The notes under the pieces are model-generated. The model did not search any database and was not told the DNA's origin. It saw only the letters and a list, made by a program, of their open reading frames with translations. DNA of 42,747 bases from an uncultured Clostridiaceae bacterium (GTDB taxonomy: Bacteria > Bacillota > Clostridia > Lachnospirales > Lachnospiraceae). The translations under genes were made by a program, and so were the position numbers. Each line of letters opens with the position of its first letter. Position 1 is the stretch's first letter. Of the stretch, positions 1 to 42,747 are shown piece by piece. Location: positions 1 through 42,747 of the forward strand of contig CAMHJT010000004.1 of the NCBI GenBank assembly GCA_946185495.1, in the 5' to 3' direction.

Positions 1-1536
1 CTCAATCGTCGCCGGCGGCTTCCCCGTACAGTCATACAGCACGCGGTTAACCCCCTTCACCTCATTTACGATCCTGCCTGTCACAACGCCAAGCACCTCC
101 CATGGAAGCTGCGCGGACTCGGCGGTCATAAAATCGCTGGTGTTGACCGCACGCAGCGCAACCGCATAGTCGTAGGTGCGGTCATCGCCCATGACGCCGA
201 CGCTGCGCATATTGGTGAGAGCCGCAAAATACTGGCCAAGCTCCCGGTCAATGCCGGCCTTCGCAATCTCCTCGCGGTAGATCGCGTCTGCCTCCTGCAC
301 GATCCGCACCTTCTCGGCCGTCACCTCGCCGACAATCCGAACCCCTAGCCCCGGTCCCGGGAAGGGCTGCCTGCTTACCAGATATTCCGGAATACCAAGC
401 TCACGCCCCGCATTCCGCACCTCGTCTTTAAACAGCAGGCGAAGCGGCTCCACGATCTCCTTGAAATTCACATGATCCGGCAGACCTCCCACATTGTGAT
501 GGCTCTTGATCACGGCGGACTTGCCAAGTCCGGACTCAATCACATCCGGATAAATGGTGCCCTGCACCAGAAAATCGACAGCGCCGATCTGATTTGCCTG
601 CTCCTCAAAGACGCGGATGAATTCCTCGCCAATGATCTTTCTTTTCTGCTCCGGCTCTGTCACGCCTGCCAGCTTCTGATAAAAGCGCTCCTGTGCGTTG
701 ACACGGATAAAATTCAGATCGTAGGGTCCCTCCGGACCAAATACAGCCTCGACTTCATCGCCCTCATCCTTCCGCAAAAGGCCGTGATCCACAAACACGC
801 AGGTGAGCTGCTTTCCTACCGCCTTGGAGAGCAGAACCGCCGCTACGGAAGAATCCACGCCGCCCGACAGCGCACACAGTACCTTTCCATCGCCGATTCT
901 CTGACGCAGCGCTCCGATCGTATCCTCGACAAAGGAGGACATTACCCAGTCCCCGCTGCAGCCGCAGACTTCATACACAAAATTGGAAAGCATCTGCATT
1001 CCCTCCGCCGTATGCATGACCTCCGGATGGAACTGTACCGCATACAGCTTCTTTTCCGGACATTCCATGGCGGCAACCGGGCAGACCGGCGTACACGCTG
1101 TGATCCGGAAGCCCTCCGGAGCCTTTGCGATATAGTCGGTATGGCTCATCCAGCAAACCGTCTGCTCCGACACCTTCCTAAACAGTGCGGACTCCCTATC
1201 CGTTATCTCCACCTGCGTCCTTCCATACTCGGATACCGGCGCGGTTGCAACCTCTCCGCCCAGAAGATAGCTCATGAGCTGGGAGCCATAGCAGATGCCG
1301 AGAATCGGAATGCCCATTTCCAGAAGCTCCTTCCCGCATCTGGGTGACTCCTCCTCGTATACACTGTTGGGACCTCCGGTAAAAATAATTCCCTTCGGGT
1401 TCAGCTTCCGGATCTGCTCCGGATCCATCGTATATGGATGAACCTCGCAGTACACCCTGCATTCCCGTACCCTTCTCGCGATCAGCTGGTTATACTGCCC
1501 GCCAAAATCTAATACTATCACTAATTCCTTATCCAC
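1..1536 (-). CDS. guaA: GMP synthase (glutamine-hydrolysing), C-terminus truncated by the window edge
   Basis: Reverse strand reads [27 protein letters not shown]...[15 protein letters not shown]...HPEVMHT...[14 protein letters not shown]...[21 protein letters not shown]. It is 512 in-frame codons and the stop lies just outside the window. The ORF track missed it because of the GTG start and the missing stop. Confidence 0.96.
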
Positions 1537-1635
1537 GTCTTCTCTCCTCTGTATAATCCCGGTTTCAGGCCGCCTTTTCTTTCCTGTTTTCTTATAAAAC
1601 AACTTCCAACCGGAAACGTCCTCTCTTCCGCTGTC

Positions 1636-2928
1636 TTATTCAGCTTCCTGCCCTTCTTCTTCCTGCTCTGTCGTCTTCTCAGGAACCTGAACGCCCATCT
1701 GCCCCAAAATGCACTCTACTGCTTTTTCCAGCTGGTTATCCTTCTCCCCGTTGGACTCCCGGTAAGCCTGCGCGTCAAATTCCACCTCCACATCCGGCTT
1801 GATCCCGATCTTGTGGATGTCATTTCCATTCGGCGTAAAATACTTGGCAATGGTCAGCTTTACCGCGGAACCGTCATTTAACGGAAACATTCTCTGCACG
1901 ATGCCTTTTCCAAAGGTGTTGGTGCCCACAAGCATTCCGGTTCCATAATCCTTGATCGCCCCGGCAAATATCTCCGAAGCAGAGGCACTGTAACCGTTGA
2001 CCAGCACCACCAATGGAAGCGTAAACTGTTCATCATCCGTTGAACTATACTCACTTGTCACATTCCCGTCCTTGTCTTCCGTATATACCAGCTTGCCCTC
2101 CGGCAGCATGTAATCCAGCATATCCACCGCGATATCCAGTAGCCCTCCGCCATTGTCCCGCAGGTCAACGATCAGGCCTTCCATTCCCTGCTGCTTCAGT
2201 TCGTCCACCGCCTGAATGTACTGGTTCGCCGTCACCTCATAAAAACTGGACACGCTGACATATCCGATGTTGTGATCCAGCATTTTCGAGGTTACAGTGG
2301 GATTTTCAACCTTACGCCGCTTCATCTGCAGGTCGTAGGTCTTGCCGTCAGAGCTCCGGTACACAGTCAGCGTCACGTCAGTGCCCTCCTGTCCCCGGAT
2401 CTTTTTGACTACTGTGTCGATATCCTGATTCGAGATATCCTCGCCATCTACCTTGTCAATGACATCCTCTGCCATAAGTCCGGCTTTCTCTGCCGGCCCG
2501 TCTTCAAACACCTTGACCACGGTGATCACATTGGTGTCCGGATTCTGTGACACCTGGACGCCGACGCCGACATATTCCCCGCCGCTGTCCTCCAGAAAGC
2601 TGGCGTATTCCTCCGCATTGTAATAAACCGAATACGGATCATCGAGCGCTTCCATATAGCCCCTGATGATGCCATCCTGAAGCTTCTTCTCCTCTTCCTC
2701 AAAATAAAAATTCTTGTCGATCAGCCCGCTGATCGCCTCCAGCTTTTCATTTGTCTGCTTCCCCACCACTGAACTGTCGCTCAGCATCCTTACCTCGGTT
2801 TCCGCTTTTTCGGGCTCCTCCTGGTCCTGCGGCAGCGTCATCTTCACCTTTCCGCATCCTGCCGCCCCCAGCGCGATGACAGAAACCATCATTGTCAGAA
2901 TCGCCCTTTTTGCCTGAAATCTCCTCAT
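1636..2928 (-). CDS. ctpA: S41 family carboxyl-terminal processing protease with PDZ domain, lipoprotein-like N-terminus
   Basis: Lipobox-like ALGAAGC; PDZ region (GVGVQVSQNPDTNVITVVKVFEDGPAEKAGL); S41 motifs (VDLRDNGGGLLDIAVDM, NGYSASASEIFAGAIKD, GKGIVQ). Confidence 0.92.
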   Translation of the reverse strand: MRRFQAKRAILTMMVSVIALGAAGCGKVKMTLPQDQEEPEKAETEVRMLSDSSVVGKQTNEKLEAISGLIDKNFYFEEEEKKLQDGIIRGYMEALDDPYSVYYNAEEYASFLEDSGGEYVGVGVQVSQNPDTNVITVVKVFEDGPAEKAGLMAEDVIDKVDGEDISNQDIDTVVKKIRGQEGTDVTLTVYRSSDGKTYDLQMKRRKVENPTVTSKMLDHNIGYVSVSSFYEVTANQYIQAVDELKQQGMEGLIVDLRDNGGGLLDIAVDMLDYMLPEGKLVYTEDKDGNVTSEYSSTDDEQFTLPLVVLVNGYSASASEIFAGAIKDYGTGMLVGTNTFGKGIVQRMFPLNDGSAVKLTIAKYFTPNGNDIHKIGIKPDVEVEFDAQAYRESNGEKDNQLEKAVECILGQMGVQVPEKTTEQEEEGQEAE

Positions 2929-2960
2929 TCTAAAACCTCTTTCCTATTATTGTCACAAGG

Positions 2961-3083
2961 GTATCTGTTCAGCAGGTACTGAACAGATACGCAGCGGGTG
3001 AAGCCGGCACATCCTGATTCATCCGCTGCATGGCATAATACACTGTTGACACAGTCTGCGCAGCAAACGCGCAGATCTGCTGA
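2961..3083 (-). repeat. Dispersed palindromic repeat, copy A
   Basis: Reverse strand CAGCAGATCTGCGCGTTTGCTGCGCAGACTGTGTCAACAGTGTATTATGCCATGCAGCGGATGAATCAGGATGTGCCGGCTTCACCCGCTGCGTATCTGTTCAGTACCTGCTGAACAGATAC aligns along its length with copies E and F. Confidence 0.82.
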
Positions 3084-3122
3084 TTTCATTCTCATTTCAA
3101 AAACAACATGGAATCCGTCCCC

Positions 3123-4646
3123 TCACTGCAGATATGGAAGCGGGTCCACATATTCGCCGTCGAGACGCACACCGAAATGGCAGTGCGGGCCGGTAGATAC
3201 GCCCGTAGATCCCGCCAGCGCGATCTGCTGTCCTGCCTGCACCACATCACCTACCGACACCAGCATGGAGGAATTGTGCATGTAGACGGTCACAACTCCG
3301 CCGCCATGGTCAATACAGATATAGTTGCCCGCTGCGTAATTGTACGTCGCGACGATCACAGTTCCCGGCGCGGCCGCCACAATCGAGGCGCCATAGTCAC
3401 AGCCGATATCAATTCCCCTGTGGTAGGTACTCGCGCCTGCGATCGGCGCCTCCCTTCCTCCAAAGTAGGAGGATATCTGTGAATATCCGGGGACAGGCCA
3501 TACAAAAATCCCACCTGTATAGGTGCTGCTTACGCTCCTGCTCGCAGTCATCTCTGCTGAAGCGATCAGTGCGTCCGCCTCCTGCTCCGCCCTGGTATAT
3601 TTCCGGATCTCCTCATTCTGATTACGGATGGATTCCGCATATTGCTCCATCTGCTTCTGCTTCTCCACCAACAGGATCTCCAGCGCCTCCTGTTGTCCTT
3701 TAAGCTCCGCGTGCAGCTTCTGATTCCGCACCAGATCGCGGTCCATCTTTTCACGCAGGTTTGCAACCTGCTCCTTTGCCTCCTTCAGCTGCTTTAACAG
3801 GTTATAATCGTAAAAGGACACCTGGTTCACATATTCTGACCTATTCAACATATCCGACATGTTATTGGCCGTAAGCAGCACATCCATATAGCTCATCTGG
3901 CCGGATTCATATACCATCTGGATCCGCAGCTTCATCGCTTCATATTGTTCAAGCTGTGCCTGTTTGGCTTCCACGAACTGATCCTGCGTATCCTCAATGG
4001 TCTGCTTGAGGATCACCTCGTTTTGCTCGAGCTCCCGGATCGTATCCTGCATCTCGTTGAGGGATTCATCGAGCTGCGTGATATATTGAACCACACTCTC
4101 TTTGGCTACTTCCAGCTTGTCAAGGATTTTCTGCGCCTCCTGACGCTTCTTCGCCGCAATCTCCGCGTCGTTTACCGCCTGCTGTACATCTATCGTCGGC
4201 GTATAATATTCAATCTGAATCGGCAGGTTCGTCGCAGCCTGCGTAGCAGCCTCAGTCGTCCCGGCCTCCGTGCTGCCCTTCTGCTTCTCTGTCGTTTTTT
4301 TATCCTTTTTTCCGGAGTTTTTCTTTCCGTCATCCTTTTTTTCGGTTGTGACAGCCTCCTTCGCAGGCTTCCCTGAATCAGCAGGAGCTTCGGTCACAGG
4401 CGCTGACGTCTGGGGCTGGAGCGCCTCTGTCGCAGGCGCTGATGTCTGGGGCTGGGGGGCTTCGGTCACAGGCGCCGCTGTCTCCGGCTGCAGCAACTCC
4501 GTGACAGGCTCTCCGATCGTTTCCGCGGTTTCCGCCTCCGGTGCTTCTCCAGCATTCTCTGTCGCCGTGGCATGCGAAAAACATCCCAGCGCAAGGCTCA
4601 GTACAACCAGCATGGAAGCCATGCATTTCCTGCCATGTACCCTCAT
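3123..4646 (-). CDS. PcsB/EnvC-like murein hydrolase activator: coiled coil plus C-terminal M23 domain
   Basis: Signal peptide, TEAPQPQTSAP low-complexity linker, long coiled coil, M23 motif (YHRGIDIGCDYG...GPHCHFGVRLDG). Adjacent to ftsEX. Start trimmed from 4667 to the ATG at 4646, which follows a GGGGG-type RBS. Confidence 0.9.
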   Translation of the reverse strand: MRVHGRKCMASMLVVLSLALGCFSHATATENAGEAPEAETAETIGEPVTELLQPETAAPVTEAPQPQTSAPATEALQPQTSAPVTEAPADSGKPAKEAVTTEKKDDGKKNSGKKDKKTTEKQKGSTEAGTTEAATQAATNLPIQIEYYTPTIDVQQAVNDAEIAAKKRQEAQKILDKLEVAKESVVQYITQLDESLNEMQDTIRELEQNEVILKQTIEDTQDQFVEAKQAQLEQYEAMKLRIQMVYESGQMSYMDVLLTANNMSDMLNRSEYVNQVSFYDYNLLKQLKEAKEQVANLREKMDRDLVRNQKLHAELKGQQEALEILLVEKQKQMEQYAESIRNQNEEIRKYTRAEQEADALIASAEMTASRSVSSTYTGGIFVWPVPGYSQISSYFGGREAPIAGASTYHRGIDIGCDYGASIVAAAPGTVIVATYNYAAGNYICIDHGGGVVTVYMHNSSMLVSVGDVVQAGQQIALAGSTGVSTGPHCHFGVRLDGEYVDPLPYLQ

Positions 4647-4663
4647 CACACGCACCCCCTCAC

Positions 4664-5575
4664 TCAAACTCTCAAATGCTTATGCGTTGTTACAAAGCTT
4701 CCCAGGAAGCCGACGCCCACGCCAAACAGGATGGAAATCGGAACCAGCCGGGCAAACACTTCTCCCGCCGGAGCGAACCGGATCATATTCTCAACAATCA
4801 GGAAATGCCCCATCAGATATTTTGTGACTGCATTGTACAGAAAATACAGTCCAAACAACGGTAAAATGGAACCAACCAGCCCCAGCAGCATACCCTCGAT
4901 CAGGAAGGGCGCCCGCACGAACAGATCCGTCGCGCCGATCAGCTTCATAATTGCGATCTCTTCCTTCCGTACCGAAATGCCGATCGTGATTGTGTTGCTG
5001 ATCAGGAAGAGGGATACCAGCAAAAGGATCAGGATCACGCTGATCGAAGCATACCCTACCAGCCGGTTGAGGGAGCTGACACTGTTAGCCACCGTATCGC
5101 TGCTGTTTACCTTCCTCACTCCCGAAATGTTCTTCACCTGATCCACCGTCTCGGCCTGCTCGCCGATATTCCGGAACGTCAGTTCAAAGGATGAGCTGTT
5201 CTGCAGGGGATTGTCATCTCCAAACACGGAATTCACATATTCCATATCCCCGTGGTACATCTCCTGCACATAGGCCTCCCACGCCTTGTCGGCAGAAATG
5301 TATTCAATGGAGGCAATATTGGGAATCGTCTGCAGCTCCTCCCCGATCTTCAAAATCTGTTCGTCTGTCAGCCCTTCATCAAAAAACACGGACACCGTGA
5401 GGGAATCCTCAATAGACCGCACCGTTAGCTCTACATTCTGCACTATGGCATAGAATACGCCAAACAAAAAAATACAGGCGACGATGGTTCCGATCGATGC
5501 TAGTGAAAACAACAGATTTCTCCTGATATTTTTCAGTCCCTGCCGGATACTATATCCCAATGTACTAATCTTCAT
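4664..5575 (-). CDS. ftsX: Cell division permease FtsX
   Basis: MKISTLGYSIRQGLKNIRRNLLFSLASIGTI..., four-TM FtsX layout, overlaps ftsE. Confidence 0.95.
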   Translation of the reverse strand: MKISTLGYSIRQGLKNIRRNLLFSLASIGTIVACIFLFGVFYAIVQNVELTVRSIEDSLTVSVFFDEGLTDEQILKIGEELQTIPNIASIEYISADKAWEAYVQEMYHGDMEYVNSVFGDDNPLQNSSSFELTFRNIGEQAETVDQVKNISGVRKVNSSDTVANSVSSLNRLVGYASISVILILLLVSLFLISNTITIGISVRKEEIAIMKLIGATDLFVRAPFLIEGMLLGLVGSILPLFGLYFLYNAVTKYLMGHFLIVENMIRFAPAGEVFARLVPISILFGVGVGFLGSFVTTHKHLRV

Positions 5576-6248
5576 CTAAATAACCACCTTTTTCCATATC
5601 GCTGATCAGCCTGCCCTTCTTCAGGACGATCACGCGCTTCTGCATCAGGTTCACAATCTCCCTGTCATGTGTCACAACCAGCACCGTTGTCCCTCTCCGG
5701 TTGATCTCCTCCAGCAGCCGCATGCTCTCTAGGGATTTCTTTGGATCCAGATTTCCCGTCGGCTCATCCGCGAGAATGATCTTCGGTTCATTGACGATCG
5801 CCCTGGCCAGCGCAACTCTCTGTTGTTCACCGCCCGACAACTCCCTCGGATACTGCTTGTATTTATCCGCAAGCCCCACCATCGTCAGTGTGGCAGGCAC
5901 CTGCCTCCGTATCTCCTTCTGCGTCTTCTCAATGACCTGCTGCGCAAATGCCACATTTTCAAATACAGTGCGGTCCTTCAAAAGCCTGAAATTCTGAAAC
6001 ACCACCCCGATCTTGCGCCTGAGCATCGGGATCTCGTTCTTCTTCATCCGGCTGTATTCCATTCCGTCTACTACGATCTCTCCCACGGTCGGCTTGATCT
6101 CCTGCAGCAAAAGCTTGATCAGCGTAGTCTTGCCTGACCCGCTGCTGCCCACAATAAATACAAACTCGCCCTCCCTCACGCGAAAGGACACATCATCCAG
6201 TGCCGTCACCGTCGGATACCGCATGGTCACATGATCCAGCATAATCAT
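5565..6248 (-). CDS. ftsE: Cell division ATP-binding protein FtsE
   Basis: MIMLDHVTMRYPTVTALDDVSF..., Walker A GSSGSGKTT, LSGGEQQRVALARA, ILADEPTGNLDP. Confidence 0.96.
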   Translation of the reverse strand: MIMLDHVTMRYPTVTALDDVSFRVREGEFVFIVGSSGSGKTTLIKLLLQEIKPTVGEIVVDGMEYSRMKKNEIPMLRRKIGVVFQNFRLLKDRTVFENVAFAQQVIEKTQKEIRRQVPATLTMVGLADKYKQYPRELSGGEQQRVALARAIVNEPKIILADEPTGNLDPKKSLESMRLLEEINRRGTTVLVVTHDREIVNLMQKRVIVLKKGRLISDMEKGGYLDED

Positions 6249-6286
6249 AACAAAGTACCCCTCTTCTGAACATAATACATATGATC

Positions 6287-7393
6287 TTAATAATCCAGTG
6301 ATTCCATATACTTCATATACTTGACTACCATCAATGCAATCTTAAATGTAATGGCATCCTCAAAGACACGCAGATCCAGCCCGGTACTCTTCTGGAGCTT
6401 ATCCAGCCTGTACACCAGCGTGTTCCTGTGGATATAAAGCTGTCTGGAAGTCTCTGATACATTCAGGCTGTTCTCAAAAAATTTGTTGATCGTCGTCAGT
6501 GTCTCCTCATCGAAATCATCCGGAGACCGGTTCTCAAAAATTTCCTTGATGAACATCTTACAAAGCGGAATGGGAAGCTGATAGATCAGACGCCCGATTC
6601 CAAGATTGCTGTAGGCTATGATATTGCGGTTACCATAAAAGATCTTGCCCACATCCAGAGCCATCTTCGCCTCCTTATATGAACGTGATACCTCCTTGAT
6701 CTCATTGACAATCGTACCAAAGGCCACATGTACAGAGGACATTGCCTCAGAATTCAACATATCTACAATCACCTTTGCCGTCTTGTTCATATCCTCATAA
6801 GTCTCATTCTGCTTCACTTCCTTGACCAAAATGATATTCTTCTCATCCACAGCTGTCACAAAATCCTTCACCTTGGTGGAAAAGAGATTCCGGATCGTCT
6901 CCATCGCATTGGTATCCTTCTCGGTCTTGGTCTCCACAATAAAGACGATGCGCTTGACGTCGGTGTCGATATGAAGCTTCTTCGCCCTGTTATAAATATC
7001 CACAAGCAGCAGATTGTCAAGCAAAAGGTTCTTGATAAAGTTATCCTTGTCAAACCGCTCCTTATAGGCTACCAGCAGATTCTGCACCTGGAAGGCCGCG
7101 ATCTTGCCGATCATATAGACATCGTCCGCTTCCCCCTTCGCAATGATCACATATTCCAGCTGGTTCTCGTCAAATACCTTAAAAAACTGATATCCCTGCA
7201 GCATCTGACTCTCCGCAGCGGAATTTACAAACGCGAGCACGGATTCCTCATACTCGTTCGTATCACGCAGGGTTGCCGCCAGCGCCTTCCCCTCTGTATC
7301 CATCACACACAGATCGATTCTGGTGATCGCCTTGATCCCCTCAATGGTATCCTGCAAGATCTGATTTGATATCATCCTGTCACCCCTTCTCAT
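6287..7393 (-). CDS. CdaR/PucR-type transcriptional regulator with C-terminal helix-turn-helix
   Basis: N-terminal sugar-diacid-recognition-like region; C-terminal ENSLNVSETSRQLYIHRNTLVYRLDKLQKSTGLDLRVFEDAITFKIALMV is the typical CdaR HTH_30. Confidence 0.88.
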   Translation of the reverse strand: MRRGDRMISNQILQDTIEGIKAITRIDLCVMDTEGKALAATLRDTNEYEESVLAFVNSAAESQMLQGYQFFKVFDENQLEYVIIAKGEADDVYMIGKIAAFQVQNLLVAYKERFDKDNFIKNLLLDNLLLVDIYNRAKKLHIDTDVKRIVFIVETKTEKDTNAMETIRNLFSTKVKDFVTAVDEKNIILVKEVKQNETYEDMNKTAKVIVDMLNSEAMSSVHVAFGTIVNEIKEVSRSYKEAKMALDVGKIFYGNRNIIAYSNLGIGRLIYQLPIPLCKMFIKEIFENRSPDDFDEETLTTINKFFENSLNVSETSRQLYIHRNTLVYRLDKLQKSTGLDLRVFEDAITFKIALMVVKYMKYMESLDY

Positions 7394-7524
7394 TTTTATC
7401 TTCTGCCGCCTCCGGCAGAACTGCTATCGTAACAATCCGGACCGGATCGAGCATAGTCCACTCTTTATTTTAACGGAAGATGGAGAAAAAAGAAAGCAAA
7501 TGTTATAAAAATTTACTCTTTTTT

Positions 7525-7558
7525 CACAAAAAAAGGCGGCCGCATACGCAGCCGCCAA
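7525..7558 (-). terminator. Rho-independent terminator after the msmK/ugpC-like gene
   Basis: Minus strand GGCGGCTGCGTATGCGGCCGCC followed by TTTTTTT. Confidence 0.85.
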
Positions 7559-7579
7559 AATAATCACGCTCTATTCAGA

Positions 7580-8692
7580 TCAATCAAGAATCTTCTGCTC
7601 TGTGTCCTTATCAAAGATATGGATCTTGCTCACGTCAAATGCAAGTGTAACGGTATCTCCCGGTCTTGCAGTTGTACGCGCGTTAACTCTCGCTGTAATA
7701 TCAAACGAATCAATCGTAAAGTACAGATAAACCTCGGCACCTAACATCTCGTAGATCGTAATTCTCGCATCGATGATACTCTCCGGTGAAGACTCGATGA
7801 ACAGCTGCTCATCATGAATATCCTCAGGACGGATACCAAGAATTACCTCACGGTCAATATAGTTCTGATCAATCAGGATCTGAGCCTTGGAATCCGGTAC
7901 CTTGATGGAATGCGCACCGAACATAAGCAGTACGTCAGCACCTGACTTAACAACACGGCACTCAACAAAGTTCATCGGAGGCATGCCCATGAATCCGGCT
8001 ACGAACAGGTTGTTTGGCTTATCATATAAATTCTGAGGAGAATCTACCTGCTGAACAATACCGTCCTTCATAACTACGATTCTGGTACCAAGTGTCATAG
8101 CCTCGGTCTGGTCATGTGTTACATAGATGATGGTTGTCTGCAGTCTCTGATGCAGCTTGGAGATCTCAACACGCATCTGCACACGAAGCTTTGCATCCAG
8201 GTTTGACAAAGGCTCGTCCATCAGGAATACCTTCGGCTCACGCACGATTGCACGTCCCATCGCCACACGCTGTCTCTGACCACCTGATAAAGCCTTCGGC
8301 TTACGGTCTAACAAATGCTCAATATCCAAAATCTTGGCAGCCTCATGCACCTGCTTGTCAATTCTCTCCTTCGGAACCTTACGAAGCTTCAGACCAAACG
8401 CCATATTGTCATATACGGACATATGCGGATACAAAGCGTAGTTCTGGAATACCATCGCAATATCACGATCCTTCGGTTCTACATCATTTACCATCTTGTC
8501 GCCGATCCACAGCTCACCGGAGCTGATATCCTCCAAACCTGCGATCATACGAAGGGTTGTGGACTTACCACATCCTGAAGGACCTACAAAGATGATGAAC
8601 TCCTTGTCCTCGATCTCAAGATTGAAATCCTTCACGGCGTTAAAACCGTTGGAATAAATCTTATAAATGTTTTTGAGTGATAAACTAGCCAT
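7580..8692 (-). CDS. Carbohydrate ABC transporter ATP-binding protein (MsmK/UgpC type)
   Basis: MASLSLKNIYKIYSNGFNAVKDFNLEI..., GPSGCGKSTTLRMIAGLE, LSGGQRQRVAMGRAIVR, TOBE-type C-terminus. Confidence 0.93.
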   Translation of the reverse strand: MASLSLKNIYKIYSNGFNAVKDFNLEIEDKEFIIFVGPSGCGKSTTLRMIAGLEDISSGELWIGDKMVNDVEPKDRDIAMVFQNYALYPHMSVYDNMAFGLKLRKVPKERIDKQVHEAAKILDIEHLLDRKPKALSGGQRQRVAMGRAIVREPKVFLMDEPLSNLDAKLRVQMRVEISKLHQRLQTTIIYVTHDQTEAMTLGTRIVVMKDGIVQQVDSPQNLYDKPNNLFVAGFMGMPPMNFVECRVVKSGADVLLMFGAHSIKVPDSKAQILIDQNYIDREVILGIRPEDIHDEQLFIESSPESIIDARITIYEMLGAEVYLYFTIDSFDITARVNARTTARPGDTVTLAFDVSKIHIFDKDTEQKILD

Positions 8693-9004
8693 GTTTTTAT
8701 TTCCTCCTCAGATATATAGTTTTTGTAACAACATATCCTTATGATACATCATTTATTTTTTTTTGGGAATATTACTATTCGACAAATTCATTTTCAATTC
8801 TTTGTTCAAAATGTCATTTAGCAAAATAAACTGTAAAAATTGACCATGATAACATATTGTTTATTATCAATATATACCGAAAACAACCCGAATTTTAACT
8901 GTTTCTATCTGCTTTTTTCGCAAAGTCATGCAAATTATCTAACTATTCCTGCTCCGATTTCCCTATTTTTGAATTCTTTTTATGTAAAATGCCCAAAGTA
9001 CGTC

Positions 9005-9739
9005 CTATTCATCCGACGACCTGCGCTGGCGCTTTAGCTCGCGCTTCATCCTCAGATTACTCATCCAGGCCTTGATCCCGCCGCTGCGGCGGAACCATCT
9101 GTATATGTTCTGAATCCGGAACCTTTCCGCGCCGGAGGGGATGTTGTCCTCCAGAACAGCCTTCTCATACAAAAGATTGCCTGTAAACAAAATGAGCCCC
9201 GCATTCATCTGGCTTCTGAACTTCTCCAAAAGCTCAAGCTGCTGCTGATCCTCCAGGGCAAACAGCAGAATGTCGGGCGCGACCGAGTTGATCTCATTCA
9301 CAATATGCTCCGGCGTAAGCTCCTTCTCCGCAAGGGAGAAGCCGCCAAAGGTCAGATACGGCCGCTTCTCATGCACGTTCTTCTGCACGGAGGTATACTT
9401 CTCCTCATCTGCCGCGATCAGCATAAACTCATAGCCCATCTCAACCGCCCGGTCCAGAATATTGTCAAAAAAACCATCCGGAAAGAACGACTGTCTCTGA
9501 TATCCGAGCACCTGATTGATGCTGCTGTTGACGCCCGGATTACCGGGAAGCACAAGCTCACTCTCCTCCACCTGTGCCTTCCACTCCGGATGCTCTTTCA
9601 ACAGCAGCAGCGTATTACTGTTCACGAAATATACCACATGACTGCCCTCCCGCTGCATACAGTCAAACGCTGTGCTGATGGCAGTCTCTGTCGATGCGAT
9701 GTCAACCATCACATCCAGCAGTTTAATCCTATCACTCAT
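9005..9739 (-). CDS. WecG/TagA/CpsF-family glycosyltransferase-like protein
   Basis: FVNSNTLLLLKEHPEW...PGNPGVNSSINQVLG...FFPDGFFDNILDRAVEMGYEFMLI...APDILLFAL resembles the WecG/TagA fold. Confidence 0.65.
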   Translation of the reverse strand: MSDRIKLLDVMVDIASTETAISTAFDCMQREGSHVVYFVNSNTLLLLKEHPEWKAQVEESELVLPGNPGVNSSINQVLGYQRQSFFPDGFFDNILDRAVEMGYEFMLIAADEEKYTSVQKNVHEKRPYLTFGGFSLAEKELTPEHIVNEINSVAPDILLFALEDQQQLELLEKFRSQMNAGLILFTGNLLYEKAVLEDNIPSGAERFRIQNIYRWFRRSGGIKAWMSNLRMKRELKRQRRSSDE

Positions 9740-9751
9740 AAGTTACCCCTG

Positions 9752-10330
9752 TTACTGGACAGTCGTGTCATTCCTGCCAACTATCACAAATATCTCAACG
9801 CCCTCAGTAGACACATCGACGCCGGAATCCACGCTTCCAACCTCGATCACCGCGTCCTGGAAATATCCGGCCAGATCCTGGCCCATTCCCTCCTGAGGTA
9901 CAAAAATCCTGGTCTGCTGCTCACTTGAAATGGAATAGTTGCCCGTAGCGACATCTGTAAAGCCGTTACCTGTAAGCTTGTCCATCCATGCCTTCGCTAT
10001 GCCTGCCACACCCGTGCTGTTAAGCACCAGAATCTTCCTGTCCGTAGACGGGATCGCCTGTTCTTCGGTTGTCGCCTCCTCTGTCGGCTCCTCCGTCAGG
10101 ATTTCCTCTGTCGTCGGCTCCTCCGTCGTCGGTTCTTCCGTCATGGGCTCCTCTGTTGTCGGCTCCTGGTTTTGCGCATACATGTCGTTATTCCCGGATG
10201 GCCGGTTGCGATCAGAATTCACCTTAATAAGGAAAAAGGCCGCGAATCCAACAATCAGGGCAGCCATCAGCACAATCAAAGATCGAAGGAACGCCTCGGC
10301 AAAAACCTTGAGCATGATCTTTTTATCCAT
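9752..10330 (-). CDS. Membrane-anchored LytR C-terminal domain protein with TTEE-rich linker
   Basis: One N-terminal TM helix; repeats (TEEPTTEEPTTEE); C-term KILVLNSTGVAGIAKAWMDKLTGNGFTDVATGNYS typical of LytR_C. Confidence 0.8.
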   Translation of the reverse strand: MDKKIMLKVFAEAFLRSLIVLMAALIVGFAAFFLIKVNSDRNRPSGNNDMYAQNQEPTTEEPMTEEPTTEEPTTEEILTEEPTEEATTEEQAIPSTDRKILVLNSTGVAGIAKAWMDKLTGNGFTDVATGNYSISSEQQTRIFVPQEGMGQDLAGYFQDAVIEVGSVDSGVDVSTEGVEIFVIVGRNDTTVQ

Positions 10331-10449
10331 AGTATCGCCTCCTGAAATTTTTCATAAGTACACCAAGTATAACAGAATTGATTTTTGTTTTCAACCTTTT
10401 CCTTCCTGTTTCACTCTTTTGACACAGATTTCGTTTCGGTTTTGGCTTA

Positions 10450-10577
10450 CCGGACGGCTTCCGGCGGATAGTTCATTTGCACTCCGGGCACGCTCTCGCT
10501 TAGTTGCTCACGCAACGGTACTAAGATGCGCCAGCTTTGCCCGCTGCGTATCTGCTTGACACCTGCTGAGCCGTTAC
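10450..10577 (+). repeat. Dispersed palindromic repeat, mosaic copy B
   Basis: Right half (ctaagatgcgccagctttgcccgctgcgtatctgcttgacacctgctgagccgttac) matches copies E and F; left half (gttcatttgcactccgggcacgctctcgcttagttgctcac) matches 16677..16742. Confidence 0.7.
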
Positions 10578-10587
10578 CATAATTTCG

Positions 10588-11364
10588 TCATATTCCATCA
10601 GACAGCCGGGCAAGTCCTGTCTCATCAAACCAGTCTGCCTGAAGGTCAAACAGGTGTCTTATATAATCTCCGGAAAAGATAGACTGCGGCTCGCCGAAGC
10701 GGTCCATACGGCCGTCCTTAAGGCAGAGAAGCCGGTCCGAGATCCTGCGCGCCAGCTCCAGCTCATGCAGGGAGAGGATCACGGTCATGTCCCTGCCGCG
10801 CCTCATTTCCTGCAGGAGGGATAAAAATTCCAGCTTATACCGGATATCCAGAAAGGAGGTGGGCTCGTCCAGCAAAAGCAGCTCCGGCTCCTGGCAAAAC
10901 GCCCTTGCCAGCAGGACCCGCTGGCGCTGACCGTCGCTTAACGTATCAAACTCCCGGTCCCGGAGTTCCCTGATCCGCAAAAGCTCTATTCCCTCCTCGA
11001 TCACATCCCGGTCCCTGTTGGAAAGCAGGCCGAACCTGCCGGTATAGGGATAGCGTCCGGAGGCCACCACCTCCCCGCAGGTGAGATACTCCGATCTCAC
11101 CCTGTCCGTAAACACGAAGGCTACCCGTTTCGCACGCTCCGCGCGCGGCAGGGAATCCAGCTCCCCGTCCCCGAGCACCACCTTTCCCCCAAGGGGTTCC
11201 AGAAGTCCGGCTATGCTCTTTAGCAGGGTGGATTTTCCGGCTCCGTTCGGGCCGATGACGGTCAGGATCTCCCCTTTCTTCAGAGAAAATGTCAGATCCC
11301 GGATCAGCGGAAGGCCGTGGTAGCCGGCCGTCAGCTTTTCCGCCTGAAAAAAAATCTGTTCCAT
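10588..11364 (-). CDS. Iron-siderophore/cobalamin-type ABC transporter ATP-binding protein
   Basis: GPNGAGKSTLLKSIAGLL, LSDGQRQRVLLARAF, LLLDEPTSFLDIRYKLEFL; FepC/BtuD type. Confidence 0.93.
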   Translation of the reverse strand: MEQIFFQAEKLTAGYHGLPLIRDLTFSLKKGEILTVIGPNGAGKSTLLKSIAGLLEPLGGKVVLGDGELDSLPRAERAKRVAFVFTDRVRSEYLTCGEVVASGRYPYTGRFGLLSNRDRDVIEEGIELLRIRELRDREFDTLSDGQRQRVLLARAFCQEPELLLLDEPTSFLDIRYKLEFLSLLQEMRRGRDMTVILSLHELELARRISDRLLCLKDGRMDRFGEPQSIFSGDYIRHLFDLQADWFDETGLARLSDGI

Positions 11365-11366
11365 GC

Positions 11367-12395
11367 TCAGTCCTCCCTCTTCCGATCCATCAAAAGCCAG
11401 ATCACGACAGGCGCTCCAAACACCGCCGTCACTGTGCTGATGGAAAGCTCCACCGGAGCCAGTACCATCCTGGCGATCAGGTCACAGGCCAGGCAGAACA
11501 GACCGCCTCCCAAAAAGGTTCCCGGGATCATCCAGCCCGGTGCCTCCGTTTTCAGACACCGCCTGATCAGATGCGGAACGGCGATCCCCACAAAGGAAAT
11601 GGGCCCGGCAAACGCGACCACACAGGCGGACAGGATGCTGGACAAAAGGATCAGCTCCACCCTCAGCAGGCGGATGTTCACGCCAAGCCCGGCCGCATGG
11701 CTCTCCCCCATCCGGTAGGCGTTGATCGGCTTCGAGATCAAAGACACCAGCACCGCCGCCGCAAAAACCAGCACTGCCGAGATCCGCACATGCTCCCAGG
11801 TCATGCCGGAAAAGCTTCCCCTTGACCAGTTGTGCAGATTGACGATATCGGCGTCATCCGCAAATGTGACAACCAGTTCCGTGACCGCCGAGCAGATATA
11901 TCCGATCATCACTCCGCCCACCACCAGCTTTGCCATGCTCCGGACCTTTCCCGAGAGCGCAAGCACCAGCGCAAGGGAGGCCACTGCCCCGGCAAAGGCG
12001 GATACGATCAGCATTCCCTGGCTGACGCGGACCGACCGCCCCAGCAGAAAGATCATGGAAAGCGCCACCGTAAGCTTCGCGCCGGACGATATGCCCAGCA
12101 CAAAGGGTCCCGCGATCGGATTGTGAAAAAACGTCTGGAGCAGATATCCGGAAAGCGCCAGGGCGCCGCCGAGGATCCATGCCTCGCAGGCCCGCGGGAG
12201 CCGTATCTCTATCACGATCCTGGACGCCACCTCATCCACCGACTGTCCCAGAAGCGTCTCCACCGCCTCGTGGAGAGGGATAGAAATGCTGCCGTATAAA
12301 ATACTGCACGCCATGCACAGGACACAGCCCGCCGCCAGCAGAAACAAAGCCGCGGCACGCCGCACCGCATTCGATGATCGCTCCCTCATTTCCAT
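11367..12395 (-). CDS. FecCD/BtuC-family ABC transporter permease
   Basis: RLPRACEAWILGGALALSGYLLQTFFHNPIAGPFVLGISSGAKLT and AFAGPISFVGIAVPHLIRR are hallmark FecCD motifs. Confidence 0.95.
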   Translation of the reverse strand: MEMRERSSNAVRRAAALFLLAAGCVLCMACSILYGSISIPLHEAVETLLGQSVDEVASRIVIEIRLPRACEAWILGGALALSGYLLQTFFHNPIAGPFVLGISSGAKLTVALSMIFLLGRSVRVSQGMLIVSAFAGAVASLALVLALSGKVRSMAKLVVGGVMIGYICSAVTELVVTFADDADIVNLHNWSRGSFSGMTWEHVRISAVLVFAAAVLVSLISKPINAYRMGESHAAGLGVNIRLLRVELILLSSILSACVVAFAGPISFVGIAVPHLIRRCLKTEAPGWMIPGTFLGGGLFCLACDLIARMVLAPVELSISTVTAVFGAPVVIWLLMDRKRED

Positions 12396-12486
12396 ACTCC
12401 TCCCGCTTATCTATTATCTCCATGCCTGCCGCCGGACAGGGATTTCCGCCACCTCTCCATCACTCAGGCATCCTGTTGCGCTTCCC

Positions 12487-13635
12487 TCATTTTAACGGAT
12501 ACAGATAGGTCAGCGCTTCCGTCTCCCCTGCCAGCATCGCATGGAGATCCTCTATCATCCCGCCGGCCGAAAGGGACTGCTGGTATAGATCCTGCGTGGT
12601 GCACCAGACCTTTCCCTCCTTCACAGCCTTAAAATCCTCAAGAGGCCTCATCTCGTCCAGCAATTCCTCCAGGGACTGCGGGGCGCCGCCGATCGTGCTG
12701 TTATAGATCAGGTAATCCGCCTCCCTCGCCCTGCGGTAGAATTCCTCCTGCTGCATATTCACCGTAGAGCGCCTGTTCTCCCCGTCATCCTCCCCGGAGA
12801 AGACATACGTGCCGCCAGCCAGCTCGATCATTCTCGGCACATAGTCCGACGACCGCCTGACATTGACGCTTCCGTTTGCCGTAATATAGAAAAACGCGAC
12901 TGTACTGCCGGCAGAGTCTTCCTGCTTTACCCGTTCCACGACCGCCTTCTGGGCTTTTACGACCTCCGCGGCCTCTTCCTCCCTGTCAAACAGCAGACCG
13001 TACACCAAGATCCACTCCACCCGCCCAAGAGGGTGCGTCTCATAGCTTGCGCGGTCCACCAGCACCGGAATGCCAAAGCTCTCCAGCTTTTCCACAACCG
13101 CAGGCGAATGCAGGATCATGCTGTTCTCTATGGCAATGCCGCAATGTCCGGAGACCAGAAGCTCATAATCCGGCATATTGTATTTTCCGGCATAGGAAAG
13201 AGTGCCCTCCTCCATTGCGGCTTTTGCCTCCGGAATGCACCAGTTCTCCGCCTTCTGGCCGGAAAAACAGACCATGGGAAGCGCGTCCAGCGCGCATACC
13301 ATGTCCATCGCCGCGGACGCGACCAGATAGACGTTTTGAATCGGGCGCTGCAGCAAAATGACATCCTCCGGCAGATCCTCCGGAATCTCCTTCTGCTCCG
13401 GAACAACCAGATATCTTCTTCCATCTCCCACGGTGAGAAGGGCATAGCCGTCCCTGTAATAATCCACCGCAAATTCCCTGGCAAATTCCGGCTCCAGGCT
13501 TCTTACATACGTAAGCTGCGCGCTGATTTCCGTTTCCCTGTCCGCTACAGCGTTCTCTGTCCCGCCTCCACCGCCGCAGGCCGTAAGCGCCGCCAGGCAC
13601 AGCGCCGCAAGCAGGATCCAACCTGTCCGTTTCAT
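12487..13635 (-). CDS. ABC transporter substrate-binding lipoprotein (BtuF/FepB type)
   Basis: MKRTGWILLAALCLAALTAC lipobox; periplasmic-binding features; operon with FecCD permease and ATPase. Start trimmed from 13677 to the MKRTG methionine. Confidence 0.88.
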   Translation of the reverse strand: MKRTGWILLAALCLAALTACGGGGGTENAVADRETEISAQLTYVRSLEPEFAREFAVDYYRDGYALLTVGDGRRYLVVPEQKEIPEDLPEDVILLQRPIQNVYLVASAAMDMVCALDALPMVCFSGQKAENWCIPEAKAAMEEGTLSYAGKYNMPDYELLVSGHCGIAIENSMILHSPAVVEKLESFGIPVLVDRASYETHPLGRVEWILVYGLLFDREEEAAEVVKAQKAVVERVKQEDSAGSTVAFFYITANGSVNVRRSSDYVPRMIELAGGTYVFSGEDDGENRRSTVNMQQEEFYRRAREADYLIYNSTIGGAPQSLEELLDEMRPLEDFKAVKEGKVWCTTQDLYQQSLSAGGMIEDLHAMLAGETEALTYLYPLK

Positions 13636-13685
13636 CTGTCTCACCTCATTTATGCGCGGGTTGCCGCCGCCTTTCATCCTGATCC

Positions 13686-13757
13686 GTAACTGCTCGGCAA
13701 AATATACTGTTTGGGTACGGTCTGCGCAGTGAATGCGCAGACCTGCTGAGTAGTTAC
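13686..13757 (-). repeat. Dispersed palindromic repeat, internally deleted copy C
   Basis: Reverse strand GTAACTACTCAGCAGGTCTGCGCATTCACTGCGCAGACCGTACCCAAACAGTATATTTTGCCGAGCAGTTAC: left end and hairpin 1, then directly the right terminus. Confidence 0.8.
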
Positions 13758-13758
13758 G

Positions 13759-14919
13759 TTATTCCTTCTGTTTCCGCCTGCGCAAATACACGCAGGCGCA
13801 GATCACGATAGCCAACAGGATCACAGCAGCCACGATCCAGACCGCCGCAGTGCCCGTTTCCGCCTTTTTCAATGTCGCAGGGTCAAATACCAGCGTATAC
13901 GCAATCTCATGAGGCCTGCTCATGGCAGTCGTATCCGCCACCACCTCCATGCCGTCAAACGCCAGCAGCGGAACCAGAAACACGGAATTCCCTTCCTTAT
14001 TCACTGGAAAATACTGCTTACCGTTGACATACATATAGTCATAATTAGGACTGCTCCACGCAATCCTTACCATCGCTGTTCCGTCCCTGACCTCAAGCAC
14101 TGCCGGGGAATCCACGGTTGCCCTTCCGCTGCCGCCCTCAAGAGAAACCTCTACGGTATAGGTCCCGTCCTTTTCCTCAAGCTTCAACGGCTTAAGCTCC
14201 GGATCCTCCGTCTTTGCCGACGGCTCCTGTCCCTTGGAGCCGTTTTCCACATCCTTTGAGGCGTCCTGCTCCTCGGATCCGTTTTCCGCATCCTTTGAGG
14301 CGTCCTGCTCCTCAGATCCGTTCTCCGCATCTTTCGCAGCGTCCTGCTCCTCAGATCCGTTCTCCGCATCTTTCGCAGCGTCCTGTTCTCCGGCGCTTTG
14401 TTTCTCCGCTTCTGCCTGTTTTGTGTCCCCGCTTCCGTCTGATGAAATCTCCCCGGCTTCGTCTGCAGGATTTCCTGTCCTTTCAGGCAGCGCTTCTGCC
14501 GGAAGGGAAGCCGACTGAAATACAAGTGTCCTGTCATACCACTGCTGCTTCCGCTTGCTGAACGCCGCGCACGCGATGTCGCTGTCCAGCGTCTCCACCG
14601 GCACCGTATAGGTATAGGCGCCATCCGCATCCTCCACATAGGGGATCATTTCCTCCTCTGCGGCCTGCGCCGCCTCCTCTCCTGTTCCCATAAAGAGCTT
14701 CTCGTAGCCCGTTCCGCTCAGTGTCAGGACCGCCTGCATCTCTCCCCCTGACACCGTCAGGTCTGCCTTAACAATCCGGAACATGGAGGAGCTGGAAGAC
14801 ACCTCAATGGAATATGTACCATCCTGCACCTCCTGCCCCGTAATCCCTTCTGCCGAGACCGGAAACCACATCCCTATCACGCATAGAATGACCAGCCATA
14901 TCCTTACCCATGTTTTCAT
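13759..14919 (-). CDS. Secreted, C-terminally membrane-anchored protein with two related (NEAT/Shp-like?) domains separated by acidic repeats
   Basis: Signal peptide; domain 1 DGTYSIEVSSSSSMFRIVKADLTVSGGEMQAVLTLSG; linker of 4 x ~13 aa EEQDAAKDAENGS; domain 2 DGTYTVEVSLEGGSGRATVDSPAVLEVRDGTAMVRIAWSSPNYDYMYVNGKQYFPV; C-terminal TM then RRRKQKE. The heme/metal-binding assignment is tentative. Confidence 0.6.
   Translation of the reverse strand: MKTWVRIWLVILCVIGMWFPVSAEGITGQEVQDGTYSIEVSSSSSMFRIVKADLTVSGGEMQAVLTLSGTGYEKLFMGTGEEAAQAAEEEMIPYVEDADGAYTYTVPVETLDSDIACAAFSKRKQQWYDRTLVFQSASLPAEALPERTGNPADEAGEISSDGSGDTKQAEAEKQSAGEQDAAKDAENGSEEQDAAKDAENGSEEQDASKDAENGSEEQDASKDVENGSKGQEPSAKTEDPELKPLKLEEKDGTYTVEVSLEGGSGRATVDSPAVLEVRDGTAMVRIAWSSPNYDYMYVNGKQYFPVNKEGNSVFLVPLLAFDGMEVVADTTAMSRPHEIAYTLVFDPATLKKAETGTAAVWIVAAVILLAIVICACVYLRRRKQKE
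14236..14391 (-). repeat. Tandem 39-bp coding repeats (4 copies) in the surface protein linker
   Basis: Protein repeats EQDAAKDAENGS / EEQDAAKDAENGS / EEQDASKDAENGS / EEQDASKDVENGS. Confidence 0.9.
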
Positions 14920-14990
14920 CTGTTTTCCTCTCCTTTTCTGCGTACTGTCCGTTCAACATCGTATCAGCTAAGCAGTTTTTCTCCTGAAAG

Positions 14991-15020
14991 AAAAGTCCCG
15001 CAGGTACCTGCGGGACTTTT
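14991..15020 (-). terminator. Perfect palindromic hairpin between cbiK and the surface protein gene; probable terminator
   Basis: aaaagtcccgcaggtacctgcgggactttt is a perfect 30-nt palindrome flanked by A/T tracts. Confidence 0.8.
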
Positions 15021-15088
15021 ACCAGCGCGTCTTTTCAGCTATATCACCAAAAACCGTCCGTCCATTCAACGACCAGCCGTAGTTCCTG

Positions 15089-16093
15089 CTACTCCATCGC
15101 CTTCTTGGTATGCTCTACATAAATATCCTGAATGTCCGGAACCTGTCCAAGTCCTTCCAGAATGCACTCAACCTCATATCCCTCTTTGGTCAGGATGGAT
15201 TTCCAAGAATCGTCCTCATCACCGGCCATATCGTTGTTGGCGTGGTCGCCTGCCACAACCATCAGCGGCTCCAGTACCACCCGCTTATAGGTTCCTTTTT
15301 CCTTCAGGGCAGCGATCACATCCTCCAAAGATGGCTCCGCCTCCACGGTTCCAATATAATAGTTGTCAAATCCCTGCTCCGTCAGGCGCCCCTGAATCTT
15401 CGCGTACACCTGGTTGGAATCTGCCTCGGTTCCATGTCCCATGAAACAGATTGCCGTCTCGCCGTCATCATAGGAAGCTGTCTTCTTTGTGACAGCCTGG
15501 ATCACGGCGTCAATATCCGCATCCTCCATCAACAGCGGCTGTGCCAGAACGGTCTTGTCAAACTTGTCCTTATATTTGTCCAAAGCATCTGCCAGATCCG
15601 TGTACTCAAAACCATTCATCAAATGGGTCGGCTGCACGATCAAAGTTTTGATCCCGTCTTCTACCGCCCGGTCTAACGCCTGCTCCACATTGTCGATCTC
15701 CAGGCCGTCCCTCTCCTTGAGCTTATCGATAATGATCTGGCTTGTAAAGGCACGCCGCACCTCATACTCCGGAAAAGCGTCCGCGATCTTTTTCTCAATC
15801 GCGCCGATCGTCAGATCCCTCGACTCGTTATAACTGGTACCGAAGCTGACTACCAGGATCGCTGTGTCCTCTGCCTTTTCCTGGTCCTCCTTTGAAGCGG
15901 AATCCGCCTCATCCTGTCCGACCTCTTCAGCCTCTTCGTCCTGTCCGGCCTCTTCGGTCTCCTCATCCTGCACCTCGTCCTTTTCTGCCTCCTGCGTGGC
16001 TTCCGGCTTTGCACCGGTTCCACCGCCGCATCCGGTCACGCAAAAAATCCCCATCAGGGAAGCCATCAATACTGCTGCAACTTTCTTCTTCAT
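15089..16093 (-). CDS. cbiK: Sirohydrochlorin cobaltochelatase CbiK-like, predicted lipoprotein
   Basis: MKKKVAAVLMASLMGIFCVTGC lipobox, acidic linker, then AILVVSFGTSYNESRDLTIGAIEKKI...VQPTHLMNGFEY...CFMGHGTEADSNQVYAKIQ...VVLEPLMVVAGDHANNDMAGDEDDSWK. Start trimmed from 16204 to the ATG after AAGAAGGAGAAAGAAC. Confidence 0.92.
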   Translation of the reverse strand: MKKKVAAVLMASLMGIFCVTGCGGGTGAKPEATQEAEKDEVQDEETEEAGQDEEAEEVGQDEADSASKEDQEKAEDTAILVVSFGTSYNESRDLTIGAIEKKIADAFPEYEVRRAFTSQIIIDKLKERDGLEIDNVEQALDRAVEDGIKTLIVQPTHLMNGFEYTDLADALDKYKDKFDKTVLAQPLLMEDADIDAVIQAVTKKTASYDDGETAICFMGHGTEADSNQVYAKIQGRLTEQGFDNYYIGTVEAEPSLEDVIAALKEKGTYKRVVLEPLMVVAGDHANNDMAGDEDDSWKSILTKEGYEVECILEGLGQVPDIQDIYVEHTKKAME

Positions 16094-16182
16094 GTTCTTT
16101 CTCCTTCTTTCCAAATATGGTTTCAAATGATCGTAAAAGCCCCGAAAATTGCAATCTATGGCGCAGCTCCTTTTGGACACCA

Positions 16183-16215
16183 TAAGAAAAACCCTTTTCC
16201 GCATCCGGCAAAGGG
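16183..16215 (-). terminator. Rho-independent terminator between the cobalamin riboswitch and cbiK
   Basis: Minus strand CCCTTTGCCGGATGCGGAAAAGGG followed by TTTTTCTT. Confidence 0.82.
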
Positions 16216-16360
16216 CCTGTACTCAAAACACAACGCAGTTGCCCGGCCTTTCCCGGACAGCCGCCGAATTTCTTCCTGTATTCCTGACGTACAGCCAATT
16301 ACTCGTGGCCTTGAAGCCGTCATACCGGCGCGCACGCGCTGCAGGCAGCTTCTGTACAGC

Positions 16361-16541
16361 AGTCAGGCAGGTCTCCCGACTCATAGATCTTCGCATCCGC
16401 CATCTTCCCAGTTGCCCAGTGATATATCGGCCTCTGCTCCCTAAATACGGTGACGAGTTCGTACAGGATTCTCACCTGTTTCCCTTTTCACCAGAACCGA
16501 TGAACCGGCACCAAGCCGTTCCATCCTTCTGACACCTGACT
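16361..16541 (-). ncRNA. Cobalamin riboswitch (leader of cbiK)
   Basis: Minus strand: AGTCAGGTGTCAGAAGG...GGGAAACAGGTGAGAATCCTGTACGAACTCGTCACCGTATTTAGGGAGC...TCACTGGGCAACTGGGAAGATGGCGG...GAGTCGGGAGACCTGCCTGACT. B12 box and P1 pairing (AGTCAGG/CCTGACT) are visible. Confidence 0.93.
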
Positions 16542-16594
16542 CCTTTTTCTTCAAAAGGGGTAACTAACTTGCTGAATAGTTACCACAAGTGCTT

Positions 16595-16623
16595 ATTGTA
16601 GCACACTATCTCCTGTCTGACAA
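16595..16623 (-). promoter_or_regulatory. Sigma-A-type promoter for the riboswitch/cbiK transcript
   Basis: Minus strand TTGTCA - 17 bp - TACAAT just upstream of the riboswitch. Confidence 0.75.
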
Positions 16624-16676
16624 GCCCACATTAAAATATTATGGGCATCGCTTCTCTTCTGAAAGAAACTGTCACA

Positions 16677-16742
16677 TGCCGGATGGCTCCCAACGGGTCG
16701 TTCATTTACACTCCGGGTACGCTTTCGCTTAGCTGCTCACCA
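16677..16742 (+). repeat. Dispersed repeat fragment D, related to the left half of copy B
   Basis: gttcatttacactccgggtacgctttcgcttagctgctcac versus copy B gttcatttgcactccgggcacgctctcgcttagttgctcac. Confidence 0.65.
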
Positions 16743-16753
16743 AGGACCGGCGT

Positions 16754-17785
16754 TCACAAATAGCCCTTGAGCACCTCCCCGATTCCGCAGACTACGCGAA
16801 TCACGCTGTCTGCCTCCCCCGCAAGCATGCAGTGGATTCTGCCGACCGTCTCCCGGTATGCCCGCTCAAAGGGATTCATCGGCACAAGCCCGCCTCCGAT
16901 CTCATCGCTTATAATGACCAGCCCGCCTTTTTTTTGAAGCAGCGCCTCCGCTTCCCGTTCGCAGTCCCTTCCCTCCAGAAGCTGCCGCCGGATCTGTTCA
17001 TGATAGCCCGAAACCACCTCGTATCCCTGCGGGAAATGCGCCCGCACATACGCTCCCTTTCCCTGATACGCCCCGCCGATCACCAGGATCGTTTTTCCGT
17101 TCTCCATCCGTGCTCCTTTCCTGACCGGTTTCCCTTGTTCCGGTTCCCTTTCCCTGCTGTTTTTTAAAATGCCAAGCGTTCCCCGCGCCTTGTGCCAGAC
17201 AGGGATGCCGCAGACAACCTCAGCCACGCCGTCAGCGGCGGCCGCAAGCCTCGCGTTCCACGCTCCCAGCAGGCGGATATAGTTCAGGGTTTCCTCCCCC
17301 CACGCCATCGGCTCGGAGAAAATCTCATTTGTCACAATGACCATGCAGCCTGCGGCAGCCGCAAGGCCGCCCAGGATCTCCGGCATCCTGCAGGCATCCT
17401 CCCCCGCCTTCCATAACGGCTCCGGGTACAGGCATCCCGCAAGCAGGTTGGACAGATCCTCCAGCATGACGACCGACTGCTCCCCAAATACCGCCTGTCC
17501 TGTCTCACTTGTCCCGACAGGCGCAGGTGCCAGGACCGCATCCTCGCCTGCCGCGCAGGACAGGAAAAAATCCGGCCCGCACTCAACCGTGCGGAAACCG
17601 TACCCCGCCCGCTGCGCGCGGTGCCTTGCGATCCGCGCAAGGCTCTCCCCGTCACGCGCTGTCATGGTCGCAAGATAATAAAGCCCGCCCCGCTCCCGGC
17701 AGATTTGCCCTGCAAAGCGCACCGCCAGCTGTTCCGCAAACGCGGATTTCCCACTGCCGCTGCCTCCCGTAACCAATATCAGCAT
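16754..17785 (-). CDS. cobU: Two-domain CobU-like protein (adenosylcobinamide kinase/guanylyltransferase plus second CobU-like domain)
   Basis: N-domain MLILVTGGSGSGKSAFAEQLA...IVTNEIFSEPMAWGEETLNYIRLLG; C-domain ILVIGGAYQGKGAYV...VIISDEIGGGLVPMNPFERAYRETVGRIHCMLAGEADSVIRVVCGIG. Confidence 0.85.
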   Translation of the reverse strand: MLILVTGGSGSGKSAFAEQLAVRFAGQICRERGGLYYLATMTARDGESLARIARHRAQRAGYGFRTVECGPDFFLSCAAGEDAVLAPAPVGTSETGQAVFGEQSVVMLEDLSNLLAGCLYPEPLWKAGEDACRMPEILGGLAAAAGCMVIVTNEIFSEPMAWGEETLNYIRLLGAWNARLAAAADGVAEVVCGIPVWHKARGTLGILKNSREREPEQGKPVRKGARMENGKTILVIGGAYQGKGAYVRAHFPQGYEVVSGYHEQIRRQLLEGRDCEREAEALLQKKGGLVIISDEIGGGLVPMNPFERAYRETVGRIHCMLAGEADSVIRVVCGIGEVLKGYL

Positions 17786-20439
17786 CCGATGTCCTCCCGT
17801 TCATAGCGTTCATACGCAGTGATCTCATAGTCCGCGAAGCTGCCCATGCCCTGATACACCGCCTCCGCCATGTCCAGCAACGGATACAGCATCACAGCGC
17901 CGCTTCCTTCTCCCAGGCACATTCTTCCATGGAGGATCGCCTCCAAGCCGAGCCCGGAAAGCGCCAGCCCTCCGACCGGCTCCTGAGAGACATGGGAAGC
18001 CAGCAGGTAATCCGTTACCCTGCAGTCCATCCGCATGGCGCAAAGCGCCGCTACCGCGCAGATCGCGCCATCTATCACCAGCGGAACGCCGCACTCCATC
18101 GCGCCGAGGCACGCACCGGCCATGGCCACGATCTCCAGGCCTCCCACCTCCGCCAGAATTTCCACCGGATCGTCCATTCCTTTTTCCCGCACGCGAGCGA
18201 CTGCCCTGCGCACCACCTCCCGCTTTCTGGCCAGTCCCTCCTCTGAGAGACCCGCGCCCCTGCCCGTCACCCGGTCAGGCTCCAGACCGAGAAAAACAGC
18301 GGCAAGCGCACTCGCGGGCGTCGTGTTGCCAATTCCCATCTCACCCGCGGCAAGGATTCCATATCCGCGCTTTGCCAGCTCCCGCACCTGGCTTCTTCCG
18401 ATATCCAGCGCCTGCCTGCACTGCTCAACCGACATGGCGGGTCCCGCTGCCAGATTGGCGGTACCCGTCGCCACCTTCCTGTCCACCACCGCGCCCGTCA
18501 CAAGACGTTTTTCCGGATAACGCGCCGTACGGATTCCCACATCCGTCACAAATACATCCGCCCCCGCCTTCTGCGCCAGATAATTCACCGTGGAGCAACC
18601 CCTCGCGAAATTCTCACTGACAATCCGGGTGACCTCCTGACCGGTCTGAGTCACGCCCTCCTCCACCACGCCGTGATCCGCGCAGTAGATCAAAAGCCCC
18701 TTCCTTCGCAGGTCATGAGGCCCGGCGCTGCACTTGATCCTGCTGATCTTTTTAATGTAGTCCTCTAATAGTCCAAGGCTGTCGATGGGTTTGGCGATGG
18801 AATCCCAGCGGGCCGCAGCAAGCCGTCCGCTCTGATAACGCAGGCACTGCTCAAGGAAGTGAAGCGCTGGAAGCGGATTCCCGGGATAATAAAAATGCGG
18901 AAAGCCCGCAAGCATGGACGGCGTGTGCACCATGCACACATAAGACTGGTTCCGCGTCGGCTTCGCCGCAAGGAAATCCTTTCCCGGCAGCGTACAGTCC
19001 CAGTAGTGGAACTCGTGCCCGCGCAGCACAGTATCCTTACCGCCTGCAAGGCCCGCGCCAAGGCTTCTCGCCTCCATGTATCCAAACCGGACCAGCTTTT
19101 CCTTCCGGACACCGTGCCCGGGCAGCACCCCCGCCATCCGGTACCTCTTTCCATCTACGCCCTCCAGACTGTCCTGCAGATACAAAAAACCTCCGCATTC
19201 CGCGACGCAGGGCATTCCGTCCCGGCAGGCCCGCAGGATGCTGTGCCGCATCGAGCTGTTGCGCTCCAGCGCCGCAGCATACCGCTCCGGATATCCGCCC
19301 CACAGAACCAGCCCGTCCGTGTCCGGCGGAATTTCCGCGTCATGCAGGGGGGAGAAAAACTGAAGCTCTGCTCCCATTTTCTCCAGCAGCTCCTGGTTTT
19401 CCACATAATAAAATGAAAATGCCTCATCCCTGGCCACTGCCAGGCGCACCGTCCGACTGACGCGGCCCGGGATGACACCGTCCACGCTGCCGCCATTTAT
19501 CCTTTTGTCCCGCGTCTCTTCCCCGTTCCTGCATGACCGGCCGCTTTTCGCGATCTCCACGATCCGGTTCCAATCCACCGTCCGCTCCATCTGATCGGCC
19601 ACAGCGTCCGCCCATCCCCTGAAATCCTGTAATTCCTCCGGCGCGAACAGGCCCAGATGCCTGGACGGAAGCGTCAGCTCAGGCAGATCCGGAAGATACC
19701 CAAGCACCGGTATCCCGCAGTCCGCCTCCATCATTTGTTTCAGCTCCCCATACGCCTCACCGGAAACACGGTTAAGCACAACACCCCTGATCCCGTGATC
19801 CTGCCGGAATGCAAGGATCTCCTTTACCACCGCAGACAGACGGGCTCCGCTCTCCCTCCCGGATTCCGGATTTTTCATGCTTGCAGTTCCACCAGCTTCC
19901 AGACTTTTCGTGCCTGTCTGGTGAGAGCGGCCTGCGCGCCCCGCATCCGCCGTCCCGCCAATTTCCAGACTTTTCGTGCCTGTCTGGTGAAAGCCGCCTG
20001 CGCGCCCCGCGTCCGCCATCCCGCCAGCTTCCGGGCTTTTCACGCCTGTCTGGCGAAAACTTCCTGCGCGCCCCGCATCCACCACTAAGATCACAGGTAT
20101 GCCGGCAGCGTCCGCCACATCCCATGTGCTGGCCTGCAGGGACACGCCTCCCAGGCCGTCATAATATCCCATGACACCCTCGATCACAACAAACCCTGCC
20201 GTCCCCTCCTGTTCCCTGATCCGCTCCGGAATCCGCTCCCGGTCCATCAGCCATGCGTCCAGATTCCCCGTCGGAATCCCCAGCACCTGCCGGTGAAACA
20301 TGGGATCGATATAATCCGGACCGCATTTAAAGGCGGCAGGACGCATTCCATTTCTGCTTAAGAGCCTTAACATGCCGCAGGACACAGTTGTCTTGCCGCT
20401 TCCGCTGGAGGGCGCTGCAAATACGATCCCCGGTATCAT
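17779..20439 (-). CDS. CbiA/CobB (cobyrinate a,c-diamide synthase) - CobT (NaMN:DMB phosphoribosyltransferase) fusion
   Basis: N-part MIPGIVFAAPSSGSGKTTVSCGMLRLL...FKCGPDYIDPMFH...VAECGGFLYLQ; C-part LLIYCADHGVVEEGVTQTGQEVTRIVSENFARGCSTVNYLA...GEMGIGNTTPASALAAVFLG...SHVSQEPVGGLAL. 886 aa in one frame. Confidence 0.93.
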   Translation of the reverse strand: MIPGIVFAAPSSGSGKTTVSCGMLRLLSRNGMRPAAFKCGPDYIDPMFHRQVLGIPTGNLDAWLMDRERIPERIREQEGTAGFVVIEGVMGYYDGLGGVSLQASTWDVADAAGIPVILVVDAGRAGSFRQTGVKSPEAGGMADAGRAGGFHQTGTKSLEIGGTADAGRAGRSHQTGTKSLEAGGTASMKNPESGRESGARLSAVVKEILAFRQDHGIRGVVLNRVSGEAYGELKQMMEADCGIPVLGYLPDLPELTLPSRHLGLFAPEELQDFRGWADAVADQMERTVDWNRIVEIAKSGRSCRNGEETRDKRINGGSVDGVIPGRVSRTVRLAVARDEAFSFYYVENQELLEKMGAELQFFSPLHDAEIPPDTDGLVLWGGYPERYAAALERNSSMRHSILRACRDGMPCVAECGGFLYLQDSLEGVDGKRYRMAGVLPGHGVRKEKLVRFGYMEARSLGAGLAGGKDTVLRGHEFHYWDCTLPGKDFLAAKPTRNQSYVCMVHTPSMLAGFPHFYYPGNPLPALHFLEQCLRYQSGRLAAARWDSIAKPIDSLGLLEDYIKKISRIKCSAGPHDLRRKGLLIYCADHGVVEEGVTQTGQEVTRIVSENFARGCSTVNYLAQKAGADVFVTDVGIRTARYPEKRLVTGAVVDRKVATGTANLAAGPAMSVEQCRQALDIGRSQVRELAKRGYGILAAGEMGIGNTTPASALAAVFLGLEPDRVTGRGAGLSEEGLARKREVVRRAVARVREKGMDDPVEILAEVGGLEIVAMAGACLGAMECGVPLVIDGAICAVAALCAMRMDCRVTDYLLASHVSQEPVGGLALSGLGLEAILHGRMCLGEGSGAVMLYPLLDMAEAVYQGMGSFADYEITAYERYEREDIGC
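19889..20086 (-). repeat. 3 x 66-bp in-frame tandem repeat inside the CbiA domain
   Basis: Encodes DAGRAGSFRQTGVKSPEAGGMA / DAGRAGGFHQTGTKSLEIGGTA / DAGRAGRSHQTGTKSLEAGGTA. Confidence 0.93.
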
Positions 20440-21020
20440 CTGCCAGCCTCCTCTCCGCCGAAGGCTGCGATATATACAGGATTTTCCGCCAGCATCAGGT
20501 GATGTTCCCCCATCAGCCTGCTGCGGGAAATGCCCACCTGTATCAGATCCATGTCAGCGTACCGGCTGTAATCCCGGCTGATCCTCTGAAGCGCCGAGAC
20601 GGTCTCCAGCGTGACCGCGTTAACCACAAAACGGGCATTGGGATTCTTTTCCCGGATGTATGCCACGATCTCCTCAAGCAATCCGCCGCTCCCGCCGATC
20701 ATAACATGCGTCGGGGCAGGGAGCTGGTTTAGACACTCCGGCGCCCTGCCCTCTATCACCTTTAAATTGACCACCCCGAATTTTTCCCTGTTCGCATGGA
20801 TCAGGGAGACCGCCTCCGGATTTTTTTCCACAGCGTACACAACTCCCCCGCAAGCCACGAGAGCAGCCTCTATGGCGATCGATCCCGTTCCGGCTCCCAC
20901 ATCATATACAACGGAGGAACCGGTAATTCCCAGCTTTGCCAGAGAGAGAATGCGTATCTCCTCTTTTGTCATCGGCACCCTGCCCCTTATAAAATCAATA
21001 TCCCGTATTCCACTATGCAT
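20436..21020 (-). CDS. cbiT: Cobalt-precorrin-6B C15-methyltransferase (decarboxylating) CbiT
   Basis: DFIRGRVPMTKEEIRILSLAKLGITGSSVVYDVGAGTGSIAIEAAL...; ATGA overlap with the downstream cbiA-cobT. Confidence 0.92.
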   Translation of the reverse strand: MHSGIRDIDFIRGRVPMTKEEIRILSLAKLGITGSSVVYDVGAGTGSIAIEAALVACGGVVYAVEKNPEAVSLIHANREKFGVVNLKVIEGRAPECLNQLPAPTHVMIGGSGGLLEEIVAYIREKNPNARFVVNAVTLETVSALQRISRDYSRYADMDLIQVGISRSRLMGEHHLMLAENPVYIAAFGGEEAGR

Positions 21021-21119
21021 TCACACATTCCTCCCTGTCCCCCACAATTCTGTAGCAGTTAAGTTCCCTTCCGCATTATGCTATGTCTCCGGCATTCGGA
21101 ATGCCAGCCGGAAAAACTA

Positions 21120-21548
21120 TCACGCATTCTTCTGCATCTGTTTCAGCTGTTCGGTAAGCTTTTGGGATTCGGCATATTTTCGCAGCCATATCATCAGCTT
21201 CACAAGAACAAAAATAACAACGGTGATGATGCCGATCATCAAATAAAACAGCGTGCTGTCTGTATCTGCCGGAGGTTCGATCATGATCAGAACGACCGTT
21301 TCAATTACCATCAGCTGAAGGATATGCCGGAAAATATATTGCTTCAAGGTAGGCTCATTCTTAAAATATGTAATGAAAGACGGCAGCGTACACAGCGCCG
21401 CCATGAGAAACGGGCTGGCCAGATGATAGTATCTCAGGTTTTGTTCCGGAGCAAAGATCAGCCCTACAATCAGGCTCGTGGCAAAAATCAGCGTTACAAG
21501 CACGCAGTACACCTGCATATTCAGCAGCAAAAACTCTTTGAATGACAT
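21120..21548 (-). CDS. DUF3021-family membrane protein
   Basis: Four-TM protein (MSFKEFLLLNMQVYCVLVTLIFATSLIVGLIF...) directly downstream of a LytTR gene, the usual context for DUF3021. Confidence 0.75.
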   Translation of the reverse strand: MSFKEFLLLNMQVYCVLVTLIFATSLIVGLIFAPEQNLRYYHLASPFLMAALCTLPSFITYFKNEPTLKQYIFRHILQLMVIETVVLIMIEPPADTDSTLFYLMIGIITVVIFVLVKLMIWLRKYAESQKLTEQLKQMQKNA

Positions 21549-21997
21549 CAGGATCTTCCTTTCAACGCCTTTTTCAATGCGGGAGCATACTTCCGCGAAA
21601 TCACAACCTGTTCACCCGAAAATAGCACTGCCGTAAAGCGGCTGTTGAGCGCGGGTTTGATGGAACTGACCTTCATCAGATTGAGTACCACGGATTTTGA
21701 CACCCGCAGGAAATGCTTTTCATTCAGCATATTCTCGAGTTCATACAGTCTCTGGCGGGTTTCATAGACCTTGTCCTCCGTATAGATGAAGCTTCTGTTG
21801 TCCACCGATTCGATATAGAACACATCCGTTACCGCTATCTCATACTGCTTTTCATCAGCGACAGCAGTGAGCTTTCCCTGTCTCGACCTGACAAATGTGA
21901 TGATCTCACGCACCTCATCGCTGATCTCATGGCAATGAATTTCAAGAAGCTCAGGCTTATCGCGTCCTGTTTTTGTTATCTTTATCTGCATAATCAA
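21548..21997 (-). CDS. LytTR-domain DNA-binding regulator
   Basis: AVTDVFYIESVDNRSFIYTEDKVYETRQRLYELENMLNEKHFLRVSKSVVLNLMKVSSIKPALNSRFTAVLFSGEQVVISRKYAPALKKAL. Confidence 0.93.
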   Translation of the reverse strand: MIMQIKITKTGRDKPELLEIHCHEISDEVREIITFVRSRQGKLTAVADEKQYEIAVTDVFYIESVDNRSFIYTEDKVYETRQRLYELENMLNEKHFLRVSKSVVLNLMKVSSIKPALNSRFTAVLFSGEQVVISRKYAPALKKALKGRS

Positions 21998-23346
21998 TAC
22001 TCGGCTCGTTTCTCAAGCGTTCCCTCGTTCTTCAAATAATAGTCGAACCAGTTTAATACGATACCGTTCACCGTTTTCAGCGTCTGTTCGTGGTCAACGT
22101 CTCCGCTGCCGAGCATATTTGCAAGAAACGGAGAGATCAGCGGCAGATCGGTGAAATCCATATGCTGTACGCCCTTAAAAATAACGGTTTTGCTGTCCCT
22201 GGCGTTCCCGGTCACATATTCGTTGACATAAGGATAACCGTTTTCGTTCTTATACTGTTCCCTGCCATTATAGTCTGTTTCCTTGGTGAAATCAAGGACG
22301 GGAACAGGATAAGGCTCAGGATCATACACATTCTTTCCGTCCTTCACTTCAACGGTCTCGCCAAGCATAGTGCCGTCGAGGTCAATGACCGCTCCAATAT
22401 CATCGCGCTCTCTGCCTAAAGCTACGGATGTAGCGCCGCCCAGCGAGTGCCCCATCAAGCCGATTTTGCCGGTATCGGTATGTGCAAGAACATTCAGGAT
22501 CGTCCCGGCGTCATCCGTATGCCAGGAATCGTCAAGCTGCGCGGTTTCGCAGGCTGTTTTAATCGTATCAAGCACAAAATTCATATCCCCTGTACGCAAT
22601 TTCAGCCAGCCCTGCGAGAGTTCAAATACATCTGCATCCGGTGAGTCTTCTGTGACTTTCATGACATCTTCCAAAAAACCGGTATCAACCGTCACCGTCT
22701 TGCCGTCGGTATCTGTTGTAAAGAAGGCGTGGTGCGGATGATCGAGCGCGACAACCACATATCCGTTACTCGCCAGCTCGGCATAGGTAGAATAATTACT
22801 TTGGTAGTACCCAAACGCTCCATGGGAAAAGATCACAAGCGGGAAGCTGCCGTCTGCGTTTTCGGGATAATAGAAGTACGCCGGTACTTCACGGAACGAG
22901 CCGTCGCTTTCAAAGGCATCCGTGCGATTTTTGTCCACCAGAATTGCCGCAGCTTGTTTTACTTCATATTCTCCTGTCGTTGAAAGACCGTTGTAATTCG
23001 TGAAGATAAAGGCAGGCATCAACGCGCCGGCGATCAGTATAATTGACAGTACACAATTCACGGCCGTCCATCCCCTCTTCTTCATGCCGGTGACTTTATC
23101 GCGTCTTACCAGCCACATGACACCGTCGAAGATACACCGCGCCAGGACAATTGCCAGAGCAATGAAAAAGCGCCATTTCATATGTGTAACAGGCACCAGC
23201 ACGATCGCCAGCAGCAAAACAGCCTCTGATGCCCTGATGATCGCTCTGTTTTTCAGCCAGTCGTTTTTCTCCCTGAATCTGGTGAAGGTCAGCACAGCCA
23301 ACGCAGCCTCCGCTATTGTGAACAGAATCATAAATATAATACCCAT
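21994..23346 (-). CDS. Membrane-anchored alpha/beta hydrolase (PAF-acetylhydrolase/dienelactone-hydrolase-like)
   Basis: N-terminal TM helices; PLVIFSHGAFGYYQSNYSTYAELASNGYVVVALDHPHH; nucleophile elbow GLMGHSLGGAT. Confidence 0.85.
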   Translation of the reverse strand: MGIIFMILFTIAEAALAVLTFTRFREKNDWLKNRAIIRASEAVLLLAIVLVPVTHMKWRFFIALAIVLARCIFDGVMWLVRRDKVTGMKKRGWTAVNCVLSIILIAGALMPAFIFTNYNGLSTTGEYEVKQAAAILVDKNRTDAFESDGSFREVPAYFYYPENADGSFPLVIFSHGAFGYYQSNYSTYAELASNGYVVVALDHPHHAFFTTDTDGKTVTVDTGFLEDVMKVTEDSPDADVFELSQGWLKLRTGDMNFVLDTIKTACETAQLDDSWHTDDAGTILNVLAHTDTGKIGLMGHSLGGATSVALGRERDDIGAVIDLDGTMLGETVEVKDGKNVYDPEPYPVPVLDFTKETDYNGREQYKNENGYPYVNEYVTGNARDSKTVIFKGVQHMDFTDLPLISPFLANMLGSGDVDHEQTLKTVNGIVLNWFDYYLKNEGTLEKRAEY

Positions 23347-23378
23347 AACACATCATCCTTTCGTTTTGTTATGGGCAG

Positions 23379-23453
23379 ATTATAGCCTGCCGCGTTGATT
23401 TTGACAATAAATTGCGCGGTAAGATGCAAAAAGCAGCGGCAAGATGCAAAAAG
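23379..23453 (-). promoter_or_regulatory. LytTR-type promoter: two direct repeats upstream of a -35/-10
   Basis: Minus strand CTTTTTGCATCTTGCC GCTG CTTTTTGCATCTTACC (20-bp period; plus-strand 23418..23433 and 23438..23453), then TTGTCA - 17 bp - TATAAT (23402..23407, 23379..23384). Confidence 0.82.
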
Positions 23454-23482
23454 AAATCCCGGTCAGCTCTCTATCTGCCATG

Positions 23483-24931
23483 TCACCTTCCGCCTTCACC
23501 GGACGGTTCCAGCAAAAGCACTGAAAGCCTGTCAAAGCTCTTCCCCGCAAACTCCTCCGGCTTCCCGGAAATGACGCGCTCCTCCCCGTAGGAAAGGCGG
23601 CTGCCGACCGTCACCGTGGTTCCGGAAAGTCCCTGTCGGAGCAGCTCCTCACAGATCCTGGACACATCCGTTTCATCCCCCAGCAGGAGGCAGACCGTCT
23701 CTCCCTTCCCCACACAGGCTGCGGGATCCGCCTGCCTGCCATGGCAGCTCATCCACGTCACCTGCTCACGGTTCTTCCCCAGAAGGTTCAAAAAATAGGA
23801 GGCAGAGGAGATTCCGGATACCGGCACAAGCTCAACGCTTTCGTGCTCCTCCATCTGTTCCACCGCCTGCCGGAGCCTCTTCGCGCCGGAATAAAACCCG
23901 ATATCCCCGGAAAAACAGGCCGCGGCGGTCCGGTACTCCGGGTGTGCCCGCAGAAAGGAAAGGATCTCCTCCCTCCCGGTACTGAAATAACAGGGCTTCT
24001 CCCGGTACTCCGGAAAGATCTTCAGCACTCTCTCCGCACCGATCAGCACCTCGCTTTCCCTAAGCGCCTCCATTGCCTCCACCGTCAAAAGCTCCTTTCT
24101 ACCAGGGCCCATGGCGACCAGATAGAGCTTTCGTTTCTTTTCGTGTGTCGGTGCCGGCCACCCGTACCGCTTCGCGAGAAGCTCCATCACCTGTCCAGCC
24201 TCGACCGCCTCCGCCGCCGGCTCTGCGGGACGTCCGATTACCACGATCCCCATATGCAGGCGGCAGGCGGCGCTGCATTTTTCCAAAAATCCCCCCGCCG
24301 CGCCGGAGCTTTTTGTCACAAGCCAGTCCGCACCTGCCTCCCGGAACATCTGGAAATTCATCTCCTCGCTGAAGGGGCCCTGCATGCAGATCAGATTTTT
24401 CCCCTCAAAGCCCAGCGACCGACATTTTTCCATCACCTGAAGAAGCGGAAGCACTCTTGCCACACAGCGTTCTCTGTAATCCGGAATCCTCGAAAACTGC
24501 GCAAGCTCCCTGCTGCCGGTTGTCAGAAAGATTCTTCCCTCCTGCCCGGCCAGAAAATCCACCGCTTCCTCCACAGAAGCGGCAAAATGAATGTTTTCTT
24601 CCATAAACGGCGCGCCGGCCATCTCCCTCCGGAGCACCCTTAAATAGTCAAGTCCCGCTGCCCGGCAGGCCGACATCAGGTTTTTTGACACCTCCACCGC
24701 GTAGGGATGCGTCGCGTCCAGACAGATGTCCGGGGAAAGCTTCGAAAAAGCCTCCCGCATCTCTTCCTGCGTCAGGCGTCCCGCGTGTACCTCCACAGCC
24801 GGAGGCACATCCGGAAGGGACGCGCCATACTCCGTCGCGGCAAAATAATGCAGCGGGATCTGATATGCTGCCAGACGCTCTGCCAGCCACCTTCCCTCTG
24901 CCGTTCCGCCAAAAATGATAATTCCTCCCAT
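23483..24931 (-). CDS. CbiJ (cobalt-precorrin-6A reductase) - CbiE (cobalt-precorrin-7 C5-methyltransferase) fusion
   Basis: N-part MGGIIIFGGTAEGRWLAERLA...DICLDATHPYAVEVSKN; C-part LYLVAMGPGRKELLTVEAMEALRESEVLIGAERVL...FSGDIGFYSGAKRL. Start trimmed from 25000. Confidence 0.9.
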   Translation of the reverse strand: MGGIIIFGGTAEGRWLAERLAAYQIPLHYFAATEYGASLPDVPPAVEVHAGRLTQEEMREAFSKLSPDICLDATHPYAVEVSKNLMSACRAAGLDYLRVLRREMAGAPFMEENIHFAASVEEAVDFLAGQEGRIFLTTGSRELAQFSRIPDYRERCVARVLPLLQVMEKCRSLGFEGKNLICMQGPFSEEMNFQMFREAGADWLVTKSSGAAGGFLEKCSAACRLHMGIVVIGRPAEPAAEAVEAGQVMELLAKRYGWPAPTHEKKRKLYLVAMGPGRKELLTVEAMEALRESEVLIGAERVLKIFPEYREKPCYFSTGREEILSFLRAHPEYRTAAACFSGDIGFYSGAKRLRQAVEQMEEHESVELVPVSGISSASYFLNLLGKNREQVTWMSCHGRQADPAACVGKGETVCLLLGDETDVSRICEELLRQGLSGTTVTVGSRLSYGEERVISGKPEEFAGKSFDRLSVLLLEPSGEGGR

Positions 24932-24980
24932 ATCCGTCCTGACTCCTTCCCATTCCGCTACATCGACTCTCATTTCCGAC

Positions 24981-25153
24981 CACCTTGCTCCGTGTACCAC
25001 CCGCTGATCTCACACGCGCCCATGTTTCCCATGCGCCACTGCCCGCTGATCTCACTCACGACTGCACTCCCCCACGCGCCACTGCGCACTGACCTCACAC
25101 GCGACCGTATTTCCCCATGCGCCACCGCGCGCCGATCTCACACGCGACTTCCG
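24981..25153. repeat. Degenerate ~41-46 bp tandem repeats between cbiH and cbiJE
   Basis: cccatgcgccactgcccgctgatctcactcacgactgcact / cccccacgcgccactgcgcactgacctcacacgcgaccgtattt / ccccatgcgccaccgcgcgccgatctcacacgcgacttccgt, plus a more diverged first unit. Confidence 0.75.
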
Positions 25154-25158
25154 TCATC

Positions 25159-25887
25159 TCAGATCTCATACCCTCTGGGCGTCACCATATGATCTCCGAT
25201 CCGGCGCGTCCTGGAATTGCCGATAAATACCGTCGTAAACATGTCTGTCTCCGTCTCTGCAAGTTCGCTTAGCGTCAGGATCCTGCCGCACTGCCCCTCC
25301 CGGCCGATATTTTTCACATACCCGCAGACTAAGTCCGGCGCCTGATGCTTCATGATCTCCTCACAGGCACGCTTTAAGTACAGCCTCCGTTTTTTGCTGG
25401 AGGGATTGTACAGCGCCATCGCCATGTCAGCCATCGCGCAGCAGGCAAGCCGCTTTAAGATCTGCTCCCATGGCGTTAGCAGGTCGCTTAAGCTGATCAC
25501 CGCAAAATCATGCCCCAGGGGAGCGCCCAGTATGGCGGCTCCGGACAGCGCCGCTGTCACGCCGGACACCACAACCACCTCCACACCGGGATATTCCTCA
25601 GAAAGCTCCAGCATAAGCCCCGCCATGCCGTATACGCCCGCGTCCCCGCTGCATACCATTGAAGTTGTCCTGCCCTGCGTGGCAGCGCAAAGTGCCTGCC
25701 TGCAGCGCTCCACCTCCTGCGTCATGCCCGTCACGATCCATTCCCGTTCCGGATACTGTTCCCTCAAAAGCTCCACATACACCGTATACCCGGCGATCAC
25801 CTCGCTGTCCTCCAGCGCCCGGGCCGCCTCCACGGTCATGCCCTCCGGACGTCCCGGTCCCATTCCCACTACATAAACCCGCCTCAT
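25159..25887 (-). CDS. cbiH: Cobalt-precorrin-3B C17-methyltransferase CbiH
   Basis: MRRVYVVGMGPGRPEGMTVEAARALEDSEVIAGYTVYVELL...CSGDAGVYGMAGLMLEL...SDLLTPWEQI...ALYNPSSKKR. Start trimmed from 25980 to the ATG after an AAAGGGGA RBS. Confidence 0.93.
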   Translation of the reverse strand: MRRVYVVGMGPGRPEGMTVEAARALEDSEVIAGYTVYVELLREQYPEREWIVTGMTQEVERCRQALCAATQGRTTSMVCSGDAGVYGMAGLMLELSEEYPGVEVVVVSGVTAALSGAAILGAPLGHDFAVISLSDLLTPWEQILKRLACCAMADMAMALYNPSSKKRRLYLKRACEEIMKHQAPDLVCGYVKNIGREGQCGRILTLSELAETETDMFTTVFIGNSRTRRIGDHMVTPRGYEI

Positions 25888-26050
25888 AGATTCCCCTTTC
25901 CTTCCTGCCGCGCAGCTTCTCAAATATCCTTTCCGCTGTTTGATCCGCCATTCAAAAACGCCGATGCCCTGACACGGCACGACACTGCTTTCTCTGACAA
26001 CCCTTCATACGCACCCTTTCTCTGCCTTAACACCCAGCACAGCGAAGCCT

Positions 26051-27268
26051 TCACGCTTTCCCTGCCTCTGCACACAGCGCGACCGCCGTCGTTACGCCGT
26101 CGTGAATCTGCTTCGGACACACAAGCCTTGCCCCTTCCCCCGCTGCAGCCACAGCGCTTCTCTCACACACATTAGTCACTCCGGTCACCTTCCCAACAAA
26201 GGCGGATTCCGAGAATCTGCCCGGAAGCCCCCTAAGCTCTTCCGCGGAGAACGTCAGCAGCGAAAGGCCGCTGTTTCCGCAAAATACCACAAGCCCCGGC
26301 TCTTCTTTTTTCAGGTCGATCGTGGCCACCGCTGATACGGCCTCCATGCGCAGGTCCAGCAGCTTCAGGCAGTCCTCTACCGCGTGCCGGATCTGTTCCT
26401 CCGGTATTCCCTTCCTGCAGCCGATCCCGACCACAAACCGCAAGGGAACCAGCTGCAGCGTACACGGAAACACAGGCTGTACCGACCTCCTGCCGGATAC
26501 GCATACGCCAAGCAAACATCCTCCCTCCGCTCCGATTCCGGACAAATCCCTTCCCGTCACGGATTCGGGCAGGGCATTCTCTCCGGTCTGAAACCCCGGC
26601 GGCCTGCCTTCAGAACCTCCATTCCCCTCGCAGCCGCCGCTTTCCGCCACCCCGGATTGCGTGATGCCGTCCGTCCTGCCAGCGCAATGCATCAACCTGA
26701 CTTCCGGCGGAAAATCCTCCAGATACTCCTCCCTATCCAGCCACTTGTCATCCTCGTCGACGCAAAATCCAATCCTTTCACCCTCCAGCAGCGCGGCGGA
26801 AATCCGTTTTGCCAGCTCCCAGTCCGTCACCCGCAGCCCGTGCCGTCTGGCATAGTTATCCACCGAAAACAGACCCTCCCGATCCGTCGCTGTCGTGATC
26901 ACCGGAATGGCGCCGCAGATCGCGGCAACGCGCTCTGCCAGCTCATTTCCGCCTCCCATATGCCCGGACAGGAGGGAAATGCTAAACCGCCCGGACGCGT
27001 CAACCGCGACTACGCCGGGATCCTTCCCCTTATGCGTCAGGCAAGGCGCGACCGACCGCACCGCGATTCCCGCTGCCGCAAAAAAAATAATCCCGTCTAC
27101 GCGGTGAAACCACTCCCCTACGCACTGCGCGACACTCTCCGGCATGCAAAGCTCCGGCAGCGCAGCGCATTTGACCTTGCAGATCCACTCTATCCCTTCC
27201 CACGCCCGCTGCACCTGCCGCATCAGCCGTACACCGCTTGCAGTGCACGCAATCATCAATATCCTCAT
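26051..27268 (-). CDS. cbiG: Cobalt-precorrin-5A hydrolase CbiG
   Basis: FFAAAGIAVRSVAPCLTHKGKDPGVVAVDASGRFSISLLSGHMGGGNELAERVA...TDREGLFSVDNYA...FVVGIGCRKGIPEEQI...VTGVTNVCERSAVAAAG. Confidence 0.92.
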   Translation of the reverse strand: MRILMIACTASGVRLMRQVQRAWEGIEWICKVKCAALPELCMPESVAQCVGEWFHRVDGIIFFAAAGIAVRSVAPCLTHKGKDPGVVAVDASGRFSISLLSGHMGGGNELAERVAAICGAIPVITTATDREGLFSVDNYARRHGLRVTDWELAKRISAALLEGERIGFCVDEDDKWLDREEYLEDFPPEVRLMHCAGRTDGITQSGVAESGGCEGNGGSEGRPPGFQTGENALPESVTGRDLSGIGAEGGCLLGVCVSGRRSVQPVFPCTLQLVPLRFVVGIGCRKGIPEEQIRHAVEDCLKLLDLRMEAVSAVATIDLKKEEPGLVVFCGNSGLSLLTFSAEELRGLPGRFSESAFVGKVTGVTNVCERSAVAAAGEGARLVCPKQIHDGVTTAVALCAEAGKA

Positions 27269-27374
27269 ACGATTCCCCTTGTTGCACAGATATATCATTT
27301 TTTCAGTTGCAATTCCATTTTATGATATCAAAACTTATGACAGGATACAAGGGGCAAAGAAATTACATGAAGGT

Positions 27375-27509
27375 GTAACTACTCAGCAGGTCTGCGCATT
27401 TTACCGCGCAGACCGTGACAAAAACAGTTTATTTTGCCGTGCAGCGGGTGAATGAGGATGCTTAAGCTTCACCCGCTGCGTAACTGTTCCGTACCTGCCG
27501 AACAGTTAC
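27375..27509 (+). repeat. Dispersed palindromic repeat, full-length copy E
   Basis: gtaactactcagcaggtctgcgcattttaccgcgcagac...gcagcgggtgaatgaggatgcttaagcttcacccgctgcgtaactgttccgtacctgccgaacagttac: three hairpins with terminal inverted repeats. Confidence 0.85.
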
Positions 27510-27521
27510 ATGAAGATTTAC

Positions 27522-27550
27522 TTGCCGTTTTCCTTCTGTTTGTATATAAT
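27522..27550 (+). promoter_or_regulatory. Sigma-A-type promoter for the D,D-carboxypeptidase gene
   Basis: TTGCCG - 17 bp - TATAAT. Confidence 0.65.
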
Positions 27551-27630
27551 ATAGGGCAGTAATGACAGGCATGGCACAATGGCGCCGCGCCTTCAGTACC
27601 ACTATTTTTATTCAGCGAAAGGATAATCCA

Positions 27631-29361
27631 ATGGACTACGATGAGATACCAACAGACACAAAGACGCCATTTCCGGATAGCGGCACAGATCCGGAACGGG
27701 ATAATATGATCCTGAATAAAAGCTTTGATGAGTATCTTGATTACATCGACAAGCTCAACAATGAGGATCCGTCCGGCGCCAGAGATTACATGCTGGACCA
27801 GGAGCCCTATGTGGATCCGGATCCAGCCCTCCGCAAGCATAAAAAGAAGCATCCTGAAAGCCACAGGAAAAGCAGCCAGGAACGCCCTGAAAGCCACAAA
27901 AAAAATAAAGAAGATTTCCTTGAAAGCCCCGGATCCCGGAAAAAGCTTCCGGCAGAGGTATTTATCTCCCTGATCCTGGTTATCGCGATATTGGGTGGAA
28001 CAGGGTACGCGCTGATCCGGATGGGCGGCCTGCCCAGCCTTCAGCTTCCCATCAAGCAGGACGCCACGACAGAGGCTGTCCCGGCAACAGACGCGCCCGC
28101 AACGGAGGAAGTCACCGAGGAGGAGCCTGTGTATGGTCCCTACGCGACAAAGGACTATATCCTGCACTCTCCCCATACGACCGACAATACGATCGTATTT
28201 GACAGCAATCCCTACAGCCTGCGGTATGCAGGGGAGAAAAAGGAGACCGACGATTCCGAACCGGCTCCCGAGCCAACGCTGGAGGATCTGTATCCCGCGA
28301 TCGTATTTTCGCCGGTGGAAGGATCCCTCAATTCCACGAGTCCGGATCCCACCAATATTCCGGAGACGCAGCAGATGACCAGCCGATACATGGTGCTCAT
28401 CGACCTGTCTGACGACTCCATCGTCGCCAAACGTGACAGCGACCTGGTTGTCTATCCCGCCTCCATGACCAAGGTACTGACGGTGCTGACCGCCGCCGAC
28501 CTCATCACAGATCTGGACGACACCTATGTGGTTCCGCAGGAAGCGATCCAGTACGCCTACACCAATGACTGCAGTGCGGTCGGATTTGTGGACGGCGAGA
28601 CGGTCACCGTGAAGGATCTGATCTACGGAACCATTGTATGCTCCGGAGGCGACGCGGCCATCGGACTGGCCCTGTACTGCTGCGGCAGCGTGGATGCCTT
28701 TGTGGAGAAAATGAATGAAAAGGTAGAAGAGCTCGGACTTAGCAGCACCGCGCATTTCACGAATCCGGTCGGCATCTTCAACGAGGATCTGCACTGTACC
28801 ATGGAGGATATGGCTGTCATCCTTGCCACCGCCATGCAGAATGACCTGCTGAAGGAGGTTCTCAACACGAGAAAGTACCGCACAACGCCGGATCCCAGCC
28901 TGTTATCCGAATCAGCCAGACAAAAGCTTGGCATCACACTGCCGGAGGACACGGCGCCGGACAGCTCCGCGGCTGGCGAGACGCCGGCTGACGCTTCCCT
29001 TGACGGACAGGCTGACGCTTCCCTGGCAAATCAGGCAGCTGAAGACACCACGCCATCCTCTGACGCCCAGACAGACGGCGAGGAAGCCACCACCGAGGAG
29101 GAGATTCCTGAATCCCTCAAGCTGATCGGCACCACCGGCATTGAGATCTCCAACTGGTTCATGCGCAGGATTGAGGACAAGAATACCGGCGGCGAGGTAT
29201 TGGGCGCCAAGACAGGCTTTGTCAACGCGGCAGGCTTTTGCTGCGCAAGCTATTATAAGAGCGCCTCCGGCCGGGAATATGTCTGTGTGACAGGCGATAC
29301 CTACAGCTCCTGGCGCTGTATCTACGATCATGTCGGGATCTACAGATCCCTCGCAAAATAA
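27631..29361 (+). CDS. D-alanyl-D-alanine carboxypeptidase (peptidase S11), single-pass membrane protein
   Basis: YPASMTKVLTVLTAADLI (SxxK), GDAAIGLALYC region, C-terminal KTGF (GAKTGFVNAAGFC). Start trimmed from 27562 to the ATG after an AAAGGA RBS. Confidence 0.9.
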   Translation: MDYDEIPTDTKTPFPDSGTDPERDNMILNKSFDEYLDYIDKLNNEDPSGARDYMLDQEPYVDPDPALRKHKKKHPESHRKSSQERPESHKKNKEDFLESPGSRKKLPAEVFISLILVIAILGGTGYALIRMGGLPSLQLPIKQDATTEAVPATDAPATEEVTEEEPVYGPYATKDYILHSPHTTDNTIVFDSNPYSLRYAGEKKETDDSEPAPEPTLEDLYPAIVFSPVEGSLNSTSPDPTNIPETQQMTSRYMVLIDLSDDSIVAKRDSDLVVYPASMTKVLTVLTAADLITDLDDTYVVPQEAIQYAYTNDCSAVGFVDGETVTVKDLIYGTIVCSGGDAAIGLALYCCGSVDAFVEKMNEKVEELGLSSTAHFTNPVGIFNEDLHCTMEDMAVILATAMQNDLLKEVLNTRKYRTTPDPSLLSESARQKLGITLPEDTAPDSSAAGETPADASLDGQADASLANQAAEDTTPSSDAQTDGEEATTEEEIPESLKLIGTTGIEISNWFMRRIEDKNTGGEVLGAKTGFVNAAGFCCASYYKSASGREYVCVTGDTYSSWRCIYDHVGIYRSLAK

Positions 29362-29364
29362 AAA

Positions 29365-29416
29365 AAGCCGGACAGCACCGCCCTGTTTCATCAGGGCAGG
29401 CTGTCCGGTTTTCAAT
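29365..29416 (+). terminator. Rho-independent terminator after the carboxypeptidase gene
   Basis: aaaaaaagccggacagcaccgccctgtttcatcagggcaggctgtccggttttc. Confidence 0.85.
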
Positions 29417-29466
29417 TTATCGGTTCATTATAATATGGCGGATCGATCCGCAGTCAAATGCAGGCA

Positions 29467-29871
29467 TCACCGCCTACCCAGCTGCGAATACAGCAGCAAA
29501 TATCGTTCATATGCTTCTTTTCTCCGGAGCCATACAGCATGGTGACTCTCCTGATCATACACCTCTACAAGCACTTTAACCGGAGAATGATCCTTCTGAA
29601 CATGCTCATATTCAAACCATTCAATCAAAGGGCGATGCTCTTTTACAAGCAATTCATCCATATGCACATGAAACAGCTCACTTAATCTCAGAAGATTATC
29701 AACGGAAGGCAATCCGGCGCCTTTGTACCATTTGTAAACCGCCTGCGGACATGCAAGGCAGAGATACTCCTGGATATCCCTTACTGTAAAACCGTTTTGC
29801 TGCATGAGCGTTTTTAATCTCATGCCTATCTTTTTCATATCAATTGTGGTTTTGCTTTCAATCACTCGCAC
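29467..29871 (-). CDS. XRE-family helix-turn-helix protein
   Basis: MKKIGMRLKTLMQQNGFTVRDIQEYLCLACPQAVYKWYKGAGLPSVDNLLRLSELFHVHMDELL. Confidence 0.85.
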   Translation of the reverse strand: MRVIESKTTIDMKKIGMRLKTLMQQNGFTVRDIQEYLCLACPQAVYKWYKGAGLPSVDNLLRLSELFHVHMDELLVKEHRPLIEWFEYEHVQKDHSPVKVLVEVYDQESHHAVWLRRKEAYERYLLLYSQLGRR

Positions 29872-29930
29872 TCCTCCTCGTCTATTGCGTATCCGTCATC
29901 CCTGTTTCCCCTGCCGGTGGCATAAGAGTA

Positions 29931-30470
29931 TTATCCACCATTTTCATCCTTTTTTCTGCCTGTGATAATCCGCAGTATTTCAGAGTCTACACCTATATTT
30001 ACAATGTTGATCTTTGTGTTGTCAAACGAATTTTCCAATTTTTCTATGTCGCCGTCTGGGCTTGTCATCGTCCATCTGACCCTATGCATTGGGTGTTCCG
30101 AATCATCGTGAATGAAAGCAGCCTCATAGATGTCCGGAAGAAGCTCAAAATCACGATCGCTTACAGGATCATACATTCCCCAAAGCGCACCGATATAAAT
30201 CTCTGACAAATCCTTAAATCCATCCCAATCTCCAAAGATTGCCAGAAGGAAATCCTTATCCTTCTCATTGTCATGTCCCTTGATCAGGCCAATCATTGCT
30301 TCCGGATCCTCCGAAGATTGTATCGGCAGCGCTGCATGTGGATGGACTTTGAGCAAGGTGCAGTCTTCCAATTCCACAAGCGCCTTCATCACCTTCTCCG
30401 CATATTCTCTGTCTGTAAGCTTCCAGCGCATCCAGCTCTTAAAACGGTCATCAACTTTTAAATGATCCAT
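29931..30470 (-). CDS. Hypothetical protein, ~180 aa
   Basis: ORF with RBS-like AGGAAGGAG upstream; acidic soluble protein; no family recognised. Confidence 0.6.
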   Translation of the reverse strand: MDHLKVDDRFKSWMRWKLTDREYAEKVMKALVELEDCTLLKVHPHAALPIQSSEDPEAMIGLIKGHDNEKDKDFLLAIFGDWDGFKDLSEIYIGALWGMYDPVSDRDFELLPDIYEAAFIHDDSEHPMHRVRWTMTSPDGDIEKLENSFDNTKINIVNIGVDSEILRIITGRKKDENGG

Positions 30471-30654
30471 CGCATTTACTCCTTCCTATCAATGCCTTTT
30501 CCGGTAATTTTCACAATCACCTACTTATTATAGCACAATTTTCCCAAGCATTCTACCTGCGATTTTCCAATCAGAATTTGTTCCGGGATAACATTCAACG
30601 CCTCACAGATTACCATTATCTTGTCGCCCCAGAATTTGTCGCCATCTCTGGCAG

Positions 30655-31629
30655 TCAATATTTTTTCTGCCGAAGATCCAGAATAAATGCACTTCCAACC
30701 CCTAAAGTACTTTCTGCGCTAATAGGAATCGAAAGCAGATCTGCCGCCTTCCCGGCGAGGTATAAGCCAAGCCCGCTGGATCTTTGCCCCAGGCGCCCAT
30801 TCATGCCGGTATATCCCTTCTCAAAAATACGCGGCAGATCCTCCCCGGCGATACCACACCCGGTATCGGATACCGTCAGTAATCCATCCTGAAAAAAAAC
30901 TGTAACCGCTCCTGCAGATGTGTATTTCACGGCGTTGGAAAGAAGCTGATCCAGGATAAAGACCAGCCATTTCCTGTCTGTCACGATCACCGCATCCGTC
31001 GGCGCATACTTCAGGCTCAGCCTCTTTTCGACGAACTGCCCCGCCCGTTTTCGCAGCGCCTCCCGGATGAGATCATCCAGTTTGTATTCCCGGATGACAA
31101 GGTCCGCGCTGCTGCTGTCGATCCGGATGTATTGCAGCACCATATCCACATAGCGTTCAATACGCGAAAGCTCCGCGGAAAGAGCATGATGCTCGGGCGT
31201 ATCCTCGGAGAGCTTCAGCCGCATAACGGCAATCGGCGTCTTGATCTGGTGTACCCAGGCCGTATAATAATCCAGCATATCCTGCCGCTCATATGCGGCT
31301 TTTGCGGTCTGATCTTCAAGCTCTTTCCCTAGGGCGGCGATCATGCGGTGATAATCCTCGTCCGACAGTGAGTCTGCCTCCGGCAGCTCCTTCCAATCAA
31401 ACAGGATCGCGCTCAGCGATCTGATACGCTCTGTATGGCGCTTTTTTTCATGGAAATAATCGATGGCCAGCGAAACGATCAGTATCAGAAACGCCAGGAA
31501 CACAGCATAAAACAGCGGTTCCCTCAAAATGTCATACAGCGTGAACACAGTCCAGTTTACCAAAGAGACCGCGATGAACAGCACGATCGTCAGACGGTTT
31601 TTCCGCAGCACTTCTTTCAAAATTCTCAT
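30655..31629 (-). CDS. BceS-like intramembrane-sensing histidine kinase
   Basis: Two N-terminal TM helices with short loop; YYTAWVHQIKTPIAVMRL H-box; DQLLSNAVKYTSAG N-box; GLGLYLAGKAADLL. Confidence 0.9.
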   Translation of the reverse strand: MRILKEVLRKNRLTIVLFIAVSLVNWTVFTLYDILREPLFYAVFLAFLILIVSLAIDYFHEKKRHTERIRSLSAILFDWKELPEADSLSDEDYHRMIAALGKELEDQTAKAAYERQDMLDYYTAWVHQIKTPIAVMRLKLSEDTPEHHALSAELSRIERYVDMVLQYIRIDSSSADLVIREYKLDDLIREALRKRAGQFVEKRLSLKYAPTDAVIVTDRKWLVFILDQLLSNAVKYTSAGAVTVFFQDGLLTVSDTGCGIAGEDLPRIFEKGYTGMNGRLGQRSSGLGLYLAGKAADLLSIPISAESTLGVGSAFILDLRQKKY

Positions 31630-32303
31630 GAGATCATATATCCTCTTCCCGGTTTTGTGACGATGATATCCCGAAGTCCAAGATGTTCCAGTCTGTGCCG
31701 CAGGCGCGTGACATTGACCGTAAGCGTGTTCTCCTCCACATAGCAGTCATCATTCCAGAGCCTCAGCATCAGTGCATCGCGGCTTACGATTTTTCCCCTG
31801 TTTTCAAGAAGAGTGCTCAGAATGCGGAACTCATTCTTTGTCAGTTCGAGTTTCTCTCCGCCAAGGATCACGGTGCAGTCGTTCAGATTCAGCAGCGCAC
31901 CGTGAAACTCCATGGCAGCGGCCGTTCCGTTTAATTCGTAGCTGCGGCGGAGCACAGCCTGCACCTTGGCACAAAGTACCATCGGCTCCACCGGCTTGGA
32001 AATAAAGTCATCGCCGCCCATGTTGATCGCCATAACAATGTTCATCCCATCCGAGGCAGAGGACAAAAAGACGATCGGAACAGCGGAGGTCTTTCGTATT
32101 TCTGCGGTCCAGTAATAGCCGGTCTGATACGGCAGCATGATGTCCATCAGGATCAAATGCGGATCATATTCCGCGGTCTCCTCCTGCACGGCGCGAAAAT
32201 CCGATACCACGCCCGTCTCATAGCCGCAGCGTTCCAGCTGCTTTCGCAGCTCCTGCGCAAGTGTGCGATCGTCCTCTACGAGAAAAATGCGATACATATC
32301 CAT
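31626..32303 (-). CDS. BceR-like OmpR-family response regulator
   Basis: MYRIFLVEDDRTLAQELRKQLE..., LILMDIMLP, winged-helix C-terminus. Confidence 0.93.
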   Translation of the reverse strand: MDMYRIFLVEDDRTLAQELRKQLERCGYETGVVSDFRAVQEETAEYDPHLILMDIMLPYQTGYYWTAEIRKTSAVPIVFLSSASDGMNIVMAINMGGDDFISKPVEPMVLCAKVQAVLRRSYELNGTAAAMEFHGALLNLNDCTVILGGEKLELTKNEFRILSTLLENRGKIVSRDALMLRLWNDDCYVEENTLTVNVTRLRHRLEHLGLRDIIVTKPGRGYMIS

Positions 32304-32349
32304 CCTCCAACAGGCTTCGGGCCGCCCGGAATACCGGATGGCCTTCGGC

Positions 32350-34410
32350 TTAATAAACGATTTTGTAATAGGTTCTTGCCGTCATCAGATACACGGCTGT
32401 GTACACCCCGGCGAATACCACAAAGGTGATCAGGCTGCATCCCACGAAAAGCATTGTGTTTGACAGCATCAAAACCTTCAGCAGCTTCAGCAGGATTGGG
32501 AAGGCAAACGCCGTATGGATCCCAGCTGTGAGCAGCGGAAGAAAAAAGGTCAGCACCAGCTGGCTGTTTATCGTCTGTCTGACTTCCCACGCCTCCATAC
32601 CGATCTTCTCCATGATCTGAAAACGCTCTCTGTCCTCATATCCTTCGGAGATCTGCTTGTAATAAATGATCAGGATCGTCGAGAACAGGCAGACAAAGCC
32701 CAAAAGGATCCCCAGAAACAGGAACGTGCCATACATATCCAGCGTATTATGCAGCGATTCCCATTTTGTATCAAGGGTGTAGCTGAGAATGTCCTCCGGG
32801 AAACGTGCTCTGAGCCTTTCGACGACATCCCGGTCAAATTCCGCGCCGATAGCATGCATTGCTTCTTCATCCGCAAAAGTGACCGCGATCCTGCTTGCAT
32901 ACTCCGAGGCGTACTCCCCATACGCCTCTTTCTGTGCCATATAGATGCTGTTTAATACAGCTTCGTCGGAAACAACAATTCCAACAACATCCACGATATT
33001 TCCAAAATTACTGCTGACCGGAAAATAGGAGATCATTTCCTTAACCTTGTATTCTTTCCCGTCGATCGTCAATGTCTCCGGCGCCTCCCCGAGATCATGA
33101 ACCGTTGACATGATCCTGCAGAACCCGATCTCGTCAGTGCCAAGACCCAGATGTCTCTCATCCGACGTGAAATAAGTCTGCCCCTTGAGCTGCGCATAGG
33201 TGTCTTCCGTGATGTAGATCACCGATGTAAGTTCCTGTATATCCCAGCCGCCCTCCACTTCGGTTTTGGTAAGAAGCTTATCATCCCTCAACAGGTAGGA
33301 CGCGATCAGCATCCGGGTATTCTCGATGCTTTCAATCTGAGCGCCGTGATCAGCAGCGACCCCGGATACGATCCCGCTTAACTCATCAAAGGAGATGTGA
33401 CGGATCTCCCCGTCACGGTTCTGGTATGCCGAGAGATAGAGGTGCTGCGGGTAGTTTGCGTTTACAGTATCCTGCACGCCACTGTAAAGACTGACGGTGG
33501 TAGATATCATCACAAGCACTCCGGTAGCGAGGATCGCGATGGAGGCAAGGCCAACCGCATTTTGCTTCATTCGGAACAGGAGCCCCGAAACAGCAGGCAT
33601 ATGGCGTTTGTCATAGTAGAAGCTTTTATTGTTTCTCAAACACTTCAGAACAAATGTCGTACCGGTCACATACAGGAAATATGTGCCGATGATGACCAAT
33701 AGCACTGCAAGAAAGAATCCGCCGACCGCCGCGAGCGGACTCCTGACAGTAAGTGAGAACGTATAGCCTGCGCCAAGGCAGAGCACCCCGAGGATCAAAA
33801 GCACCCATTTTATTTTGGGTTCCTTCTCTCCTGTGTGTCTTTCGGAAAGCAGTTCTACCGGCTTCATCCGGTGGATCGAAATACCATTGCAGACAAAGGC
33901 AAACAGATCCATTCCAAAGAAGATCATTGCGGAAAGGAAAAAATTCGAAGCCCTGAGATAGTAAAATCCCGCTACAACACTTGTCCGGAACAACCTGCAG
34001 ATCCATAATGACGCTGCTTTGTAAAACAGTGCCCCGAAGAAGAGGCCTGCCATAACCGAAATACAGGAAGTAATGAGGGATTCGGTAAACAACACCCGGA
34101 TAATATGCCGCTTCTCCAGACCCAGTACGTTGTACAGTCCATATTCGCTTTTCCGCCTTTTCATCAAAAAACTGTTGACATACAGGATCAGGATCAGGGA
34201 AAGCAGGCCGATCACAGCCGCACCAAATCCCATAAACATCGACAGATACGATCCTCCCAGAGCCTCCGAAAGCCTTTGATCCATCGAAAGCGTGAGCATG
34301 ATATAGAAACAGCCCAAAAGTCCGGTCTCCGCCAGAATACGCGGAAGATACAGTCTGGTATTGTTTCTTATGTTTTGTGACGCGATCTTAACATAGAACC
34401 CGTGTTTCAT
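32350..34410 (-). CDS. BceB-like ABC transporter permease
   Basis: MKHGFYVKIASQNIRNNTRLYLPRILAETGLLGCFYIMLTLSMDQ..., 10-TM FtsX/BceB layout with large extracellular domain. Confidence 0.9.
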   Translation of the reverse strand: MKHGFYVKIASQNIRNNTRLYLPRILAETGLLGCFYIMLTLSMDQRLSEALGGSYLSMFMGFGAAVIGLLSLILILYVNSFLMKRRKSEYGLYNVLGLEKRHIIRVLFTESLITSCISVMAGLFFGALFYKAASLWICRLFRTSVVAGFYYLRASNFFLSAMIFFGMDLFAFVCNGISIHRMKPVELLSERHTGEKEPKIKWVLLILGVLCLGAGYTFSLTVRSPLAAVGGFFLAVLLVIIGTYFLYVTGTTFVLKCLRNNKSFYYDKRHMPAVSGLLFRMKQNAVGLASIAILATGVLVMISTTVSLYSGVQDTVNANYPQHLYLSAYQNRDGEIRHISFDELSGIVSGVAADHGAQIESIENTRMLIASYLLRDDKLLTKTEVEGGWDIQELTSVIYITEDTYAQLKGQTYFTSDERHLGLGTDEIGFCRIMSTVHDLGEAPETLTIDGKEYKVKEMISYFPVSSNFGNIVDVVGIVVSDEAVLNSIYMAQKEAYGEYASEYASRIAVTFADEEAMHAIGAEFDRDVVERLRARFPEDILSYTLDTKWESLHNTLDMYGTFLFLGILLGFVCLFSTILIIYYKQISEGYEDRERFQIMEKIGMEAWEVRQTINSQLVLTFFLPLLTAGIHTAFAFPILLKLLKVLMLSNTMLFVGCSLITFVVFAGVYTAVYLMTARTYYKIVY

Positions 34411-35171
34411 CGAAGATCACCCCCTGTGCGCAGCATCGTAAGGGTGTCAGAAATCTTTCTATACAGCTCTTCGTTGCCTGCATCACCGCGGTAGATCTGA
34501 TGGAACACCACACCGTCCCGGATAAACAGCACGCGTTTCGCGTGAGACGCCGCATCCACTGAGTGCGTGACCATCAGAATGGTCTGTCCGTTTTCGTTCA
34601 TCTGTGAAAACACACGCAGAAGCTCCGCCGAGGATTGGGAGTCCAACGCTCCTGTGGGTTCATCCGCCAGGATCAGCCGGGGCTTTGTGATCAACGCCCG
34701 CGCGGCAGCAGCCCGCTGTTTCTGTCCGCCGGAAACCTCGTAAGGGTATTTGTTCAGCAGATCTCCGATCCCGAGCATAGAGGCGATCGGCTCAATGCGC
34801 CGTTCCATTTCCTGCACGCTCATTTGGCTAAGCACCAGCGGCAGAAGAATGTTGTCCCGCAGTGTAAAAGTATCCAGCAAATTGAATTCCTGAAACACAA
34901 AGCCCAGATTCTTCCGTCGAAAAGCCGCCAAACCGTTTTCTTTTACCATATCAAGCCGCTTCCCGTCCAGTTCTACGGAACCGGACGTAGGCTTGTCCAG
35001 CGCGGCAAGAATATTGAGCAATGTCGTCTTCCCGGAACCGGACTCTCCCATAATGGCAACATATTCACCGCTCTCTACAGCAAAAGTGATCCCTTTCAGC
35101 GCGTGAACCTGCACTCCTCCAATCCGGGATGTATAAGTCTTTTTCAGGTCAGTGACCTTGAGTATTTCCAT
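34407..35171 (-). CDS. BceA-like ABC transporter ATP-binding protein
   Basis: MEILKVTDLKKTYTSRIGGVQVHALKGITFAVESGEYVAIMGESGSGKTTLLNILAALDKPTSG...; VSGGQKQRAAAARALI. Confidence 0.94.
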   Translation of the reverse strand: MEILKVTDLKKTYTSRIGGVQVHALKGITFAVESGEYVAIMGESGSGKTTLLNILAALDKPTSGSVELDGKRLDMVKENGLAAFRRKNLGFVFQEFNLLDTFTLRDNILLPLVLSQMSVQEMERRIEPIASMLGIGDLLNKYPYEVSGGQKQRAAAARALITKPRLILADEPTGALDSQSSAELLRVFSQMNENGQTILMVTHSVDAASHAKRVLFIRDGVVFHQIYRGDAGNEELYRKISDTLTMLRTGGDLR

Positions 35172-35199
35172 GGTCGGTACCTCCTTTAATTGATGGTTT

Positions 35200-35332
35200 G
35201 TAACTACTCAGCAGGTCTGCACATTCACTGCACAGACTGTGCCAAAACAGTATATTTGCCATACAGCGGTTTCAATAAGGACGCGCCAGCCTTGCCCGCT
35301 GCGTAACTGTTCAGCACCTGCTGAGCAGTTAG
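35200..35332 (+). repeat. Dispersed palindromic repeat, full-length copy F (inside the bceAB leader)
   Basis: gtaactactcagcaggtctgcacattcactgcacagactgtgccaaaacagtatatttgcc...gcccgctgcgtaactgttcagcacctgctgagcagttag. Confidence 0.85.
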
Positions 35333-35361
35333 GATGGTTTTATTGTACCGACAACATTGTT

Positions 35362-35405
35362 TTTATAACATCGAATCAGGTGACATACAAGTGACAATTT
35401 TGTAA
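35362..35405 (-). promoter_or_regulatory. bceAB promoter with BceR-like box
   Basis: Minus strand TTACAAAATTGTCA (35392..35405, inverted repeat with N4 spacer) adjoining TTGTAT - 17 bp - TATAAA. Confidence 0.72.
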
Positions 35406-35556
35406 GCCCTTTCTATGAATTTCTGATACTCCTTTCAGCAAATTACAAAGACCTGTTTTTCGCCGCATAAGCCGTCATCCTGCGAGGCAGGGAAATGGAG
35501 GGCAACGGATGGTACGGCAATTGATCAAAGTTGTTTCAAATTCAGACAAAATGAAG

Positions 35557-35602
35557 CTGCAGAGATACAATTATGTAATGGTACATAATTGCATCTCTGC
35601 AG
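35557..35602. terminator. Long near-perfect inverted repeat; possible bidirectional terminator
   Basis: ctgcagagatacaattatgta-atgg-tacataattgcatctctgcag: 21-bp arms with one mismatch. Confidence 0.6.
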
Positions 35603-35605
35603 TAA

Positions 35606-35689
35606 TCAGAGTGTTGGCATATGGCTGAAAGCACAAAGCACCGGATCGGTCAGCACCAATACCAAAAGTCCTGCCAATAGCTTTTTCAT
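35606..35689 (-). CDS. Small signal-peptide-like ORF (27 aa)
   Basis: MKKLLAGLLVLVLTDPVLCAFSHMPTL*, preceded by a purine-rich stretch and followed by a strong hairpin. Confidence 0.35.
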   Translation of the reverse strand: MKKLLAGLLVLVLTDPVLCAFSHMPTL

Positions 35690-35902
35690 ATTTTTTTCCG
35701 GAAAGCAGTTCCTTTTCCAGCCTTGCTGTGTTTCCGCTCTTATTGGAACCTCCAATGATGATCGGGCGGTCATAACCCTGTTTCAAAAAATGTATTCGTC
35801 AGATTGAAGTTACTGCGAATTTTCTGACAAATAATGCGGTCGAATATATCCCTGTGGGAAGAATGAGTAATATATCTGTTATTTTCGTAAAGCTTTTTAT
35901 AC

Positions 35903-37411
35903 TCATATTTCTCTCGTTTTTGCGCCCATTGACTTCAATTCCTTCTTACGTTCATACATCATATGATCTGCCCTCGCAAACACATCGTGTAACTGTTGAT
36001 CACCCGGCTGTAACACCGAAGAACCAATCGAAACAACAACACCGTTTTCTTTGATATTCGCCTCAACCTTTTCGTTCAGTTCGCCAAGCACCTCATCCAT
36101 TGTATCATAACCTTTCTCCTGAAGAATGACCACAAACTCATCACCGCCAACTCTGAATACCGCACCGTGTATAAAGTAATTGCAGATCATGGTGCTGGCT
36201 TCTTTAATAAGTTGATCACCTGCCGCATGGCCCTGTGTATCATTGATATATTTTAAACCGTTAATATCGCACACCACAACAGCCAGCTTCTGAATTTCAC
36301 GATTTTGAATTTCCTGATTTAAAGCATTTTCGAACTCAGAGTACGCATGTTTGTTTCTTACCCCTGTCATAGAATCCGTGCTTGCCATATTCTGAAAAGC
36401 CTTGCTGGCTTCTTTCTCTGCATCAAGTTCATATTTTGATAATGCTCTTAGCTCCTGCAAAAGAACAGCAGAAAAAAACAACACAGCCAAAAGTGTAAAC
36501 GCAATCTGATTCCGGTTGGTTGAGAGATTTTTCTCGCTGATGTCGCGGATTTGATCAAGAATAACGCTCTCATGAATCAATACGGCAAGCTCCCAGCCCG
36601 TACCCCAAATAGGAACGTAACACAATGTTTCTTTGACGTCTCCGGAAGAAAACGTCATACTTCCCCTTGTATCTTCAGCAAAACGATTGAAATTCTCTTT
36701 CCAGACATCTTCGGAAACAAATTCCTTTGTTGCTTCAAAGATATTCTGATCTGAAATTATCGGTCCAAGCTCCGTTCCGGACAGATTGCTTCCGTTTTTT
36801 GAATACAATGCAAAATATGTTCTTCCCTGGTCATCAACCGCCAGCAGGTCAATGATTTCCTTAATGTCTATCTGAACGAAGCACGCTTTAAAGGGCTTAC
36901 TCATGATTGTAAGGTCCGGAGTCGGGATTGCGAGACACAGCTGTTTGGAAGAGCCGTACAGGGATACCGTACTTATAATTCGGTCATCCATTTTTTCTTC
37001 TGATAAGAACTCGTGTCTGCTTTTACCGGTATATGTCGTATACTGTGTGTATACAACGTCATCCTGATCTACCAGTGCAAAACGGTTCAGGGACAACAGG
37101 TTTTTTATTTTACCGAGGGTTTCTCGTAATTCTTCCTGTGATTCGATTTTTTCATCCTTGATAAAGACCAACGCCTTCTCCATCTGGTTGAATTCGTTAT
37201 CGATTTGATTGGAAACTGTCTGAGCACGCCGGTCTGCCATCGTGTCAAGATAAAAACGGCTCACTGCAGAAACTGCTTCGTCCGTTTCAAGACGTGTCTG
37301 ATTTGACGACCAGATAGAATTAACAGTTACCATGGCTATGACTAATAAACTGCCAATGACGGCCGTCAGCAAAAAAGTTCTATTCGTAATTCGTTTCTTT
37401 TTTTTCATCAA
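35903..37411 (-). CDS. Membrane-bound diguanylate cyclase (extracellular sensor + GGDEF)
   Basis: Two TM segments around a large extracellular domain; NMASTDSMTGVRNKHAY...GGDEFVVIL...VVSIGSSV. Confidence 0.92.
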   Translation of the reverse strand: MMKKKKRITNRTFLLTAVIGSLLVIAMVTVNSIWSSNQTRLETDEAVSAVSRFYLDTMADRRAQTVSNQIDNEFNQMEKALVFIKDEKIESQEELRETLGKIKNLLSLNRFALVDQDDVVYTQYTTYTGKSRHEFLSEEKMDDRIISTVSLYGSSKQLCLAIPTPDLTIMSKPFKACFVQIDIKEIIDLLAVDDQGRTYFALYSKNGSNLSGTELGPIISDQNIFEATKEFVSEDVWKENFNRFAEDTRGSMTFSSGDVKETLCYVPIWGTGWELAVLIHESVILDQIRDISEKNLSTNRNQIAFTLLAVLFFSAVLLQELRALSKYELDAEKEASKAFQNMASTDSMTGVRNKHAYSEFENALNQEIQNREIQKLAVVVCDINGLKYINDTQGHAAGDQLIKEASTMICNYFIHGAVFRVGGDEFVVILQEKGYDTMDEVLGELNEKVEANIKENGVVVSIGSSVLQPGDQQLHDVFARADHMMYERKKELKSMGAKTREI

Positions 37412-38535
37412 ATATCACCATACAATAGTTCGAGCATAAGTGCCGCGTCTTTTTGATAGATCACGGTAGTAATTTCATTAGTTTTCTCAGGGAACAACTC
37501 TCCCGGCATATTTCCATCAGCAATTTTCACTGCTACCTGAAGCGTATCAAAGCCGATCGAGTAGCAATCCTGAACCCCGAGACAATAGATCACACCTTCA
37601 TCCAGATAGCGCAATGCCTCCCGATCATGATCCATGCCCACAATAACAGCACTGCTGCCTGTCTCTTTGACTGCTCTGGCTGCACCTACGGGATTACTCA
37701 TATTACAACAGATAATGCCATCAAGTTCCGGATTGTCTTTCAGGATTTTCAGCGTCAGCTCATATGCCTGATCAACGGAATCCATATCATATTCCGTGGC
37801 TACGATCTTCATGTCACTATACTTTGCAATCGTGTCCCTGGCTCCCTCTGCCCGATCTTCATGACAAGGAGCACCTTTGCTTCCCACAAGTATCGCAACC
37901 TTCCCCTTGTACCCCAGCTTTTCACAAAGGGCTTCCGTTAAGCCTGCGCCGTCCTCATAATTATGCGTATTGCCGACATATGCTATCCTTTTACATCCCT
38001 CGGCCGCATCCGAACTGGAAAAAGTCATGACTTTTGTACCTGCGTCTGCCATCCCGTCAATGACGGGAGATATAACCGATTCGTCTGCAACATCGACGCC
38101 GATCACATCATAATTCTCATGTTCTGCCTGAAGAAGCCATTTTGTCTGATCGTCGGCAGAGGCTCTTTCCGGTGCCATATACTCATAAGTAACAGTAATC
38201 CCCTTATCCAGAAACTGTCTCTGAGCTTCTTCCATTCCTAGTGCTACGGCATCCCACCACGGATGCACAGTTTTATATGTAAAATAAAAACTATAATGAT
38301 CCTTCTGAGGGATATACGAATCCAACTCATGATCAAAATCTACTACGCTACTTACAGGCTCTACTTCTTTTGGTGTGTCTTCTTTGGAAGGAATATCAGC
38401 TGTATCAGTTGAATCATCTGGAGACGCAGTCTCACCCGTTCCCACCGTTTGAGAGGCGGATGAGCAAGCCGCCAAGACAAGAACCAGCATCAATACCAGA
38501 ATTACTAAATGTAACTTTCGAAATACTTTTTGCAT
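37408..38535 (-). CDS. Sugar-type periplasmic-binding lipoprotein (RbsB-like)
   Basis: LVLMLVLVLAAC lipobox; HPWWDAVALGMEEAQRQFLDKGITVTYEY...; ATGA overlap with the GGDEF gene. Confidence 0.9.
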   Translation of the reverse strand: MQKVFRKLHLVILVLMLVLVLAACSSASQTVGTGETASPDDSTDTADIPSKEDTPKEVEPVSSVVDFDHELDSYIPQKDHYSFYFTYKTVHPWWDAVALGMEEAQRQFLDKGITVTYEYMAPERASADDQTKWLLQAEHENYDVIGVDVADESVISPVIDGMADAGTKVMTFSSSDAAEGCKRIAYVGNTHNYEDGAGLTEALCEKLGYKGKVAILVGSKGAPCHEDRAEGARDTIAKYSDMKIVATEYDMDSVDQAYELTLKILKDNPELDGIICCNMSNPVGAARAVKETGSSAVIVGMDHDREALRYLDEGVIYCLGVQDCYSIGFDTLQVAVKIADGNMPGELFPEKTNEITTVIYQKDAALMLELLYGDI

Positions 38536-38615
38536 TTAAGTTACCTCTTTTTCAATACGTCACAGCAGAAACCGTCAGTTCTTTAGAATAACTCAAAGCA
38601 ATACTCGCTTTTTGC

Positions 38616-38824
38616 CTATTGCCTTCTCTTATATGTAAGCTCCACATCGCAGCCAATCCTATCCATTATCTTCACAAAGGCTTTATTGAAGATCTGTCAC
38701 GTCCCTTGTCAATGCGATTCACACAGGAAAAGGAAATGCCGAGCTTATCAGCGACTTCTGTCTGGGTCAGACCGCTCTCTATCAGTTGTGTTTTAAGATC
38801 CAGTTCAACAATGTTATGCAGCAA
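38616..38824 (-). pseudogene. XRE-family HTH gene with a one-base frameshift
   Basis: Minus strand TTG start: LHNIVELDLKTQLIESGLTQTEVADKLGISFSCVNRIDKGRDR then, after a -1 shift near 38694, IFNKAFVKIMDRIGCDVELTYKRRQ*. Adding one G in GACAG(G)ATC restores the full frame. Confidence 0.75.
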
Positions 38825-38903
38825 TTTGATTACCTTGCTCAGAAGTCAACCTATGACCAGATAATTATAGCACGATCCTTCTGATTTTTCCATCCCAAAA
38901 ATG

Positions 38904-38930
38904 TAAAAAAAGCGCTCCCGAAGGAGCGCC
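38904..38930 (-). terminator. Rho-independent terminator (UUCG loop)
   Basis: Minus strand GCGCTCC-TTCG-GGAGCGC followed by TTTTTTT. Confidence 0.85.
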
Positions 38931-39089
38931 TGCGCAATGGTCGTCTGATTACTTCTGAGCCCCGGTCTCAAGACCGCATTTGAAGAGAAATGTCATCCTC
39001 CCTGTTCCCATCCGTCCTATCCAAACAGTCTGAGTGCGGATGAACTGCTTTCTCACTCCTGTCACCAAAAAAACACTCAACCCATGCTT

Positions 39090-40049
39090 CTACAGATCGA
39101 ATATACTCATCTGCGGATACTTCTCCGGCAGTTCCTGCATAAACCGGAAACACGCATCCGGAGTTGACAGGATTCCATTGTCCTTGCAGATCCTCCGGAC
39201 CAGCCCCATCAATTCTTTTGCATTCGGGCTTGGCAGTTCATAAGCATTCCCATATCGTTTGATGTACCGTTCTTTCATGCCCGGAAAATGCCTATCAAGT
39301 GCGGCGTAATAATATTCCCGGTCACCTTCCCTAAGCGTCAGACCCATGCCAAAATCGATCACACCCTTCACCCCGGCTCTGACACACTCATTCAATATCG
39401 CCTTGATGTTATCCTCCGTATCATTGATAAAAGGAAGGATCGGCGTAAGCCAGACGATCGTAGGAATGCCCTTCTCACGCATTTCTTCCAGCACTTCGAT
39501 CCGGCGCTTTGTATTGCAGACATTCGGCTCCAATATCCGGCACAGGTCATCATCGTAGGTTGTAAGTGTCATCTGCACCACACATTTTGCAGACCTGTGA
39601 ATCTCTGACAGCAGATCGATATCCCGAAGAATACGATCCGATTTTGTCTGAATCACGACCCCGAACCCATTTTTCAGAATGATCTCCAGGCATCGTCTTG
39701 TCAGCCGCAATTCTTCTTCACAATGCATATACGGATCCGACATCGCTCCTGTCCCGATCATACACTTTTTTCTTTTCGACTTCAATGCCTTCTCCAGAAG
39801 CTCCGGTCCATTCCGCTTTACCTCAATATCTTCAAAAGGATGCGTGAACTGATAGCACCTGCTCCTGCTGTCACAGTATATGCAGCCATGCGTACAGCCA
39901 CGGTAAATATTCATTCCAAGGTATCCGCCGCTGCGGTTCAGAATCCCTTTCGCATCAACGAAATGCATTTTACCATCCTCCAGGTGGATCTTATCCCCGT
40001 CCTTCACCACAACATCAATCTTCGACGATTCAGGTTCTGCAATCCACAT
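39090..40049 (-). CDS. SplB-like radical SAM protein
   Basis: MNIYRGCTHGCIYCDSRS (CxxxCxxC), MIGTGAMSDPYMHCEE, VVIQTKSDRILRDIDLL. Confidence 0.9.
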   Translation of the reverse strand: MWIAEPESSKIDVVVKDGDKIHLEDGKMHFVDAKGILNRSGGYLGMNIYRGCTHGCIYCDSRSRCYQFTHPFEDIEVKRNGPELLEKALKSKRKKCMIGTGAMSDPYMHCEEELRLTRRCLEIILKNGFGVVIQTKSDRILRDIDLLSEIHRSAKCVVQMTLTTYDDDLCRILEPNVCNTKRRIEVLEEMREKGIPTIVWLTPILPFINDTEDNIKAILNECVRAGVKGVIDFGMGLTLREGDREYYYAALDRHFPGMKERYIKRYGNAYELPSPNAKELMGLVRRICKDNGILSTPDACFRFMQELPEKYPQMSIFDL

Positions 40050-40065
40050 TTTTTATTGCCTTTCG

Positions 40066-41382
40066 CTAATAACCAAGCAGCCAATCCATCACATTGACCG
40101 ACTTGATTCCGTCAAATTCTTTCTCCAATCCTGTGTCGAGTGACAGGATCATCTTTTCATAATTGTCTCTGATCTTTTGCAAAGGCGCGAGCTCGCGCGT
40201 CCGAACGGCTTCGCTGTTCATGGATTCTGTAACCTGAAAATATATCTTTTCGTTGGCGTTTGAAGCGATAAAATCTATTTCGGAATCGCCGAGCTTGCCG
40301 ATCGCAACATCGAATCCGCGGCGCAGCAACTCAAAGTAAACAACGTTTTCCAAGATGTGTCCGCTGTCCCGATTGCGGAAGCCGAGCAGATAATTTCTAA
40401 GCCCAATATCAACGATATAATACTTGCCAAGCGTGCGCAGATAGTCCTTGCCTTTGATGTCAAAGCGTTTGATCTCATAGAAAAAATATGCTTCAAGCAG
40501 CGCGTTGACATAAGACTGAACGGTGTGCGCGCTGGGTCTATTCTTCCTTCCGTCATCAAGCAAGCCCTCGTTGACAAGCGTATTTCCGATGGACGATACG
40601 GAGATGGAGCTTCCGATATTGTCCGCTAAAAACAGAATGATCTTGCGCAGAAGTACGGCGTCGGTTATCTGACGTCTGCCTCTGCGCTTTTCTCTTTCGA
40701 GAATGTCGCGCACGATAACAGTTGAGTAAATGCCGTCAAGAAGCATGAACGCCTTCTCCTGATCCAGGCCGACATCTGCAATGCCCGGCATACCGCCAAA
40801 GCGCAGATACGCCTCAAACAGTTCTTTCAGGTCGTAGCTTTCGCCCTGTGTATCATAAGCGCGTCTGCGTGTTCCGCCAAGCGCGCTTGTGCTCTCGTGT
40901 ATTTCAAAACCGTAAAAAGCAATGAACTCCGCAAAGGAGAGCGGCAGCATTTTAATCTCAACGCTTCTGCCGGAAAGATAGGTGGAATATTCAGAGGAAA
41001 GCAGAAACGCGTTGGAGCCGGTGATATAAATATCGCAGTCGATATCTACGCGCAGCGCGTTGACAGCTTCTTCCCAAGCCTCGACGCGCTGAATCTCGTC
41101 AAAGAAAAGATACATTCTTTTTTCGAGCCGTAATCTTGATCTGATATACTCGTAAATCCCGTTTGACGTCATATCCTTGAAATCATAGGATTCAAAATTC
41201 ATCTCAATAATTTGTTCGGAAGCAACGCCGTTTTCAAGCAGATGAGCCGCCATCAGCTTCATCAAACTCGACTTTCCGCAACGCCGGATTCCTGTGATAA
41301 CCTTAACGGGCTCGGTGTCCTGAAAAGCAATCAGCATATTCAAATAAAGGTCGCGCTTTTTCAATTCTTTTGTCGGTATCAT
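40066..41382 (-). CDS. AAA ATPase with DUF4143 domain
   Basis: VITGIRRCGKSSLMKLMAAHLL, YLFFDEIQRVEAWEEAVNAL, ITGSNAFLLSSEYSTYLSGRSVEIKMLPLSFAEF. Start trimmed from 41409 to the ATG after an AAAGGAGG RBS. Confidence 0.92.
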   Translation of the reverse strand: MIPTKELKKRDLYLNMLIAFQDTEPVKVITGIRRCGKSSLMKLMAAHLLENGVASEQIIEMNFESYDFKDMTSNGIYEYIRSRLRLEKRMYLFFDEIQRVEAWEEAVNALRVDIDCDIYITGSNAFLLSSEYSTYLSGRSVEIKMLPLSFAEFIAFYGFEIHESTSALGGTRRRAYDTQGESYDLKELFEAYLRFGGMPGIADVGLDQEKAFMLLDGIYSTVIVRDILEREKRRGRRQITDAVLLRKIILFLADNIGSSISVSSIGNTLVNEGLLDDGRKNRPSAHTVQSYVNALLEAYFFYEIKRFDIKGKDYLRTLGKYYIVDIGLRNYLLGFRNRDSGHILENVVYFELLRRGFDVAIGKLGDSEIDFIASNANEKIYFQVTESMNSEAVRTRELAPLQKIRDNYEKMILSLDTGLEKEFDGIKSVNVMDWLLGY

Positions 41383-41475
41383 ACGCTCAACCTCCTTTGA
41401 AATTATCATAGCATAAAAATCATTATACGTAAAGTATTTGCAGCGAATTGCAAAAATATTGATTTCCAGCAGAAT

Positions 41476-41558
41476 TTGTCAGACTAAAATCCACCCTGTC
41501 AGTTTGCCAGAGTAAATTCCACTGTTAGTATGAAGAGGGGTGGATTTTACTTTGGCAA
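41476..41558. mobile_element. IS21-like terminal repeat remnant (no transposase)
   Basis: ttgtcagactaaaatccaccctg / ttgccagagtaaattccactg direct repeats and inverted gtggattttactttggcaa. Confidence 0.55.
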
Positions 41559-41622
41559 TTAAGAATTTTTACAAAAGCGCAGAAAACGAATAAAAAATGC
41601 TGGATTTTTCAGTAGAATTGTG

Positions 41623-41790
41623 TATAATATAGATAGAGGAACATGAGTCCTCTCAAATGAGAAGTTCTTTCGCACTTGCATAAGTGTTTTTTGGTCGACG
41701 AGGCCACATAAGAAAGGATAATTTGACCGACGAGGTCACTCTGGTTAGCCAGAGTAGGGTATGGTTAGCGCCGTACCCTTATTTTTTACC
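41623..41790 (+). ncRNA. Structured leader RNA upstream of the PemK-like gene (promoter -10, serial hairpins, two terminator-like stems)
   Basis: TATAAT at 41623..41628; hairpins AGAGGA/TCCTCT, CACTT-gcat-AAGTG-TTTTTT, TGGTC-GACGA-GGCCA, TGACC-GACGA-GGTCA, ACTCTGG-TTAG-CCAGAGT, GGGTATGG-ttagcg-CCGTACCC-TTATTTTTT. Confidence 0.78.
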
Positions 41791-41815
41791 TACTACACTA
41801 AGGAGACATCCTATA

Positions 41816-42487
41816 TTGAAAGAGTATCTTAAGGCACAAAGCAAAACAAATGAGATTATCGTCGGAAATACGATCAGTTCCGATGAACTTGATCGTTTTT
41901 CAAAGTCAGACTTCCGTTGGGCTGATAACAGAAAGAAATCCTTCCGACAAAGGTCTGTAAAAAAGGGAGAAATCTACCAGTTTGAGTTCGGCAAGAATTA
42001 TATCCCAGAGATGTCATATGAACATCGCGGCCTTGTGATTGGTGTCAAACAAAAGCTTCTTTATGTGCTTCCTATCTTTTCCTATGATCCGGCAAAGCAT
42101 ACAGATGTTTATCATCCAGTTGACTTTCCTGCATCCAAAAGCGATATGTTTCTTTTGAAAAGCAGTGAGTTTTCTTTCATTTCACATGATTCTGTGTTAA
42201 AACTTAACGATATCAGAACTGTAAGTATCAATAGAATCCTCTATCAACAGAGTGGCAGGATTGATCCTTCTTCAACTACATACAAAGAAATCGAAACACT
42301 GGTCTTGCGTAAGTACTTTCCAAGTTTTCTGCGTAATTATGAGCAGAATAATAAAACCATAGAATCTCAATATGAGCAGATTGGCACACTTACAGAAGAA
42401 AAAACAGCCTTAGAAGCTGAAAATAATCAGCTCAAAGCAGAAATCGAGTCCTTACGGAATCAACTTAATGCAAACACAAATAATTGA
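41816..42487 (+). CDS. PemK/MazF-like toxin-fold protein with C-terminal coiled coil
   Basis: TTG start after AAGGAGA; SVKKGEIYQFEFGKNYIPEMSYEHRGLVIGVKQKLLYVLPIFSYDP...; C-term coiled coil EQIGTLTEEKTALEAENNQLKAEIESLRNQL. Confidence 0.75.
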   Translation: MKEYLKAQSKTNEIIVGNTISSDELDRFSKSDFRWADNRKKSFRQRSVKKGEIYQFEFGKNYIPEMSYEHRGLVIGVKQKLLYVLPIFSYDPAKHTDVYHPVDFPASKSDMFLLKSSEFSFISHDSVLKLNDIRTVSINRILYQQSGRIDPSSTTYKEIETLVLRKYFPSFLRNYEQNNKTIESQYEQIGTLTEEKTALEAENNQLKAEIESLRNQLNANTNN

Positions 42488-42491
42488 AATC

Positions 42492-42527
42492 AAAGGTACT
42501 TCTAATCACGGGAGTACCTTTTTTTCA
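42492..42527 (+). terminator. Rho-independent terminator after the PemK-like gene
   Basis: aaggtacttctaatcacgggagtacctttttttc. Confidence 0.85.
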
Positions 42528-42636
42528 ATCTTTTTTATAAAACATGGTCTCATAACTAGGTCCCTGGTACCGGGTACCGTTAATTTCTCACTGATGCTCA
42601 TGCCAGTCCAGGCACTAAACACCCGCAAAAACGAAT

Positions 42637-42747
42637 TCAGTTCCTGATATCCAAGCAGGAATCCCATAACTCTTCCAATGTCATTTCAGACACCGCTGGC
42701 GTACGGAAACCATCGAAAGGGATCGGCTGTTTCTGAACAGGCTGGGT
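42637..42747 (-). CDS. C-terminal end of an unidentified CDS cut by the window edge
   Basis: Minus frame TQPVQKQPIPFDGFRTPAVSEMTLEELWDSCLDIRN*; no family recognised. Confidence 0.3.
   Translation of the reverse strand, partial: TQPVQKQPIPFDGFRTPAVSEMTLEELWDSCLDIRN

Follow-up and report, generated by a model that had tools for sequence, protein, structure and literature searches.

What is the hairpin-rich, 135-bp element that lies between two genes at positions 27375..27509 (+), and how did related sequences come to recur within the window (the whole stretch of DNA analysed, 42,747 nt)? The original prediction named five copies, A, B, C, E, and F, all of which were found, with the coordinates of E and F confirmed. 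Copy E (27375..27509) is a full-length MITE. It starts with a 17-bp left terminal inverted repeat, GTAACTACTCAGCAGGT (27375..27391, +), followed by hairpin 1 (GTCTGCGCA..CGCGCAGAC; 27390..27413, +), hairpin 2 (GCAGCGGGTGAA..TTCACCCGCTGC; 27441..27479, +), and hairpin 3 (27480..27509, +), a 30-bp palindromic unit in which the right terminal inverted repeat forms the 3' arm. The predicted plan of three hairpins plus terminal repeats therefore holds for the hairpins and fails where it treats hairpin 3 as separate from the terminal repeat. Copy E is flanked by 8-bp target duplications, ATGAAGGT on the left (27367..27374) and ATGAAGAT on the right (27510..27517), which agree at 7 of 8 positions. 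Copy F (35200..35332, +) is also full length, with G rather than C as its final base, and lies between exact copies of GATGGTTT (35192..35199 and 35333..35340). Such duplications are an addition to the original prediction, which reported none. Copy A (2961..3083, −) extends over the full length, but about the first 9 bp at its left end have decayed, and its right end is of the GTATCTG/CAGATAC type; copy B (10502..10577, +; profile match 10502..10576) is a right half only, and copy C (13686..13757, −) is a 72-bp internal-deletion derivative missing its middle. The three hairpins are real: the fold of E reaches −58.9 kcal/mol (z = −7.3 against dinucleotide shuffles), with z = −4.6 for A and −3.6 for F, in which hairpin 1 is disrupted by two mismatches, as had been noted.

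The family extends far beyond the window. In the source genome (2.91 Mb in 257 contigs, 92% complete), the E-type end GTAACTACTCAGCAGGT had 158 matches with at most two mismatches, against none for the reversed pattern used as control, and BLAST with E returned at least 64 matches (40 of 168 candidates scored). A profile search with nhmmer over 1.94 Mb of this genome gave 106 matches at E ≤ 1e−3, about 40 of them full length and about half partial. Further copies elsewhere in the genome, on which the prediction depended, are thus abundant. Family members are typically about 133 bp long with ends of 15 to 17 bp. Most placed copies (76 of 84) lay outside open reading frames, whereas 84% of random positions fell inside them under the same simple greedy calling of reading frames. 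Among the 54 copies between codirectional genes, 36 were on the strand of both neighbors and 18 on the opposite one, a possible orientation bias that could come from insertion or from selection.

Movement of the family has left direct traces. Of 40 full-length copies, 19 were bordered by duplications matching at 7 or 8 of 8 positions, compared with 1.2% when flanks were re-paired. When end pairs with fixed boundaries and a duplication of at least 7/8 were collected, 15 were 29 to 30 bp long and 14 were 132 to 135 bp long, with few intermediates, while the same search with the left flank shifted yielded 0 to 3 pairs in all. Two copies of 133 bp (L002 and L003) are identical and carry differing perfect duplications, GATAATCG and TGCCTGTG, which argues for recent movement. 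Empty sites were also found: three copies are inserted in members of a second repeat family, and uninterrupted members align across the joint once one copy of the 8 bp is removed. The checks proposed for target duplications and empty sites therefore both gave positive results, at 8 bp and with controls. The family is short and non-coding, with terminal inverted repeats, duplications of fixed length, and a high, dispersed copy number; it is a real and recently active MITE, that is, a non-autonomous DNA transposon. The mobile, MITE-like reading is thus borne out by copy number, duplications, empty sites, and a plausible family of mobilizer.

The second intergenic repeat, which acts as an insertion target for the three-hairpin family, lies outside the window (e.g., L165:2981-3160 and L095:11606-11744) and has about 70 BLAST matches in the source genome. 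It is one long palindrome of about 135 to 140 bp with ends ATTGCGAAAC..GTTTCGCAA and a fixed center, TTTTTTCGCCGGCATTAGGAACGTTAGCCAAGAAAAAA, and is probably another MITE. Copies of the three-hairpin family also serve as neighbors for new insertions: in 4 independent cases out of 47 (five rows, two of which come from a single array), the duplication directly adjoins another copy's end, with 0 to 1 bp separating it from the older element (L002, L003, L014, L101:16994-17172, and L274). This is far above the expectation for random insertion and suggests that element ends attract insertions. A duplication shared within the C191 array was considered and rejected, the three neighboring copies having different flanks.

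A pattern scan of GTDB genomes returned 43 stretches, nearly all from Lachnospiraceae by title, with hosts including Clostridium sp. chh4-2, C. fessum, Murimonas intestini, Blautia parvula, strain COE1, and several MAGs. The left end was present in 9 of 397 sampled Lachnospiraceae genomes, with counts of 136, 63 (Murimonas intestini), 52 (the source genome), 30 (C. fessum), 5, or no more than 2, and it was absent from about 280 genomes of a class sample taken outside this family. BLAST did not recover the element in 25 species of the same genus. Such a patchy occurrence is the footprint of horizontal arrival followed by bursts, in which a genome gains as many as about 130 short insertions between genes, able to sit beside promoters. 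A search of IMG/VR for viral carriage gave neither a match to the left end nor a transposase of the type found in the same genus (L196, see below).

Which transposase moved these copies? No IS66 transposase (PF03050) was detected in the source assembly (92% complete, 257 contigs), and we therefore infer the mobilizer from end sequence and duplication length. The ends match those of L196- and L248-type elements and of ISDge4, and the duplications are 8 bp long, which together point to the ISBst12 group of the IS66 family. We give a probability of roughly 0.78 to the reading that the MITE of about 133 bp is moved in trans by an ISBst12-group IS66 transposase with duplication of 8 bp. The single-gene transposase of this group would act on both ends, GTAACT(A/G)CTCAGCA.., which would be cut and pasted, or copied, into a target of which 8 bp are duplicated. 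A transposase of this kind was presumably present in the lineage of the source genome until recently.

The closest published guide is ISDge4, an IS66-family element of the ISBst12 group with one 449-aa transposase that has been observed transposing (PMC12898284). It has ends GTGACTACTCAGCA and GTAACTGCTCAGCA and an 8-bp repeat, CCTCGATG; the 2026 report presented active transposition of the group as a new finding (PMC12898284). The MITE has GTAACTACTCAGCA as its left end, and its hairpin-3 arm, GTAACTGCTCAGCA, is the same as one ISDge4 end, the agreement covering 14 bp, the full length quoted. Both the GTAA terminus and the 8-bp duplication, features of the ISBst12 group, are present in the MITE. 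The loci of IS66 elements read in relatives showed two types of ends, GTAAGC.. (L182 and L288) and GT(A/T)(A/T)CTRTTCA.. (L196, L248, L249, and L256). It is the second type that agrees with the MITE. The same-genus element L196 spans 1,841 bp, with end GTAACTATTCAG.. and an exact duplication (aagatata), and its transposase gene is interrupted. L248, from another genus of Lachnospiraceae, has ends GTATCTGTTCAG../..CTGAACAGTTAC, with GTAWCTGTTCAG as its first 12 bp, and a single open reading frame of 487 aa (PF03050 and NF033517), without a target duplication. Only the first 12 bp or so are common to these elements and the MITE, and the interiors diverge, so we describe the MITE as mobilized by such an element and not as derived from one. 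An inverted-repeat search at the other IS66 loci (L183-L187 and L289-L291) revealed no element-like ends, and a search of 1.94 Mb of the source genome for an autonomous copy, with end pairs up to 3 to 4 kb apart, found none with a duplication beyond about 171 bp.

The MITE could instead have been moved by another family that makes 8-bp duplications (IS256, ISL3, or IS1595 type) and lies outside the assembly. This would account for the several burst genomes that have no PF03050, the source genome and that of C. fessum among them, but multicopy insertion sequences are often lost from draft assemblies, and the agreement of 12 to 14 bp with ISBst12-group ends, together with the GTAA terminus and 8-bp duplication, in two hosts and ISDge4, makes another mobilizer improbable.

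Besides the full-length copies, shorter forms occur with duplications of their own. Units of 30 bp corresponding to hairpin 3, each with its own 8-bp duplication, are found elsewhere in the source genome. A 29-bp form, GTAACT..GCATTTAC, ends in the hairpin-1 loop and has target duplications at L205, L219, and L279 and in the source genome (C3:982-1010); it was seen in three species, chh4-2 and Murimonas being hosts besides the source genome, even though it lacks a proper inverted repeat at its right end. A 40-bp form occurs twice in C. fessum. The simplest reading makes these forms deletion derivatives. Those of 29, 30, 40, and 72 bp would have kept the original target duplication, after slippage between GTAACT.. 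in the left end and hairpin 3, between TTAC in the hairpin-1 loop and the right end, or at TACTG (40-bp form). Slippage between direct repeats accounts for all of them, so no new movement is needed.

In another explanation of the 30-bp unit, hairpin 3 is itself mobile and the transposase uses a third, internal terminus with the right end. At least 11 such units have duplications of 7 to 8/8, with few intermediate sizes, and a 27-bp hairpin-3 unit of the type seen in relatives lies within a 7/8 duplication in C. fessum (L229:332-358). In addition, at position 7, 9 of 11 units have the letter of hairpin 3 and not that of the left end (P of about 0.05 under uniform slippage), a small and borderline test. 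Against this, ends only 30 bp apart can hardly pair as a duplex, and the same product, with the same duplication, arises when slippage joins the left end to the internal repeat. We consider a mobile 30-bp unit unlikely. A broader proposal, that a functional third terminus in hairpin 3 moves a unit of 27 to 30 bp and that the hairpins are selected for a single-strand or cruciform step in IS66-type transposition, is more doubtful still; if true, a unit consisting of two ends only would be among the smallest known to be moved by a DDE transposase. Deletion by slippage remains our preferred origin for the short forms.

Two features of the anatomy are unusual: subfamilies retain the hairpin plan, and hairpin 3 is an inward repeat of the right terminus. 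Relatives are 131 to 134 bp long, some reaching 150 to 158 bp with extra loops. The left 47 bp are common to them and are followed by a spacer that is short and variable; next come a central hairpin and hairpin 3, whose end is the right terminus. Their central hairpin stands where hairpin 2 does in E and differs from it in sequence (e.g., GCAAAAATCC..GGATTTTTGC or GCACAAATCC..GGATTTGTGC in place of GCAGCGGGTGAA..TTCACCCGCTGC), so the three-hairpin plan is retained despite the change. At position 7 of the terminus, all 25 relatives have the same letter in the hairpin-3 arm as in the right end, whereas 19 have a different one in the left end; the inner arm of hairpin 3 thus copies the right terminus and not the left. 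Self-complementary inserts of 17 to 25 bp, e.g., ATAGCGAACAAGGTTCGCTT, were seen in the hairpin 1 or hairpin 2 region of L210, L242, L240, L232, and L282, from which it appears that the loops tolerate growth.

A test for compensatory substitutions, which the original prediction had called for, was positive. Among the 25 relatives, 14 pairs showed double changes against 8.2 in shuffled alignments, and the covariation score was 0.210 against 0.119 (slid controls, ≤0.083), values whose strength is limited by the choice of relatives through a left-end match and by the relatedness of the rows. Because of that choice, the test bears on hairpins 2 and 3. These covary between subfamilies, and three of the five inner pairs of hairpin 2 change only in step. 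Within the source genome, copies had 23 double-change cells against 8.4, and hairpin 3 covaries (A-U in 31 and U-A in 8), whereas one-sided breaks prevail in hairpins 1 and 2; divergence was 0.06 in stems and 0.12 in spacers. We read this as selection, or palindrome correction, acting on the lineage that moves and not on every individual insertion, and some pair covariation can arise without selection by template-switch correction of palindromes. The hairpins would then serve the element itself, either by forming cruciforms or single-strand structures during transposition or by making its insertions easier to tolerate, and probably do not aid each host gene after insertion. Since pairing persists from one subfamily to another even as individual insertions decay, this family allows a direct test of whether MITE secondary structure is selected for transposition rather than for host function.

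Could the copies nevertheless have been co-opted by the host as RNA structures, as had been suggested? Copy E sits between a cbiG-like gene (26051..27298, −) and a gene for peptidase S11 (d-Ala-d-Ala carboxypeptidase-like, by Pfam). A promoter-like site, by consensus match only, lies just past its right duplication (27522..27550, +) and upstream of the peptidase gene. Given its position between the genes and its end before this site, E is probably outside both neighboring transcripts. No terminator-like site was found around E, and no Rfam covariance model matched the element above its gathering score (best, 19.8 bits against 111). A match to SorY (E = 0.067) was far below threshold and was discarded. 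The only Rfam family in the window is a cobalamin riboswitch (RF00174; 16349..16530, −; 91.5 bits). A host-beneficial RNA or DNA element (a terminator, a processing site, or a site for the nucleoid or a polymerase) that the cell kept once it had inserted, as with some REP/BIME or ERIC sequences, would be in keeping with the stable hairpins, with stems about half as divergent as spacers, and with the 2:1 strand excess between codirectional neighbors. The many broken pairs in single copies, the partial state of about half of the profile matches, the promoter-like site directly beyond E, and the lack of both a terminator-like site and a significant Rfam match make such a role very improbable. The tentative suggestion of co-option is therefore not supported: conservation of the stems is only about twice that of the spacers. 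A host RNA role is unlikely in general, since E likely lies outside transcripts, has no terminator-like site, and belongs to no Rfam family; single copies in leaders could still matter.

Neither Rfam nor the open-access papers searched yielded a named repeat family corresponding to the element, in line with the original prediction. Searches for IS66 with MITE in Lachnospiraceae, or for IS66 with hairpin, retrieved no relevant literature; papers on IS66 and MITEs exist, and among those listed none is on Lachnospiraceae by title. As far as the papers searched allow us to judge, we could not find this Lachnospiraceae MITE described and regard it as a new family of a known kind. Correia/NEMIS, RUP, ERIC, and MITEAba12 elements resemble it in being short, intergenic, and non-coding, with inverted ends, high copy number, and a strong fold. 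They differ in their ends and duplications, and the MITE described here keeps three hairpins across subfamilies and has a right end repeated inward. REP/BIME sequences, associated with TnpA-REP transposases, are likewise intergenic palindromes of high copy number, each a single hairpin next to a conserved tetranucleotide on its 5' side. REPs have neither target duplications nor two inverted ends, whereas this family has both and behaves like the substrate of a DDE transposase, so that of the earlier label "MITE/REP-like" only the first part stands. Compared by their ends, ISDge4 and the ISBst12 group have terminal sequences and an 8-bp duplication in common with the MITE; ISDge4 is autonomous, with one transposase gene, whereas the MITE is non-coding. 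L196 and L248 share the first 12 bp with it, and L196 also has an exact 8-bp duplication, but their interiors differ, and the MITE is thus not a simple internal deletion of either.
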